Shown here in pieces: positions 1 to 64,000 of a stretch of 64,000 nucleotides of DNA. The stretch's first letter is position 1; every line of letters starts with the position of its first letter. This DNA is from Pelomonas sp. Root1217 (GTDB lineage Bacteria; Pseudomonadota; Gammaproteobacteria; Burkholderiales; Burkholderiaceae_C): assembly GCF_001425705.1 (NCBI RefSeq), contig NZ_LMDC01000012.1, positions 787,294 through 851,293 of the forward strand, in the 5' to 3' direction. Position numbers and translations under genes: made by a program. The notes beneath the pieces are model-generated. The model searched no databases and was not told the origin of the DNA. It worked only from the letters and a program-made list of their open reading frames with translations.

Positions 1-2
1 AC

Positions 3-527
3 TTCCTTGATCACCGGAGAGGCCAGCTCAAACAAGGATTTTTCAACCAACTAAACGAGGCCTTTGCGTATCAGTTCCTCCTCCGCCAGGGCTATACGCA
101 TGTACGCGTCTTGCCGGAGGACGGCAAAACGACGCCAGACTTGTCATACCGTCACGGCAACGCGGTAAGGTACTGCGAAGTAAAGAGTATCGGCATTTCA
201 GAAGAGCAGATCGATCGCTGGGAAGCTGAGGAGGGCTTTGACGGAAGCATTTACGATAATCTCAGTGCAGGATTTTTGCGGAAGCTCGACGCTGACCTGA
301 GGAGCGCCTACAAGCAGATAGCCAGCAAAGGGCCTGACGGCATAGTCTTCATCGTTGCGAGCTTTGATGATTTCACGCTAAGTCACTATGAACGCTATCG
401 AGTGCAAATTGAGCGGCACCTCTCCCAAACGGAGGTCCCAGAGGTTTACGTGAAGGTAGGCTTGTTGGGAGGTAGAAAAATTCACAAGTCAGCGCAAAAT
501 CATGGCCTCTCATCCAAGGCAGACTGA
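3..527 (+). CDS. PD-(D/E)XK nuclease-like protein, 5' end outside window
   Basis: The frame is open from the first bases of the window, so the true start lies to the left and only the C-terminal 174 residues are seen. The visible part has an acidic residue in an alpha-helical stretch (NEAFAYQFLLRQGY), then TTPDLSY, and 12 residues later CEVKSI. This spacing fits the P-D...E-x-K active site of the restriction-endonuclease-like fold. Base composition is clearly lower in GC than the genes after 1 kb. The stop is 12 bases before an attC-like site, so this is probably the gene of an integron cassette. The nuclease call is from motif pattern only; the substrate is unknown and it could be a structural relative without activity. 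Confidence 0.6.
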   Translation, partial: FLDHRRGQLKQGFFNQLNEAFAYQFLLRQGYTHVRVLPEDGKTTPDLSYRHGNAVRYCEVKSIGISEEQIDRWEAEEGFDGSIYDNLSAGFLRKLDADLRSAYKQIASKGPDGIVFIVASFDDFTLSHYERYRVQIERHLSQTEVPEVYVKVGLLGGRKIHKSAQNHGLSSKAD

Positions 528-538
528 GGCATGCGAAT

Positions 539-606
539 GCCTAACTGTCGATTCAACACGAACAAAAATGCTGCGCATTTTTGCCGGTTAACCTGGGCGC
601 TAGAGC
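539..606 (+). other. attC-like integron recombination site
   Basis: The site starts with GCCTAAC, which fits the R'' consensus RYYYAAC, and ends with GCTAGAGC, a one-base departure from the GTTRRRY-type R' box. Between them lie TTCAA and TTAAC in the positions usual for L'' and L', and a central hairpin AAAAATGC/GCATTTTT. The 68-bp length is normal for attC. The next gene starts 7 bases after the end, as cassette genes do. Confidence 0.55.
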
Positions 607-612
607 GCATCC

Positions 613-897
613 ATGAAGTCCTACGCAACCCTCGCTCGCCGAGCGGTACGCGTCCTCGGTCACCCAAACAGTGGGTGGTCGCCCGCAGATCCTGATGACG
701 ATAACGCGCCGGAGATCGAGTTTCGATTCGAGATCACAGACGATGGAAACAAGAACTTCTTGCTTGTTTGCCATTCGTTGGATGGGCGCTATGCCGCCGA
801 TACCTGGCACGAAACCCTTGAAGAGGCCGTTGCCTTTGCACAAGACTCCTATGACATCGCGCCATCGGAATGGATGATGTCTGGGCCCACCACCTAA
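613..897 (+). CDS. small cassette-borne hypothetical protein (94 aa)
   Basis: This 94-residue acidic, soluble protein is of a type not recognised. The N-terminal part is basic (LARRAVRVLGH) and the rest is alternating strand-like sequence with EIEFRFEI and FLLVCHSLDGRYAADTW. There is no signal peptide or membrane segment. It starts 7 bases after one attC-like site, and its TAA stop lies inside the R'' box of the next (ACCTAAC). That is the classical compact layout of an integron cassette. Codon use is less GC-rich than in the chromosomal genes that follow. The function is unknown. Confidence 0.65.
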   Translation: MKSYATLARRAVRVLGHPNSGWSPADPDDDNAPEIEFRFEITDDGNKNFLLVCHSLDGRYAADTWHETLEEAVAFAQDSYDIAPSEWMMSGPTT

Positions 898-946
898 CTG
901 AGTGAGCAGGCCGTGACGCAGACCGGCGCGTCAGGCGAGTTATGCC
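892..946 (+). other. second attC-like integron recombination site
   Basis: ACCTAAC (892-898) fits R'' exactly and GTTATGC (939-945) is a near fit to R'. Inside are TGACGC (913-918) and GCGTCA (928-933), a 6-bp inverted pair that would form the arm of a folded attC. The 55-bp length is short but within the known range. The stop of the upstream gene is embedded in the site. Orientation matches the site at 539-606. Confidence 0.55.
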
Positions 947-973
947 TTCCCTACAAGCCATGGAGCCATTTGC

Positions 974-1456
974 TTGACGAGCATCAGCTTTGAATCTGCC
1001 AACCAACCTGAGGTCATCGCCCTCATCGCCGAGTTGGACGCCTACCAGGACACCCTTTATCCGCCCGAAGCCCGGTATGCCTTGGACTTGGCGTCGCTGA
1101 CCCAGCCGAACGTCGTCTTTGCCGTGGCCCGAGACGCTGGGGGGCGGGCGGTGGGTTGCGGCGCCATCGTGCTGGGCCTGGAATTCGGCGAGCTCAAGCG
1201 CATGTTCGTCAGCCCGACGGCCCGCGGCAAGGGTCTGGCCAAACGGTTGCTGGCCCGGCTGGAATCCGAGGCGGCTGCTCGGGGCTGCAAGCTGGTGACG
1301 TTGGAGTCGGGCCCCTACCAGCTCGAGGCGCTGGCGCTATATGCCCAATGCGGCTACGCCCGCCGCGGACCCTATGGCAGCTATGCCGACGACCCCTTGA
1401 GCGTCTTCATGGAGAAGCGCATCGACGTCAAAGCACCCGGGGCAGATCCCGCCTGA
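974..1456 (+). CDS. GNAT-family N-acetyltransferase
   Basis: This 160-aa protein has the GNAT core: a beta-strand with LKRMFVSPTARGKGLAKRLL, where the R/Q-x-x-G-x-G/A acetyl-CoA loop appears as ARGKGLAKRL, followed by LESGPYQLEALALYAQCGYARRGPYGSY. It should transfer an acetyl group from acetyl-CoA to an unknown amine. The TTG start is chosen because GGAG lies 8 bases upstream and the nearby ATG at 960 runs into a stop. It sits just after the second attC-like site, so it may be a third cassette. No attC is seen behind it, and its 3' end overlaps the converging dipeptidase gene by 29 bases. Confidence 0.8.
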   Translation: MTSISFESANQPEVIALIAELDAYQDTLYPPEARYALDLASLTQPNVVFAVARDAGGRAVGCGAIVLGLEFGELKRMFVSPTARGKGLAKRLLARLESEAAARGCKLVTLESGPYQLEALALYAQCGYARRGPYGSYADDPLSVFMEKRIDVKAPGADPA

Positions 1457-2033
1457 CCGCCACGCGGTCGCCGAAGTCGAAATGCCACCACTCGGTGGTG
1501 ATGGCATGAAAGCCCACCTCGCGCATGGCCGCGCGCAGCCAGCCGCGCTCGACGAGGTGCTCGGGCTTGAGCGCGCCCAGGGCCAGGTGCTCGGCCTCGT
1601 GGTCGGGGTGGGAAGCCAGCGTCATCTCGTCGAAGCCGCTGCCCATGTCGACCTCACGCCCTTGCGGGTCGAGCAACGTCAGGTCGACCGCCATGCCGAA
1701 GCTGTGGATGGAACCCCGCTCAGGGTTGGCGAGGTACATCGTCAGTGGCGTGCCCTGCAGCTCGTCCCACAGGCGCTGCTGCACGCGTTGCGGGCGCAGC
1801 GCGTCCAGCACCAGGAGGCGGTAGCCAGGGCGGCGTTCCTGCAGCCACAGGGCGGCCTGCTCAAGCGCGTCGGCGGCCTCGCGGCGCAGCCAGGCGCAGT
1901 CGATGCCCGCATAGACGGAATGGCCGACGAAGTTGTCGGCGGTCGCGTAGCGCAGGTCGGCGGCGATACCGTGCCGCAGGCTGGCCAGACGCCGGAAGTC
2001 GGGGTGGCCGGCGATGTCTTCGATGCGGATCAC
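1428..2033 (-). CDS. ddpX: D-alanyl-D-alanine dipeptidase (VanX/DdpX family)
   Basis: This 201-aa zinc dipeptidase should cleave D-Ala-D-Ala for use of murein fragments. The VanX signature is complete: S-I-H110-S-F-G-M-A-V-D117 gives two zinc ligands and E181-W-W-H184 gives the catalytic Glu and third ligand. An Arg that could stabilise the transition state is in LDALRPQRVQ. Length and residue numbering fit the family closely. The start is GTG inside GTGA, sharing bases with the stop of the upstream LysR gene, so the two are translationally coupled. No signal peptide is seen, so it is a cytoplasmic enzyme acting on imported dipeptide. Confidence 0.88.
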   Translation of the reverse strand: MIRIEDIAGHPDFRRLASLRHGIAADLRYATADNFVGHSVYAGIDCAWLRREAADALEQAALWLQERRPGYRLLVLDALRPQRVQQRLWDELQGTPLTMYLANPERGSIHSFGMAVDLTLLDPQGREVDMGSGFDEMTLASHPDHEAEHLALGALKPEHLVERGWLRAAMREVGFHAITTEWWHFDFGDRVAVRRDLPRVL

Positions 2034-2929
2034 GGCAGTCGGGAAAGGTGTTCGTGCGCAGCAGCGGTGATGAATTTGACTAGGCGGCGCGAAGCCTGCC
2101 CGAGCGGCGCGCTGGCGGCGCTGAGCAAGTAGAGCTGCACCGGCACGGCCGGCGACAGCGGGCGCACGCGGACCTTGCTGGCATCGGCGCTGGCGGCAGT
2201 GAAGGGGTCCACCAGCGTCATGCCGACACCGGCCTCGACGAGGGCGCGTGCGAGCTGGTAGGTCTGCACGGTGATGCGGCTGGCCAGCGGCTGGCCCAGC
2301 GCCTCGCCGGCATGATGCAGCAGGCCGGCCAGCGGGTCGTCGCTCTGCAGGCCGACGATCTCGGTGCGGATGTCGGCCAGGCCCAGCGGCCCCTCGCCTT
2401 TGGCCTCGGGGCTGCTCAAGGGGCAGAGAGCGACCATGGTGCCGCTGGCGATGACCTCGGCCTTGATGCCGGGGTGGCGCGGGTCCTGCAGCGACAGGGC
2501 GAGGTCGGCCTCGCCGAGCAGCAGCGCCGAGACGATCTCGCGCGTGTGATGGGTGGCCAGCGAGCAGCTCGCGTTCGGGTAGGCCTTGCACCAGGGCGTC
2601 ATTGCCGCGGGCACGACGGCCATGGCCAGGGCCGGGGTCGCGACGAGGCGCACCTGTTCGCTCTCGCCGCTCTTCAGGTTGGCCGCCAGGCGCCGGATGC
2701 CGACCAGGTCGCGATTGAGCTTGTCGATCTCGACGAACAGGCGCTGCGCCTCGGGCGTCGGGTAGAGCTTGCCGCGCACGCGGTCGAACAGGGCCATGCC
2801 GAGCTGGAGTTCGCAGTGCTGCAGCACCTTGGTCACGGCCGGCTGTGAGATGTGCAGCAGCTGGGCGGCACCGCTGATGGTGCCGGCCTGCATGATGGCG
2901 TGGAAGACTTCGATGTGTCTCAGGCGCAT
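2030..2929 (-). CDS. LysR-family transcriptional regulator
   Basis: The 299-aa protein has the N-terminal winged helix (MRLRHIEVFHAIMQAG, ISGAAQLLHISQPAVTKVLQ, residues 1-60) and a periplasmic-binding-like effector domain to the C-terminus. The start at MRLRHIEVF is chosen because it matches the family. The frame stays open upstream through a palindromic repeat that cannot be coding in this family. The stop overlaps the ddpX start (GTGA). With ddpX and the dipeptide-binding protein next to it, the likely ligand is a murein-derived peptide or D-amino acid (inference). It would control ddpX in cis by coupling. Confidence 0.88.
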   Translation of the reverse strand: MRLRHIEVFHAIMQAGTISGAAQLLHISQPAVTKVLQHCELQLGMALFDRVRGKLYPTPEAQRLFVEIDKLNRDLVGIRRLAANLKSGESEQVRLVATPALAMAVVPAAMTPWCKAYPNASCSLATHHTREIVSALLLGEADLALSLQDPRHPGIKAEVIASGTMVALCPLSSPEAKGEGPLGLADIRTEIVGLQSDDPLAGLLHHAGEALGQPLASRITVQTYQLARALVEAGVGMTLVDPFTAASADASKVRVRPLSPAVPVQLYLLSAASAPLGQASRRLVKFITAAAHEHLSRLP

Positions 2930-2956
2930 GAGGCAAGACCGTCTGAGCAAACACAG

Positions 2957-3020
2957 CCACAGAGGCACGGAGACACAGAGGAATTCAAAGGCTGTGCTCT
3001 GTGCCTCTGTGTCTCTGTGG
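2957..3020. repeat. palindromic intergenic repeat, CACAGAGG type (copy 1)
   Basis: CCACAGAG (2957-2964) pairs with CTCTGTGG (3013-3020), and the arms contain several reiterated CACAGAG/CTCTGTG units around a centre with GAATTCAAAG. A second copy with the same centre motif (AATTCAAAGGA) is at 22976-23046. Both lie between genes of the same strand. It could fold as a long hairpin in RNA and act as a terminator or stabiliser. Confidence 0.8.
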
Positions 3021-3038
3021 CGTTGTTGAGAATGGGCT

Positions 3039-4622
3039 TCACTTCCGGTACACCCCTTCAAAGTTGACGCTGCCGTTCGGCGCCATCTTGAAACCGACGA
3101 CGTCCTTGCGGATGGGGATGTAGACGGTCGAGTGCGCCATCGTGATCCAGGGCCGCTCGTGCTTGAAGATTTCCTGGGCCTTCTCGTACAGCGCGATGCG
3201 CTTCTTCTGGTCGGGTGTGGCGCGGGCTTCGTCGATGAGCTTCTCGAACTCGGCGTTGCAGAACTTGATGCCGCTCTTGTTGGCCGCGCAGCTGAGGTTG
3301 GGCGTCAGGAAATCGTCGGCGTCACCGGTCTCGCCGCTCCAGCCGCTCATGTAGACGTTGTGCTCGCCGTTGTTGGCGCGCTTGAGGTACTCGCCCCACT
3401 CGAAGGTCTTGATGCTGGCCTTGACGCCGATCTTGGCCCAGTCCTGCTGGATGAGCTGGGCCATCAACTGGCCGTTGGGGTTGGTGGGGCGCTGCACGGG
3501 CAGGGCCCACAGGTCGATCTCGAAGCCGTTGGGAAAACCGGCCTTGGCCAGCAGCGCCTTGGCCTTGGCCGGGTCGAACTCGTTCTTCAGCTTCTTGTTG
3601 TAGCCGGGAATGGCTGGCGGGAAGGCGCTGACGGCCTGCATCGCGTCACCGCGCGGGAACAACGCCTTGAAGATGGCGTCGCGGTCGATGGCGATGTCCA
3701 GCGCCTCGCGCACCTCGCGCTTGTCGGTCGGCGGCTTCTTCAGGTTGAAGCTCAGATAGGAAATGTTGAGCGCCTGGATCTTCTCGATGCTGACGTTCGG
3801 GTTGTTGGCCAGCGAGGCGACATCGACGTCGCGCAGGGCTGCCGTCACATGGCATTCGCCCGCAGCGATCTTCTGCACGCGCACATTCGGCTCACGGCTG
3901 ATGCTGAAGACCAAAGCCGACGTGCGCTGCTTGCCGCCCCAGTAATCTGGGTGCGCTTCCATACGCAGCACGTCGTCCTTGGCATAACTTTTGAACTTGA
4001 AGGGGCCTGCGCCGACCGGCTGGACATTGATCTGGGAGGCCTTCCCAGCCTTCAGCAACTGGGCCGCGTACTCGGCGGACTGGATGCCTGCCCAGGCGAA
4101 AGCGAAGTTTGCGACGAATGTCACATTGGGCTGACGAAGCCGGAAACGAATTGTGCGGTCGTCAATTTTGTCGATGCCTTCGATCAGTTTGGTCAGGCCG
4201 AGGTTCTGCGGATAGATGAAGTTCGCTGGAAATGCCTTGTTAAAGGGGTGGTTTGGGTCAATGAAGCGCTGGAAAGTGAACAGCACGTCATCAGCATTGA
4301 GGTTGCGGGTGGGCCTGAACCAGGGGGTGCTGTGGAACTTGACGCCATCCCGCAACGTGAAAATAAAGCTCTTGGCATCGGGCGAGATTTCCCACCGTGT
4401 GGCGAGCTTGGGAATCAGTTCTGTCGTGGGTCGTTTGAAGCCAAGCAACCCGTCAAACATCTGAGCGCTGACCGTGTTGGTGCTAGCGCTGTCCCACATT
4501 CCTGGGTCAAAGCCTTCCGGACTGGCGTCAGCACAGTAGATCAGCGGCTTGCCCTGGGCCTGCGCCGCGGGCGTTCCGGCCAGTGCGAGAAGGGTCAGCA
4601 ATGTGACGTACAGAGACTTCAT
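3039..4622 (-). CDS. ABC transporter dipeptide/oligopeptide-binding protein (DppA family)
   Basis: This 527-aa periplasmic solute-binding protein of family 5 starts with a signal peptide (MKSLYVTLLTLLALAGTPAAQAQ). The mature part shows typical SBP_bac_5 features: FDPGMWDSAST, LATRWEISPDAKSFIFTLRDGVKFH, PVGAGPFKFKSY and REALDIAIDRDAI. No permease or ATPase gene is adjacent, so it must use a transporter encoded elsewhere. Downstream, on the same strand, are a LysR regulator and a D-Ala-D-Ala dipeptidase, reminiscent of the ddp operon of enterobacteria. The start at 4622 is set by the signal peptide. The repeat at 2957-3020 lies just beyond the stop. Confidence 0.9.
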   Translation of the reverse strand: MKSLYVTLLTLLALAGTPAAQAQGKPLIYCADASPEGFDPGMWDSASTNTVSAQMFDGLLGFKRPTTELIPKLATRWEISPDAKSFIFTLRDGVKFHSTPWFRPTRNLNADDVLFTFQRFIDPNHPFNKAFPANFIYPQNLGLTKLIEGIDKIDDRTIRFRLRQPNVTFVANFAFAWAGIQSAEYAAQLLKAGKASQINVQPVGAGPFKFKSYAKDDVLRMEAHPDYWGGKQRTSALVFSISREPNVRVQKIAAGECHVTAALRDVDVASLANNPNVSIEKIQALNISYLSFNLKKPPTDKREVREALDIAIDRDAIFKALFPRGDAMQAVSAFPPAIPGYNKKLKNEFDPAKAKALLAKAGFPNGFEIDLWALPVQRPTNPNGQLMAQLIQQDWAKIGVKASIKTFEWGEYLKRANNGEHNVYMSGWSGETGDADDFLTPNLSCAANKSGIKFCNAEFEKLIDEARATPDQKKRIALYEKAQEIFKHERPWITMAHSTVYIPIRKDVVGFKMAPNGSVNFEGVYRK

Positions 4623-4854
4623 GACGATGGTCTTTTCAGAGGAAGAACGGGCGGGAATTGTTTGGAGCCAAGCCCGCCGCGGCAAGGGCGGCGAAGGTCG
4701 AGACGCATAACCGAAACTTATACCTTGAGCGCCCCCTAGTTCGTAACGTTTGGCCACGGTCCGGTCAGAGCCAGCCCTCAGAATCCGCTCCGCGCCTAGG
4801 CCACCCCCCTAGTACCGAAGTGCAGCGACGTCCGCTGCTAAGGATTGCTTTTCC

Positions 4855-7800
4855 ATGACTGACCCTCAACGCCGCAAATTCCTCCAGTATTCAGCCGCTC
4901 TTGGCGGCGCTGTTCCCTTGGCCGGTTGCGGTGGCGGAGGGGGGGAAGCCGTGGCCGAGGCGGCTGCGTCGGAAGGAGCGACCGTCACTGCGTCGGTGAT
5001 CAAGCTTCCCACGACCGCTCCTGCCCCGGCTCCCGTTCCGCCCCCCCCTCCGGCGCCGGCCCCGGTGCCCGCAGCTGTGGCCACCCCGACGCTCGGCCTG
5101 TTTACCGGCGCGATGCAGTTCAGCCTGGTCAGTACCAAGACCCAAGCCAAGGCGCCCTTCAGCCTGGGCTTCGCGTTCAAGCGCGGCGACATTCCGGCGG
5201 GCAGCACGGTGGGCTCCAGCTTGTCTGCGTTGCAGGTCACACCGCGAACGACCTGGCCTGACGGCTCCTTGAAGTTCGCCCAGATCGCCGGCTTTGCCGA
5301 CCTGACGGCCAACAGCCTGCTGACCGTGCGGCTGCGTCGCATTGCCGCAAGCGCTGGCAGCGCCGCTGTGCTGACCGTTGCGGACCTGAAGAAGACGGGC
5401 ATCACCGCCGAGGTTGGCGCGGGCGGCCTCGGCACAGCCAGCTTTGGCGCTGCCGACTGGGATGCGCCGCAGGCCACCTGGGTCAGCGGCGCGCAGATGT
5501 CGTCCTGGGTCTTTCGCAAGCCGGTGGGCAGTGACGCCCACCTGGTAGCCTGGTTGGAGGTGCGCCTGTTCGCCGGCGGCGCCGTCGAGATCCTGCCCTG
5601 GATCGAGAACGGCTACCTGATGGTGGCGGGCCCGACCAGCAAGGCGGCGACCTACACCTTCAAGATCAATGGCACGCAGCGCTTCTCGGCCGCCATCGAC
5701 CTGCCCCACCATTGCCGCACGGCGCTGATCAATGGCACGGCCCTGTCCTACTGGCTGGGCACCGACCCCGACGTGACGCCGCGCCATGACCTGGCTTATC
5801 TGCAGGCCACCGAGCAGGTGCCGACCTACAGCGCCCGTGTGGACGCGAATGGTGCCGTCGCGCAGTGGCTGGTGACCAGCTACACGCCGCTGGACAAGGC
5901 CAATTTCACGTACGCGAGCGACTCCATGGCGGCCACCGGCTACCAGGAACCCATCGGCCTGCTGCCGATGCATGACGCGCTTTATCTGACCTGCGAAAGC
6001 AGCAACACCTATGCGGCCGTCGTGCGCAACGGCTTCGCGGCCGGTCGCTATCCGCTGTTCTATCGCGACGAGAAGACCCAGCGCCCGATCCGCTTCTCCC
6101 AGTATCCCAACCTGGTGCTGCACAAGGACAGCCGCGTCAGTGACCTCGGCAGTTCAACGCGCAGCCAGTTCACGCCCCAGCCCACCGGCACGCAGTCGCC
6201 GCGCTGGGATTGCGCCCACAGCCCCTCGGTGGGTTATATGGCCTATCTGGTCACGGGGCGCTGGTACTTCATGGAGCAGGTGCAGTTCGCCGCCACGCTG
6301 AACTATCTGAGCAAGGCGGACGAGCCCAATATGCGCCGGGGCTCGCAGGGCCTGGTGCAGTCCTGCTTCGGCGGCTGGCAGACGCGTTCGGCCGCCTGGC
6401 AGTGGCGCACGCTGACGCAGGCGCTGAACGTGACGCCGGACGACGACACCGTGCTGCGCCAGGAGTTCATCAACTGCGTGCAGTCCAACATCGAGGACTT
6501 CCACGCCGTCTACGTCGCCCAGCCCAACAATCCCTATGGCTGGATCCAGCCGGGCGAGCCCTACGAGAACATCATGCAGTTCGGCGCGGTCTGGCAGCAG
6601 GACTTCGTCACCGCGGCCTTCGGCTACTCGTTGTCCATGGGCCTGCCGGTACCCGCAGCCGTCGAAACCAAGCACGCGGCCTTCTTCCGCTGGAAGGCGC
6701 GCAGCGCCGTCATGCGCCTGGGGCCGTCCACCGGCTTCTGGTACGTGAACGCGGCCGTGTACACGATGAGCATCTCGCCGGTCGCGGTGCCCGACTTCAA
6801 GACCGGTAAGGGGCCCTGGTATCCCAACGATGCCGCTGTCTACCTGGCCAGCTATGCCAGCCTGCCCGCCTGGTTCGGCGCCGTCGAAGGCAAGCTGGCG
6901 GGCGAGATCATGCCGGGCGACCGCGCGGCCTGGGGGAATCTGACGACGGCCATGGCCTATGCCGTCAGGCATGGCGTCGACGGCGCCGCCACCGCCTACC
7001 AGCGCCTCATTTCGGCCAGCAACTATCCGGCGTTGCGGGATGCCTTCAACAGCGCGCCGGTCTGGTCGGTGGCGCCGGCGCGGGTCATTCCAAGCTGGCT
7101 GGCCAGCAAGCCCTTGAACACCTGGTTCGAGATCCCCGGTACGGCCGGCGCGGGCGGCGCAGCGGTCGACGCCTACAGTGGCTTCGCCCTCAATGACCGC
7201 ACCAGCGAGATCATCATCGCTGCGGCCGGTGGCCATACCGATTCCTATGACAACCGGGTCGTGTCCATCGGCCTGGCGTCGGACACGCCGACCTGGAAGG
7301 TACGCCTGGCGGCCAGCAAGAGCTACGCCCAAAACGTCGCCCACTACACCGACGGCATGCCGTCCTCGCGCCACCTCTACAGCACGGCTCATTTCATTCC
7401 GCAGATCAACCGCCTGATGTTGTTTGGCGCGCGCGGTGTCTACGGTGCGTCCTGGGACTTCGCCAAGGTGGATGCCTTCAACCTCGATACCAACACCTGG
7501 GACAAGGCGGGCACCTGGGCCGACATGCCCTCGGGCTACTACGGCGCCGCGCAGATCCGCGCGACGGGCGAGGTCATCAGCACCGGCCTGAAGAAATGGT
7601 CGCCGGTCGACAAGAAGTGGACCGACCTCGTCAGCAACCCCGTCGGGGATACGGCGCGCTGGCCCATGGCCTACGACGCCCGCCGCAACCAGGTCTTCTG
7701 TCTGCAATGGGGTGACGGCCAGGGCTTCGACCCGCAACGCATGGTGGCCAGCCGCGTTCCGCTGGGCAGCGGGCAGCAGATCGCCGTCACCTTCAACGCC

Positions 7801-8106
7801 AGCAGTGCGCTGACGCAGTGGCAGAACGAAAAGCCGAGCTATGCCGCGATGGACTACGACCCTGACGGTGACCGCTTCCTGTTCTACAGCGGCCAGGGCG
7901 AAGCGGCGGGTCGTATCTATGTCGTCACGCCCAATGACAGCAATGTCTGGGACATGAGCCTGCTCAATGGTGGCAACCTGAAGATCGCGCCCACCCCCGA
8001 CAACGGCAGCGGCCTGCAGAACCGCATGCGCTACGTGCCGGCCCTGCGTGGCTTCGTGCTGCTGCCGCGGGGCAGCGCCAATCTCTACTTCCTGCGCACG
8101 GCCTGA
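4855..8106 (+). CDS. large Tat-exported lipoprotein with C-terminal kelch-like propeller
   Basis: The 1083-aa protein begins with a twin-arginine signal (QRRKFLQ) whose hydrophobic part ends in a lipobox LAGC with Cys25, followed by glycine and an Ala/Pro-rich linker to about residue 80. So it should be folded in the cytoplasm, exported by Tat and lipid-anchored. Residues about 80-320 look like beta-sandwich sequence. Residues about 430-700 are helical and Trp-rich (RWDCAHSPSVGYMAYL, YGWIQPGEPYENIMQFG), like an (alpha/alpha) toroid. From about 760 onward there are kelch-type blades (AAGGHTDSYDNRVVSI, FNLDTNTWDKAGTW). This resembles polysaccharide-active surface enzymes, but no family is recognised with confidence. 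It stands alone, divergent from the binding-protein gene. Confidence 0.75.
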   Translation: MTDPQRRKFLQYSAALGGAVPLAGCGGGGGEAVAEAAASEGATVTASVIKLPTTAPAPAPVPPPPPAPAPVPAAVATPTLGLFTGAMQFSLVSTKTQAKAPFSLGFAFKRGDIPAGSTVGSSLSALQVTPRTTWPDGSLKFAQIAGFADLTANSLLTVRLRRIAASAGSAAVLTVADLKKTGITAEVGAGGLGTASFGAADWDAPQATWVSGAQMSSWVFRKPVGSDAHLVAWLEVRLFAGGAVEILPWIENGYLMVAGPTSKAATYTFKINGTQRFSAAIDLPHHCRTALINGTALSYWLGTDPDVTPRHDLAYLQATEQVPTYSARVDANGAVAQWLVTSYTPLDKANFTYASDSMAATGYQEPIGLLPMHDALYLTCESSNTYAAVVRNGFAAGRYPLFYRDEKTQRPIRFSQYPNLVLHKDSRVSDLGSSTRSQFTPQPTGTQSPRWDCAHSPSVGYMAYLVTGRWYFMEQVQFAATLNYLSKADEPNMRRGSQGLVQSCFGGWQTRSAAWQWRTLTQALNVTPDDDTVLRQEFINCVQSNIEDFHAVYVAQPNNPYGWIQPGEPYENIMQFGAVWQQDFVTAAFGYSLSMGLPVPAAVETKHAAFFRWKARSAVMRLGPSTGFWYVNAAVYTMSISPVAVPDFKTGKGPWYPNDAAVYLASYASLPAWFGAVEGKLAGEIMPGDRAAWGNLTTAMAYAVRHGVDGAATAYQRLISASNYPALRDAFNSAPVWSVAPARVIPSWLASKPLNTWFEIPGTAGAGGAAVDAYSGFALNDRTSEIIIAAAGGHTDSYDNRVVSIGLASDTPTWKVRLAASKSYAQNVAHYTDGMPSSRHLYSTAHFIPQINRLMLFGARGVYGASWDFAKVDAFNLDTNTWDKAGTWADMPSGYYGAAQIRATGEVISTGLKKWSPVDKKWTDLVSNPVGDTARWPMAYDARRNQVFCLQWGDGQGFDPQRMVASRVPLGSGQQIAVTFNASSALTQWQNEKPSYAAMDYDPDGDRFLFYSGQGEAAGRIYVVTPNDSNVWDMSLLNGGNLKIAPTPDNGSGLQNRMRYVPALRGFVLLPRGSANLYFLRTA

Positions 8107-8160
8107 CATGCAGCCCCTCGTCCGGCCGCACACCGCTGAACGCGGTGCGACCGACCGGTC

Positions 8161-8250
8161 CCCCGGGGGGACGGCGATGCTTGCGGCATCGAACCGCAAG
8201 CACATCGCCAGCGCGGGCCGGCTCGGGAGCGGCCCAGCGCTCGGCCCGCA
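8161..8250. repeat. dispersed hairpin repeat, GCTTGCGG/CCGCAAGC type (copy 1)
   Basis: GCTTGCGG (8179-8186) and CCGCAAGC (8194-8201) form a perfect hairpin, extended by GCGATG/CATCGC outside with a two-base bulge. The flanks CCCCGGGGGG, GCGGGCCGGCT and GCGCTCGGCCCGC recur in the same order at 28104-28270. It lies between the lipoprotein gene and the hydrolase gene and may end transcription of the former. Confidence 0.75.
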
Positions 8251-8325
8251 AGATGTCGACCCCGTCGGCTGCGGCACCGGCACTGCGCCGCGGACAACTG
8301 AAGGTGGCGGCAGAATCGGTCCACG

Positions 8326-9216
8326 ATGTGGACCGACTTCCAACCGCTGACCGTTCAGCGTGACGGCGTCACGCTATTCGCCCGCCAGGGCGGCCCGTCG
8401 GATTCCGGCAGGCCGCCCTTGCTGCTTCTGCACGGCCACCCGCAGACCATGGCGATGTGGCACCGGGTTGCGCCGACCCTCGCGAAGACGCGACGCGTCG
8501 TGCTGATGGACCTGCGCGGCTATGGCGACAGCGACCGGCCGCCGGCCGGCGAGGGCAGCGCGGCCTATGCCAAGCGGGAGATGGCGAAGGACGCCGTGGC
8601 GCTGATGCAGTCCCTGGGCCATGAGCGCTTCGCCGTGCTCGCCCATGACCGCGGCGCACGCGTGGCCCACCGGCTGGCGCTGGACCATCCGCAGGCCGTG
8701 ACGCGGCTGATGCTGCTGGACATCGCCCCCACGCTGGCCATGTACGAAGGCACGACCGAGGCCTTTGCGCGCGCCTACTGGCACTGGTTCTTCCTGATTC
8801 AGCCCGCACCGCTGCCAGAGCGCCTCATCGAGGCCGACCCGATCGCCTACCTGCGCGACGGCATGGGGCGGCGCGGCGGCCACTTCTTCGACAAGCGTGC
8901 CTGGGCCGAGTACGAGCGCTGTTTCGTCCGCCCAGGAACGGCAGCCGCCGTCTGCGCCGACTACCGTGCCAGCGCCGGCATCGACCTCGAACATGACCGT
9001 GCTGACCGTGCCGCGGGCCGGCGTGTGAGCTCGCCGCTGCGTGTGCTTTGGGGCGCCAACGGGGTGGTGGGGCGTTGCTTTGATCCGCTTGCGCTCTGGC
9101 AGGCGGCGGCCGAGCACGTCAGCGGCCGCGCCGTCGACAGCGGCCACTACATCGCCGAAGAAGTGCCCGAGGTGGTGCTGGGCGAGGCGCAAGCCTTTTT
9201 CAACGAGGAGCAGTGA
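8326..9216 (+). CDS. alpha/beta hydrolase, fluoroacetate (haloacetate) dehalogenase family
   Basis: This 296-aa protein has the alpha/beta hydrolase fold with oxyanion motif LLHGHPQ and nucleophile in AHD108RGARVAH. The family marks of fluoroacetate dehalogenase are present in order: D108-R109, R112, H153-W154 in [12 protein letters not shown], and a C-terminal catalytic His in [12 protein letters not shown]. In characterised enzymes the two Arg bind carboxylate and His-Trp-Tyr hold the halide, so a haloacid or similar carboxylate is the likely substrate (family inference). Its stop overlaps the GTG of a dehydrogenase remnant (GTGA), suggesting a former two-gene operon. Confidence 0.8.
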
Positions 9217-9270
9217 CGCAGAAGATCGCCGTGATCGCTGGCGACGGCATCGGCCGAGAAGCCATGCCAG
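9213..9270 (+). pseudogene. N-terminal remnant of an isopropylmalate/tartrate dehydrogenase-type gene
   Basis: The GTG start overlaps the hydrolase stop (GTGA) and encodes [19 protein letters not shown]. This is the N-terminus of the isocitrate/isopropylmalate/tartrate dehydrogenase family, where I-A-V-I-x-G-D-G-I-G is a hallmark. After about 19 codons the similarity ends and the frame continues, without a stop, into the start of metH1. The rest of the dehydrogenase is absent. It looks like the scar of a deletion that joined metH1 to this locus. Confidence 0.65.
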
Positions 9271-9305
9271 CGGTCCGCGCGCCCGGAGCCTGCGAAAATG
9301 GCAGC

Positions 9306-10358
9306 ATGAAGTCCATTGCCTACACCCGCGCCCAGGGCCTGCCCGCCCTGCTCCAGCAACGCATCGCCGTGCTCGACGGCGCGATGGGCACCATGATCCA
9401 GCGCTACAAGCTCACCGAGGCCGACTACCGCGGCGAGCGCTTCAAGGACCATCACAAGGACTTGAAGGGCAACAACGAGATGCTGATGTTCACGCGGCCC
9501 GACGTGCTCAGCGAGATCCATGAGCAATATCTCGCCGCCGGCGCCGACCTCATCGAGACCAACACCTTCGGCGCGACCAGCGTTGCCCAGGAGGACTACG
9601 ACCTCGCTGGCCTGGCCTACGAGATGAACGTCGAGGCCGCCAAGCTGGCTCGCGCCGCCTGCGACAAGTATTCGACGCCCGACAAGCCGCGCTATGTCGC
9701 CGGCGCCCTCGGCCCGACGCCGCGCACCGCGTCCATCAGCCCCGACGTCAACGACCCCGGCGCCCGCAACGTCGACTTCGACACGCTGCGCGCGGCCTAC
9801 TACGAGCAGGCCAAGGGTTTGCTGGACGGCGGCTGTGACCTCTTCCTCGTCGAGACCATCTTCGACACGCTCAACGCCAAGGCGGCCATCTTTGCGCTCG
9901 ACGAGCTGATGGAAGACACCGGCGAGCGCCTGCCCGTCATCATCTCGGGCACCGTGACCGACGCCTCCGGCCGCATCCTGTCCGGCCAGACGGTCACTGC
10001 CTTCTGGCACTCGGTGCGCCATGCACGGCCCATCGCCATCGGCCTGAATTGCGCCCTGGGCGCGACGCTGATGCGGCCCTATATCGAGGAGCTGGCCAAG
10101 GTGGCGGGCGAGGTGGCGGTCAGCTGCTATCCCAACGCCGGCCTGCCCAACCCGATGAGCGACACCGGTTTCGACGAGACGCCGGACGTGACCGCGCGGC
10201 TGGTAGGCGAGTTCGCCAAAGCCGGCTTCCTGAACATCGCCGGCGGCTGCTGCGGCACCACGCCCGACCACATCGCGGCCATCGCCAAGGCCGTGTCGGC
10301 CTACAAGCCGCGTGTCAGCGGCGAGAAGTTCTTCAGCCAGATGCTGGCTGCGGCCTGA
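9306..10358 (+). CDS. metH: methionine synthase, homocysteine-binding module (split MetH, part 1)
   Basis: This 350-aa protein is the first module of cobalamin-dependent methionine synthase, which activates homocysteine on zinc. It has the barrel start [14 protein letters not shown] and the zinc cysteines in GLNCALG and [10 protein letters not shown]. It ends before the methyl-tetrahydrofolate domain. That part and the rest of the enzyme are a separate gene at 40424-43117, about 30 kb away. Start ATG 9306 is chosen because [25 protein letters not shown] fits the family, although an upstream in-frame GTG would add the dehydrogenase remnant. Unlike part 2, it has no SAH riboswitch in front. Confidence 0.92.
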
Positions 10359-10361
10359 GCC

Positions 10362-11510
10362 TCAGGAGGCGCGGCTCGGTGCGCTTGCCGGCTTGGCGCT
10401 GCGCCGCGGGCTCTCGCTGAATTCCGCCGGCGGCTTCATCAGCGCCGCATCGGGCTCGCCACGCTTGACCTTTTCCAGCCGGTAGTTCTGCTCGCCCATG
10501 CGCGGGTCGGCGTCGCGGCTCATGACCGTCAGCATCAGCTCGGGGCTGCGCCAGACCTCGCGGGTGCTGACGATGGGCTTCTCGTTGCCGATCTTGCCGG
10601 CCTCGATGGTCCAACTGGTGCGCTCGCCGGTGACCTTGAGACCGTCGATCTCCTTGGGCGCCAGCACCGTCGTCGTGCCGCCCTCGCGCGGCAGCATGGG
10701 GCCAGGCAGCAGCAGCGGCATGGGCGGCACCGGCGGCGTGGGCACCATCAGCGGAGTGGGTGGGGCGGGCATGGCAGGCGGCGCGGGCATTTCGCTGGCG
10801 CGGATGACGCGCAGCTCACGGCGACGCTCGACGGCGCTGGCACCCGGTGCGGGTGTTGTCATCAGCTCCTGCTCGATGACGATGCCCGGCTCACCGGCCA
10901 TCGCCCGGGCGCGCACGCGCTCCGCATCCACGCTGCGCGCCCGCTCGGCAACCCGACCTCCCCATTCCTTCCAGCGCGCCGCCTGTTCCTTCATGCGCTC
11001 GCCCCAGTCCTGCATCGACGCCTCCCAGGCGGCATGGGCCGCTGCGTCGGCACCAGGTGCCCAGGCCGCGTTGCTGCGCAGCCGCTGCACGCGCTTCTGG
11101 TCGGGGTAGACAACCCAGCTCTCCTTGGCCACCGGATCGTTCAGGTAGATGACCTTGGGGCCGCCCTCGCGCTGCACCTCGCGGCGCGTGCGGCCCTCGC
11201 CGTCGCGGCAGAGCTGACTCTGCTGCTTGCGCACGATGCGGTTGCCGTCGCCCAGCGTCTGTACGTTCTCATGCACGGCGGTGGCGCAGTAGGGCGCGCC
11301 CTTGACGACGCGTTCGCTCTCCAGCTCGCGGCCGGCGAAGCTCAAGGCCTGGTCGCCCAACGCGATGCGCACGGGCATGTCGGACAGGGCGATCTGCACG
11401 CTGCGCTCGATGTCCCGTTCGAAATCGCGCTCGATCAGGCGGTCGGTCTCCAGCGCGTTGGCCGAGGCTGCCAGGGCCAACAGCGCCAGGCCAGTGATGG
11501 ATGTCTTCAT
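10362..11510 (-). CDS. periplasmic protein of unknown function, third gene of ECF sigma operon
   Basis: The 382-aa product has a signal peptide (MKTSITGLALLALAASANA) and no further membrane segment. Residues about 70-150 contain FAGRELESERVVKGAPYCATAV and WVVYPDQKRVQRLRS. A proline/methionine-rich linker at about 240-285 separates this from a C-terminal region with APKEIDGLKVTGERTSWTIEAGKIG. It is 19 bases downstream of the anti-sigma gene on the same strand and is probably co-transcribed with the sigma factor, so it may be the sensed or secreted partner. No family is recognised. Confidence 0.75.
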   Translation of the reverse strand: MKTSITGLALLALAASANALETDRLIERDFERDIERSVQIALSDMPVRIALGDQALSFAGRELESERVVKGAPYCATAVHENVQTLGDGNRIVRKQQSQLCRDGEGRTRREVQREGGPKVIYLNDPVAKESWVVYPDQKRVQRLRSNAAWAPGADAAAHAAWEASMQDWGERMKEQAARWKEWGGRVAERARSVDAERVRARAMAGEPGIVIEQELMTTPAPGASAVERRRELRVIRASEMPAPPAMPAPPTPLMVPTPPVPPMPLLLPGPMLPREGGTTTVLAPKEIDGLKVTGERTSWTIEAGKIGNEKPIVSTREVWRSPELMLTVMSRDADPRMGEQNYRLEKVKRGEPDAALMKPPAEFSESPRRSAKPASAPSRAS

Positions 11511-11529
11511 GTCGTTCTCCGTCGTCAAA

Positions 11530-12039
11530 TCAGTTCAGGATGCGCACGGCCAGCACCTGGCCGCTCGGGTTCAGCATCAGCTCGGCGCGCACCGTTTCGT
11601 CGGCGCGAGCGGCATCAAAGGGCAGGCCCAGCAGCGCCAGGCGCTCGCGCGGCAGCTCGGTGGGCTGCAGCCAAACAGCGGCGCTGCGGCCGGCCGTCAG
11701 TGCGGCCTGGAACTCGCGCTCGGACACCAGCGGGATGAAGCCGCTGCCGGCCGTGGCCGCCAGGGCGGTCTGGCTGCCCGGCGGGTCGAGCAAAAGCATG
11801 GCGCAGAGCAGCACGGCGGCAGTGGCGCCAAGCGCGCCACTGCCCCAGGCGAGGCGGCGCAGCCAGTGCGGCTCATGGGCCTCGGCCGTCTGGGCCGCCA
11901 GGCGGCGCACGCGCTGCAGGTGCTGCTGCTCGGTGAGGCGGGCCAGTACGGCGGCGTCCTGTTCCGCGCCGGGTTGCAGCTTGGAAAAGTCCGCACGGGC
12001 CGGCAGCAGCCAGGTCGGGGTGTCGGGGTGGGTGCTCAT
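11530..12039 (-). CDS. probable anti-sigma factor, single-pass membrane protein
   Basis: This 169-aa protein has a cytoplasmic N-terminal half rich in charged helices (residues 1-60), one membrane segment at about 65-90 (GSGALGATAAVLLCAMLLL) and a periplasmic C-terminal domain. The position after an ECF sigma gene, with start and stop overlapping (ATGA, 12036-12039), is the normal arrangement of sigma/anti-sigma pairs. No zinc HxxxCxxC motif is seen, so it is not a ZAS-type anti-sigma factor. The assignment rests on topology and context. Confidence 0.72.
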   Translation of the reverse strand: MSTHPDTPTWLLPARADFSKLQPGAEQDAAVLARLTEQQHLQRVRRLAAQTAEAHEPHWLRRLAWGSGALGATAAVLLCAMLLLDPPGSQTALAATAGSGFIPLVSEREFQAALTAGRSAAVWLQPTELPRERLALLGLPFDAARADETVRAELMLNPSGQVLAVRILN

Positions 12040-12647
12040 GGTCGTTCTCCAACGGCGAGCAGGTCGGCCAGCCGCTGGCGGGCGCGGTGCAGGCGGGTGC
12101 GCAGCGTGTCGACGCTGACGCCGGCAATCGCCGCAGCGTCTTCATAGCTGCGCTCCTGCAGGTCCACCAGCACGATGGCCTCGCGCTGCGGCCAGCTCAG
12201 CCGGCGGATGGCGGCCCAGAGGCCGTCCTGCTGCTGGCTTTGATTCAAACGCGTGTCGCTGCTGGGCATGAGCTCGGCGGTTTCGTCGGTGTCGAGCGAA
12301 TCGTCCAGCGGCACATGGCGTCGTGCGTCGCGCCACTGGTTCAGCAGCTGGTGCCTGGCCATGCCGGCGAGGTAGGCGCCGAGCGAGCCGCGGCCGGCAT
12401 TGAAGGCCTGCGGGCCGCGCAGCAGCTGGGCGAAGGCTTCCTGCACGGCATCCAGCGCTGTCGCCTCGTCGCCGGCCAGCGCCAGCGCATAGCGGTAGAC
12501 CGAGCCACTCTCGCGCCGGTACACCAGCGCCAGCGCGTCAGCGTCACCATCGGCGACACGCGCCAACAGCGCGACCTCGTCACCCGACGCCGAGGCGGCC
12601 GGCGCGACAAAGCCGAGGCGGGTCAGCCAGCTCATGTCGGGCAGCAT
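12036..12647 (-). CDS. ECF-type RNA polymerase sigma factor
   Basis: The 203-aa protein has region 2 (residues about 25-95; DALALVYRRESGSVYRYAL, ALDAVQEAFAQLLRG, LGAYLAGMARHQLLNQWRD) and region 4 (about 135-195; RLSWPQREAIVLVDLQERSY, GVSVDTLRTRLHRARQRL). It should redirect RNA polymerase in response to an envelope signal released by the next gene. It heads a three-gene operon running to 10362. The promoter must lie in the short gap before the divergent VOC gene at 12785. Confidence 0.9.
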   Translation of the reverse strand: MLPDMSWLTRLGFVAPAASASGDEVALLARVADGDADALALVYRRESGSVYRYALALAGDEATALDAVQEAFAQLLRGPQAFNAGRGSLGAYLAGMARHQLLNQWRDARRHVPLDDSLDTDETAELMPSSDTRLNQSQQQDGLWAAIRRLSWPQREAIVLVDLQERSYEDAAAIAGVSVDTLRTRLHRARQRLADLLAVGERP

Positions 12648-12784
12648 GGTGTGAGGGCCTGCAGGGTTTGCATGCCTCTATTGAGCGTGGGCAGGCCCTT
12701 TCGTTACTCGGGAAAAACCCGTCGTCACTTTTGGCATGGGAGCGGCGCGGCATGATGCTGCGCAACCCAAAGGAGAACGCCGCC

Positions 12785-13198
12785 ATGCTCAAGCTGCAAG
12801 GCATTGACCATCTCGTGCTGCGCGTCATTGACCTCGACGCCATGACGCGCTTTTATGTCGACGTGCTTGGCTGCTCGATCGAGCGCCGGCAGGACGAGAT
12901 CGGCCTCGTGCAACTGCGCGCCGGCCATTCGCTGATCGACCTCGTGCCGGTGGACGGCAAGCTCGGCCGCATGGGCGGCGCGGCGCCCGGTGCCGAGGGC
13001 CGCAACATGGATCACTTCTGCCTGCGCGTCGAACCCTTCGACGCCGACTCCATCCGCGCGCATCTGGCTGCACATGGCGTGGAGGCCGGCAAGACCGAGA
13101 GCCGCTACGGCGCCGAGGGGGAGGGGCCGTCCATCTACTTGAGCGACCCCGAGGGCAATGTCGTCGAACTCAAGGGTCCGCCGGGGCCGGTGCAATGA
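12785..13198 (+). CDS. VOC-superfamily (glyoxalase-like) protein
   Basis: This 137-aa protein has the paired beta-alpha-beta-beta-beta modules of the vicinal oxygen chelate fold: GIDHLVLRVIDLDAMTRFYVDVLG at the N-terminus, MDHFCLRVEPFD in the middle and IYLSDPEGNVVELKG at the end. Metal ligands are likely His8, His77-region and Glu near the end. The start is chosen for the AAAGGAGA ribosome site 7 bases upstream. Its stop overlaps the next start (ATGA), so it is coupled to a small membrane protein. The substrate is unknown. Confidence 0.85.
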   Translation: MLKLQGIDHLVLRVIDLDAMTRFYVDVLGCSIERRQDEIGLVQLRAGHSLIDLVPVDGKLGRMGGAAPGAEGRNMDHFCLRVEPFDADSIRAHLAAHGVEAGKTESRYGAEGEGPSIYLSDPEGNVVELKGPPGPVQ

Positions 13199-13653
13199 AA
13201 CCATTGACTCGCGCCATCGTCTGGGGCGGCCTGCTGGCCGGCACCGGCGACCTCGTCTTCGCGCTGAGCTACTACGGCATGAAGTTGCGCGTCTTCCAGG
13301 GTGTCGCCGGCGGGCTCATCGGCCGCGAGGCGGCGTTCAGCGGCGGGCCGCAGACCTTCGCGCTCGGCGTGGCACTGCACTACGGCATTGCGCTGATCTG
13401 GGCGGCCATCTTCTGCGTCGTCGCTTTGCGCCTTCCATCGTTGCTTCGCAACGCGACCGCGGCCGGCCTGGCCTATGGCTTCGTCGTCTACTTCGGCATG
13501 AACAACGTCGTGCTGCCGCTGTCGGCCCTGCACACGCCGTTCTGGCCGCCCAAGCTGGACGCGCCGGCGATTGCGGCGCATTGCTTCGTGTTTGGCTTGC
13601 CGATCGCGCTGGCGGCACGGCGGGTGTTGCTGGGTGGGCCTAAGGCCGCTTGA
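13195..13653 (+). CDS. small integral membrane protein of unknown function
   Basis: The 152-aa protein has about four membrane segments: AIVWGGLLAGTGDLVFALSY, ALGVALHYGIALIWAAIFCV, AAGLAYGFVVYFGMNNVVL and IAAHCFVFGLPIALAARRVL. It is coupled to the VOC gene by ATGA and overlaps the 3' end of the converging acetyltransferase by 14 bases. It belongs to a widespread type of four-helix conserved membrane protein without known role. Confidence 0.75.
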   Translation: MKPLTRAIVWGGLLAGTGDLVFALSYYGMKLRVFQGVAGGLIGREAAFSGGPQTFALGVALHYGIALIWAAIFCVVALRLPSLLRNATAAGLAYGFVVYFGMNNVVLPLSALHTPFWPPKLDAPAIAAHCFVFGLPIALAARRVLLGGPKAA

Positions 13654-14206
13654 GTTCGCGTGCCAGCACGCGGTTGCCGTAGGTGTTGCCTTCGAAGCTG
13701 TAGGTGGTGTCGCCGATGTCGGCATAGCCCTCGCGTGCATAGAACGCAAGCGCGCGCTGATTGCCGTCCCAGGCCGTCAGCCACAGCGCGTCCAGGCCCG
13801 CCTCGGCGGCCAGTGCCTGTGCGGCACCGATCAGCCGCCGGCCCAGCCCCATGCCCTGAGCGGCGGGCTGCACATACAGGCGCACCAGTTCGGCGCCGGT
13901 GCACTGGCCCGCCGGCGCGGCCTGGTCGGTGAGCGTCAATTCCGCAAAGCCCAACAGCCCCGTGTCGCGCTCGGCCAGCACGAAGCGCCGCTGCGGCTCG
14001 CGCAGCCGCAGGTCGAAGGCCTCGGTCGCGTATTCCCGCAGGGCTTCGCGGGCCAGGTCGGGGCGCACGCCCTCGGTGGCATAGGTGTCCAGGAAGACCT
14101 GGATGGCCAGTGCGGAAATCGTCGTCGCGTCGTCAGGCGTGCCGGCGCGCAGGGTGATTGAAATCGAGGTCAAGGGCTGTGTGAGGAACGCCAAACGCAT
14201 CAGCAT
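13640..14206 (-). CDS. GNAT-family N-acetyltransferase
   Basis: The 188-aa protein carries the GNAT fold: TLRAGTPDDATTISALAIQVF at the N-terminus, ELVRLYVQPAAQGMGLGRRLI with the acetyl-CoA Q-G-M-G-L-G-R loop, and ALWLTAWDGNQRALAFYAREGYADIG. It should acetylate a small molecule or protein amine. The most upstream ATG is taken; a start two codons later is also possible. It converges on the membrane protein and is divergent from the aminotransferase gene. Confidence 0.85.
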   Translation of the reverse strand: MLMRLAFLTQPLTSISITLRAGTPDDATTISALAIQVFLDTYATEGVRPDLAREALREYATEAFDLRLREPQRRFVLAERDTGLLGFAELTLTDQAAPAGQCTGAELVRLYVQPAAQGMGLGRRLIGAAQALAAEAGLDALWLTAWDGNQRALAFYAREGYADIGDTTYSFEGNTYGNRVLARELKRP

Positions 14207-14254
14207 AGGCGCTCGGTGAGGATGGGTCCGCCGCCTCGCGCAGAATCACCGACC

Positions 14255-15406
14255 ATGCCTGCACTGCCCACCAAGCTGCCCAACACCGGCACCACCATCT
14301 TCACCGTCATGTCGGCCCTGGCCGCCGAGCGTGGCGCCGTCAACCTCGGCCAGGGCTTCCCGGACTTCGGCGCCGACCTGGCGCTGCTGCAGGCCGTCAC
14401 CGACGCGATGGCCGCGGGCCACAACCAGTACCCGCCGATGACCGGCGTGCCGGCGCTGCGCCAGGCGGTGGCGGCCAAGCTCAACGCGCTGTATGGCTCG
14501 GCTTACGACGCGGACCGCGACATCACCATCACGGCCGGCGGCACGCAGGGGCTGATCACCGCGCTGCACGCCTGTGTCGGCGCGGGCGACGAAGTCATCA
14601 TCATCGAGCCGGCCTACGACAGCTACGACCCCGCCATCCGCCTTGCCGGCGCCGTCCCCATCGGCGTGCCGATGACGGGGGACTACTGCATCGACTGGAC
14701 GGCGGTACGCGCAGCCATCACGCCGCGCACCCGGGCCCTGGTGATCAACACGCCGCACAACCCCAGCGGCCGCGTCGCCACTGCCGACGATCTGCGCGAA
14801 CTTGAGCGCATTGCTGAAGCGCACGACCTCTTCATCGTCAGTGACGAGGTCTACGAGCACATGGTCTTCGATGGCGCGCCGCACGAGAGCGTGGCGCGCT
14901 ATCCCGGCCTGCGCGAACGCAGCTTCCTGGTCAGCAGTTTTGGCAAGACCTTGCATGTGACGGGCTGGAAGGTCGGCTTCGTCGCCGCACCGCCGGCGCT
15001 CAGCGCCGCCTTCCGGCGACTGCACCAGTACACCGTGTTCTCGGTGCACACGCCAACCCAACACGCGATTGCGGCCTACCTGGCCAACCCGGCGCCGTGG
15101 CAAGGCTTGAGCGACTTCTACCAGGTCAAGCGAGACAGCTTCCGCGCCGCGCTGGCGGCCACGCCGCTGAAGCTGCTGCCCTGCGAGGGCACCTACTTCC
15201 AGACGGTGGACTACAGCGCCGTGTCGGATCTGCCCGAGCTGGACTTCGCCAAGTGGCTGACCACCGAGATCGGCGTCGCGGCCATCCCGTTGTCGGTCTT
15301 CTACCAGCAGCCCCAGGAGCGCGGGCATGTGCGGTTCTGCTTTGCGAAGCGGGATGAGACGCTGGCTCTGGCAACGCAGCGTTTGCAGCACGGCTTGCCC
15401 CGCTGA
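14255..15406 (+). CDS. methionine aminotransferase-type class I aminotransferase (YbdL-like)
   Basis: This 383-aa PLP enzyme shows NLGQGFPDFG near the N-terminus, the Asn/Pro loop NTPHNPSG, SDEVYEHMVFDG and the PLP lysine in SSFGKTLHVTGWKVG. The sequence type fits the YbdL/kynurenine aminotransferase branch, which uses methionine or aromatic 2-oxo acid pairs in the cytoplasm. The start at MPALPTKLPNTGTTIF is typical of that branch; upstream in-frame codons lack a ribosome site. It stands alone. A hairpin GCGCCA/TGGCGC follows at 15411-15424. Confidence 0.88.
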   Translation: MPALPTKLPNTGTTIFTVMSALAAERGAVNLGQGFPDFGADLALLQAVTDAMAAGHNQYPPMTGVPALRQAVAAKLNALYGSAYDADRDITITAGGTQGLITALHACVGAGDEVIIIEPAYDSYDPAIRLAGAVPIGVPMTGDYCIDWTAVRAAITPRTRALVINTPHNPSGRVATADDLRELERIAEAHDLFIVSDEVYEHMVFDGAPHESVARYPGLRERSFLVSSFGKTLHVTGWKVGFVAAPPALSAAFRRLHQYTVFSVHTPTQHAIAAYLANPAPWQGLSDFYQVKRDSFRAALAATPLKLLPCEGTYFQTVDYSAVSDLPELDFAKWLTTEIGVAAIPLSVFYQQPQERGHVRFCFAKRDETLALATQRLQHGLPR

Positions 15407-15513
15407 AGGGCGCCATCAGTGGCGCTGGCACGCTCCGTGCAAACCCGAGGTCACATGACCGGTACGCCCGCTGTACGAGGTATCGGTCGAGAACCAGTTC
15501 ACGGGAGTCCCTC

Positions 15514-16197
15514 ATGTTGCACCACACGCGTGCGCTTGCCGATGCACCAAAGCGGGCGTCTACTGCACCCAAGCAGACCGCGGGCGAGCTGTTCGGCAAG
15601 ACCATCAACCTGTCGGGCCGCCGCCGCTTCACGTCGCAGCGCGTCGTGCTCTATGCGGTGCTGGCCTCGCAGGGCCGCGACGGCGCACTGACCATTGCCC
15701 GCGACGCCCTGACCACCTTCGGCGACGCACATGGCGCGCTGCTCCAGGGTGAGCTGTCACCCGACGCACTGGGTGGCGAGCTGAAACAGGCCTATTTCGG
15801 TCCTGACCGCGCCAACGAGCGCATCGTCGCCTTCATTGAACTGGCCCGGCGCGCCATCGAGGCCATCTCGGGCAACGCACACAACGCGCCGGCCCTGCTT
15901 GAGGAACTTGTCGAGGCCGCCACGCCGCTGCTTTCCACGCTGAATCGGTTGACCCAGATCTACGAAGACCTCGCCCGCCAGCAGGCCGCCTCGGCCAAGA
16001 AACAGCTGACGGCCGTCATGGGCGACATCGAACTCATCGCCAAGCATGCCCGCATCGTGTCCTTCAACGCCCAGGTCGTCGCCGCGCGGGCGGGCACCTC
16101 GGGCCGCGAGTTCGCGGTCGTGTCGGGGGAATTCACACAGATCACCGGCAAGCTGGACGGCCTCGTGCGGGAGGCGGTGCGCAGCGCGGTGGGGTGA
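15514..16197 (+). CDS. short soluble methyl-accepting chemotaxis-like protein
   Basis: The 227-aa protein has no membrane segment. The C-terminal part (IELIAKHARIVSFNAQVVAARAGTSGREFAVVSGEFTQI) reproduces a chemoreceptor signalling helix, with the N-A-x-V-x-A-A-R-A-G pattern, but stops long before a full four-helix bundle. The N-terminal 60 residues are basic, and the middle is helical (RIVAFIELARRAIEAISG). It may be a truncated cytoplasmic receptor or adaptor that joins a chemosensory array (inference). GGGAGT precedes the ATG. It is not near other chemotaxis genes. Confidence 0.7.
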   Translation: MLHHTRALADAPKRASTAPKQTAGELFGKTINLSGRRRFTSQRVVLYAVLASQGRDGALTIARDALTTFGDAHGALLQGELSPDALGGELKQAYFGPDRANERIVAFIELARRAIEAISGNAHNAPALLEELVEAATPLLSTLNRLTQIYEDLARQQAASAKKQLTAVMGDIELIAKHARIVSFNAQVVAARAGTSGREFAVVSGEFTQITGKLDGLVREAVRSAVG

Positions 16198-16200
16198 GGC

Positions 16201-16704
16201 TCAACCGCCCAATAGCGGGCCGACGACAAACCATGCCAGGAAGTTGTGTGCCGCGTGGGCGGCATAGGCTGCTGTTGCGGCGTGCCGGCAGCCCGCGGGC
16301 CGGCACAGCCAATAGGCCAGTGCGAACACGCTGCCGCTGGTGAAGGTCGCCAAACCGTGCCCCAAGCCACCGCCGATCCAGTGGCCGGCTCCGAAGAGGG
16401 TGGCGCTCGCGATGATGCAGGCCAACGGGGCGGCACGCAGACGGTGCATCAGTTCGATGGGCAGGCATTGGCCGATCAGGGTCTCCCAGGCGGGCAAGAG
16501 CAGCACTCCCAGCAGAAGAAAGCCCCACGGGCCCAGTTCGCCGATGCTCTTGGCGGCCGATTCGCCAAACCAGCCTTCGGGAAGCAGGACGGCGGCCAGG
16601 GCAGCGGTGCCAAGGCTCGCCGGCAGGCTGAGCAGCGACAGGCACAGGCCGAGCCTGATGGAGGCGGTCCACGGGCGCCGCGCGAGCAGTGCGGGCCAGG
16701 TCAT
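16201..16704 (-). CDS. CPBP-type (CAAX-like) intramembrane protein
   Basis: This 167-aa membrane protein has about five hydrophobic segments. Motifs resemble the CPBP intramembrane protease family: an acidic site in PAWETLIGQ (only one Glu instead of EExxxR), FGAGHW (FxxxH) and HAAHNFLAW (H-x-x-x-N). Loss of the second Glu and the Arg suggests weakened or absent protease activity. The start ATG overlaps the MerR stop (ATGA), so both are on one transcript and this gene is a plausible target of that regulator. Confidence 0.7.
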   Translation of the reverse strand: MTWPALLARRPWTASIRLGLCLSLLSLPASLGTAALAAVLLPEGWFGESAAKSIGELGPWGFLLLGVLLLPAWETLIGQCLPIELMHRLRAAPLACIIASATLFGAGHWIGGGLGHGLATFTSGSVFALAYWLCRPAGCRHAATAAYAAHAAHNFLAWFVVGPLLGG

Positions 16705-17072
16705 GCCTGGCGCAAGGGGCAACTCGCGCCCGTCTCCGGCGTCGCATCGAGCCGGCCTGCCAGCTCGGCCCTCAGCCCGCGCAGCGCTGCGATGCGGGCG
16801 TCGATGTCGGCCAGCTTGCGTGCCAGCGTTGCCCGCAGCGCGGGGCCGGCGTCCTGCCCTTGAGCCAGCAGCGGCATGTCCGAGGCAATCTCTGCCAGCG
16901 TGAAGCCGAGTTGCTGGGCCGTGCGCACATAGCCCAGCCATTGCACGGCTTCCTCGGGGTAGTCGCGGTAGCCGTTGTCACTGCGCCGCGCCTGCAGCAG
17001 GCCGCGCTTCTCGTAGAAGCGCAGGCTGTCCCGGCTCAGGCCGGTCAGCGTGGAGAGGGTGCCGATGCGCAT
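16701..17072 (-). CDS. MerR-family transcriptional regulator
   Basis: The 123-aa protein has the MerR winged helix (MRIGTLSTLTGLSRDSLRFYEKRGLL, NGYRDYPEEAVQWLGYVRTAQQLGFTLAEI) and a dimerisation helix (ATLARKLADIDARIAALRGL). A single Cys near the C-terminus (GASCPLRQA) is not a clear metal site. A perfect 9-bp inverted repeat lies 25 bases upstream of the start, between this gene and the divergent membrane-protein gene. It is coupled to the downstream CPBP-like gene. Confidence 0.88.
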   Translation of the reverse strand: MRIGTLSTLTGLSRDSLRFYEKRGLLQARRSDNGYRDYPEEAVQWLGYVRTAQQLGFTLAEIASDMPLLAQGQDAGPALRATLARKLADIDARIAALRGLRAELAGRLDATPETGASCPLRQA

Positions 17073-17096
17073 GAAAGGAGTCCGTCGAAAGGGCTT

Positions 17097-17120
17097 GACC
17101 CTGGAGCGTAGTCCAGGGTC
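17097..17120. promoter_or_regulatory. probable MerR-type operator/promoter
   Basis: GACCCTGGA (17097-17105) and TCCAGGGTC (17112-17120) are perfect inverted repeats around a 6-bp centre. TTGACC starts at 17095, and the mirror image on the other strand gives TCGACC, so the dyad would sit between -35 and -10 elements as usual for MerR activators. It lies between the divergent genes at 17072 and 17167. Confidence 0.75.
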
Positions 17121-17166
17121 GAGCATGCCGGCTCTTCGTTCATTCGTCCTTCGCGGCTCTTCCGGT

Positions 17167-17604
17167 ATGCCTTTCTTCAGCACCCCTGGTTTCCTGCGCG
17201 TCGTCTGGTTCAGCGCGCTCTACGACCTCATCGTCACGGCGCCTTTCGCCGCGCCCTGGACCTTTGAGATGAGCCGCGCGCAGCTCAGCGCGATCAACCA
17301 GGCGCTGGGCGGCCGGCCGTTGCCGGATTTCGAGCCGGTGCAGACGCTGTTCGCAGTGCTGATGGGCAGCATCGTCATGGTCTGGGCGGTGCTGCGGCTG
17401 CGTGGACCGACGGTGCAACTCGGCCGTTACGACGCCGTCGGGCGGGTGCTGTTCGCCTTTTGGATGGCGTGGGCCTGGATGCAGTCGGGGGCGCCGGTGC
17501 TGCTGCTGTTCATCGTGCCGGAGGTGGCGTGGGCGGTAGTGCAGGGCTGGCAGGTTCGGCAGAAGCCTCGGGACGCCGCATTTCATGTGGACTTAGTCCG
17601 GTAA
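17167..17604 (+). CDS. small membrane protein of unknown function
   Basis: This 145-aa protein has three to four hydrophobic segments (FLRVVWFSALYDLIVTAPFA, PVQTLFAVLMGSIVMVWAVL, VLFAFWMAWAWMQSGAPVLL). It is divergent from the MerR gene, with the operator between them, so it is a likely regulon member. The start at MPFFSTPGF is chosen; an in-frame ATG at 17125 would add residues without a clear ribosome site and would lie closer to the operator. No family is recognised. Confidence 0.65.
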   Translation: MPFFSTPGFLRVVWFSALYDLIVTAPFAAPWTFEMSRAQLSAINQALGGRPLPDFEPVQTLFAVLMGSIVMVWAVLRLRGPTVQLGRYDAVGRVLFAFWMAWAWMQSGAPVLLLFIVPEVAWAVVQGWQVRQKPRDAAFHVDLVR

Positions 17605-17639
17605 CTTAGTCAGAATCGTGCCGCATTCGGAGGCACGCC

Positions 17640-17882
17640 ATGTCTGAAACGGTCAATGTCCACGACGCCAAGACCCATTTCTCGCGCCTGCTGGACAAGG
17701 CTCATGCCGGCGAGGAGATCATCCTGTCCAAGGCTGGCAAGCCCTATGCGCGGCTGATGCCGCTGGCCACGCAGCCCGGGCAGCGCCAACCCGGCCGGCT
17801 CAAGCGACCCGGTGCGCAGGTGGACGCGAGCTTCTTCGACGCGCTGCCTGATGCCGAACTCGATGCATGGAACGGCCGGTGA
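17640..17882 (+). CDS. antitoxin of Phd/YefM family
   Basis: The 80-aa protein has the Phd/YefM DNA-binding N-terminus (VNVHDAKTHFSRLLDKAHAGEEIILSKAGKPYARLMPL) and a disordered acidic C-terminus (DASFFDALPDAELDAW) that would wrap the toxin. GGAGG lies 6 bases before the ATG. The stop overlaps the toxin start (GTGA). It should neutralise the PIN toxin and repress the operon. Confidence 0.9.
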   Translation: MSETVNVHDAKTHFSRLLDKAHAGEEIILSKAGKPYARLMPLATQPGQRQPGRLKRPGAQVDASFFDALPDAELDAWNGR

Positions 17883-18265
17883 AGCTGCTGCTGGACACCC
17901 ACGCGCTGCTCTGGTGGTGGCTGGACGATCCCCAACTCAGCCCCGCCGCCCGCGAGGCGATTGCCGACCCGGCAAACGAGGTCTGGGTCAGCGCCGCCAG
18001 TGCCTGGGAGATCGCCATCAAACAGCGCCTGGGCAGGCTCGACGGCGTGCCCGAGGCGAGCAGCCGTTTCATGGAACTGGTCGCGGCAGACGGCTTCCGG
18101 CTCATGCCGATGCAGGCTGCGCATGCGCTGCGCGCCGGCGGCCACCCAGCGGAACATCGTGACCCTTTTGATCGCATGCTGGCCGCCCAGGCCGAACTGG
18201 AACAGGCCACGCTGGTCAGCCGGGATGGAGCGCTGGCGGGGTTTGGGGTGGAGATGTTGTGGTGA
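17879..18265 (+). CDS. PIN-domain toxin (VapC-like ribonuclease)
   Basis: This 128-aa protein has the PIN-domain acidic residues: D in KLLLDTHALLWWW, E in SAASAWEIAIKQRLG, D in HRDPFDRMLAAQA and D in TLVSRDGAL. It should be a Mg-dependent endoribonuclease held in check by the upstream antitoxin. The GTG at 17879 gives the usual family N-terminus and the coupled GTGA; an ATG at 17867, four codons earlier, is an alternative. The pair stands in a chromosomal setting with normal base composition. Confidence 0.88.
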   Translation: MKLLLDTHALLWWWLDDPQLSPAAREAIADPANEVWVSAASAWEIAIKQRLGRLDGVPEASSRFMELVAADGFRLMPMQAAHALRAGGHPAEHRDPFDRMLAAQAELEQATLVSRDGALAGFGVEMLW

Positions 18266-18354
18266 AGGGCTTCAGACCGCGCCTGATCCTGATTTGTCGC
18301 AAGCCAGGATCGGCGCAGACCCCACCTACCAGGCAACCTGAGCGCGCTCCATGC

Positions 18355-18377
18355 CTCGCCCTGCGGGACAGGGCGAG
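18355..18377. terminator. hairpin between converging genes
   Basis: CTCGCCCT (18355-18362) and AGGGCGAG (18370-18377) form a perfect 8-bp stem with a 7-base loop. It lies between the toxin gene (+) and the amidohydrolase gene (-). There is no clear U-tract. A smaller stem ATCCTG/CAGGAT is at 18284-18308. Confidence 0.5.
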
Positions 18378-18402
18378 TCCTTCGTTCGGCGTCGCAAGGT
18401 CC

Positions 18403-19668
18403 TCAGGATCTCGCTTGGGCCGAATTCAGCATCGCCTGCAGCAACACATTGCACCCCGCCTCGATGTGCTCGGGCTTGGCGTCCTCGATCTCGTTGTGGC
18501 TGATGCCGTCCTTGCAGGGGATGAAGATCATGCCGGCGGGCGCGAGGCGGGCCATGTAGACGGCGTCGTGGCCGGCGCCTGACACCGCGCGCATGTTGCT
18601 GTAGCCCAGCGCGTCGGCGGCCTTTTGCACGGCGGCGATGCAGTCGGCGTGGAAGGGCTGGGCGGGGTAGGCGCTGACGGGCGTGATCTCGATGGGCAGG
18701 CCGCTCTCGGCGCTGAGCTTGGCGGCCACCGCGCGGATGTCGGCGTCCATCGCCTCGCAAAGTTCATCGGTCGCGTTGCGTAGGTCGATGCTGAACTTCA
18801 CGCGGCCGGGGATGACGTTGCGGCTGTTGGGGTGGACCTGCACCATGCCGACGGTGCCACGGCCGTGGGGCGGATGGCGGTGGGCACAGGCCACCACTTC
18901 CTGCATCAGCTTGGTGGCCACCTGCAGCGCGTCCTTGCGCAGCGCCATCGGCGTGGGGCCGGCGTGGGCTTCCATGCCGGTGACCACGCAGTCATACCAG
19001 CGGATGCCCAGCACGCCGGTGACGACGCCGATGGTCTTGTCATGGTCCTCCAGCACCGGACCCTGCTCGATGTGGGTCTCGAAGTAGGCGCCGATGGGGT
19101 GGTCGCCGGGGACTTGATCACCGATGTAGCCGATGCGCTCCAGCTCGCCCTTCACGGTCTTGCCTTCGGTGTCGGTGGCCGCATAGGCATGCTCCAGCGT
19201 GAAGGCCTTGGCGAACACGCCCGAACCCATCATGACGGGCACGAAGCGCGACCCTTCTTCATTCGTCCAGAACGCGACCTCGATGGGCGCCTCGGTCTCG
19301 ATGCCATGGTCGTTCAGCGTGCGCACCACCTCGATGCCGGCCAGCACGCCGTAGTTGCCGTCGAACTTGCCGCCGGTGGGCTGGGTGTCGATGTGGCTGC
19401 CGGTCATGATGGGCGGCAGGCTGTTGTTGCGGCCGGCGCGGCGCATGAAGCCGTTGCCTATTCTGTCGATGGTGACCGTCATGCCGGCCTCGCGCGCCCA
19501 GCGGGTGACGAGGTCGCGCCCCTGCTTGTCGAGGTCGGTCAGCGTCAGGCGGCAGACGCCGCCCTTCTCGGTGGCGCCAATCTGCGCGAGCTCCATCAGC
19601 GAGTCCCACAGCCGTTGGCCATTGACGCGCAGCTTCGTGATATCGGGGCGGGTGACGACGGTATCCAT
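18403..19668 (-). CDS. hyuC: Zn-dependent N-carbamoyl-beta-alanine amidohydrolase (beta-ureidopropionase type)
   Basis: The 421-aa protein is of the M20/hydantoinase-carbamoylase family. Metal-ligand motifs are visible: TGSHIDTQPTGGKFDGNYG, WTNEEGSRF and FETHIEQGPVLE, with GAGHDAVYMARLAPAGMIFIPC near the end. In pyrimidine catabolism it hydrolyses N-carbamoyl-beta-alanine to beta-alanine, CO2 and ammonia. It is the last gene of the preT-to-hyuC operon and follows the VOC gene by 9 bases. Allantoate amidohydrolase is the nearest alternative; the operon context favours beta-ureidopropionase. Confidence 0.88.
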   Translation of the reverse strand: MDTVVTRPDITKLRVNGQRLWDSLMELAQIGATEKGGVCRLTLTDLDKQGRDLVTRWAREAGMTVTIDRIGNGFMRRAGRNNSLPPIMTGSHIDTQPTGGKFDGNYGVLAGIEVVRTLNDHGIETEAPIEVAFWTNEEGSRFVPVMMGSGVFAKAFTLEHAYAATDTEGKTVKGELERIGYIGDQVPGDHPIGAYFETHIEQGPVLEDHDKTIGVVTGVLGIRWYDCVVTGMEAHAGPTPMALRKDALQVATKLMQEVVACAHRHPPHGRGTVGMVQVHPNSRNVIPGRVKFSIDLRNATDELCEAMDADIRAVAAKLSAESGLPIEITPVSAYPAQPFHADCIAAVQKAADALGYSNMRAVSGAGHDAVYMARLAPAGMIFIPCKDGISHNEIEDAKPEHIEAGCNVLLQAMLNSAQARS

Positions 19669-19677
19669 GACGAATCC

Positions 19678-22954
<3,277 letters not shown>

Positions 22955-22975
22955 GCGTGCTCCAGAACGGAAATG

Positions 22976-23046
22976 CAACCACGAAGGCACAGAGGCACGG
23001 AGAAATTCAAAGGACTTTCCTCTGTGTCTCAGTGCCTCTGTGGTTG
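22976..23046. repeat. palindromic intergenic repeat, CACAGAGG type (copy 2)
   Basis: CAACCAC (22976-22982) pairs with GTGGTTG (23040-23046), and the arms carry AGGCACAGAGGCAC and GTGCCTCTGTG-like units. The centre AATTCAAAGGA is shared with the copy at 2957-3020. It splits the pyrimidine operon between mmsA and the permease gene and may lower expression of the downstream part. Confidence 0.8.
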
Positions 23047-23056
23047 CCTTTGTTTT

Positions 23057-24556
<1,500 letters not shown>

Positions 24557-24566
24557 CTCGATTCCT

Positions 24567-25874
24567 TCAAGTGCATCCGGCACTCATCGGGTTGTTCGGG
24601 TGCGTGGTCCAGTTCGCATAGCTGCCGTCGATGATGCGGCCCGTGCGCGCATCGGTTTCACCCGGCTGCAAGGCGCGCATCGAGATGGTGCCAGGGACCG
24701 GGCAGATCGACACGCAGAGATTGCAACCGACGCATTCCGCGTCGTTGACCTCGAAATGGCGCAGGCCGTCCTTCATAGCAAAGATGGCCTGGTGTGACGT
24801 GTCCTCGCAGACCACGTGGCAGCGCCCGCACTTGATGCAGCTGTCCTGGTCGATCACCGCCTTCTCGACGTAATTCAGGTTGAGCTGGTTCCAGTTCTTC
24901 ACGGTGGGCACCGCGCGGCCCTGGAAGTCGGCAATGCTCTTGTAGCCCTTCTCGTCCATGAAGGTGTTCAGGCCCGAGCACATGTCCTGCACGATCTTGA
25001 AGCCGTAGACCATCGCGGCGGTGCACACCTGCACCGTGCCGCAGCCCATGGCGATGAACTCGGCGGCGTCGCGCCAGGTGGTGATGCCGCCAATGCCGCT
25101 GATGGGGAGCCCCGCCGTGGCCGGGTCGCGGGCGATCTCGGCCACCATGTTCAGCGCGATCGGTTTGACGGCCTGGCCGCAGTAGCCGCCGTGCGAGCCC
25201 AGGCCGTCGGTGACGGGGCTCATCGTCATGCGGTCCAGGTCCACGCCCATCACCGAGTTGATGGTGTTGATGAGGCTGACCGCATCCGCGCCACCCGCAT
25301 GCGCTGCGCGCGCCGGGAAGCGCACGTCGGTGATGTTGGGCGTGAGCTTGACGATGACGGGCATCTTCGTGTGCTTCTTGCACCACTCGGTCACCTGCTG
25401 GATGTACTCCGGCACCTGGCCCACGGCCGAGCCCATGCCGCGCTCGCTCATGCCGTGCGGGCAGCCGAAGTTCAGCTCCACGCCGTCGGCGCCGGTGTCG
25501 GCCACGCGCTCCAGGATGGCCTTCCAGCTCGCCTCGTTGACCGGCACCATCAGCGACACGATCATGGCCCGGTCCGGGAAGTCGCGCTTCACGCGCTTGA
25601 TCTCGTCGAGGTTGATCTGCAGCGGCCGGTCGGAGATCAGCTCGATATTGTTGAAGCCGATGACGCGGCGGTCCTGGCTCCACAGCGTCGCGTAGCGCGG
25701 GCCGTTGACGTTGACGACTGGCGGGTCCTCGCCCAGCGTCTTCCAGACCACGCCGCCCCAGCCGGCCTCGAAGGCGCGGCGCACGTTGACCTCCTTGTCG
25801 GTCGGCGGCGCCGAGGCGAGCCAGAAGGGGTTGGGGCTTTGGATGCCGAGGAAGTTGGTGCTCAGGTCAGCCAT
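24567..25874 (-). CDS. preA: NAD-dependent dihydropyrimidine dehydrogenase, catalytic subunit PreA
   Basis: The 435-aa protein has the FMN barrel of dihydroorotate-dehydrogenase type (LSTNFLGIQSPNPFWLASAPPTD, VELNFGCPHGMSERGMGSAVGQ, LPISGIGGITTWRDAAEFIAMG). Two [4Fe-4S] clusters follow at the C-terminus (CIKCGRCHVVCEDTSHQ and CVGCNLCVSICPVPG). It reduces uracil/thymine with electrons from PreT. Its start overlaps the preT stop by 8 bases, as in the conserved preTA pair. Confidence 0.95.
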   Translation of the reverse strand: MADLSTNFLGIQSPNPFWLASAPPTDKEVNVRRAFEAGWGGVVWKTLGEDPPVVNVNGPRYATLWSQDRRVIGFNNIELISDRPLQINLDEIKRVKRDFPDRAMIVSLMVPVNEASWKAILERVADTGADGVELNFGCPHGMSERGMGSAVGQVPEYIQQVTEWCKKHTKMPVIVKLTPNITDVRFPARAAHAGGADAVSLINTINSVMGVDLDRMTMSPVTDGLGSHGGYCGQAVKPIALNMVAEIARDPATAGLPISGIGGITTWRDAAEFIAMGCGTVQVCTAAMVYGFKIVQDMCSGLNTFMDEKGYKSIADFQGRAVPTVKNWNQLNLNYVEKAVIDQDSCIKCGRCHVVCEDTSHQAIFAMKDGLRHFEVNDAECVGCNLCVSICPVPGTISMRALQPGETDARTGRIIDGSYANWTTHPNNPMSAGCT

Positions 25875-27240
25875 GGGAGGCCTCCGTGTCGTGATGGCGG
25901 ACGGCGCTCAGGCCCAGGGCGCGGTCGATGCTGATGGCGGCGCGCTTGCCGTGCTCCACGGCTTCCACGGTCAGGTCGCGGCCGCCGGCGCGGCAATCGC
26001 CGCCGGCCCAGACGCGGGCCAGGCTGGTCTGGCCGTCCGCATCGGTCTTGATGCGCCCGCCTTCCAGCTCGATGGCATTGCCCGCCGCCTCGGCCTGGTA
26101 GGTCTGGCCGATGGCGCGCAGCACCATGTCGGCTTCGATGAAAAACTGCTCGCCAGTGTCGACGAGCTTGCCGCCTTCCAGCTTCGTCGCCGCAAAGCGC
26201 ATGCCTCGCAGCACGCCGCCCTGGCCCTCCACGCCAAGCGGCCGAGCCCAGCAGCGGATGGTCACGCCATTCGTCTGCGCCCAGTGCTGCTCGTGGGTTG
26301 ACGCCGACAGGCCGTCGGGGCCGCGGCGGTAGACCATGGTCACCTGCTCGGCCCCCAGCAGCCGGCTTTGCACGGCGGCGTCCACCGCCGTCATGCCGCC
26401 ACCGATGACGATGACCTTGCGGCCGACGGGCACGATCTGGGGCGCGTTCTGACGCAGCTCGGCGATGAAATCGACGGCATTGCGCAGGCCCGGCAGCGCA
26501 GGTTCGGCAATGCCCAGCGCGTTGACGCCCGCCAGCCCCAGGCCGAGGAAAACCGCGTCGTATTCGCCCAGCAGGCCGTCGAGCGTGATGTCGCGGCCGA
26601 GTCGGCAGTTCAGCATCGGCGTGATGCCGCCGATGCTCAGCAACCAGTCGATCTCCTTCTGCGCGAAGCCGCCGGCCACCTTGTAGGTGGCCAGGCCGTA
26701 TTCGTTGAGGCCACCGAGCTTGGAGTTGGCGTCGAACAGCACGACGTCATGCCCGCGCCAGGCCAAGCCATGCGCCGCGGCCAGGCCGGCCGGGCCCGCG
26801 CCGACAACGGCGATGCGCCGGCCCGTGGGCATGCCGCGCTCGAACAGCGGCTTGGTGCCGGGGTTGGCGAAGTGACCCTCCACCGCGTAGCGTTGCAGCA
26901 TGCCGATCTCGACCGGCTTGCTCTCGTTGGTGTTGCGCACGCAGGCCTGCTCGCACAGCACCTCGGTCGGGCAGACGCGGGCGCACATGCCGCCCAGCGG
27001 GTTGGCCGTCAGGATGGCCTCGGCCGCGCCGCGCACGTTGTCCTGCGCCACGCGCTGGATGAAACTCGGGATGTCGATACCGGTCGGGCAGGCCGTCTGG
27101 CAGGGCGCGTCATAGCAGTAATAGCAGCGCTCCGCCTCGATCAGCGCCTGCGTGCGGTTCAGCGGCGGATGGGCGTCGGCAAAATTCTGCGCGTAGTCAT
27201 CGGGCGTCAGGCGCCCGGATTTCAGGTCGGCAAGGTCCAC
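25867..27240 (-). CDS. preT: dihydropyrimidine dehydrogenase, NAD/FAD subunit PreT
   Basis: This 457-aa glutamate-synthase-beta-like oxidoreductase has N-terminal Fe-S cysteines (CYYCYDAPCQTACPTGIDIP and CARVCPTEVLCEQAC), the FAD loop VVGAGPAGLAAAHGL and the NAD loop VIGGGMTAVDAA. It passes electrons from NADH to PreA. The start is GTG with GGAG 6-7 bases upstream. It is the first gene of the pyrimidine operon; a direct-repeat region and a divergent TetR gene are upstream. Confidence 0.94.
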   Translation of the reverse strand: MDLADLKSGRLTPDDYAQNFADAHPPLNRTQALIEAERCYYCYDAPCQTACPTGIDIPSFIQRVAQDNVRGAAEAILTANPLGGMCARVCPTEVLCEQACVRNTNESKPVEIGMLQRYAVEGHFANPGTKPLFERGMPTGRRIAVVGAGPAGLAAAHGLAWRGHDVVLFDANSKLGGLNEYGLATYKVAGGFAQKEIDWLLSIGGITPMLNCRLGRDITLDGLLGEYDAVFLGLGLAGVNALGIAEPALPGLRNAVDFIAELRQNAPQIVPVGRKVIVIGGGMTAVDAAVQSRLLGAEQVTMVYRRGPDGLSASTHEQHWAQTNGVTIRCWARPLGVEGQGGVLRGMRFAATKLEGGKLVDTGEQFFIEADMVLRAIGQTYQAEAAGNAIELEGGRIKTDADGQTSLARVWAGGDCRAGGRDLTVEAVEHGKRAAISIDRALGLSAVRHHDTEASHG

Positions 27241-27279
27241 GGGAATCTCCGGGTGGAAAACACCTAAACATTACTACCC

Positions 27280-27305
27280 CGTAAAAATTGACCTAAGCGT
27301 AAAAA
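27280..27305. promoter_or_regulatory. direct repeats in preT/tetR intergenic region
   Basis: CGTAAAAA occurs at 27280-27287 and 27298-27305, with an 18-bp period that places both on nearly the same DNA face. TTGACC lies between them at 27288-27293, which also matches one arm of the TTGACC-type RutR site known from E. coli. The AT-rich stretch is the natural place for the divergent promoters. It is a candidate operator, not proven. Confidence 0.4.
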
Positions 27306-27345
27306 CCCGCAGCCTCGGCTTGGTGCGCGCCGTCAGAATGCGGGC

Positions 27346-27975
27346 ATGACCGTGACCGCCGCCGCGCGCACCCCGCGCGCCGCCACCCTGCGCAAGCAGG
27401 AGGCCATCCTCGCTGAAGCCGAACGCCAGTTCGCCCGATACGGATTCGAAGGTGTCAGCCTCGACAGCATCGCTGCCGTGCTCGATCTGTCGCGCCAGAA
27501 CCTGCTTTATCACTGGCCCAGCAAGGAGGAGCTTTACCGCGCCGTGCTGGACAGCGTGATGGGCGAGTGGATGGCCAACATGAACGCCATCACCGAGGCC
27601 GACGAACCCGAAGCCGCCATCCACACCTATGTGTCGGCAAAACTACGGTTCAGCCGCGATCGACCCAGCGGCAACGCCGTTTTCACGCGCGAGATCATGG
27701 CGGGCGCACCGCGCTACCAGGACGTGCTCAAGGCCCAGGTCATGCCGTTGCTGCATGCCGACGTGGCGCGTTTCGAGGGCTGGGCGGCCGAGGGCCGCAT
27801 CCGGCGCGTCGATTTCACGCACCTGATGTTCCTGATCTGGTCGTCCACCCAGGCCTATGCCGACCTGGGGCCGCAGTTCGCCCTCTACATGGGCAAGCCA
27901 GCGTTGGAGGAAGAGGACTTCGACCGTGCCCGCGAGCTGATCACGGGGCTGATCTGGCGCAGTCTGGAGGTATGA
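27346..27975 (+). CDS. TetR-family regulator, RutR-like
   Basis: The 209-aa protein has the TetR helix-turn-helix (ILAEAERQFARYGFEGVSLDSIAAVLDLSRQNLLYHWPSKEELYRAVL) and a C-terminal ligand domain (GNAVFTREIMAGAPRYQDVL, LIWSSTQAYADLGPQ) close to the RutR type, which senses uracil/thymine in E. coli. It is divergent from preT and is the evident regulator of the operon. The extended basic N-terminus (TAAARTPRAATLRKQ) is typical. Confidence 0.88.
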   Translation: MTVTAAARTPRAATLRKQEAILAEAERQFARYGFEGVSLDSIAAVLDLSRQNLLYHWPSKEELYRAVLDSVMGEWMANMNAITEADEPEAAIHTYVSAKLRFSRDRPSGNAVFTREIMAGAPRYQDVLKAQVMPLLHADVARFEGWAAEGRIRRVDFTHLMFLIWSSTQAYADLGPQFALYMGKPALEEEDFDRARELITGLIWRSLEV

Positions 27976-28103
27976 AGCCCCTCGCCCAGTTTCGCCCCGC
28001 TGGACGCGGGCAACCCTGGTCGGTCTTGCAGACCGCGCTGCGGCAGGTGCCGCAGCCCTTCGGCAGGCACATCGCGCCCACTGGGCGCAATGTGTCCGGC
28101 CGA

Positions 28104-28270
28104 AGCCCCCGAGGGGGCGGCGATGCTTGCGGTGTTGAACCGCAAGCACATCGCCAAGGCGGGCCGGCTAGGGAACTGGAGTCGGACACAGGCAGTCCCT
28201 GCGGACTGCCTGTGCCTACGGAAGGACCTGGGCCTCTGGCCCAGGGCAGGCCCTGCGCTCGGCCCGCGGG
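28104..28270. repeat. dispersed hairpin repeat, GCTTGCGG/CCGCAAGC type (copy 2, with insertion)
   Basis: GCTTGCGG (28125-28132) and CCGCAAGC (28140-28147) repeat the hairpin found at 8179-8201, with the same flanks. Relative to copy 1 there is about 75 bp extra, which holds two further perfect hairpins: CACAGGCAGTCC/GGACTGCCTGTG (28187-28214) and CCTGGGCC/GGCCCAGG (28227-28245). It fills most of the gap between the TetR gene and the SnoaL-like gene (27976-28274). I see no gene there. Confidence 0.75.
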
Positions 28271-28274
28271 ATTC

Positions 28275-28712
28275 GTGCGCCGTTCGCTACTTTTGGCAGC
28301 CCTGGCCGTGAGCGGCTTGGCCCAGGCCGCCCCGCCGGCCGAGCTGGTCGCGCAGCTCAGGGCCCAGTCGGACGCCTGGGACCAGGCCATCGTCCGCCGG
28401 GACCGCGCCGCCATCGAGGCCAACATGGCCGAGGATTTCCGCCAGATCGACGGCCGCGGCAATGTCGAGACCAAGGCCAGCTTTGTCGAAGGCCTGGTCT
28501 CGCCCGACCTCGTCATCGACCCCTACACCGTCGAGGACTTCGAGATTCGCGTCTATGGCGACACGGCGCTGCTCAGCGGCCGCACGCGCATGACCGGCCG
28601 CTATCAGGGCCAGGCCTTCAAGAGCCATTACCGCTACATCGACATCTACGTGAAGCGCGGCGGCGCCTGGAAGATCGTGAGCGTGCAGATCAGCCGCATC
28701 CCCGAACCCTGA
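28275..28712 (+). CDS. secreted SnoaL/DUF4440-like protein
   Basis: The 145-aa product starts at a GTG giving a signal peptide (VRRSLLLAALAVSGLAQA). The mature part is an NTF2-like cone fold (LRAQSDAWDQAIVRRDRAAIEANMAEDFRQIDGRGN, AWKIVSVQISRI). The frame continues upstream without a stop through the hairpin repeat, but that sequence is not protein-like. Such proteins bind small hydrophobic ligands or act as isomerase-like enzymes; no substrate can be given. Confidence 0.72.
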   Translation: MRRSLLLAALAVSGLAQAAPPAELVAQLRAQSDAWDQAIVRRDRAAIEANMAEDFRQIDGRGNVETKASFVEGLVSPDLVIDPYTVEDFEIRVYGDTALLSGRTRMTGRYQGQAFKSHYRYIDIYVKRGGAWKIVSVQISRIPEP

Positions 28713-28754
28713 CCTGCTGACCAAGGGGCGCGGCAGTTGAGTTGAGCGCGCGGG

Positions 28755-30614
28755 TCAAGCTGGCGATCCGTCCTCGTCTTCATACATGACCCAGCGGCCC
28801 TTGCCGGCGCGCTTGCCGGCCAGCATGGCCTGGTCGGCGCAGGTGATCAGCGTGTTGACGTCGCGCCCATGGCGCGGGTACATGGCCACGCCGATGCTGA
28901 TGCCCACCCGGGCCTCGCCGCCGCCCGGCAGGAGGACCGGCGCCTCGAAGGCGGTCAGCAGCCGGTTCAGCGCATGCCTTTCATCGTATAGGCCGTTGAG
29001 CTGGTTGAGCACCAGCACGAACTCATCGCCGCCGATGCGCGCCACCACGTCGTTGCCGCGCACACACGCGCTCAGGCGCTCGGCGGTGATGCGCAGCAGC
29101 GCGTCGCCGGCGTCATGGCCCTGGGCGTCGTTGACGGCCTTGAAGCCGTCCAGGTCCAGATAGCAAACCGCCAGCCAGCGGTCGTTGCGTTCAGCGTCGC
29201 GCAGCAGGAAGGCCAGGCGCTCGAACAGCAGCTGCCGGTTGGGCAGGCCGGTCAGCATGTCGTGGAAGGCCAGGTGGCGAGCCTGCTCCTCGCTGTGCTT
29301 GATGGCCGTGATGTCCAGCATCAGCCACAGCGACTCGCCGTCCGGCAGTGCCGTGCCGCTCAGGTCGATCCAGACCGGGCTGCCATCCTTGCGCCGCATG
29401 CGCAGCTGCGTGCGGTAGCGGTACGGCGCCTCCAGGCGCTGGTGTGCGCGGCCGACCTCGGCGTAGGACTCCTCGTCGAGGTAGAGCAACCGCGAGGACT
29501 GGCCGCTCAGCTCGCCAGGTTCGTAGCCGAACAGCCGGTCCAGGGCGGCGTTGTGCCAGACCTCGGTGCGGCCGCGCAGCCTGACCATCGCCACCAGCTC
29601 GTTGTCCAGCAATGCGCCCCGCTCGGCGGCCAGAAGTTCGACGCGGCGGCGCTCCTGCACCTGCCGGGCCTGGGCGCGGTAGATGAAGACCGAGAACGCG
29701 ACCAGCAGCGCCTCCAGCAGCAACAGCAGCGCGGCCAGCACGCCGACCTCCCGGCGCCAGCCGGCATAGAAGTCCTCGGTGGCCAAGCCGGCCAGCATCA
29801 GCATCGGGTAGTCGGGCACGGCCTCGTAGGCGGTGGCGCGTTCCACGCCATCCAGCGCCGTGCGTGTGACGAAGCTGCCCTGCCTCGGGTTCGCGGCCAG
29901 TGCCGCGCGCAGCTGTTCGGACACCCGGGTCGCGCCGGTGCCGGCCTCGGGGTTGGCATCCAGCGGTGAATACCGCGCGACCAGCTGCAGCGAGCTGGAG
30001 CGCAGCGTCACGGCCCCCTGGGCGCCGACGTTGGCGCGCTTGAATTCGTCCCGGAAGCGCTCCGTCTTGATGCTGGCGTAGACCACGCCCATGAAGCGGC
30101 CGTCCGCGGCGATGCGGGCGCGTGCCAGGACCAGGCCCCAGCCGCCGATGATGCGCCCGCGCTGCGGCTCGGAAACGACCGTGCGCGTCGGGTCGGCCTG
30201 GGCCGCGCGGAAATAGTCGCGGTCGGCCATGGACACGGCCGGCCTGTCGCCAGGGTTGAGCACCAGGCCGTTGGCATCGGTCACGCGCAGCGCATCGATG
30301 GTGGGCACCAGGGCCCGCTGCTCCTCGGCAATGCGCGCGATCTCGCGAAGATCTGCCCCCTTGGCCTGCAGCTCATCCAGCCGCTTCAGCAAGGACTGCA
30401 GGCTGTTGTCCACCAGCTTGAAGCCCGCGCTGACGTTCTGGCCCAGCGTGTGTGCCAGATTGGCCGCCGTCTGGCGCGCCCGCGCCTCATGGGTCTGCTG
30501 GCTGGCATAGGCGACCCGCAGCGCGACCAGGACAACCATCGCCAGGATGACGAGGTTGCCGAGGATCAAGTAACGCTTGAAGCGCAGCAGGCTTGCGGAG
30601 ATTCGCCAGGGCAT
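28755..30614 (-). CDS. membrane diguanylate cyclase with periplasmic sensor, PAS and GGDEF domains
   Basis: The 619-aa protein has a membrane helix at about 15-40, an extracytoplasmic Cache-like sensor (about 45-290; VDNSLQSLLKRLDELQ, MADRDYFRAAQADPTRTVVSEP), a second membrane helix at about 295-320, a PAS domain (about 350-450) and a GGDEF domain (about 455-619). The active-site loop is RIGGDEFVLVL, so it should make cyclic di-GMP. No EAL domain is present. The autoinhibitory RxxD upstream of GGDEF is not evident. It stands alone, facing the sigma/anti-sigma operon. Confidence 0.9.
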   Translation of the reverse strand: MPWRISASLLRFKRYLILGNLVILAMVVLVALRVAYASQQTHEARARQTAANLAHTLGQNVSAGFKLVDNSLQSLLKRLDELQAKGADLREIARIAEEQRALVPTIDALRVTDANGLVLNPGDRPAVSMADRDYFRAAQADPTRTVVSEPQRGRIIGGWGLVLARARIAADGRFMGVVYASIKTERFRDEFKRANVGAQGAVTLRSSSLQLVARYSPLDANPEAGTGATRVSEQLRAALAANPRQGSFVTRTALDGVERATAYEAVPDYPMLMLAGLATEDFYAGWRREVGVLAALLLLLEALLVAFSVFIYRAQARQVQERRRVELLAAERGALLDNELVAMVRLRGRTEVWHNAALDRLFGYEPGELSGQSSRLLYLDEESYAEVGRAHQRLEAPYRYRTQLRMRRKDGSPVWIDLSGTALPDGESLWLMLDITAIKHSEEQARHLAFHDMLTGLPNRQLLFERLAFLLRDAERNDRWLAVCYLDLDGFKAVNDAQGHDAGDALLRITAERLSACVRGNDVVARIGGDEFVLVLNQLNGLYDERHALNRLLTAFEAPVLLPGGGEARVGISIGVAMYPRHGRDVNTLITCADQAMLAGKRAGKGRWVMYEDEDGSPA

Positions 30615-30687
30615 GGAAGGCCAAGTCAGGGGTTGGCATGTGGTTTGCCCGCCCCGGCTGTCCCATGCTAGCCCAGCCGCGGTGCTT

Positions 30688-31284
30688 TCAGTGCCAGCCC
30701 GCGTCGCGCGCGGCGCGCTCCTGATCGGCATTGAGGGCCTCGCCGGCGATGAGGCCGTCCACCGCAGCCAGCACGGTGGGTGGCAGGGCGGTGGCGGCCT
30801 GGCGCATGCCGGTGCCGGGCGTGGCCGCCACGGCCGTGGCCTGCTGCAAGGCCCAGGCGCCGTCGCCGTCGCGGCAGGCCAGGCCGGCCGAGGCTGGCGT
30901 CGAGAAGCTGCGGCAGTAGCGGCCGTCCCTGGCCTTGAAGCTGACCTGGACCGCCACCGCACCGCCTGGTGCACTGGCAAGCTGGCGATCCAGTGCCTGG
31001 GCGATGGCGCCGGTGGCGACCAGGCGGTTCTCGTCGGTCGCGCCGGGTGGCGTCAGGCGGGTGCCGATCAGCGTGCCCAGCAGCAGCGTCGCGGCCATGC
31101 CGCCCCAGGCAGCCCAGCTGGACATGGCACGCCGGGCGCGCACGGCGCCGAGATCCACGACCGGGGCGGCAGGTTCGGCCAGCAGGGCCTTGAGCCGCTC
31201 CGGCACAGGCTCCTTCAGCACGCCGTCAAAGGCGGCGGCCAGGCGGCGGCGCTCGGCTTTCAGTTGATCCTCGTTCATGTTCAT
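30688..31284 (-). CDS. anti-sigma factor, single-pass membrane protein
   Basis: The 198-aa protein has a cytoplasmic charged N-terminus (residues 1-75), one membrane segment (SSWAAWGGMAATLLLGTLIG) and a periplasmic domain with two Cys (GRYCRSFS and GLACRDGD). It follows the ECF sigma gene with ATGA overlap. ATG 31284 is preferred because GGGAGAG precedes it; a GTG two codons earlier is possible. No zinc motif is seen. The pair is divergent from a subtilase gene that may be its target. Confidence 0.8.
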   Translation of the reverse strand: MNMNEDQLKAERRRLAAAFDGVLKEPVPERLKALLAEPAAPVVDLGAVRARRAMSSWAAWGGMAATLLLGTLIGTRLTPPGATDENRLVATGAIAQALDRQLASAPGGAVAVQVSFKARDGRYCRSFSTPASAGLACRDGDGAWALQQATAVAATPGTGMRQAATALPPTVLAAVDGLIAGEALNADQERAARDAGWH

Positions 31285-31778
31285 GGCCACTCTCCCAGCA
31301 GTTCCTGCAGCGCCTCGCGGGCGCGGGCAACGCGGCTCGTCACGGTGCCGACCGGCACGCCCAGCGTCTCGGCGGCTTCCTGATAGCTCAAGCCCTCGAC
31401 CAGCACCAGGCCGACCACCGTGCGGTGCTCGTCGCTGAGCCTGGCCACGGCGTTGCGCACCAGAATGGCGTCGAGCGGCGCGCCCGTCGTGGCGCCGTCG
31501 CCGACGTGCTCGCCTTCCTCTTCGGGCAGGAAGGTCTGGCCGCGCCGTTCGCGGGCCCTCAGTTCATCGATCCAGGCGTTCTGCATGATTCTGAACATCC
31601 AGCTGTCCAGACGCGTTCCAGGCGTCCACTGGTCGGTGCGGGTCAGCGCCTTCTCGATGGCGACCTGCACGAGGTCGTCGGCGTCTTCGCGGGAGTGGGC
31701 CAGCGTCCTGCCGAAACGGCGCAGCCGTGGCAGCAGTTCGGCGATCGCCTGGCGAAGTTCGGGAAGGGTTTCGGGCAT
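31281..31778 (-). CDS. ECF-type RNA polymerase sigma factor
   Basis: The 165-aa sigma factor has region 2 (LLPRLRRFGRTLAHSREDADDLVQVAIEKALTR, LDSWMFRIMQNAWIDELRARERR) and region 4 (LSDEHRTVVGLVLVEGLSYQEAAETLGVPVGTVTSRVARAREAL). It is compact and typical of EcfG/RpoE-like regulators with a dedicated anti-sigma. The start is chosen at MPETLPELRQAI. A 78-bp gap separates it from the divergent protease gene. Confidence 0.92.
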   Translation of the reverse strand: MPETLPELRQAIAELLPRLRRFGRTLAHSREDADDLVQVAIEKALTRTDQWTPGTRLDSWMFRIMQNAWIDELRARERRGQTFLPEEEGEHVGDGATTGAPLDAILVRNAVARLSDEHRTVVGLVLVEGLSYQEAAETLGVPVGTVTSRVARAREALQELLGEWP

Positions 31779-31856
31779 CGATACACGGACAACGGGCGAG
31801 GCATGGATTTTCTTCCCTCCGTCGCTCGTTATCCTCAAGAAAGCTGCTTCGACACC

Positions 31857-33149
31857 ATGAAACCCCTTCTCGCCCTGACCCTCGCCGCCCTGACCGTGCC
31901 CGCCCAGGCCCAGCTGCGCCTGCCGCAACTGCCGGGCGTGTCGCGCCTGCCCGGTGTGGTGGACCGTGTGGTGGACCGCGTCGTGCAACCCCTGCCCGAG
32001 CTGTTGTCGTCCACCACGCAGCTGGTGGACCTGCGCGCGACGACGGTGCGCGACCTGCTGCAGCGGCACCCGGACGTCATCGAGGCCGACCCGCGCGGCG
32101 AGCTGATCCGCCGGCGTGAACTCGTGCTGCTGTCGCCCAGCGAGGCCGCCTTGGCCGCGGCGGCGGCCCTGGGCCTCGTCAAGCTGCGCGAGGAGGCCTG
32201 GCCTGAGCTGGAACTTCGCGAGGTCGTGCTGAGCGTACCTGCGGGACTGGGCACGGCCGAGGCGCTCGAGAAGCTGCGTGCGACCCAGCCGGACCTGCAG
32301 GCTGACTTCAACCACCTCTATGCCCGCAGCGGTGAGCTGGCTCCTGGCAGCGTGACCGCACCAACGCGACAGCAAGGCCCCGCACGCGTGGGCCTCATCG
32401 ACGGCGGCGTGGACCGCCGGCATGCGGCCCTGCGTCACGCGGCTGGCGGCAGCTTCGGCTGCGGCGGCAGCGCCGTGCCGAGCGAACACGGCACGGCGGT
32501 CGCCTCCTTGCTGGTCGGCCGCGACCGCGGCTTTGCGGGCGCGGCCGTGAAGGCGGAGCTCTTCGCCGCCGACGTCTATTGCGACAAGCCCGACGGCGGC
32601 TCGGCCGAAGAGGTCGTGCGCGCGCTGGCCTGGATGGCACGCGAGCGGGTCGCGGTGATCAACCTCAGCCTGGTCGGGCCGCAGAACCGGCTGCTGGAAC
32701 AGGGCGTCGCGGCCCTGGTCAAGCGCGGCCATCTGCTGGTCGCGGCGGTCGGCAACGACGGCCCAGCCGCGCCGCCGCTGTTCCCGGCGTCCTATGCCGG
32801 CGTCATCGGCGTGACCGGTGTGAACCCGTCGCGCCGCGTGCTGCCCGAGGCGGCGCAGGGGCCGCAGGTGCTGCTGACGGCGCCGGGTGCCGATGTCGCC
32901 GTGGCACGCAGCGGCGGCGGCTATGGCATCGCGCGCGGCACCTCGTTTGCGGCACCGCTGGTGGCCGGCCTGCTCGCTGCGGAATTGCGCGAACCCGACC
33001 CGGCCGCCGCCGCCGCGGTACTGGAGCGCCTGGCCGCCTCAGCCACCGACCTGGGCGCGCCCGGACGGGATCCGGTCTATGGCCGCGGCCTCGTGGGCGA
33101 GGACCTGCGGGTGGTGCCCGAGCAGTTGCAGGCGCGCCAGGCGCGCTGA
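31857..33149 (+). CDS. secreted S8-family (subtilisin-like) serine protease
   Basis: The 430-aa protein has a signal peptide (MKPLLALTLAALTVPAQA), a propeptide-like region to about 170, and a subtilase domain. The triad is Asp in VGLIDGGVD, His in SEHGTAVASLL and Ser in RGTSFAAPLVAGLL; the oxyanion Asn is in AAVGNDGPAAPP. Four cysteine residues could form disulphides. It is divergent from an ECF sigma/anti-sigma pair, so it may be controlled by it or act in its release (inference). Confidence 0.88.
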   Translation: MKPLLALTLAALTVPAQAQLRLPQLPGVSRLPGVVDRVVDRVVQPLPELLSSTTQLVDLRATTVRDLLQRHPDVIEADPRGELIRRRELVLLSPSEAALAAAAALGLVKLREEAWPELELREVVLSVPAGLGTAEALEKLRATQPDLQADFNHLYARSGELAPGSVTAPTRQQGPARVGLIDGGVDRRHAALRHAAGGSFGCGGSAVPSEHGTAVASLLVGRDRGFAGAAVKAELFAADVYCDKPDGGSAEEVVRALAWMARERVAVINLSLVGPQNRLLEQGVAALVKRGHLLVAAVGNDGPAAPPLFPASYAGVIGVTGVNPSRRVLPEAAQGPQVLLTAPGADVAVARSGGGYGIARGTSFAAPLVAGLLAAELREPDPAAAAAVLERLAASATDLGAPGRDPVYGRGLVGEDLRVVPEQLQARQAR

Positions 33150-33258
33150 AACACAAGGTTGCATCTGGGCGGGGAAGGATGTCTGGGCGGTGGTCGTTGT
33201 CATCAGTGAAAGGGCCGGAATGGCTGGCTCTTCCGCAACAACCATCCGGAGATCCATC

Positions 33259-34059
33259 ATGTTTGCAACCCGTCGCACCCAAGTTCTTCGCACCACGCTG
33301 AGCATTGCCGCTGTTGCAGCCGGCCTGCTGGCTTCCAACGCTCACGCCGGCCTGCTTGGCGGTGGCGGCGGCCTCACCGGCGGCCTCACCGGCGGCTTGA
33401 CCGGCGGCCTGAACGGCGCGCTGTCGCCGCGCCAGCTCGACATTGGCGGCAGGGCCAACGGCTCGGCCAATGGTCAGGCTGACGGCTCCTTGATCAAGGG
33501 CACGGTCGACAAGACCAAGGGCGCCGTCGGCGGCGTCAAAGACACGGCGACCGCCAAGGCCGGCGACGTCAAGTCCACCGTGACGGACAAGGTGGGCGAG
33601 CTGAGGGCCGCTGGCGAAGGCGCCAAGGACTCGCTGGGCAGTGCTGCCGGCAACGTTTCGGGCAGCGCCGACGGCAGCGTCAGCGGTGCGCTGAATGGCA
33701 CGGCCAACGGCGTCAGCGGCAATCTGGCGGGCCAGGGCAGCGGCATGCTGAACGGCGCGCTGAAGCAGGGCGATACGCCCGCCGCGACGACGCCGGCAAC
33801 CCCGGCCGCCCCGGCCACCACGGCGCCGGTGACCCCTGCAGCGCCCACTGCATCCACGACGCCTGCCAAGCCGGCCTCGCCGCTGGCCTTGGGCGGCACG
33901 GCCAACGGGGGTGCCAGCAAGAATGAATTCGGCGGCAGCGCCAGCGGCCAGGCCGCCGGCCGCAATGCCCAGGCGGCAGGCAGTGCCTCGGCCAAGGCTT
34001 CGCGCACCGACCAGTCGCTGGCCGTGGACGGTTCCGCGAACGGCAGCGTCAAGCGCTGA
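33259..34059 (+). CDS. secreted low-complexity Gly/Ala/Ser/Thr-rich repeat protein
   Basis: The 266-aa product has a signal peptide ending in SNAHA, then GGLTGGLTGGLTGGL and several variants of (A/S)NGSANGQA. A middle segment resembles late-embryogenesis-type repeats (KDTATAKAGDVKSTVTDKVGEL), and a Thr/Pro/Ala linker follows. It is likely a disordered surface or periplasmic protein. No catalytic feature is visible. It follows the subtilase by about 110 bases and could be its substrate (speculative). Confidence 0.72.
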   Translation: MFATRRTQVLRTTLSIAAVAAGLLASNAHAGLLGGGGGLTGGLTGGLTGGLNGALSPRQLDIGGRANGSANGQADGSLIKGTVDKTKGAVGGVKDTATAKAGDVKSTVTDKVGELRAAGEGAKDSLGSAAGNVSGSADGSVSGALNGTANGVSGNLAGQGSGMLNGALKQGDTPAATTPATPAAPATTAPVTPAAPTASTTPAKPASPLALGGTANGGASKNEFGGSASGQAAGRNAQAAGSASAKASRTDQSLAVDGSANGSVKR

Positions 34060-34082
34060 TCGACCTCCGGCTTGAGCGGCAA

Positions 34083-34102
34083 GGGCGGCCTGCGGGCCGC
34101 CC
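34083..34102. terminator. bidirectional hairpin between converging genes
   Basis: GGGCGGCC (34083-34090) and GGCCGCCC (34095-34102) form a perfect 8-bp stem with loop TGCG. It lies between the repeat-protein gene and the last gene of the ABC operon, which converge here. No long U-tract is present. Confidence 0.55.
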
Positions 34103-34111
34103 GCGACGTTG

Positions 34112-34897
34112 TCAGCCGCGCCGCTTCAAGCGAACCAGGGCGATGCCGCTGCACAGCACCGTGAAGCCCAGTAGTACCGCGAAGGCGATCTCCGGCGAGA
34201 TCCAGCGGAACTTGTCAACGCCGCCCGCCGCGAAGACAAGCTGGTTGAGGTGGAACTGCGGCCAGAACGGCGCCTGGAAGTACATCGACTTGGGCAGCGG
34301 GAAGAACACGCCCGACAGGTAGAGCCCAGGCAGGTAGAGCAGGTGGGCATAGGCCGGTGCGGCGGAGCCACTGGCCAGCGCGCCGACCATCAGACCGAGG
34401 GCGCAGAACGGGATGGCACCGGCCACCAGCACGGCGCTCATGGCGGCGAGCTGGCCGACGCTCAATGCCGTCTGGCCGCTGACGGCAGTGACCACGAGCA
34501 GGGGCAGGTAGGCGATCAGGCCGGTCACGACGCCCGCCACGATCTTGGCCAGCAGCCAGGCACCCGGCGGCGCGGGCTGGGCGCGCTTGAGGGTCAGCAG
34601 CCCCTGCTCGCGTTCCATCGCGAGCGACGGACAGGTGGCGAACACGGCGGCCATGGTCACGGCCATCAACGAGAAGCCGGCGAACATGAAGCGCGCGGCG
34701 TCGGGGTCCTTGGCGGTCTGCTCGCCGGCCACCGCGAAGGCGAACAGCAGGTACAGCGCCACCGGCAGCACGAACATCGGCAGCGCAAAGGCCGGGGCGC
34801 GCAGCAGGCGCAGCAGTTCCAGGCGCATCTCGACGGCGTAGGGAGAGGCCCGACGCGGGGTCGGCGCGGGGTCCAGGCGATGGGTCAGTGTGGTCAT
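34112..34897 (-). CDS. ABC-2-type transporter permease
   Basis: The 261-aa protein has six membrane segments and the ABC-2 layout (LLRAPAFALPMFVLPVALYLLFAF, LLTLKRAQPAPPGAWLLAKIVAGVVTGLIAYLPLL, YLPGLYLSGVFFPLPKSM). The start overlaps the stop of the upstream fusion gene (ATGA 34894-34897). It is the last gene of the operon and should be the membrane partner of the ATPase half of that fusion. The exported substrate is unknown. Confidence 0.86.
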   Translation of the reverse strand: MTTLTHRLDPAPTPRRASPYAVEMRLELLRLLRAPAFALPMFVLPVALYLLFAFAVAGEQTAKDPDAARFMFAGFSLMAVTMAAVFATCPSLAMEREQGLLTLKRAQPAPPGAWLLAKIVAGVVTGLIAYLPLLVVTAVSGQTALSVGQLAAMSAVLVAGAIPFCALGLMVGALASGSAAPAYAHLLYLPGLYLSGVFFPLPKSMYFQAPFWPQFHLNQLVFAAGGVDKFRWISPEIAFAVLLGFTVLCSGIALVRLKRRG

Positions 34898-36987
34898 GCG
34901 GCCTCCTGGGTCAGTGCGTTGAAAGCATCGTTGAGCCCGGCCTGTTTCACCTCCAGGCGCGAGAGCCCGGCGTCGGCGGCGAGCAGGCGGCGCACCACCG
35001 TTTCGGCGTCGGTGGCAACGATGGCGAGCTGGTCGTGGTCGCAGCTGACATCCACCACGCCTGGCCACTGGCGCACGTCGCCTGGCACCAGCGAGGTCTC
35101 GCAGCGGATGTGGCGCCGCGACACCAGCGCGCGCATCTCGGCCACGCTGCCCGAGGCGATGACGCGCCCCTTGCCGAGCACGGCGACGCGGGTCGCCAGC
35201 GCCTCGGCTTCTTCCAGGTAGTGCGTCGTCAGCAGGATGGAGCAGCCCTCGCGCAGCAGCGCGCGGATGTTGGCCCACATCAGCTCGCGGGCCTGGATGT
35301 CGAGGCCGACGGTCGGTTCGTCCAGGAACAGCACCTTCGGCCGGCCGCAGATCGCGATGGCGAACTGCACCTGGCGCTTCTGGCCGCCGGACAGCTTGCC
35401 GTAGGGGCGGCTGGCGAGCGCGGTGATGCCGGCGCGCTCCATCGTGTCCTTCACGCTCAGCGGCTGCGGGTAGTAGCTGGCTGACAGGGCGACCAGTTCG
35501 TGCACCCGCAGATCCTTGGGCAGCTCGACGTCCTGCATCATGACGCCCAGCCCCTGGCGCCGTGCGATCTCCTGCGGCGCGCCGCCGAGCAGGCGCACGA
35601 TGCCGGCGTCGGCGTCGTGCAGGCCCAGCCACAGCGAGATCGCCGTGGACTTGCCGGCGCCGTTGGGGCCGAGCAGCGCGAGCAGTTCGCCGCGCCTGAG
35701 CTGCAGGTCGACGCTGCTGAGCGCCTCCAGCTTGCCGTAGCGCTTGGACACGCCGCGCAGCGACGCGACGACGTCATCCAGCACCGCTTCTTCGGCCGGG
35801 GCCGCGACGGCACGGCGGGGATAGGCCCGGCCGTTGAGCAGCTTGCCGATGACGGTCGAGCGCACCCCCCAGTGGTAGCTCAGGAACAGCAGCGCCAGGC
35901 TGGTGGCGACGATGAAGGGGTACTTCAGGCTCCAGTGCAGCGGCCAGTCGCCCACCCAGACCTGCAGGGCTGCTACCACCGGCAGATGGGCCAGGTAGAT
36001 CCAGTAGGACGCATCGGCGACGTAGCGCAAGGCCGGGCTGTGGGCGGACAGGAAGCGCAGCGCGGCGCCCGTGATGGCGAAGCTCCAGCACCAGGCGGAG
36101 GCGACGAAGGCCAGCGTGAAGATCAGTTTGGGCTGATCGGGCATGCCGAAGACCGGCTGGGTCTTGAGCACGTAGAGGCACACGGCCGACGACGCAAGGG
36201 CCAGCGCCAGATGCGGCAGCCAGCGTTCGCGCAGCGCCGCCAGCGCCCCCGGCGCGCGCTGCACCAGCCAGCCGAAGGCCAAGGCGGTGCCATAACCCAC
36301 GGTGGCAGGCAGCTGCGGGATCAACGACTGGTCGGGCGTGGGAATGCCGGCCCAGGGCATCCACATCGGCAGCGCCAGCAGGCTGGACGCCAGCGGCAGG
36401 CCGAGCAGCAGCGCGCCGGCGGGCCAGCGCAGAGCGCCCGTCGTGAGGCGGTCCACGAGACCGCGCAAGCGTTGCTGCCGGTCCAGGCGGGCGACGACGC
36501 TGCGCACCAGCAGGGCGCCGGCGTACAGCCAAAGAAGCTGGTACAGGAACCACAGGTGGAACAGCGGCAGGGCGCCCAGGGCCTTGGGCATCTCCGGCGG
36601 CGCCGGTGGCGCGCCGTGGAAGACCTTCTGCATGCCCCAGCCCCACACGGCAATGATGGCGACGAACAGCAGCGGCCAGCCGACGACCAGGGGCACCGCG
36701 ACGCGCTTGCCGCGATGGCCCCAGAAGCCCGCGGTGCCCAGGCGCTGGTGCAGCAGCCGCGCGAAGTAGCCGGCGATGAAGAAGAACAGCGTCATGCGAA
36801 AGCTGTGCGCCACGAAGCTCGCGTCCGCCAGGAAGGCGCTGGGCGAGTTGTCGTTCATCGCCCACAGGCCCGGTGGCATGCCGGGGATGAAGGACAGCAT
36901 CGCGTGGAAGGCCACGCCCAGCAAAAGGGCAAAGCTCCGCACTGCGTCGAGGGCGTGCAGCCTCTCGCCGTTGGGTTGGGTGGGCAT
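34894..36987 (-). CDS. acyltransferase-3 membrane domain fused to an ABC transporter ATPase
   Basis: This 697-aa protein joins two normally separate families. Residues 1-395 are an integral membrane acyltransferase (OafA/OpgC type) with about 10 helices and the family motif around D14, R17 and H28 (LDAVRSFALLLGVAFHAM). Residues 405-697 are a complete ABC ATPase with Walker A GPNGAGKST (440-448), signature LSGGQ (532-536), Walker B VLFLDEPT (552-559) and the switch His in TTHYLEEAE. The frame is uninterrupted across the junction. An ABC-2 permease follows with ATGA overlap, and another is upstream, so the protein may couple acylation of an envelope compound to its transport (inference). Confidence 0.88.
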   Translation of the reverse strand: MPTQPNGERLHALDAVRSFALLLGVAFHAMLSFIPGMPPGLWAMNDNSPSAFLADASFVAHSFRMTLFFFIAGYFARLLHQRLGTAGFWGHRGKRVAVPLVVGWPLLFVAIIAVWGWGMQKVFHGAPPAPPEMPKALGALPLFHLWFLYQLLWLYAGALLVRSVVARLDRQQRLRGLVDRLTTGALRWPAGALLLGLPLASSLLALPMWMPWAGIPTPDQSLIPQLPATVGYGTALAFGWLVQRAPGALAALRERWLPHLALALASSAVCLYVLKTQPVFGMPDQPKLIFTLAFVASAWCWSFAITGAALRFLSAHSPALRYVADASYWIYLAHLPVVAALQVWVGDWPLHWSLKYPFIVATSLALLFLSYHWGVRSTVIGKLLNGRAYPRRAVAAPAEEAVLDDVVASLRGVSKRYGKLEALSSVDLQLRRGELLALLGPNGAGKSTAISLWLGLHDADAGIVRLLGGAPQEIARRQGLGVMMQDVELPKDLRVHELVALSASYYPQPLSVKDTMERAGITALASRPYGKLSGGQKRQVQFAIAICGRPKVLFLDEPTVGLDIQARELMWANIRALLREGCSILLTTHYLEEAEALATRVAVLGKGRVIASGSVAEMRALVSRRHIRCETSLVPGDVRQWPGVVDVSCDHDQLAIVATDAETVVRRLLAADAGLSRLEVKQAGLNDAFNALTQEAA

Positions 36988-36997
36988 GGAAATCTCC

Positions 36998-37666
36998 CTA
37001 GAGGAAGTCGCGCCGTCGTGCGGCGCTGAACAGGGGCAGGGACAGGGCGAGGAGGGTGAGCGCCGCTTCGGCGGCCAGCAGTTGCCAGAACGTGGCGTTC
37101 CAGACCGGGGTGGCGGCGAGCATGTACTGCCCCACTGCCGGAATGCGGCCGACGCCCATCATGAAGAGGGACACCGACATGTTGGTGAGGATGACGACGC
37201 CGCCCATGGCAGCCTCGGAGTGGATGTGCAGCGCGGCGCACAGCACCAGCGCGAAGTTCAGCAGCAGGAAGGCGCACAGCAGCGCGGCGTAGGGCAGCAG
37301 GCCGTCGGCGATGCCCGGCATGGCGAGGATCAGCGCGACGGCGCCGGCGCTCAGCAGCGCCCAGGGCAGCAGGAAGCACACGAGCAGGCCGAGAAGCTTG
37401 GCGCGCACGTAGTCGCCCGGCGACAGCGGCAGGCTCAGCATGAACAGCAGCGAACGGTCCTTGCGTTCGGAGGCCACGCCGAACAGCGCCAGCATGACGC
37501 CCAGCGCGATGATGGCCGTCAGCCAGACGATGAAGCCGATGTTGAAGCCGATCTCGCCGCTGGCCGCGGTCACGAGGCCGGCGTAGCCGGCAGCGGTGGC
37601 GCCCACCAGCAGCCAGCGGTAGAGATACAGCTCCTTGGCGACGAGCTTGCGGGTGATGGCGTTCAT
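36998..37666 (-). CDS. ABC-2-like membrane subunit of the GntR-controlled transporter
   Basis: The 222-aa protein has six hydrophobic segments and a soluble N-terminus (NAITRKLVAKELYLYRWLL). The motif ASERKDRSLLFMLSLPLSPGDYVRAKLLG is typical of ABC-2 permeases of the YtrC/D and YhfA type. It is coupled to the upstream ATPase gene (ATGA 37663-37666), so those two form one transporter. The fusion gene starts 10 bases after its stop. Confidence 0.82.
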   Translation of the reverse strand: MNAITRKLVAKELYLYRWLLVGATAAGYAGLVTAASGEIGFNIGFIVWLTAIIALGVMLALFGVASERKDRSLLFMLSLPLSPGDYVRAKLLGLLVCFLLPWALLSAGAVALILAMPGIADGLLPYAALLCAFLLLNFALVLCAALHIHSEAAMGGVVILTNMSVSLFMMGVGRIPAVGQYMLAATPVWNATFWQLLAAEAALTLLALSLPLFSAARRRDFL

Positions 37667-38559
37667 GGCCGGGCCTCCCGGCTGTGCATGACGGTGGCGA
37701 CGAAGACTTCCTCCAGGCTCATGCGGTGCACTTCCTGGACCGGTGAGCCGAGGCGGGCGAGGAAGTCGTCGCTGAAGCCGTCGACGGTCAGCGTGACGTT
37801 GGGGCCGTCGACGTCGCGATGGACGATTTCCGGCAGCCGCCAGTCGGGCAGGCCTTCCGTTGCGAGCTTGGGCAGGCGCAGCCGCAGCGTGCGCCAGCGT
37901 TCGATGAAGTCGTCCTTATTGTCTGAGGCCACGACGCGTCCGCGGTCGATGAAGGTGATGCGGTCAGAGATGCGCTCCACGTCGACGGTGTTGTGCGACG
38001 AGAACAGGATGGAGCGGCTGTCGTCGCGCAGCACGTCCATGAACTCGGTCAGCAGTTCCTGGCGGGCCACCGGGTCCATGCCCGACGTGGGCTCGTCCAG
38101 CACCAGCAGGCGCGGGCGGCGGGCCAGGGCCAGCAGCAGCAGGGCCTTGGCCTGCTCGCCGGTGGACAGGTGCCTGGCCGTCTGCCCGGCATGCAGGCCG
38201 AAGCGCTTCAGCAGCGTGGCGGCATAGGCCGCATCCCAGCCGGGATAGAGGGCCGCGACGAAGTCCATATGCCAGGCCAGCGTGGCTTGCGGCAGCAGCT
38301 TCATGTCGTCGCTGACGAAGCCGACGTCGGCCTTGGCCACCGCCTGCTGGCTTGGCATGTCGTGGCCCAGCAGGCGGATGCAGCCGGCGTCCGGCGTCAG
38401 CAGGCCCATCAGCAGCCGAATGGTGGTGCTCTTGCCGGCGCCGTTGGGGCCGACGAGGCCCATGATCTGGCCCTGCTCGAGATCCAGGGACACGTCTTCC
38501 AGCGTGAAGAAGCGGAACGCCTTGCGCACGCCGGTCATCTCTATCGCCTTGGCGCTCAT
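37663..38559 (-). CDS. ABC transporter ATP-binding protein (YtrB-like)
   Basis: This 298-aa ATPase has Walker A GPNGAGKSTT, a Q-loop region followed by DDMKLLPQATLAWHMDF, signature LSTGEQ in place of LSGGQ, Walker B LLVLDEPTSGMD and switch His in SSHNTVDVERISD. The C-terminal 80 residues form an extra domain. It is the second gene of the operon and overlaps the GntR stop (ATGA 38556-38559). The pattern GntR plus this ATPase type resembles the YtrA-YtrB unit, which in Bacillus reacts to cell-wall antibiotics. Confidence 0.9.
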   Translation of the reverse strand: MSAKAIEMTGVRKAFRFFTLEDVSLDLEQGQIMGLVGPNGAGKSTTIRLLMGLLTPDAGCIRLLGHDMPSQQAVAKADVGFVSDDMKLLPQATLAWHMDFVAALYPGWDAAYAATLLKRFGLHAGQTARHLSTGEQAKALLLLALARRPRLLVLDEPTSGMDPVARQELLTEFMDVLRDDSRSILFSSHNTVDVERISDRITFIDRGRVVASDNKDDFIERWRTLRLRLPKLATEGLPDWRLPEIVHRDVDGPNVTLTVDGFSDDFLARLGSPVQEVHRMSLEEVFVATVMHSREARP

Positions 38560-38945
38560 GCTTCGGGCTCCTGGTTGTTCAGCGCGCTGCGCAGTCGTTC
38601 GATCAGTTCGGGCTCGGGCATGGCGAGCGACCGGGCGATCTCGCTGGCGGCGGCGAGGTGGGTGTCGAGCTGGGCCAGGCGCATGTCCTTGGCCAGGCCC
38701 TGCGCATCGGCCACGAAGGAGCCCTTGCCATGGCGGGTGACGATGACGCCCTCGGACTCCAGGTCCAGGTAGGCGCGCTTGACGGTGATGACGCTGACCC
38801 GCAGGTCCGCCGCCAACGCGCGGATGGACGGCAGCTCCTGCCCGACGGGCCAATCCCCGGCGGCGACGCGCTGGCGGATCTGCTCCACGATCTGGAGGTA
38901 CATGGGCCTCGCGTCGGTCTGCGAGATGAAGAGGCTGCTGTGCAT
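38556..38945 (-). CDS. GntR-family regulator, YtrA subfamily
   Basis: The 129-aa protein has the GntR winged helix (ARPMYLQIVEQIRQRVAAGDWPVGQELPSIRALAADLRVSVITVKRAYLDLESEGVI) and only a short C-terminal helical part, as in the YtrA subfamily. It should repress its own operon. The start MHSSLFISQTDARP is the family-like one; there is no ribosome site in front of it, since the promoter -10 ends 13 bases before the ATG. An upstream in-frame ATG would lie inside the promoter. Confidence 0.9.
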   Translation of the reverse strand: MHSSLFISQTDARPMYLQIVEQIRQRVAAGDWPVGQELPSIRALAADLRVSVITVKRAYLDLESEGVIVTRHGKGSFVADAQGLAKDMRLAQLDTHLAAASEIARSLAMPEPELIERLRSALNNQEPEA

Positions 38946-38987
38946 ATTGTGTATACACAGAATATATGCACAGTCGAGCGGATGCAA
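38943..38987 (-). promoter_or_regulatory. promoter and operator of the GntR/ABC operon, leaderless layout
   Basis: Read on the minus strand, TTGCAT (38987-38982), a 17-bp spacer and TATTCT (38964-38959) make a good sigma-70 promoter. The perfect palindrome TGTGTATACACA (38948-38959) covers the expected transcription start, and the ATG of the gntR gene follows at 38945. The transcript would begin about 6 bases before the ATG. A looser outer pair TGCATAT/ATATGCA (38941-38970) surrounds it. Confidence 0.65.
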
Positions 38988-39004
38988 GCGGCGAAACGAA
39001 AAGA

Positions 39005-39020
39005 GCGGCCCACGGGCCGC
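39005..39020 (-). terminator. rho-independent terminator of the HD-GYP-like gene
   Basis: Read on the minus strand, GCGGCCC and GGGCCGC form a perfect 7-bp stem with a 2-base centre, followed by TCTTTTCG. It lies 28 bases beyond the stop at 39048. The operon promoter of the divergent gene is just beyond it. Confidence 0.65.
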
Positions 39021-39047
39021 CCTTGCCGGTCGAAATCGACGGCTCGT

Positions 39048-40250
39048 CTAGAGCTTCAGCAGTGCTTCCAGGTTCACGCGCAGCTTGAATTCCGCCGGCG
39101 CGAGGCTGGCCGTGATGGCTTGCGCCACCAGCCGCGTGTCGCGCGGCACCGGGTTGCTCAGCGGGCTGCCGCTCTTGCCGATCAGCGCAGCCACGAGGGG
39201 CTCGTTGGCGCTGAAGCCGCGCTTGAACACGATGCCCACCTCGCCATTGGCCAAGCGCACGATGCTGCCGGGCGGGTAGAGGCCCACGGTCTTGATCAGC
39301 GCCGCGCCGGCTTCGTCAGGCTGGCCGAGTTCGTCGAGGAAGACGGCCCGGGCGGCCGCGGCGCCGCTCATCGCCGTGCGGCTGCGGCGCGGAGACAGTC
39401 GGGCGCCGAACAGGTCGATGCGGCGCAGCAGCCGGGCCAACTTCTCGCCGTCGCTGCGGCCGGCCAGCGGGCCGGGGCCGGCCTCGTGGTGCAGCCGTAC
39501 TGCCGTCAGCCAGACGAGGTCGGTGATGCCAACCTGGGCCAGGCGCTGCGCCGCGCGGTCCCCGTGGGCAGCCAGGGCCTGCCGCTGAGCGGGCGTGGCG
39601 GCGTCGAGTTGGTTGGCCAGGCGGTCGTGGGCCGGGCCGGCGCCGTAGTTCATCGTCAACGCGGCGCCTTGCAGCGCGCTGCGCAATTCGGGCGCCAGCT
39701 GCATCTGCTGGGCGACCAGGTCGCACAGCAGCAGCGTCAGCAGCGCATGTCGGGCGCTGTAGTCGCCGAATTCCTGGCTGCTCTCGAAGATCAGCAGCAT
39801 CAGGGTTGCGTCAGGGTGGGCGTGCAGGCGTTTCAGTGCGGTGTCGCGCAGCGCCCCCAGCCGGGCGGTGAAATCAACCGGATCGGCCTCGCGCAACAGG
39901 GTGTGGGTGTGCAGCAGCAGGTTGGACCAGGTCTCGCGCGGGCCAAGTTCGACCTTGGTCGGTACCAGGGTGTCGAGCCGGAAACTGCCGTCGGCCTTGG
40001 CGATGTCGGACAGCGACACGTCCTGCATGACCATCGTGTCCAGCCGGTGGGCCAGCGCGCGCTGGTACTCCATCGTGTCCGACGAGTTCACCCAGGCGCC
40101 GCCATCGACGAGGCTGCGCACCAGCGGCGAGTCGCGCAACACCTGGCCGCGCGCGAACAGCAGCTTGCCGTTGGCGTCGAACAGGTCGTAGGGCAGGGTC
40201 ATGCCCAGCCGCAGCGTGCGGGTCGGTAGGGGGATGAGGTCGGAGGCCAT
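39048..40250 (-). CDS. HD-GYP-like protein with degenerate catalytic residues
   Basis: The 400-aa protein has an N-terminal segment typical of HD-GYP phosphodiesterases (LRLGMTLPYDLFDANGKLLFARGQVL, ending about 70) and a helical HD-like domain. The metal and catalytic signatures are not preserved: there is no HD pair, HHEAGPGPL replaces HHExxDGxGYP, and YSARHALLTLL stands where the first His motif should be. The C-terminal part ends with PPGSIVRLANGEVGIVFKRG, as in HD-GYP proteins. It may bind cyclic di-GMP or be a structural relative without hydrolysis. The start could also be the ATG four codons earlier. Confidence 0.68.
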   Translation of the reverse strand: MASDLIPLPTRTLRLGMTLPYDLFDANGKLLFARGQVLRDSPLVRSLVDGGAWVNSSDTMEYQRALAHRLDTMVMQDVSLSDIAKADGSFRLDTLVPTKVELGPRETWSNLLLHTHTLLREADPVDFTARLGALRDTALKRLHAHPDATLMLLIFESSQEFGDYSARHALLTLLLCDLVAQQMQLAPELRSALQGAALTMNYGAGPAHDRLANQLDAATPAQRQALAAHGDRAAQRLAQVGITDLVWLTAVRLHHEAGPGPLAGRSDGEKLARLLRRIDLFGARLSPRRSRTAMSGAAAARAVFLDELGQPDEAGAALIKTVGLYPPGSIVRLANGEVGIVFKRGFSANEPLVAALIGKSGSPLSNPVPRDTRLVAQAITASLAPAEFKLRVNLEALLKL

Positions 40251-40335
40251 GGATTGAGGCATTCTCAACGGCCTTCGGCTTGCGCAAGGCAATCTTGAGC
40301 GTTGGCGAAGGGGTGGCTGCGTAGAATTCCCGGCC

Positions 40336-40398
40336 ATCCGAGGAGCGCTGCGACGGGTTTCTTGCCTGCCAGGCTCGGATTTGTTGAAACGGCGCTCA
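40336..40398 (+). ncRNA. SAH (S-adenosylhomocysteine) riboswitch upstream of metH2
   Basis: ATCCGAG (40336-40342) pairs perfectly with CTCGGAT (40374-40380) as P1. Inside are GAGCGCTGC and GCCAGG in the order of the SAH riboswitch consensus, and GGCGCTCA (40391-40398) downstream supplies the pseudoknot strand to the GAGCGC loop. The known class senses SAH and switches on recycling genes; here the target is the second methionine synthase gene, starting 25 bases later. A TAGAAT -10 box is at 40322-40327. Confidence 0.88.
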
Positions 40399-40423
40399 TC
40401 GATCCTCTGCCTGAGCCTCATCG

Positions 40424-43117
<2,694 letters not shown>

Positions 43118-43210
43118 GTCGACACCCGGACCTTGAAGCGGTTTCGTCCTACAGGGCGGGCCGCCGGGGCGCGGCATCCTGCGGGTCATACCAACCACAT
43201 CGGAGGCCCC

Positions 43211-43798
43211 ATGTCGACCCCCATGAATTCCGTCAAGTCCACGCAGATCGTCGCCGGCGTCGCCGTCGTGCTGGCGCTGCTCGGTGGCGCCTATGCCGTG
43301 GGTCGGTCGCAGACGGTCACCAGTGAGCCGATTGCCGCGACGACACAGCAGCAGACCACCGCCGCGCCACAGCGCCTGGCCAGTGCCGACCCGGTACGCC
43401 AGGCCCAGGCCCAGCCCCAGCCCCAGCCAGCCCCTGCGGTTGAAACCCAGGCCCCGCCGGCGCTGTGCGACAGCTGCGGCCGCGTGACCGACGTGCATAC
43501 CGAGGCGCGCCGTGGCAAGGGCAGCGGCGTCGGTGCCGTGGGCGGCGCCGTCGTCGGCGGCCTGCTGGGCAATATGGTGGGCGGCGGCAACGGCAAGAAG
43601 CTCGCCACCGTGGCAGGTGCCGTGGGTGGCGGTTATGCCGGCAACGAAATCGAGAAGAACCAGAAGAGCTACAACGTCTGGATCGTGCAGGTGCGCGAGC
43701 GCGATGGCCGCCTGCGCCGTTTCGAGCGCAGCACCGACCCGGGCCTGCGCGTCGGCGATGAGGTCAGGCTGACTGAGAACGGCTTCGTGCGCGCCTGA
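43211..43798 (+). CDS. glycine-zipper 2TM protein, paralogue 1
   Basis: The 195-aa protein has an N-terminal membrane anchor (IVAGVAVVLALLGGAYAVG), a Gln/Pro/Ala linker, a CDSCGRV pair and then a glycine-zipper segment (GAVGGAVVGGLLGNMVGGGNGKKLATVAGAVGGGYAGNEIEKN). A small beta domain closes it (WIVQVRERDGRLRRFE). Such proteins are SlyB/OsmB-like envelope components. The gene behind it is a paralogue with the same core, so they arose by tandem duplication. Confidence 0.82.
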   Translation: MSTPMNSVKSTQIVAGVAVVLALLGGAYAVGRSQTVTSEPIAATTQQQTTAAPQRLASADPVRQAQAQPQPQPAPAVETQAPPALCDSCGRVTDVHTEARRGKGSGVGAVGGAVVGGLLGNMVGGGNGKKLATVAGAVGGGYAGNEIEKNQKSYNVWIVQVRERDGRLRRFERSTDPGLRVGDEVRLTENGFVRA

Positions 43799-43842
43799 CG
43801 CGACGCGACGCCTGGGCAGGGCGGGTTCCAAGGAGTGATGCG

Positions 43843-44292
43843 ATGAAGTTGCTGATTGCCACCGCGGCCCTTGCGGCCACCCTGTCCACCGCCGTGCGTG
43901 CCGAAGACAACCCGGCACCGGTGCTGTCCATCCCGACACAGGCCCAGCGCAACGCGCTCTGTGACGGCTGCTTGTGGGTGCAGGAAATCCACAGCGAGAC
44001 CCGCAAGGGCAAGGGCAGCGGCCTGGGTGTCGTCGGTGGTGCCGTCATTGGCGGCCTGCTGGGCAACCAGGTGGGCGGCGGAGCCGGCAAGAAGCTCGCG
44101 ACCGTCGGTGGGGCTGCGGCCGGCGGCTATGCCGGCAACGAGGTCGAGAAGAACGCCAAGAAGTCCACCGTCTGGGTTGCGCAGGTCGTCGACCGCCACG
44201 GCCGGATGCGCAGCGTCGAACTCGGCGCCGATCCCATGCTGAGGGCCGGCGACATCGTGCGCGAACGGGACGGCCAGCTCGTCAGGGCCTGA
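43843..44292 (+). CDS. glycine-zipper 2TM protein, paralogue 2
   Basis: The 149-aa protein has a cleavable-type signal peptide (MKLLIATAALAATLSTAVRA), a CDGCLWVQEI motif like the CDSCGRV of its neighbour and the same zipper (VVGGAVIGGLLGNQVGGGAGKKLATVGGAAAGGYAGNEVEKN). It differs by having an exported rather than anchored N-terminus. AAGGAG lies 6-7 bases before the ATG. The 44-base gap suggests co-transcription with paralogue 1. Confidence 0.82.
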   Translation: MKLLIATAALAATLSTAVRAEDNPAPVLSIPTQAQRNALCDGCLWVQEIHSETRKGKGSGLGVVGGAVIGGLLGNQVGGGAGKKLATVGGAAAGGYAGNEVEKNAKKSTVWVAQVVDRHGRMRSVELGADPMLRAGDIVRERDGQLVRA

Positions 44293-44301
44293 CGAGGCCT
44301 G

Positions 44302-46647
44302 TTACGACGCGTGCAACCGGTATTGGTTGCGCCCCGCGCCCTTGGCGAGATACAGCGCCTGGTCGGCCCGGCCGAGCAGTTCCTCGCCGCCGAGTTCATC
44401 GCGTGGGTGAACTGCGATACCGATGCTTGTCGCGATCGACAGTTCGCCGACCGATGTCGCAAACGGCCGGTTGATGGCCGTGATGATCTTGCCGGCCACG
44501 ATCTCGGCTTCGCTGGCTGCGTGCAGGCCTTCCAGCACGACGATGAATTCATCGCCCGCCAGTCGGCCGACAAAGTCGGTGCCTCTGACCAGTTGCTGCA
44601 GCCGCCGCGCAAACTCGCACAGCACCTCGTCGCCGACACCGTGGCCATAGCTGTCGTTGATGAGCTTGAACCGGTCGATGTCGAGAAACAGCAGCGCCGA
44701 CAAGCTCTGCGCCCGGTGGGCCCGCTTGATCACTGCGGCCAGCTGCTCGTTGAAGCTGTAGCGGTTGGGCAGCCCGGTGAGGGCGTCGGTGCGGGCCAGC
44801 TCGGCAAGCTGGCGCTCGAGCTGCCGGCGTTCGGTCACGTCCGTGCTGAGCGCATACAGACCGCGAATTGATCCATCCTCGGCGACGTCGGGCAGGTAGA
44901 GGTTGTGCAGCGAGCGGGCCGCCCCGGCCGCCACGGATTCGACATGGAACTCGACACGCTCGCCGCCAAGCGCCCGCGCCAGGTGCTCGCGGCGCTGTTC
45001 GTACAGCGCCGCCGGCACGGCCTCCGCCACGGTCTTGCCGACGGTGGTGCGGTGATCCAAGCCCGTCCACTTGCTGAAGGTCTCGTTCAGGAACAGCAGG
45101 CGCTGGTCCTTGTCGATATAGGAAATCATCACCGGCAGGTTGTCGGCGATGTCACGCAACCGTTTCTCGCTTTCGGCCAGCTTGGCCTCGGCCTGGCGCC
45201 GCTCCGTGATGTCGAAGGAGACAGAGTAAAAGCCCTGGACCTGGCCGGCCGCATCGATGTCGGGCACATAGCGCTGCGCGAAGTACAGGGTGCCATCGCC
45301 ATGGGTCACGAAGGACTCGAACTGGCGGGCCTGCCCCTGCATCACGGCGTCGATATGGGGCTTGGCGATCTCCCACACCGCGTCTCCGCGGATCTCGCGG
45401 AAGGTCTGGCCCAGCAGCTCGGAGATGGGGCGGCGCAGCACGCGCTCGGCGGCCAGGTTGCCAAAGTCAGCGCGCAGGTCCTGGTCGAAGTGCGAGACCA
45501 CGACGGGGATGTTGTCCGTGATGGCCTTCAGCCGAAGTTCCGAAGCCTGGACGGCCAGCTCGGCAGCCTTGCGCTCCGTGATGTCCATCGACACCGAATA
45601 GAAGCCCACCACCGTGTAGAGCGCGTCGCGCCTCGGTACGTAGCGTTGGTGGAAATGCCGCTGCGCCCCATGCAGTGACTGCGTGCTGTCGAACTCGACG
45701 GACTGCCCCCGCAGCACCGCGTCAATGAAGGGTCGCACCTGCCGCTCGCCGTCCTCGCCGCGCACGTCGCTGACATGCTTGCCGAGGAGCGCTTCGGCCG
45801 GCACGCCGTAGACCCGCCCGGCCGTTGCATTGGCGAACACGATGCGAGCGTCGGCATCGAACTCGGTGATGAGCACGGGGACGTTGTCCGCAAGGGCGCG
45901 CATGCGTTGTTCGGCCTCACGCAGCTCGCCCGTGCGGCGTTGCAGCGCGATGGTCATGGCGTCAAAGCGGCGCTTGAGGGTGCCGAGTTCGTCCTGGGCC
46001 GTGCTGCCGAACAACGGCACCTGCTCGCCGCGCTCGAGGGCCTCGGTGGCCTGCGTGAGCATGGCCAGCGGCCGCAGCACGCGGCGCACACCAACGCTGG
46101 CCAGCACGACCAGCAGCACGCTGAAGGCGACCACCGCCGCCATCGTGACCTGCTCGTGCACGTCCTCCGCGAGCCTGCGCGCGTCGCCGGCGTTGCGTGA
46201 CCAGCGGAAGGCCGCGTCTGCCATGGCTTGGGTGTCGCCGAGCAGCAGCTCGAACGCCTGGTCGTGGCGGCGGCGCTGGAAGTCGCTCGCCGGCGCAGCT
46301 GCCGTCTTCAGGGCGCGCTCAAAGAGAGTGGGTAGCCGGCCGGCCGCGTCCTTCAGCAACTCGACTTCGGCACGCGCTGATCCCTGTAGATCGGCGTCTG
46401 CCAGGTCACGCACGATGTTGGCGTGCCAGCTTTTCCATTCCGAGACCGAGAGCTCGTCGCGCTCCCGCTGGAACACATGGGTCACGCCGACCAGACCCGC
46501 CACGTCGCGCGCCACCTGCTGCGCCCGTTGCTGCTGGGCTTCCGCGCGACCTTCCAGCCGGGTGGCGGTCCACATCGCGACGATGGCCGACGTGCCCACC
46601 AGCGCGGCGACGGCCCCGGCGGCGATAAAAAGGGAGCGGATCTTCAT
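44302..46647 (-). CDS. membrane diguanylate cyclase with HAMP, three PAS and GGDEF domains
   Basis: The 781-aa protein has a membrane helix at about 7-28, a helical periplasmic domain to about 170, a second helix at about 172-195, HAMP (about 196-250), three PAS/PAC units (about 255-375, 380-500, 505-620) and a C-terminal GGDEF domain. The active loop is RLAGDEFIVVL; AGDEF is a known functional variant. It is the third gene after two periplasmic binding proteins, 11 bases beyond the second, so those proteins may deliver the periplasmic signal (inference). Confidence 0.9.
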   Translation of the reverse strand: MKIRSLFIAAGAVAALVGTSAIVAMWTATRLEGRAEAQQQRAQQVARDVAGLVGVTHVFQRERDELSVSEWKSWHANIVRDLADADLQGSARAEVELLKDAAGRLPTLFERALKTAAAPASDFQRRRHDQAFELLLGDTQAMADAAFRWSRNAGDARRLAEDVHEQVTMAAVVAFSVLLVVLASVGVRRVLRPLAMLTQATEALERGEQVPLFGSTAQDELGTLKRRFDAMTIALQRRTGELREAEQRMRALADNVPVLITEFDADARIVFANATAGRVYGVPAEALLGKHVSDVRGEDGERQVRPFIDAVLRGQSVEFDSTQSLHGAQRHFHQRYVPRRDALYTVVGFYSVSMDITERKAAELAVQASELRLKAITDNIPVVVSHFDQDLRADFGNLAAERVLRRPISELLGQTFREIRGDAVWEIAKPHIDAVMQGQARQFESFVTHGDGTLYFAQRYVPDIDAAGQVQGFYSVSFDITERRQAEAKLAESEKRLRDIADNLPVMISYIDKDQRLLFLNETFSKWTGLDHRTTVGKTVAEAVPAALYEQRREHLARALGGERVEFHVESVAAGAARSLHNLYLPDVAEDGSIRGLYALSTDVTERRQLERQLAELARTDALTGLPNRYSFNEQLAAVIKRAHRAQSLSALLFLDIDRFKLINDSYGHGVGDEVLCEFARRLQQLVRGTDFVGRLAGDEFIVVLEGLHAASEAEIVAGKIITAINRPFATSVGELSIATSIGIAVHPRDELGGEELLGRADQALYLAKGAGRNQYRLHAS

Positions 46648-46658
46648 GGTGGTGCAGG

Positions 46659-47633
46659 TCAGCGAGGCAGGCCGACGGCGTTGGGCAGCACGGCGCGCAG
46701 CGGCGCGGCGTCGACCAGCGTGCGGTAATCGGCAGGCTTTCTGCCGGCGGCATAGCCCTCCCGCACCGCCCAGTTCGCCTGCGACTGCAGCGTGCGCAGC
46801 AAGGCCTCGTCCAGGGACAGCTCGGCGTGGGTGCGCTGCATCGACCAGCGCGCAAAGCCGGGCTCGACGCCCAGCCGGTTCACGAAGATGGCCTCGGCCC
46901 GGCGTGGCTGGGCGTGGATGAATTCGTTGGCGCGGTGGATGGCTTTCAGGAAGCGCTCCAGGTCGGGCCGCCGCGCCTTCAGGACGCTCGTCTGGACCAC
47001 GAGGTTGAAGGTCTGCTTGTAGTCCCCGGATTCGCTCAGCACGACACCGTCCACGCGCGGGCTGTGCGCCGCCGCATAGGCAAAGGGCTGGAAGACGGCC
47101 ACCGCATCCACCTGGCCGGCGGCCATGGCGTCCAGCGCGCCCTCGGGCTGGATGGCGACCTGCAGGACGTTCTTGGGGTCGACGTCGTTGTTGAGCAGGA
47201 AGGTGTCCAGGAAGTATTGGGCCGAGGTGCCTTTGACGACGCCGACGCGCTTGCCGACGAGGTCGCGGGCGGCCTTGATGCCTGCGCTGCGGCGGGTGAC
47301 CAGTTCGACGTCGCTGGATGTGCTGGAGAAGGTCGCGATGACGGAGAAATCGGTGCGCTCGAAGGATTCGAAGGCGATGGCGGTGTCGGCAGCCGTGCCC
47401 AGGTCGGCCTGGCCTTCGGCCATCAGCTTCAGGCAGCGGCGGCCGCTGGGCGCCTCGATGGCCTTGACCGTCAGGCCTTCGGCCTCGAACAGCCCCTCGG
47501 ACAGGGCCACCAGCACCGGCAGCGAATGCGGCGACCGGGACACCGCCACGGTCAGCGGCGCCGCGGCCACGCTGCCTGCCAGCCCTGCAACCAGCAATGC
47601 CAGCAGGCGTCGTGTGTTCAAGGCGAACCTCAT
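46659..47633 (-). CDS. periplasmic substrate-binding protein (NMT1/PhnD-like), paralogue B
   Basis: The 324-aa protein has a signal peptide (MRFALNTRRLLALLVAGLAGSVAA) and a type II binding fold (VALSEGLFEAEGLTVKAIEAPSGRRC, VGKRVGVVKGTSAQYFLDTFLLNNDVDP, AAGQVDAVAVFQPFAYAA). Its start overlaps the stop of paralogue A (ATGA 47630-47633). No permease or ATPase follows; a diguanylate cyclase gene does. It therefore may act in signalling rather than import. Confidence 0.85.
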   Translation of the reverse strand: MRFALNTRRLLALLVAGLAGSVAAAPLTVAVSRSPHSLPVLVALSEGLFEAEGLTVKAIEAPSGRRCLKLMAEGQADLGTAADTAIAFESFERTDFSVIATFSSTSSDVELVTRRSAGIKAARDLVGKRVGVVKGTSAQYFLDTFLLNNDVDPKNVLQVAIQPEGALDAMAAGQVDAVAVFQPFAYAAAHSPRVDGVVLSESGDYKQTFNLVVQTSVLKARRPDLERFLKAIHRANEFIHAQPRRAEAIFVNRLGVEPGFARWSMQRTHAELSLDEALLRTLQSQANWAVREGYAAGRKPADYRTLVDAAPLRAVLPNAVGLPR

Positions 47634-48610
47634 CGTGTGAGCGTGACCGAGCCCGGAGCGAGTGACTGCAGCGGGCGGGCATCGATCAGCTGCTGCATGG
47701 AGGGGACCGGTTCCGTCGCCTTGCCGTCCTGGCCCAGTTGCCAGCGGATCTGGCTCAGCATCGTCGCCGGCAGCGAGGTATGCAGGGCGAGCCGGTAGTC
47801 CTGTTCGGCCATCAGGCGCTGCGCCACGGCGGCGCTGACCTTCAGGTTGGCCGCCAGGATGGCCTGGGCCTCGTTGGGCGATTCGGCAATGAAGCGCTGG
47901 GCCCGCAGCAGGGCGCGCAGGACCTTCTCGAAACGCGGCCGGTCCCGTTCGACGGCACGGGCCTGGGCGACGATGCAGAAGTGCTGGGTGTAGACATGGG
48001 CCGAAGGCAGGCGGACCGCATCGGCGCCAAGCCGCTCCTCGATGCGGGCTGCCTCCGGCTCCCACACGACCGCTGCGGCGGCCTTGCCTTGCTGCACGAG
48101 GTCGCCCAACGCGCCGGGCTCGGCGAAACCCAGCTTGACGCGGTCGGGGTCGATGCCCTGGTAGGTGAGCCACCGGTCCAGGAAGTATTCGGCCGAGGTG
48201 CCGGCCACGGTGGCGATGCGCTTGCCGGCCATGTCCCGGCTCTCACGCACGCCGGCGCGCCGGCTGGCGATGAGCTTGATCTGCGCAGTCGACTCGCCGA
48301 TGGACGCCAGGACGGTGACGGCCGGTGTCTGCGCAGCCGTCATCGCGACCGCAAATTCGGCGCTGGCGGCCAATTCGGCGGCTCCAGAGCGCAGCGCGGC
48401 CAGGCAGGCCTTGCCGCTGTTGCAGGGAATGCGCACGACGTCCAGTCCCTCGGCCTGGAACAGGCGCTGCTCGACGGCCACCAGCAGCGGCAGGGCGACC
48501 GGGCCGCTGGGCACGGCAATGCTGATCGTCGCGGCCTGCGACGGCACCGTGATCGCCGCCAGCAGCAGCGCGGTGGCCAGCCCGAGCGCCAGCCTGAGAC
48601 GGCGGCGCAC
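47630..48610 (-). CDS. periplasmic substrate-binding protein (NMT1/PhnD-like), paralogue A
   Basis: The 326-aa protein has a signal peptide (LRLALGLATALLLAAITVPSQA) and aligns throughout with the next gene product: LFQAEGLDVVRIPCNSGKACL and MAGKRIATVAGTSAEYFLDRWLTYQGIDPDRV correspond to the same places. The two clearly come from duplication but have diverged widely, so they probably bind different ligands. It begins 2 bases after the truncated comM, whose promoter may be lost or replaced by sequences at the island edge. Confidence 0.85.
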   Translation of the reverse strand: MRRRLRLALGLATALLLAAITVPSQAATISIAVPSGPVALPLLVAVEQRLFQAEGLDVVRIPCNSGKACLAALRSGAAELAASAEFAVAMTAAQTPAVTVLASIGESTAQIKLIASRRAGVRESRDMAGKRIATVAGTSAEYFLDRWLTYQGIDPDRVKLGFAEPGALGDLVQQGKAAAAVVWEPEAARIEERLGADAVRLPSAHVYTQHFCIVAQARAVERDRPRFEKVLRALLRAQRFIAESPNEAQAILAANLKVSAAVAQRLMAEQDYRLALHTSLPATMLSQIRWQLGQDGKATEPVPSMQQLIDARPLQSLAPGSVTLTR

Positions 48611-48612
48611 GG

Positions 48613-49014
48613 TCAGCCCGCCTGGCCGGGCAGGCCCCGGCGGAGCTGGATGGCCTCGGCGACATGGGCGCTGCCAATCGCCACCGCCCCCGCCAGATCG
48701 GCCACCGTGCGGGCCACGCGCAGCACGCGGTGGAAGCCGCGCGCCGACCAGCCCAGGCGCTCGGCCGATCGCTCCAGCAAAGCCTTGGCCGCGGGCTCCA
48801 GCACCGCATGCTCGGCAAGGTCCTGGGCCTGCAGCTGGGCGTTGGCCACGCCCTGGCGCGCCACGGCCCGCTCGCGCGCGGCGGCGACCCGTTCCGCGAC
48901 GACGGCACTGGGCTCGCCCGGGGCGAGATCCTGCAGGTCGCGTGGCGGCACAGCAGCCACTTCGATGAGCAGATCGAGGCGGTCGAGGAAGGGGCCGCTA
49001 AGCCGGCCCTGGTA
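48613..49014 (-). pseudogene. comM: 3' fragment of comM (YifB-type Mg-chelatase-like ATPase)
   Basis: The last 133 codons of comM are intact: YQGRLSGPFLDRLDLLIEVAAVPP through the helical lid (SARGFHRVLRVARTVADLAG) to the normal C-terminus. Upstream of Tyr (codon at 49012-49014) the expected zinc-like and AAA+ parts are missing, and unrelated DNA begins. The full protein is about 500 residues, so roughly three quarters is absent. This marks the edge of inserted DNA; comM is a known integration hotspot in Acinetobacter. Confidence 0.85.
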
Positions 49015-49076
49015 GTGTGGTGAGCCACAAATAGCGGCCGGTGACCTGCGAAGTGAATCAACCACTTGGCGACTTT

Positions 49077-49140
49077 CTTTGATCGGCTCGTTTATGGATG
49101 CGTTCAAGGTTAACAAGTCTTGCCCGTAAGCCGATCAAAG
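49077..49140. repeat. inverted repeat at island edge
   Basis: CTTTGATCGGC (49077-49087) and GCCGATCAAAG (49130-49140) are perfect 11-bp inverted repeats separated by 42 bp. They lie 63 bp inside the comM breakpoint. They could be a recombination site, a transposon terminal structure or a regulatory hairpin; no integrase gene is in the window. Confidence 0.7.
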
Positions 49141-49166
49141 TTGGTGTGAGCCCTACTGGATCTTGT

Positions 49167-49325
49167 TGGAGGGCGCGCAAAGAGACCGGGGAACTGTATG
49201 GTGCGCGCCAAAGGCTCCTGCCATACAATTTGCCCACTCGCTGCAGGAAACGTTGGCTTTGCCTCCACCCGCAGACAGACGCTAGTTCGAGAAGCCCATC
49301 CTTACCCGGTGGGCTTTTTTCTTTT
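49167..49325 (+). ncRNA. putative structured RNA with H-type pseudoknot and terminator
   Basis: TGGAGG (49167-49172) can close against CCTCCA (49262-49267). Within it, GGCGCGC (49172-49178) pairs with GCGCGCC (49203-49209), and TGTATGG in its loop (49195-49201) pairs with CCATACA downstream (49221-49227), an H-type pseudoknot. AAGCCCA/TGGGCTT (49292-49316) followed by a T-run forms a rho-independent terminator. No protein-like frame covers this part of the 49015-49730 gap. It could be an independent RNA or a leader of the hxs operon. Confidence 0.5.
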
Positions 49326-49730
49326 CGCGGACGACTCGGGTCGCGCGGGACTGCGTCGTAGCACCCGGCCTCTCACGACCCCAGGGTCACGCCGCGCTGG
49401 ACCAGATGACGAGCCTGCGCCATCGCACTGGCGCTGCGGCCACCCGTACCAAGGAATGCAGGCGGCCTTCGCTCCAGTCGAAAAGCAGCCAACCAGGCGA
49501 GAGAAGTCGCGTGAGTAGCAGTGCTACAGCCCTCGTCAGTGAGGCGGCCGCTCCTTGGCTGCCTGAGGTCGGACAGATGAGGGAGTCGTCCTAACCTTGT
49601 GGAAAGTTGGCTTCTGTCCGCAATCACCCGCACACGCAGGTCTGTATGCAGATGTATCCTGCCAGGCATTCGGAGAGCTGACCGCGTCAGGCGACGCGCA
49701 TTCAATGCAGCCGCCGGGGAGGTTTAAGCC

Positions 49731-51170
49731 GTGTCCTATGCATCGGCACCATTGCCGTTCAGGACTCGCTGCGTCGCGGGTCGTGACGATAGATTGGTGG
49801 TCTCCGACACCGGCGACTACGTGTTCTTGTCCGGGCGAGAACTGGCAACGCTCGAAACGGCGCCAGACGCCCTGAATTTGGAATTGCGCGCGAGTTTGCG
49901 TTCCAAGTTCATCCTTGTCGATCAAGGCGCCCAGCCGGGCATGGAGCGCCTTCGGCGATCTCGCATCGCCGCTCGAAAAGAGGTGACGACACAGGGGCCA
50001 GCGCTTCACATCATTGTTCCCACGCTGCAGTGCGCGCATTCCTGCAAGTACTGCCAGGTGTCGCGCTCGCTTGATGCGACCAGCTTCACTATGAGCCATG
50101 AAGCGCTTGATGCCGCTTGCGACACCGTTCTGCAGAGCTCAGCGAGGCTGTTGACGGTGGAGTTTCAGGGCGGCGATCCGCTCCTTCGCTTCGACCTGAT
50201 CGAACGCGCCGTGGAAAGGGTCTTGGCCTCGCCAGAGCTCAACGGCCGCCGAGTCCGCTTCGTCGTTGCATCGACCTTGCACCAACTGACCGACGGAATG
50301 TGCGATTTCATGGCGCGCCACGACATGGTGCTGTCCACCAGCATCGACGGGCCAGCTGAGCTGCACAACCGGAACCGGCCAATACCCACGCGAGATTCCT
50401 ACGAACGAACTCTCGCGGGCATCGGACTGGCAAGAAGTCGACTCGGCCACGACAAGGTGTCCGCGCTGATGACAACAACCCGCGAGTCCCTGGCGCAGCC
50501 AGAAGTCATCGTCGACGAGTACGTGAAGCTCGGCTTCTCGGAGATCTTCCTTCGCCCGCTGAGTGCTTACGGCTTTGCGAAGCGGAACCAACGGCATCTT
50601 GGCTACAGCCTCGAAGACTTTCAGCGGTTCTATGCCCGTGCGTTCGAACGTGTGCTGGACTGGAATTCCCGCGGCGTCGCGCTGCGAGAGGTTTACGCGT
50701 CCATCATCCTTAACAAGCTTCTTTCGCCGTTTGATGCCGGCTACGTCGACTTGCAGAGTCCATGCGCATCGGGTCGTGGCGTGCTGGTCTACAACTACGA
50801 CGGCTTTGTCTACCCAAGTGATGAAGCGAGGATGGTGCTCGAGTCCGGCGACGCCAGCTGGCGCATGGGCCGCATCGGTGACCCCTTGAGTTCCCTCTTG
50901 AATTCCGACGCGGCCCGACTAATCGCCAGCGCCGGTGATTCGCACAGCGCTGAGGGCTGTCGGGATTGCGCCTATCAACCGTTCTGCGCCCCGAACCCCA
51001 TCGACTCCCAGGCGCAGTACGGAAAACCAGACGCCTCGCCGCTGCTGACTGAACACTGTCAGCGCCACATGTGGCTGTTCGACAATTTCATCGCGCGCGT
51101 CGAAGACGCTGAGCCCCAGCAGCTCGACATGTTCCATCGCTGGGCCGGCGCAGCAGGAGCAGCTGCATGA
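49731..51170 (+). CDS. hxsB: His-Xaa-Ser system radical SAM maturase HxsB
   Basis: The 479-aa protein has the radical SAM cluster motif CAHSCKYC (Cys101, 105, 108), the SAM-binding FQGGDP (145-150) and a C-terminal Cys-rich SPASM-like part (SPCASGRG, CRDCAYQPFCAPNP, HCQRHMW) for auxiliary clusters. The N-terminus (FRTRCVAGRDDRLVVSDTGDYVFLS) is typical of HxsB. It should modify the HxS-repeat peptide encoded two genes on. The GTG start has GGGGAGG 8 bases upstream. The stop overlaps hxsC (ATGA). The chemistry of the modification is not established. Confidence 0.88.
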   Translation: MSYASAPLPFRTRCVAGRDDRLVVSDTGDYVFLSGRELATLETAPDALNLELRASLRSKFILVDQGAQPGMERLRRSRIAARKEVTTQGPALHIIVPTLQCAHSCKYCQVSRSLDATSFTMSHEALDAACDTVLQSSARLLTVEFQGGDPLLRFDLIERAVERVLASPELNGRRVRFVVASTLHQLTDGMCDFMARHDMVLSTSIDGPAELHNRNRPIPTRDSYERTLAGIGLARSRLGHDKVSALMTTTRESLAQPEVIVDEYVKLGFSEIFLRPLSAYGFAKRNQRHLGYSLEDFQRFYARAFERVLDWNSRGVALREVYASIILNKLLSPFDAGYVDLQSPCASGRGVLVYNYDGFVYPSDEARMVLESGDASWRMGRIGDPLSSLLNSDAARLIASAGDSHSAEGCRDCAYQPFCAPNPIDSQAQYGKPDASPLLTEHCQRHMWLFDNFIARVEDAEPQQLDMFHRWAGAAGAAA

Positions 51171-52291
51171 GAACCGTTCGGTGCGAGCTTCAACCTGGAG
51201 TGGCGCCTGGCGTGCACAGGGTGGTCAGCGCCGATGAGTTGGCTGGGGTGTGGACGCCCGAGCTACGGTTTCTTGTTGTTGCGAACACCCCGGAAGAAAA
51301 AGCCCAGGCCGAACGGCTCGTGGGCAGCGAGGTGAAGAACGTGGCTTGGGCCGCCAGCGCGGATCTCATGGCCGGCGACGTGGTGACCATCGACACGGCT
51401 CGAAGCAAGGTGGTGGTCCTCTATCGAGAGTCCGACCGGCACCACTCGCTTTTCGCCACTAACCGATGCAACAGCCTCTGCCTGATGTGTTCGCAACCGC
51501 CGACGCCACAGGCGGATCCATGGTTGATTGAAGAGGCCATGGTCACGCTGTGTCACATGCGTACCTCCCCCGCTCACCTGGGCATCACAGGTGGCGAGCC
51601 CACGCTGCTGGGAGGAGACCTTGTCCGACTGCTCCGGACGGTGCGTGCGCTTCACCCAGCCACTTGCATTGAAGTGCTGACGAACGGTCGCCGTCTTGCG
51701 GATCCGGCGCTCGCTTCCATGCTGTTTGAGCCGCCCGTGGAAAACGTCAGCTGGCTGGTCCCGCTTTATGGCCATGCCAGCTATCTGCACGACTTCGTCG
51801 TACAGGCGCCCGGCGCGTTCGATCAAACCATCGGTGGACTGCTTGCGTTGCAAGAGCACGGGCAGCCTATCCAACTGCGGATCGTCTTGATCGAGCCAGT
51901 TCTGCAGCACCTGAAGGATCTGGCCGACTTCATAGCAAGGAACTTGCCCTTCGTGCGCGAGGTGGCCTTGATGGCCAGTGAGCCCATCGGCTTTGCCCTG
52001 GCGAACCGTGAGCTATGCGAAGTGGACTTGCTGGACTGGACCGAAGTGCTGACCGGCGCAGTCGCCATCTTCAGGCGGTACGGGCTGCCAGTACTGTTCA
52101 TGAACACGCCGCTGTGCGCTCTGCCGACGGGCCTGCGCGGCTTTGCCCATCAAAGCATCTCCGACTGGAAGAACGTCTTTGCAGCTGAGTGTGAAAACTG
52201 CGCTGCGAAGCAACAGTGCTCCGGCCTGTTCGCGTGGCATGAGCGCGGCTGGAAGCCGACTCGAATTCAACCGATCCAGGAGCTCGTCTGA
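51167..52291 (+). CDS. hxsC: His-Xaa-Ser system radical SAM maturase HxsC
   Basis: The 374-aa radical SAM protein has CNSLCLMC (Cys101, 105, 108), TGGEPTLLGG and a C-terminal cysteine set (ECENCAAKQQCSGLFAWHERG), the usual HxsC ending. It has the characteristic N-terminal domain before the barrel (FLVVANTPEEKAQAERLVG). It is paired with HxsB and is presumed to act with it on HxsA. The start overlaps the hxsB stop and its own stop overlaps the hxsA start by one base (TGATG). Confidence 0.88.
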   Translation: MRTVRCELQPGVAPGVHRVVSADELAGVWTPELRFLVVANTPEEKAQAERLVGSEVKNVAWAASADLMAGDVVTIDTARSKVVVLYRESDRHHSLFATNRCNSLCLMCSQPPTPQADPWLIEEAMVTLCHMRTSPAHLGITGGEPTLLGGDLVRLLRTVRALHPATCIEVLTNGRRLADPALASMLFEPPVENVSWLVPLYGHASYLHDFVVQAPGAFDQTIGGLLALQEHGQPIQLRIVLIEPVLQHLKDLADFIARNLPFVREVALMASEPIGFALANRELCEVDLLDWTEVLTGAVAIFRRYGLPVLFMNTPLCALPTGLRGFAHQSISDWKNVFAAECENCAAKQQCSGLFAWHERGWKPTRIQPIQELV

Positions 52292-52986
52292 TGAGCAAGT
52301 TCATTCGCAACCTGGCGCTGTTCGTGGCCGGCCTGCCGCTGATCACACCGCGTGCGTCCGACGGCGCTGTAGCCGGGCCCGGCGCCGCCCCAGCACCGGA
52401 GCCGAGCATCGTTCCCTTGCGCCCGCTGAACTTCGATCGAGAAAACCTCTTCGCGGGACATCGATCCCACTCGAGCCACAGCTCGCATTCCAGCCATTCG
52501 TCGCACTATTCAGGATCCAGCAGCTCTTATGCGGCACCACCAGCGCCGGCCGCTTCAAAGCCGGCCCTCAACCTTGCAGCCGACCCGGCACCGTCGCCTG
52601 TGCCTGCTAGGGTTTCCGTGCCATCCCCGCCGGCGCCGATTCGTCTACTTGACGAGCCCAGTCAACCTAGCCACGTGCTGGCGCCATCAGTGGCGTTCCC
52701 TGCGCGGCAGGCTGGATCCAATCTCGGCGGTGCATCTGTATACAACGGCACGGCGGCGGCCCAGCCCGCACCTACTTTGAGCTTGGGCGAGAAACGCAAG
52801 CTGCAGGTGATGCGAGTGCAAATTGCGCTCACCCGGCTCGGGCTTTACAGCAGTCAGGTTGACGGTGTCCTCAACGCGGAGACGCAGGAGGCGCTCAAGC
52901 ACTTTCAGCAATTGAAGGGGCTCCCTCGATCCGGGACGATGACGACGCCCACGCTGAACGCGCTGGGAGTGCCTGCCGCGAGTTAG
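52291..52986 (+). CDS. hxsA: His-Xaa-Ser repeat protein HxsA, presumed modification substrate
   Basis: The 231-aa protein has a signal-like N-terminus (MSKFIRNLALFVAGLPL), then six consecutive His-Xaa-Ser triplets at residues 57-74 (HRS, four HSS, HYS). A Pro/Ala/Ser-rich linker follows, then a C-terminal peptidoglycan-binding-type domain (about 170-228; MRVQIALTRLGLYSSQVDGVLNAETQEALKHFQQ). The repeat is the likely target of HxsB/HxsC; the last domain suggests anchoring to the cell wall (inference). The gene is coupled to hxsC. A decayed second copy is at 57632-58111. Confidence 0.9.
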   Translation: MSKFIRNLALFVAGLPLITPRASDGAVAGPGAAPAPEPSIVPLRPLNFDRENLFAGHRSHSSHSSHSSHSSHYSGSSSSYAAPPAPAASKPALNLAADPAPSPVPARVSVPSPPAPIRLLDEPSQPSHVLAPSVAFPARQAGSNLGGASVYNGTAAAQPAPTLSLGEKRKLQVMRVQIALTRLGLYSSQVDGVLNAETQEALKHFQQLKGLPRSGTMTTPTLNALGVPAAS

Positions 52987-53137
52987 CGGATCGCCACTTG
53001 GCTGTCGGTGCCGCGCAAGCTCCGCCGCCGAAACGCGGCAGCAGCGATGCACCCTTCGCCGCACGCGCATTAGCGACGCACCGCGCTGAGCACCTGGGCG
53101 CCGGCCACCAGTGCCCAACGGCCTCGGTGGTCTTTCC

Positions 53138-53374
53138 CTAGTACGCCTTTGCGTCGGCCTGCATGTTGAGCACGCGATCCACCTTGTGCACCGCCTTCCT
53201 ATAGTCGGCGAACGCCGCCGCTAGACGCTGCCCGAATCCTGGTCCAGTGGCGATGCTCATGACCAGGTTTCTATCGCAATCGCGGGCGCAGATTAGGCCG
53301 GGGGCCCGCTCAAAAGACAGCTGGCCCACGCCAGCCACCGGTCCGAAACTCCGGTTGAATTCGAACAAGGCCAT
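53138..53374 (-). CDS. small hypothetical protein (78 aa)
   Basis: This 78-aa protein (MALFEFNRSFGPVAGVGQLSFERAPG...) has GGAGAAGA as ribosome site 3 bases before the ATG. It contains two Cys (ICARDCDRN) and a C-terminal amphipathic helix (RLAAAFADYRKAVHKVDRVL). No family is recognised. It lies downstream of hxsA in opposite orientation. Confidence 0.55.
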   Translation of the reverse strand: MALFEFNRSFGPVAGVGQLSFERAPGLICARDCDRNLVMSIATGPGFGQRLAAAFADYRKAVHKVDRVLNMQADAKAY

Positions 53375-53449
53375 TGTCTTCTCCCATTCAGGTATTGAAC
53401 TTGGCCACGGTGGCCGCACGGCAGAACCAGGGGCAGCAGGCTGCCATCG

Positions 53450-53629
53450 TCAGATGAAGCGGACGTGGCGCCCTTCGAAGCATTCGAAGATGTCGCGCCA
53501 AGAGTCGACGTCAACTTCATCGACCTCGACAGCGTGCAAGAACTGAACCTTCCTGAACTCATCGCGCATGGCCTCGGGCCATTGTTCGTTGTGGGTTCTG
53601 TCGGTGGTGCGGCGCTCGGCGAGGTGCAT
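53450..53629 (-). CDS. small hypothetical protein, VQFL family member 1
   Basis: The 59-aa product contains RKVQFLHAVEVDEVDVDSWRD, which matches RRVQFLAGVEVREISMADWA in the gene at 53855. The two genes are therefore paralogues in opposite orientation. AAGAGAA precedes the ATG; an in-frame ATG at 53674 would add 15 residues. The function is unknown. It is the first gene of a small-gene tract between hxsA and its decayed copy. Confidence 0.5.
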   Translation of the reverse strand: MHLAERRTTDRTHNEQWPEAMRDEFRKVQFLHAVEVDEVDVDSWRDIFECFEGRHVRFI

Positions 53630-53707
53630 GGCGTTCTCTTGGTGGCTTTCTGGATTTGGTGGCGGCTGGTTCATGGCGTCACTAGTGTCTGAACAGTGGC
53701 CCGCGGC

Positions 53708-53795
53708 GGCTATCGCCCTCAAGGGGGAGGCCCAGGGGCCGCATCCCCCAAAAGGGGGAGCCCTCCCGCCCAGATCCCCATTCGGGGCGATAGCC
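53708..53795. repeat. GC-rich hairpin element
   Basis: GGCTATCGCCC (53708-53718) and GGGCGATAGCC (53785-53795) are perfect 11-bp inverted repeats. The interior has short GGGGGA and CCCCCA runs that could form an inner stem. It lies between divergent small genes and differs from the two other repeat types in the window. Confidence 0.65.
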
Positions 53796-53854
53796 GGAAC
53801 GCCGCGAGGTCGAGAAACTGACGGTCATCGAAAGCAGTCACCCAGGAGCCCGCC

Positions 53855-54121
53855 ATGCAAACCGTCGCCGCCCACCGCGCCAACCAGTTCCCTGGCCTGT
53901 TTTCTCGCTCCTCGGAAGCGATTCAGCCGATTCAGCGCAACGTTCAGCGCACCTATGCCAACGAAGTCCGCGACAGCATCATGCGTCGCACCCGCCAGAT
54001 GAGCGGTACGCAGTCTCACAACAGGCGCGTCCAGTTCCTGGCCGGCGTTGAGGTGCGCGAGATCAGCATGGCGGACTGGGCGAAGGCCAATGCAGAGTTC
54101 AAGCCCGTCTGGATTGGCTGA
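53855..54121 (+). CDS. small hypothetical protein, VQFL family member 2
   Basis: The 88-aa protein has a basic N-terminal half (RSSEAIQPIQRNVQRTYANEVRDSIMRRTRQM) and a C-terminal motif RRVQFLAGVEVREISMADWAKANAEF shared with the divergent gene at 53450-53629. CAGGAG lies 6-7 bases upstream. The basic part could bind nucleic acid or membrane. No family name is known to me. Confidence 0.6.
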   Translation: MQTVAAHRANQFPGLFSRSSEAIQPIQRNVQRTYANEVRDSIMRRTRQMSGTQSHNRRVQFLAGVEVREISMADWAKANAEFKPVWIG

Positions 54122-54203
54122 ACGGCCAGCGTTCGCTTTGCCGCGGACGGCTCGCATAGGATGGCAAGCGCCCGCGCTGAGCGCATCGGAGAGTCCATGG
54201 ACG

Positions 54204-54680
54204 ATGGCAACTCGAGACCTAACCTTCGAAAGCGCGCGTGAAGCCTTCCGCTATGACCCCGACAGTGGAATGCTGTACCGCCGCCATGGGGAGCGTGAGA
54301 GGGTGGGCACGGCCAGATCGCACGGCTACCTTCTCGTTAGCTTTGGCAACAAGACCTATAAGGTTCAACGCGTTGCGTGGCTGCTGATGTACGGGGATTG
54401 GCCCGGTGGGACCATCAAGTACGTCAATGGCATCAAGACCGACAACCGCCGCGTCAACTTGCGATGCCGCACCCACGAACAGGCCGAGCTCACCCTTGCC
54501 GAGGCGGCGTCCGCTCAGCTAGTTGGTGTGCTGTCCGAGGGAGATCGTTGGGTGGCCGTAGTTCCCTACGACGAAACACTGCTGCGCATAGGCCCCTTCG
54601 ATACTCATGCTGCGGCCCACGACGCATATGCAACTGCTGTGTCAACGGCACTTCGTTGGGAAAGGCGGCGGCCGGCCTAA
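54204..54680 (+). CDS. HNH endonuclease-like protein with lost catalytic residues
   Basis: The 158-aa protein has the frame of phage/intron HNH-AP2 proteins: an N-terminal FESAREAFRYDPDSGMLYRR, then QRVAWLLMYGDWPGGTIKYVNG where active relatives have HR and DHxNG, then TDNRRVNLR. Gln55, Lys72 and Tyr73 replace the expected His and Asp-His, so cleavage activity is unlikely. A C-terminal AP2-like segment (VGVLSEGDRWVAVVPYDETLLRIGPFDTHAAAHDAYATA) could still bind DNA. The ATG at 54204 follows GGAGAG by about 9 bases. Confidence 0.72.
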   Translation: MATRDLTFESAREAFRYDPDSGMLYRRHGERERVGTARSHGYLLVSFGNKTYKVQRVAWLLMYGDWPGGTIKYVNGIKTDNRRVNLRCRTHEQAELTLAEAASAQLVGVLSEGDRWVAVVPYDETLLRIGPFDTHAAAHDAYATAVSTALRWERRRPA

Positions 54681-54695
54681 AGCTTTCACGTTTGG

Positions 54696-54824
54696 CTAGA
54701 ACGACACCGCTGACGGCTCAACTTTCAGCGCGCCCAAGACGCGGCGCACGGTGGCCAGGTCATAGGCATCGGCGACGTGGACCAGCAGCCAACGATAGGT
54801 CTGCGGCCCTGTAAGCGGGCGCAT
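54696..54824 (-). CDS. possible small ORF or gene fragment (42 aa)
   Basis: This frame encodes MRPLTGPQTYRWLLVHVADA followed by a helical end and a stop. The sequence is protein-like (hydrophobic strand then helix) but has no clear ribosome site, and similar residues continue upstream of the ATG (VWVYT). It may be the C-terminal scrap of a larger gene. It fills part of the 240-base gap between two plus-strand genes. Confidence 0.3.
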   Translation of the reverse strand: MRPLTGPQTYRWLLVHVADAYDLATVRRVLGALKVEPSAVSF

Positions 54825-54921
54825 GGTGTAGACCCACACTGGGCACCTACTTGTCTCGGGGGTGTTCTGCGAGCTAACCAGTTCCCGTGCGCCGTACGAT
54901 CAACGCAAGGGAGACCAAAGT

Positions 54922-55437
54922 ATGAGGGTAAGTGGACTTGCCGCGGGCGTCGTTTTCGCCGGTCTGGTTGGGCCGGCTTTCGCAGTCAACAAGTGCACGG
55001 CAAAGGACGGCTCAATTAGCTTTCAAGACGCTCCCTGCTCGACGGCCGCGCAGTCACAGGAATCGGTCCGTGTCCGAGAGCAAGGCACCATCAGCTCTGC
55101 GGGCTCCTACGGTTTAGGTCCGCTTGACCTGACGGGCTCAAGCGACCAGCGCCTCGTTCGGATTGCGGCCGCTGTGGAAAACCTTGCAGACTGGTCCAGC
55201 GATTGCAAAATTAAGCTGCAGGTCTACGGCCGCGCCCCGAACTCGTCAATGGCTTGCGGCCGATTTCTAGCTCACTATCAAGCTTGGTGGTCACCATCAG
55301 TTGCGGCCATGTCGGAACTCATGAAGAACGACTCGTGGGCGGGTGCGAACATCCGAACCATTGAGAAAGTGACATCGTTCATGCGGAAAATTCGAGAGAA
55401 CAGCGAGTTCATCGCATTGCGGTCACAAGCCGACTAA
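54922..55437 (+). CDS. secreted protein with DUF4124-like N-terminus
   Basis: The 171-aa product has a signal peptide (MRVSGLAAGVVFAGLVGPAFA), then NKCTAKDGSISFQDAPCS, the pattern of DUF4124 proteins with two Cys. The C-terminal part is helical with further Cys (DWSSDCKIKL, SSMACGRFLAHYQAWW). GGGAGA precedes the ATG. It is probably periplasmic. The 3' end overlaps a converging small gene by 4 bases. Confidence 0.72.
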   Translation: MRVSGLAAGVVFAGLVGPAFAVNKCTAKDGSISFQDAPCSTAAQSQESVRVREQGTISSAGSYGLGPLDLTGSSDQRLVRIAAAVENLADWSSDCKIKLQVYGRAPNSSMACGRFLAHYQAWWSPSVAAMSELMKNDSWAGANIRTIEKVTSFMRKIRENSEFIALRSQAD

Positions 55438-55745
55438 GTTGCGGCCAAAGACGCTTTACGAGCACGGCGAAGGACAACGCCGAGCCTGAGTCCTGGTGAA
55501 CGGTCGGGAGGGGCAAGCGAACCTTGATTTGGTGCAGAGCACATAGGGTCGCACAGGGGCTCGATCTGGTCGGCCAGTTCAAGCGATTCAACCAGCACGA
55601 CCTCGTCGCTGAGGTCGTCCGCGACGTCGATGAATTTGGCCAGATCGCCGTAGATTTCAGCAGCGTCGCCGGCGCTGGTGAGATGCCTGGTCGCCGCCTG
55701 ACGCAGGCTGGGCAGGTCCGGCGCATCGTCTTCGCTGGCTGTCAC
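55434..55745 (-). CDS. small hypothetical protein (103 aa)
   Basis: The product starts at GTG, with GGGAG 5 bases upstream, as VTASEDDAPDLPSLRQAATR. The first 75 residues are acidic and helical (GDAAEIYGDLAKFIDVADDLSDEVV); the end is basic (LRLGVVLRRARKASLAAT). The frame extends further upstream to an ATG at 55826, but without a ribosome site. No family is recognised; coding status is probable, not certain. Confidence 0.45.
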   Translation of the reverse strand: MTASEDDAPDLPSLRQAATRHLTSAGDAAEIYGDLAKFIDVADDLSDEVVLVESLELADQIEPLCDPMCSAPNQGSLAPPDRSPGLRLGVVLRRARKASLAAT

Positions 55746-55914
55746 TGGTGCTCCCTCGTTTCCGACCGTCGTTTCGCGCTCCCTAAGTCTGCTACCGGGT
55801 TTCTTGACACTGACTTTCGGAAGCATGGCGACGCTGGGCCGCCATGTCAGCAGGGATCGACGCCCGAGCCAGATGGCCTCCTTAATTGAGTGATGGCGAG
55901 GCAGCAGGGTCTGG

Positions 55915-55943
55915 TTGACACTTGTGAGGTGACTCTGTGCTTA
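55915..55943 (+). promoter_or_regulatory. candidate sigma-70 promoter of the Pepco-like/metallopeptidase pair
   Basis: TTGACA at 55915-55920 is a perfect -35 box. Exactly 17 bases later is TGCTTA, a weak -10 box. Transcription would start near 55950 and give a leader of about 50 bases before the chosen start at 55999. Confidence 0.4.
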
Positions 55944-55998
55944 CTGTCCGCACGTGGCCACTATTCGCCTGCCTTTTATTCGACAAGGAGTATGGGAT

Positions 55999-56307
55999 TT
56001 GAAAGTTCTTACTGATGCAGATAGCGGCGCAGGCCGAAATATGCTGGCGAATGCTGCCCCACCCAAGGTTATTGACGTAGATGCCGCATCCCTCGCAACA
56101 AAAGTTCAGGCAATTCTCGGAGAACTAGAAGGTGCCTTGGGCTCTGCCAATGAGGCCATGCAGAAATTCAAGGTGTCAGAGGTTTCATTCAATTTGGCGA
56201 TCACATCTTCCGGCGAGGTGTCGTTGATGTCGATTCTGAAAGCAAACACAAGCATTCAAGCTGGCATCCAGGTAAAAATCCAGCCCAAAGACCCTCCAAA
56301 GGAATAG
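55999..56307 (+). CDS. Pepco-like (peptidase co-occurring) small protein
   Basis: The 102-aa product has a helical first half (ASLATKVQAILGELEGALG) and a strand-rich second half (SEVSFNLAITSSGEVSLMSILKANTSIQAGIQVKI). The pattern V-x-F-x-L-x-I-x-x-x-G-x-V-x-L followed by a repetitive strand pair resembles small proteins encoded beside peptidases in predicted conflict systems (Pepco/CU044_2847 type). The TTG start is chosen for AAGGAG 8 bases upstream; a GTG at 55954 is the alternative. A zinc metallopeptidase gene follows after 43 bases. Confidence 0.55.
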   Translation: MKVLTDADSGAGRNMLANAAPPKVIDVDAASLATKVQAILGELEGALGSANEAMQKFKVSEVSFNLAITSSGEVSLMSILKANTSIQAGIQVKIQPKDPPKE

Positions 56308-56350
56308 AGCGTCCTGCGATACAGGTTCGTCAAAGACTCGGGAGCTTGCC

Positions 56351-57574
56351 TTGGCTAATGAAGATCTTCGGTCTGCTTACAAGCAACTTCTCGCGAGCGA
56401 GGGTATCCCCCTCGACGAATTTGATCCTGAATTCCTGTACAAGCTATTCAAGTTCGAAGATGAGATGAACCGGCGCCGAGCGCCCGATCGGCAGCCGCTT
56501 GATGACACGGTCCTGCAACAGCGTGCCATTGACGTCGCAACGTCCGGCGGCGTGTGGAACCATCGAATCCAAGCTTTGGTGCCTTCGGTAGCACTGGCAG
56601 CGGATGCAAGGATCAATCACCTGAATGAGGCCTACGGGTCCGCGTTCGAAGTCCCTGCAGAAGAGTTTCTATTGTTCGGAGAATTTCCGACGCTGCAGTT
56701 CAACGCGGCTGTCGAGCCGACGGAATTTGGCTACCTCGTATTGATAAATAGCGGTTTGGCTCAGTTGCTTATGGAAGTGGGCATGCTTCTTTCGGAGGCG
56801 AGACCGTTTGATTTGCCGGCCGACATCTTAGAACGCCGCGTTGACTATGCATCTGAGATGGCGATCGGCATGGTGCGCAAATATCGGGAGAAGAAAAACT
56901 TCCTCCTTGTGCGGGCGTCCGGCGGGCGGCAGGATGAAACGTCGTATGACCTGCGCTTCAATTCATTTGTATTGGAAGTGACGCTGGTCTTTGCGATCGC
57001 TCATGAGATCGCCCACATTGTTTTGGGTCACTGTGGAGGCGGGCGAAAGCATCATCTAATCGGCAGTGCAGAGTTTTTGCATGCAGACATACCCCTCGGA
57101 TGGAAGGAGGAGTTGGCAGCGGATTCCCTCGCCGCGATGATTGTGGAAACGTGGTTCTTGAACAGGCTGAGCAACAATGACCGCGTCGAAGATGAACTCG
57201 TCGACTACTTTGTTTCTCATGGGTTCTTTGCGCCGTTGTTCTTCTTTAGCTGCGAACGCCTTGTCAACACTTGGCCCGATCCACAGGCGGATGCCGCTGG
57301 CAGTTCGACGCATCCGCCGCCGACTCTTAGGCAACGCCTGCTCGCTCAGCAGATGGCCGGCACTTCACATGCGCATCGTGCGGCGCTGTTGCAGACCCGG
57401 CCTTACCGCACCTTCCTGAAGCGAGTAGAGATGAAGGCCGCCGAGGCGTTTCTCGATGGGACCCACGAAGGTCGCGAAGGTATGGTGGAGGGCTCGTCGG
57501 ATGAACTCCTGAGACTGCTCGAAACCCTGGCAGAAGAAGTCAGCGAGGAAGGCAGTCAGCGGCAGGACAACTGA
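56351..57574 (+). CDS. HExxH zinc metallopeptidase
   Basis: The 407-aa soluble protein has AIAHEIAHIVLGHC (HExxH, preceded by a hydrophobic helix), EELAADSLA about 40 residues later as the third ligand motif, and STHPPPTLRQR near the end, an arrangement like M48-type peptidases. No signal peptide or membrane helix is obvious, so it is probably cytoplasmic. TTG is used as start with GGGAG upstream. Together with the Pepco-like gene it may form an effector/regulator pair (inference). GC is lower than in the core chromosome. Confidence 0.72.
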   Translation: MANEDLRSAYKQLLASEGIPLDEFDPEFLYKLFKFEDEMNRRRAPDRQPLDDTVLQQRAIDVATSGGVWNHRIQALVPSVALAADARINHLNEAYGSAFEVPAEEFLLFGEFPTLQFNAAVEPTEFGYLVLINSGLAQLLMEVGMLLSEARPFDLPADILERRVDYASEMAIGMVRKYREKKNFLLVRASGGRQDETSYDLRFNSFVLEVTLVFAIAHEIAHIVLGHCGGGRKHHLIGSAEFLHADIPLGWKEELAADSLAAMIVETWFLNRLSNNDRVEDELVDYFVSHGFFAPLFFFSCERLVNTWPDPQADAAGSSTHPPPTLRQRLLAQQMAGTSHAHRAALLQTRPYRTFLKRVEMKAAEAFLDGTHEGREGMVEGSSDELLRLLETLAEEVSEEGSQRQDN

Positions 57575-57631
57575 CAGCTGTCCCAGCACGCTACGCGGTG
57601 AGGCATCGCTGGCAACACGTCTGATCGTCCA

Positions 57632-58111
57632 GCAGGCCTTATGCCGCGCCGGCACCGGCACCGGCACCGGCACCGGCACCGCCGGCGTCAAGTCCGACAC
57701 TAAACCTGGTTCCGGACCCCGCGCCGGCGCCGCTGCCGTCCCGGGTGTCCGCGTCACCGCCGCCGGCACCGAGTCGTTTGCTCGATGAGCCCAGCACATC
57801 TAGTTCAACGCTGACGGCATCGGCGGCTGGCCATGCCGGGCAGGCCGGATCGAGCCTCGACGGAGCTTCCCGCTACAGCGGCGCAGCCGTGGCCCAGCCC
57901 AGCCTAAGCCTAGATGAGAAGCGCAAGTTGCCGGTGATGCGGTGCAGATTGCGCTCACCAGGTTGGGGCTTTACAGCAAGCAGGTAACGGCATCCTGAAC
58001 GCGGAGACCCAAGAGGCGCTCAAGCACTTCCAACAATTGAAGGGACTCCGGCGATCGGGAACTATGACGACGCCAACACTCAACGCGCTTAGTGTCCCAG
58101 TGGCCAACTAA
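57632..58111 (+). pseudogene. hxsA: decayed second copy of hxsA
   Basis: The sequence follows hxsA residue by residue from SYAAP through RLLDEPS, LSLDEKRKLPVMR, ALTRLGLYS and NAETQEALKHFQQLKG to TPTLNALSVPVAN and a stop. Two single-base deletions, one in GTGATGCGGTGCAG (an A lost) and one in CAAGCAGGTAACGG, break the frame. The N-terminus and the His-Xaa-Ser repeats are missing. A run of GGCACC hexamers expands the Pro-Ala linker at about 57650-57690. The gap 57575-57631 has no gene. Confidence 0.85.
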
Positions 58112-58140
58112 GGCGCACTTGTCCAAGCGTTGAGTCAATA

Positions 58141-61100
58141 TTAAGGCGACGGTATTTCGGCGGCTGGGTTGATATTTTTCATTTCTGCCCACTTTGCGTC
58201 AGCTCCGACGCTGTCGCCGCGAAGTGAAAGCATTTTCCCCCAGCGCGATAGCATGGACCAATCCCGCGGATTTAGGCGCATTGCTTGCTGAAACTGAATA
58301 TCCGCGTCATCAAATCTTTGCAAGCCCACGTAGTCGTCTGCTAGATTGCCTCTAACCCAGATATTGAATGGAGCCAATTGAACCGCTCGCTCATGTTTTT
58401 TTGCTGCTTCGCCATATGCTTTGATTGAATTTAGCCAATTCCCCCAGTCATTGTATGGCTCATATGCTTGCGGGTTGGAGCGAATGGCTTCTGTCCACTT
58501 TGCCGCGGCGCCCTTTCTATTTTTCTGTAAGGCTAGAGAATATGCCCAGCGACTTAGCGTTCTCCAAGATTCGGGGTTGATAATTAATATTTGGCGAAAT
58601 TCGTTCTCTGCGCGCTTGAAATCGTTATTCGCTAGATAGTCTTCCGCAAGGCTACTCCGCAGGCCGACATCCAGCGGAGCCAATTGGACGGCGCCAGCCC
58701 GTTTTTCTATTGCCAAGGCAATGGCGCCATTGTAGGAATGCCAGGATGCCAAATCATCATGGGGTTCCAATGCTTTGGAATTTGCTTGCGTGGCTTCAGC
58801 CCACTTCACTTCGGCACCTTTTCTATCTCCTCGCCTCGCGAGCAAGTATGCCCAGCGCGATAACGCCACCCAAGAGTTTTTGTTAAGTTCAACTGCTTTG
58901 CGAAACTCTGCTTCAGCGCGATCGAAATCAAGAAGTTCAATATAAATATTCCCCAATGACACTTTTAGTGATGCGTCTAGCGGGTTAACTTGCGCTGCGC
59001 GTAAATACTTGTCTGCGGCGGCGATGGCCTGTCCGTTTGAGAATAGCCAACTCGCCCAAGAGCTGTACGGCTCAGTCGATGTAGGGTCTATTCGAATAGC
59101 TTCTCGCCACTTTGCCTCCGCGCCCCTCTGGTCGCCTTGCACTGCTAGCATAAATGCCCAGCGAGAAATAGAAGATATATTTCTTGGATTGAGCTTGATC
59201 GTTTCGCGGAACTCTTTCTCAGCATTCTGGAAGTCGAACAAATCTGCGTAGTCGCTGGCGAGATTACCCCGCAATGATGTGTCATGTGGCACAAGTCGGA
59301 CGGCACTGGCATGTTTTTCCTTTGCTGCCGTGTAATTGCCAATCGTGCTTAGCCAATTGCCCCAATCGTTGTAGGGATCGGTAGCGCGGGGGTTGGTTTT
59401 CATTGCGCCCTCCCACTTGGCTATTGCGGCCTGCTTGTTTCCTTGTATAGCCAACATAGTTCCCCAGCGCGACTTAATCCAAGAAGCGCGAGGGTCAATC
59501 TTTAATGCTTCGCGAAACTGGGTTTCTGCCTGCTCAAAATCTCTCAACTCGATAAGGTCGACCGCTAAGTTTCCCCTTAAGGATGCATCGGACGGTGCAA
59601 GATCGACAGCGCGCGCATGCGCTTTTGCGGCGTCAAAATATTTGCGAACCGAAAAGTACCAGTTTCCTTGTTCGGTGTAGGCATCCGGCGCTTTTGGATT
59701 AAGTCGAATAGATTCCGCCCATTTGGCTTCGGCACCTTTCATGTCACCCCGGATTGCCTGCATGCGCCCCCACCGCGCCAGGATCCACGTCCCGCGAGGA
59801 TAAAGACTCATGGCCCGTGCATACTCAACCTCCGCCTTGTCAAATTCACGCAGCTCTACATAATCGGCCGCCAAATTTGCTCTTATGCCGACGTCCGCCG
59901 AAGCCAACGTCGCCGCGATAGCGTGGTGTTCCGCGGCGGCAACGTAATTGCCGAGCCACGCATGCCAATTCCCCCATTCGTTATTCGGCTCCGCTGCTTC
60001 GGGGTTGAGCCGCATAGCAGCCATCCACTTTTGCTCGGCGCCTGCTATGTCCCCACTCTTGGCGCGTGCCGTGCCCCAATATGCCAATAGCGATGCATCT
60101 AGGGGTTCCTCTAGGGCTGCAGCGGCATACTCTGCATCCGCTTCCTCATATCGGCCCACTTCCAACAGATCGCGAGCCAAGTTAAACCGAAATCCGGGAT
60201 CGTTGGGTCGATTCTTGACGGCTTCACGGTGCTTCGCCGTGGCCCCGAGATAATCGCCGAGTCCTTGAAGCGCAATACCCCATTCATTGAAAATGGATTC
60301 CTGTTGATATTTGCTAAGCCTTATCGCCGAAGCGAAATTCCTTGCCGCCTCCTCATTTTTGCCTTGCAAGAAGAGAATTCTGCCGATAGCACTATATGTG
60401 GTGGGCTTTCCCGGATCTCGATCTATGGCTTCGAGAATTAGTTTGGTTGCTTTGTCATCCCTATTTGTATTGGCATAGATGTCGGCTAGTGTTAAAAGGG
60501 CAGCGATGCCCGACGTTCCTGATTCAGTAGCTTTCTTCGCCTCACGTTCGGCACCAAGCCAATCTCCACGATCGCGGGCATAGTTTGAAGCAATTAGATG
60601 CAAAGATAGGAGCGAGGGATCGGCTTTCATAGCCTTGTCCAGAAACTCCGCAGCGGCAACTCGATGGCCGCGCCACAGTTCTGTATTGGCGAGGCCAACA
60701 TATGCGGAGGGAGATTTTTCCATCCATGAAAGAGCCTCGAGATACTTCTTTTCGCCAGCGGATACGTGGCCTCCGTCAAATAAAATGTCACCCCACGCTA
60801 CAAGGCAGAGATTCTTTTGTCTTACTTCCGCTTCGTCGAGGCATGTCTGCAGTACAGTGTTGATTTCAGTGTTGTCCGCTTTCGAAGTCCATAGGGATCT
60901 GGCGTATTTTGAAGGGTCGATTCTCAAAAGAATTTCCTGCGAAATTCCAGAAATTAGATCCTGAAACTTGGAAAGTTCGCCGTCCAATAGCGCCCTTTTC
61001 TCGGTTCCGTTTTGATATGCTGTCAGAATGGCTGCATGCGCACCTGTTGGGGAGCCATCGTTAGATATGTGAATTGATATTTTCGTTGGTGAATTGTGAA

Positions 61101-61500
61101 ATAACTCTCTTAGCCAGCTGATCAAAACTTTCGACGATAGTTTGGTGCCGGGGACTTCCAAGTCCGGAAGTTCTTTTTCATCTGCTGTTCGAAATGTTCG
61201 GCGCTGTTTTGTGTTCCCAATCTCTTCAGATTGTGAATTTATATAATTGATTTCTTGGATGATTCTTTGCGAAATCACTGCGTCGCTGTAGCCTGCCTCG
61301 GCAATCGCTTTTGGAATGGTTGACAGTTCGATCTTGACGACTGCTCTATTTATTTCTGGGATTGCTTGTGCGACTATTGCGACAGCTACTGCGGTCGCGC
61401 TCAGACTAATCTTGCCAAATAGAGTGGATATGAAGGCGGTCATCCGCTCTTTAAGCGTCGACCTTTGTTTTGCTGCAAGGTAAGTGCCGTTTTTACGCAT
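58141..61500 (-). CDS. 1119-aa membrane-anchored protein of 102-residue triple-TPR repeats
   Basis: The protein has one membrane helix near the N-terminus (LSATAVAVAIVAQAIPEI), a unique domain to about residue 220 with a basic TKQRRTFRT segment, and then TPR repeats to the C-terminus. The last part is built of six units of 102 residues (three TPRs each) marked by (D/E)WGNW or a variant, then FDKAEVEYARAM-like and GDMKGAEAKWAESIRLNP-like helices. GC is near 50%, far below the core genome. The start may be ATG 61500 or ATG 61440 (MTAFISTLFGK). It is probably a scaffold or sensor; the partner is unknown. Confidence 0.75.
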   Translation of the reverse strand: MRKNGTYLAAKQRSTLKERMTAFISTLFGKISLSATAVAVAIVAQAIPEINRAVVKIELSTIPKAIAEAGYSDAVISQRIIQEINYINSQSEEIGNTKQRRTFRTADEKELPDLEVPGTKLSSKVLISWLRELFHNSPTKISIHISNDGSPTGAHAAILTAYQNGTEKRALLDGELSKFQDLISGISQEILLRIDPSKYARSLWTSKADNTEINTVLQTCLDEAEVRQKNLCLVAWGDILFDGGHVSAGEKKYLEALSWMEKSPSAYVGLANTELWRGHRVAAAEFLDKAMKADPSLLSLHLIASNYARDRGDWLGAEREAKKATESGTSGIAALLTLADIYANTNRDDKATKLILEAIDRDPGKPTTYSAIGRILFLQGKNEEAARNFASAIRLSKYQQESIFNEWGIALQGLGDYLGATAKHREAVKNRPNDPGFRFNLARDLLEVGRYEEADAEYAAAALEEPLDASLLAYWGTARAKSGDIAGAEQKWMAAMRLNPEAAEPNNEWGNWHAWLGNYVAAAEHHAIAATLASADVGIRANLAADYVELREFDKAEVEYARAMSLYPRGTWILARWGRMQAIRGDMKGAEAKWAESIRLNPKAPDAYTEQGNWYFSVRKYFDAAKAHARAVDLAPSDASLRGNLAVDLIELRDFEQAETQFREALKIDPRASWIKSRWGTMLAIQGNKQAAIAKWEGAMKTNPRATDPYNDWGNWLSTIGNYTAAKEKHASAVRLVPHDTSLRGNLASDYADLFDFQNAEKEFRETIKLNPRNISSISRWAFMLAVQGDQRGAEAKWREAIRIDPTSTEPYSSWASWLFSNGQAIAAADKYLRAAQVNPLDASLKVSLGNIYIELLDFDRAEAEFRKAVELNKNSWVALSRWAYLLARRGDRKGAEVKWAEATQANSKALEPHDDLASWHSYNGAIALAIEKRAGAVQLAPLDVGLRSSLAEDYLANNDFKRAENEFRQILIINPESWRTLSRWAYSLALQKNRKGAAAKWTEAIRSNPQAYEPYNDWGNWLNSIKAYGEAAKKHERAVQLAPFNIWVRGNLADDYVGLQRFDDADIQFQQAMRLNPRDWSMLSRWGKMLSLRGDSVGADAKWAEMKNINPAAEIPSP

Positions 61501-62080
61501 GTTTTGAATGAGTAATAGCGGCTGAGGTTAAATAACACTTACCCGGCGAGGCGCGGTCCAAGCGCCGGTGTGGCCCCAGCCGCACGACTTGAGCCGGGAC
61601 CGCAGCCGCAGGCGTGAGGTCCGCCGCTGACCAAGCGCAGCGCAGGAAGGCACCCTGGATGGCGGCGAAGCGTCCAGCGCAGAGCCAGCGCAACGGCACG
61701 TTGCACAGGCGCCCGACAGACGAGGTGGCTTCCTGCGCGTGCCGCCGACGTTCAGGCGGTGGTTCGTGCAGGCAGCGGCGGTCCTGAGCCCCTGGGCGCG
61801 ACAGCGAACAGGGGCGACGACGGGAGACGATGGGCCTCCAAGCCCAGCGAGTGTGCGCGCGGCCCCTAGGCCGCCGTCTCAAGGACCGGCTCAAACCGTC
61901 ACGGCGTGTTGCCGCCGACGTCAAATTGACCCGGGCCGCCGACCTTCGGTTGACCTTTCTAAACAACGTCGGTTGGCGAGCAACGGCGTCAAGCGACGTT
62001 GCAATCGCCGGGTCAGTCGGTGGTCGGCAGAATTCCGGCAAAGGGGTCAATCTGAGGCTGGCGCACACAAACAACGCTGC
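61501..62080 (-). other. insertion-sequence debris, no intact gene
   Basis: This 580-base stretch continues the reading frame of the tnpB remnant on the minus strand without similarity to known transposase parts that I can name. The composition is high in GC and unlike the TPR gene beside it. CACTTAC at 61539-61545 could be an IS66-type end (GTAAGTG inward), but no matching partner end was found. Confidence 0.4.
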
Positions 62081-62413
62081 TGCGCGTGGCTGCCAGGTTC
62101 GTTCAGGTCGTCCGATGCCCTCCAGCAGCATCGACAACTGCGCGGCGCTGAGCGCCACGCTGCCGGTGTCGGCCTGCGGCCCGACGAAGCGGCCGCGCTC
62201 CAGGCGCTTGGTCAGCAGGCACATGCCGCCGCCGTTGCTCCACAGCAGCTTGACCAGGTCACCTCGGCGGCCGCGGAAGGCGAAGACGTGACCGGCATAC
62301 GGGTCCTCGGCCAACACGGTCTGAACCTTGACGGCCAGGCTGTCGATGCCGCAGCGCATGTCTGTGACGCCGGCGGCCAGCCAGACCCGGGTGCCAACGC
62401 GCGGGCCGATCAT
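62081..62413 (-). pseudogene. tnpB: IS66-family tnpB remnant
   Basis: The 111 codons from MIGPRVGTRVWLAAGVTDMR through VFAFRGRRGDLVKLLW, GMCLLTKRLERGRFVGPQ and AAQLSMLLEGI to RTWQPRA follow IS66 Orf2 closely. The normal end and stop are replaced by unrelated sequence. The start overlaps the tnpA stop (ATGA 62410-62413) as in intact elements. The transposase gene tnpC is absent. Confidence 0.82.
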
Positions 62414-62608
62414 GTGCTCTGGCGCAGCGCGCGCAACACGCTGCACAGGCTGGCCTCGTCGACCGGGCCGCGCAGGCGCAGCACAGCACAGCACAGCACC
62501 TGCAATGTCGAGCTCGATGATGCCGGTGCTGCGCGCGGCGCGTTGTGGCGTCACCGCCAACGCTGTCGATGCGGGCGATGGTGCCGGTGCTTGTGAACGG
62601 CCGACCTC
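62410..62608 (-). pseudogene. tnpA: IS66-family tnpA 3' remnant with pentanucleotide frameshift
   Basis: The segment encodes STGIIELDIAGA in one frame and PVDEASLCSVLRALRQST plus stop in another; together they match the C-terminus of IS66 Orf1. The break lies at four tandem copies of TGCTG (minus strand; CAGCA at 62479-62498). Two copies would restore the frame, so slippage added 10 bases. The N-terminal DNA-binding part is missing. Confidence 0.75.
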
Positions 62609-62704
62609 CGCATCCAAGTCGGTTGCGCCGTCGATCCTCCGTCGGCCACGTACGGAAGTGGAGACTCGCCGTAGTGCTTCACAACACATTGTGGTCGGCC
62701 TGAG

Positions 62705-63622
62705 TCAAGAGCCAAGAACCTTCGCCAACTGAGGCGCGTGCCCCCTGCAATGGTCAAACTGCCCGTGTCTCTTGATAATTCCGACAAAGTCGGGGTTAGC
62801 TGAAAGAAGCCGCCCAAGATAACCATCCGCCTTTGGATAGTCCCCAGCGCGGCAGTTGACCAAGGCGGCGTTGTATAGCCCCCATGGTGAATCCTTCGAA
62901 ATACTCAGAGCTTTGTCCAGCCACTGAATAGCTTCAGGAAGCCTGCCGACCTTGTACAGCGCGAAGCCAAGCAAGATCAGGGCATCGACATCGTTTGGGT
63001 TGGCCTTGAGGCGAGCTTGGTAAGCCTCGATAGCGTCGTTCGTTGGTACTTCCAGTCCCCCTGCGATCTTCGTCGTCCGAAGAGCGGCGTCCTTCGCGCC
63101 GACGGGGTCCTGGTTGACGTGAAGCAAAACCGTGTCCTTGAGCAGGACCAAGAGGCCGTAGTCCAACAGGTTCTTCATCTTGCTTCGAACGACGAAAGGA
63201 TTTGAGTCGTTCGCAGCGTCCCTCACGAGGGTGTATTCGAACTGCCGAGTTGCCAGATCTTCCGCGTGCTTCGCGGCTTTCGAGGCTTCAGCGGAGCGAG
63301 CCTCAATCTCCGCCTTTAACTGCTTCTCTCGGTGCTCCGCTTGAGTTTTTTCCCCCGCTTCTTTTACAGCCACGCCGACCGCGACACCGGCGATGGACGT
63401 CGCGGCAGCAATCAGCGCCACCGCGAGCGCAGTGAAGCGCTGTTTGGATCCATCTTCCTGTTTTATCTGCAGCTCTTGCTGCTTGATCTGGAGATCCTGT
63501 TCTTTAATTTGGAGCTCTTGCTGCTTGATCAGCAGATCTCCCTCTTTTATCTCCAGCTCCCGCTTTTTGATCGCATGCTCTGCGCTCCACCGCAGTTCTT
63601 CAGCGTCGGGCATCTCGTCCAT
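62705..63622 (-). CDS. membrane protein with N-terminal coiled coil and C-terminal TPR
   Basis: The 305-aa protein begins with about 35 residues of near-perfect heptads (LQIKEQD, LQIKQQE, LQIKQED), a coiled coil with Lys and Gln. One membrane helix follows (FTALAVALIAAATSIAGVAVGVAV), then a second charged helix region (REKQLKAEIEARSAEASKAAKHAEDL) and a TPR-like end (ANPNDVDALILLGFALYKVGRLPEAIQWLDKALSISKD). GGGGGGA precedes the ATG. The function is unknown; it may oligomerise at the membrane. The adjoining gap 63623-63953 shows no gene. Confidence 0.72.
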   Translation of the reverse strand: MDEMPDAEELRWSAEHAIKKRELEIKEGDLLIKQQELQIKEQDLQIKQQELQIKQEDGSKQRFTALAVALIAAATSIAGVAVGVAVKEAGEKTQAEHREKQLKAEIEARSAEASKAAKHAEDLATRQFEYTLVRDAANDSNPFVVRSKMKNLLDYGLLVLLKDTVLLHVNQDPVGAKDAALRTTKIAGGLEVPTNDAIEAYQARLKANPNDVDALILLGFALYKVGRLPEAIQWLDKALSISKDSPWGLYNAALVNCRAGDYPKADGYLGRLLSANPDFVGIIKRHGQFDHCRGHAPQLAKVLGS

Positions 63623-63953
63623 CTTGTCCCCCCACTCTCGCCATATCGCACGGCATTGCGCTTACGCACGCAGGATGCCTAGCTCTGACAAGAGGATCAT
63701 CAGCAAAGTTAATGACTGGCTGCCCTGCAGATCATGTAGGTGTGTTGCAGTTGGGCGGGATCTCCTTGGCTCGCGTATATGGGGGAATGGGACACGACAT
63801 CCGATGGCGGATGACGGCACGGTCACCACCATCACGGCCTCACATTGACGGCCGCTGCGAGGGCGCCCGAGTCGGGACGGCGCGCTATCGACTACGGCAG
63901 GCCGGAGACCTAGTAGGCTTCGTCGCTTGGCGAAGGGCCATGCGAGGAGCGAC

Positions 63954-64000
63954 ATGCGCCTTATCTGTATCCGTCATGGAGAGAGCACCGCCAATGCCGG
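63954..64000 (+). CDS. histidine phosphatase family protein, 5' end only
   Basis: The last 47 bases encode MRLICIRHGESTANA, with the RHGE phosphate-binding motif of the phosphoglycerate-mutase/acid phosphatase superfamily. GAGGAG lies 4 bases before the ATG. The rest of the gene is beyond the window, so the substrate cannot be given. Confidence 0.75.
   Translation, partial: MRLICIRHGESTANA

Follow-up and report, generated by a model that had tools for sequence, protein, structure and literature searches.

A His-Xaa-Ser operon of three genes occupies positions 49731-52986 of the window, the 64,000-nucleotide stretch of Pelomonas sp. Root1217 DNA analysed here. The genes run head to tail in the order hxsB, hxsC, hxsA, and neighbouring genes overlap or abut:

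49731..51170, + strand: hxsB, radical SAM maturase (TIGR03978, 513.6 bits; cut-off 370)
51167..52291, + strand: hxsC, second radical SAM maturase (TIGR03977, 340.1 bits; cut-off 267.9)
52291..52986, + strand: hxsA, precursor/substrate protein of 231 residues (TIGR03979, 150.8 bits; cut-off 121.65)
52459..52512, + strand: the six His-Xaa-Ser (HxS) triplets of hxsA, with the stretch LRPLNFDRENLFAG directly before them
52804..52965, + strand: peptidoglycan-binding domain of HxsA, PG_binding_1, residues 172-225 (Pfam PF01471, E 2.8e-11)

HxsB, HxsC and HxsA each exceed their curated NCBIfam cut-offs, which confirms the class of the locus; in a genome-wide search, as the first-pass annotation had proposed, the model for the fourth protein, HxsD (TIGR03976), finds nothing at E<=10 (genome of 6.65 Mb, 99.7% complete). 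Because no TIGR03976 match lies beside hxsB, the locus is filed as a three-gene variant of the His-Xaa-Ser system and not as a canonical four-gene member. Weak PADLOC matches of HxsB (0.0026) and HxsC (7.9e-5) to viperin are attributed to the shared radical SAM fold; PADLOC also reports one PrimPol match, in a TPR protein.

The usual place of hxsD is immediately upstream of hxsB:

49018..49730, + strand: stretch 5' of hxsB, in which no HxsD-like ORF is recognised

A wider profile that includes diverged HxsDs has no match at E<=5 across the same genome, and none of the window's fragments from the 900 bases 5' of hxsB ranks with the best 11 listed for either HxsD profile. Two stop-to-stop ORFs of 102 residues each lie near the start of hxsB, one stopping 137 bases before it and the other overlapping it by about 145 bases; neither resembles HxsD (one at E 6.9, the other not among the matches listed). 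On the two genome-wide profiles, together with the ORF and fragment searches 5' of hxsB, the reading that hxsD is simply unannotated was rejected; the failure to find it beside hxsBCA stands as first described, and no homologue in another reading, named at the time as possible counter-evidence, was found among the stop-to-stop ORFs. Fusion of hxsD to the window's hxsB, hxsC or hxsA was rejected after a search of the region's stop-to-stop ORFs, and HxsB and HxsC fill their models; an N-terminal HxsD fusion in HxsC was rejected in that the window's 118 residues before the motif are unremarkable among the 55 loci listed, 54 of which have an open frame of 91 to 225 residues there (23 in L040). Replacement of hxsD by another common gene is likewise rejected: no such gene was found in the flanks of the D-less loci, those in which hxsD is not found, where B, C and A are the only families widely in common. 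Among the 10 nearest genomes, none yields a TIGR03976 match that passes the cut-off; nine have no match even at E<=1, and the tenth (G106) has one at E 0.058 and another at 0.91. Of 17 genomes searched with the wider profile, 12 give no match at E<=5 and five do; four of the five had contributed rows to the profile, and the fifth (G127), which had not, is the independent control.

The window's HxsB falls within a clade of 16 rows with support of 100/100 (14 rows and 100/99 in an earlier tree), in which 11 of the 16 loci show no hxsD and five have an ORF in its place. In a profile search over 62 ORFs, these slot ORFs are weakly supported at L068 (E 5e-4) and L039 (E 0.02; score 18.9, barely over the 18.0 of the best of all 60 shuffles); support is weaker at L110 (E 0.01) and L108 (E 0.02), whose values come from a set of only five, and the profile gives none at L032 (E 0.83, under its own shuffles). 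At L110, the ORF lies in a single frame with HxsB. A fragment 5' of the D-less locus L031 reaches E 0.33 with the diverged HxsD profile; at L034, L038 and L097, a same-strand ORF, known as a reading frame only, stops less than about 170 bases before hxsB, and the gap is therefore too small for hxsD. The D-less state is found across several genera, and the three-gene form is common to a clade rather than a one-off; the history of this clade may be read as divergence of HxsD followed by at least two losses. The term "minimal set" used in the first-pass annotation holds only insofar as the D-less loci have B, C and A in common.

Some features of the trees bear on these counts. The ten D-less crown rows group together with modest support (92/63) in the tree with the 14-row clade, from which all viral-collection loci were left out; this grouping is not resolved in the tree with the 16-row clade, from which L111, L112, L113 and L114 were left out (L111 and L114 start inside hxsB; L112 and L113, of a divergent group, have slot ORFs, judged by eye only). 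In both trees there were flags for long branches and odd composition, all of them outside the window's clade. The hxsB of L039 consists of two ORFs in different frames, and its tree row holds the first HxsB piece only, with 39% of columns filled. L032 is labelled Dlike in the trees and L082 noD, the latter having an ORF in the hxsD place (E 1.8) without profile support. L041, on a Roseomonas plasmid, is D-less and lies outside the window's clade. Among phage records there are two hxsB matches at E<=1e-10, with 35-37% identity; two weak loci, L101 and L102, came from a first viral scan, and 415 plasmid records carry an hxsB match, ten of which were opened.

It is unlikely that HxsD is present and merely too diverged, or too far off in the genome, for any profile to find it, which would make this an ordinary four-gene system. 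TIGR03976 does miss diverged HxsDs, finding none in genomes G220 and G108, yet both match a profile holding their own rows, and the slot ORF of L032 escapes every profile; the two 102-residue ORFs near the window's hxsB start, which might be taken for candidates, do not score with the HxsD profile, however, and the empty result of the wider profile in the window's genome, the little room left at three D-less loci and the lack of an unknown gene common to the D-less loci all count against a hidden HxsD.

Both radical SAM enzymes carry CxxxCxxC at residues 101-108, as cysteine alignments bear out. In HxsB, the core cysteines C101, C105 and C108 are accompanied by C410, C413, C419 and C443 in the C-terminal part; in HxsC, C101, C105 and C108 are joined by another four conserved cysteines close to the C terminus, and all seven are retained in 54 of 54 aligned rows, the truncated row L033 having been removed beforehand. 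The AlphaFold model of HxsB (pLDDT 88.5) has CteB (PDB 5why) as its nearest fold, with CteB, anSME, TigE and ChlB ranking best, and the predicted protein resembles RiPP maturases. Its N-terminal part, about residues 1-83, is predicted to adopt an RRE-like beta-beta-beta-alpha-alpha topology; the CteB match is that of full-length HxsB, and a sequence search with the N-terminal part alone gave no RRE match. HxsD is modelled (pLDDT 90.1) as a small alpha-beta protein of beta-alpha-beta-beta-alpha topology, for which Foldseek returns a best E of 0.0086 and nothing at E<=0.001, the top rows being Pcc1 and designed ferredoxin folds; on this topology and these results, HxsD as a PqqD-like RRE was rejected.

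The six triplets of HxsA read HRS HSS HSS HSS HSS HYS, and together with the peptidoglycan-binding end they are as the first reading had them; their Ser codons are a mixture of TCN and AGC, and the segment is therefore not a simple DNA repeat. The stretch before the repeat is kept in all 14 readable HxsA proteins of the window's clade, and domain content suggests a cell-wall location for HxsA. This pairing of a His-rich repeat with a peptidoglycan-binding domain would also suit a repeat whose role at the cell wall is mainly to bind metal or to serve as structure, with the enzymes acting on another part of HxsA or on a different protein; we consider this quite improbable, however, as hxsB and hxsC accompany HxS repeats in two very unlike precursors, HxsA and HxsA2, which have little else alike by eye.

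A 27-kb Tn7-like insert within comM has the operon at one of its ends and also contains a second hxsA:

48640..49017, - strand: 3' part of comM; the insert that splits this gene has hxsBCA as its first genes (junctions placed against the intact comM of relatives)
57640..58112, + strand: second copy of hxsA, broken and 5'-truncated (TIGR03979, E 1.7e-6)

The ends of the insert, TGTGG...CCACA, are flanked on both sides by CTACC, and in three relatives with an intact comM the target site occurs once, as CTACC, TTACC or TTATC; the insert also encodes a TniQ (E 9.9e-14). Ends starting with TGTGG, a 5-base target duplication and TniQ are traits of Tn7, and the insert displays all three; TnsA, TnsB and TnsC were found in none of the insert ORFs scanned with Pfam, which are a part of all its ORFs. 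The second hxsA lacks the leader and the HxS segment and contains frame shifts, the copy at 52291-52986 being the sole intact TIGR03979 match genome-wide. In the D-less pair L036/L037, dN/dS is 0.08 for B, 0.09 for C and 0.10 for A, with dS near saturation, and in two D-containing pairs it is 0.05-0.18; for L031/L048, dS is unusable in two of three genes. The D-less pair L036/L037 is under purifying selection. That the operon is decaying cargo which lost hxsD and no longer works is very doubtful, for although it sits in a mobile insert near a broken hxsA and the hxsB of L039 is split, the window's three genes are intact and retain the conserved cysteines, dN/dS in the D-less pair is as low as in D-containing pairs, and the D-less state spans several genera.

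Gene content, the failure of genome-wide searches to find HxsD, the clade distribution, the selection on one D-less pair and the predicted folds are the basis on which we regard the locus as probably a branch of the His-Xaa-Ser radical SAM peptide-modification system that functions without HxsD. HxsA would carry a hydrophobic export segment at its N terminus. While HxsA is in the cytoplasm, the conserved LRPLNxxxxNLFA stretch directly before its repeat may be bound by the N-terminal part of HxsB, RRE-like judging from its predicted fold; both HxsB and HxsC, which have a radical SAM motif and an additional set of cysteines apiece, would then modify the HxS repeat. Modified HxsA would be exported and subsequently held on peptidoglycan through its C-terminal domain. 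The HxsD of other branches, made beside HxsB, is likely an accessory factor of HxsB; in the window's branch it appears to have diverged, to have come into one frame with HxsB at one locus and to have been lost at least twice, with no common replacement. More tentatively, this may be a natural minimal system, carried by viruses and Tn7-like elements, whose two radical SAM enzymes need no helper to modify the HxS repeat several times over in a protein held on peptidoglycan, HxsD being caught in stages of diverging, fusing to HxsB and being lost more than once. To our knowledge, a protein modified by radical chemistry and anchored at the cell wall would be unusual among RiPPs. The hxsD-free branch constitutes a natural deletion experiment: comparison of D-containing, D-fused and D-less sets can reveal the function of HxsD, and no other His-Xaa-Ser set is as simple to reconstitute as the one of three genes.

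The His-Xaa-Ser system was reportedly described by Haft and Basu. In the open-licence papers searched, no characterisation of its chemistry or role was found; three articles do no more than mention the system (PMC9062424, PMC8446631, PMC6537148). Plasmid 4 of Aeromonas salmonicida carries the set in the order D-B-C-A, with the same B-C-A order as the window, where no hxsD was found. HxsA2-type His-Xaa-Ser loci encode HxsB and HxsC related to the window's, but unlike the window they have hxsD in 21 of 21 loci read (15 + 6), and their precursor, in contrast to the window's HxsA, is short, carries the repeat at its C-terminal end and has, by eye, no peptidoglycan-binding domain. CteB, which carries an RRE, matches the HxsB model best in fold, over 463 columns with a TM of 0.64 and an rmsd of 7.8; the two share 18% identity, and whereas CteB has another precursor, the window pairs two radical SAM enzymes with one substrate.

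The His-Xaa-Ser (HxS) operon consists of three genes arranged head to tail, each scoring above its NCBIfam cut-off:

49731-51170, + strand, hxsB, radical SAM maturase (513.6 bits)
51167-52291, + strand, hxsC, radical SAM maturase (340.1 bits)
52291-52986, + strand, hxsA, precursor (150.8 bits)

The first-pass annotation had described two radical SAM enzymes with CxxxCxxC at residues 101-108, a precursor with six HxS triplets and a peptidoglycan-binding-type end, and no hxsD, the usual fourth gene, in the 700 bases before hxsB or after hxsA; the whole description stands. The radical SAM motif occupies residues 101-108 in both HxsB and HxsC. HxsA opens with a charged, hydrophobic segment resembling, by eye, a signal peptide, followed by LRPLNFDRENLFAG, the six triplets (HRS, four HSS and HYS), a linker rich in Pro, Ala and Ser, and a PG_binding_1 domain (E 2.8e-11). 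Because TCN and AGC are mixed among the serine codons of the triplets, the repeat seems to be conserved as protein sequence. A second copy of hxsA, at ~57640-58112, is a 5'-truncated, frame-shifted 3' part without leader and HxS repeat, the downstream part of which is 80-86% identical to hxsA in ungapped blocks.

A search of the whole genome with the HxsA-D HMMs had also been proposed, and TIGR03976, the HxsD model, gives zero matches at E<=10; a wider profile of 19 rows, diverged forms included, is likewise empty genome-wide at E<=5. Of 17 genomes searched with this wider profile, five give matches; four of the five contributed rows to it, and the fifth (G127), which contributed none, constitutes an independent control. 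Nearer to the operon, a profile built from 18 sequences of hxsD-containing relatives gave no score for the ORFs around the hxsB start of the window (best E 6.9, among 62 ORFs from 17 loci), and the window is absent among the best 11 of 214 fragments searched with the HxsD profiles, where the best fragment of any locus reached E 2.2 and, with a diverged profile, one from locus L031 reached E 0.33. Two 102-residue ORFs close to the hxsB start were rejected as neither resembles HxsD, and so was HxsD as an added domain within the operon proteins, none of which holds a domain scoring as such.

HxsB exceeds the cut-off in 2 of 100 relatives, 6 of 399 genomes of the family, 5 of 399 of the order, 5 of 369 of the class and 14 of 398 of the phylum (one further at E<=1e-40), in overlapping samples that each include the window's genome; it does so in none of the 19 other same-genus genomes among the 100 relatives. 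Forty-five hxsB loci were read closely (the window, 10 from genome contigs, 25 from whole genomes and 9 from plasmids): a clear HxsD lies 5' of hxsB in 26, 18 of which built the HxsD profile, an HxsD-like ORF occupies this place in 6, and no hxsD is recognised in 13. An alignment of 19 HxsD and HxsD-like sequences (L032 left out) shows an invariant Asp and an invariant Arg, arranged as D-x3-R. Outside these 45 loci, a Nostoc plasmid (L118) carries the annotated order A2-D-B-C. All 21 loci read with a short HxsA2-like precursor, its repeat C-terminal, possess hxsD; divergence or loss is seen only with long precursors bearing the peptidoglycan-binding-type end, namely in the window's clade, on the Roseomonas plasmid L041 and in a divergent group (L081, L083 and L084, and also L082, the ORF of which lacks profile support). 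As the trait clusters strongly on the tree and precursor types were sorted by eye, this is a correlation, not a test.

In a maximum-likelihood HxsB tree of 45 rows, the window falls within a 14-row clade (support 100/99) whose members come from beta- and gammaproteobacteria, among them Achromobacter, Acidovorax, Noviherbaspirillum, Pseudoduganella, Alloalcanivorax and Halopseudomonas. In a second tree, with eight viral-collection loci added, this clade grows to 16 rows (100/100), 11 without hxsD and 5 with an ORF in its place. Of its two sub-branches, the first (89/58) has five rows: four of them (L068, L039, L108 and L110) carry such an ORF, and L038, grouped as sister to L068 (95/84), shows no hxsD. 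The second (98/91) consists of L032 and ten rows without hxsD, the window's included. On the least reading of this placement, hxsD would have been lost twice, once in L038 and once in the window's sub-branch. In both L068 and L039 the ORF overlaps the start of hxsB, matches the HxsD profile among the 62 ORFs (E 4.8e-4 and 0.021) and outscores all 20 of its own shuffles, that of L039 barely exceeding the best of all 60; within a set of five, L108 and L110 reach E 0.019 and 0.010, and the ORF of L032 has no profile support and scores below its own shuffles. On the viral-collection contig of L110 (3608-5419), HxsD-like sequence and HxsB share a single open frame, as sequenced; just 3' of hxsA in L108 (7595-8962), a gene resembles by eye a di-haem cytochrome c peroxidase (MauG-type).

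Between L036 and L037, both lacking hxsD, dN/dS is 0.08, 0.09 and 0.10 for hxsB, hxsC and hxsA, against 0.05-0.18 in two hxsD-containing pairs; between L031 and L048, also without hxsD, hxsC gives 0.08 and both hxsB and hxsA are saturated, and between the window and L097 it is 0.16-0.20, with synonymous sites near saturation. By eye, L-x-x-LN-x4-NL(F/Y)A(G/A)HRSHSSH is kept in the 14 readable HxsA proteins of the clade (window, L048, L031, L032, L034-L038, L068, L097, L098, L108 and L110), leaving out L033, which is cut, and L039, whose HxsA lies on another contig. No flanking ORF family beyond B, C and A is widely shared among 14 loci at E<=1e-4; flank matches link only L031-L033, L035-L048 and L068-L097, in a comparison of unequal flank lengths that leaves out ORFs overlapping the operon. 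In each of L034, L038 and L097, an adjacent ORF on the same strand ends fewer than ~170 bases 5' of hxsB. The original observation is confirmed and extends beyond the single locus first described; hxsBCA is a clade-wide variant of the His-Xaa-Ser system with three genes, and apparently a functional one.

The operon provides the first genes at one end of an insert that splits comM (TIGR00368), the 3' part of which lies at 48640-49017 and the 5' part ~27.4 kb further on (G000:C12:863720-864844). Comparison with three relatives in which comM is intact shows the break as ...GCGCTACC / TGTGGGG ... CCACA / CTACCAGGGCCGG... From the 5-base duplication CTACC at the junctions, TGTGG at both ends and the TniQ protein encoded inside, the insert is judged by sequence to be Tn7-like; comM is known to be targeted by Tn6022-like and Tsy elements (PMC10293859). 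The insert also contains an HNH protein, TPR proteins and an IS66 remnant. At 55954-57574, a Pepco-domain protein precedes a protein of 407 residues that has zero Pfam matches but, by eye, an HExxH motif, the two possibly forming a peptidase module. A GTPase-associated conflict gene set (GAP1-N1, DO-GTPase1, DO-GTPase2, GASH and a GAAD-phosphoesterase protein) lies inside the insert at L100 5566-12446. In G012, a genome of the same genus, comM is likewise split (C1:782668-783240 and 839520-840422, ~56 kb apart), at a different place in the gene. On Aeromonas salmonicida plasmid 4 (L042 5634-11170), one annotated DUF5334 gene separates a D-B-C-A operon from an annotated TnsA-domain protein, an arrangement that provides a second link between hxs and Tn7-type genes.

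Because hxsD lies beside hxsB, and in one locus within the same frame, HxsD probably acts as an accessory factor of HxsB. The AlphaFold model of canonical HxsD (7 sequences, pLDDT 90.1) displays a beta-alpha-beta-beta topology followed by one long helix, with no strong relative in the PDB (best E 0.0086). In that of the window's HxsB (17 sequences, pLDDT 88.5), the N-terminal part has a beta-beta-beta-alpha-alpha topology and is followed by a radical SAM barrel and a C-terminal cysteine region; its best matches in the PDB are CteB, anSME, TigE and ChlB. CteB carries an RRE, a domain with a topology other than the beta-alpha-beta-beta-alpha arrangement of HxsD.
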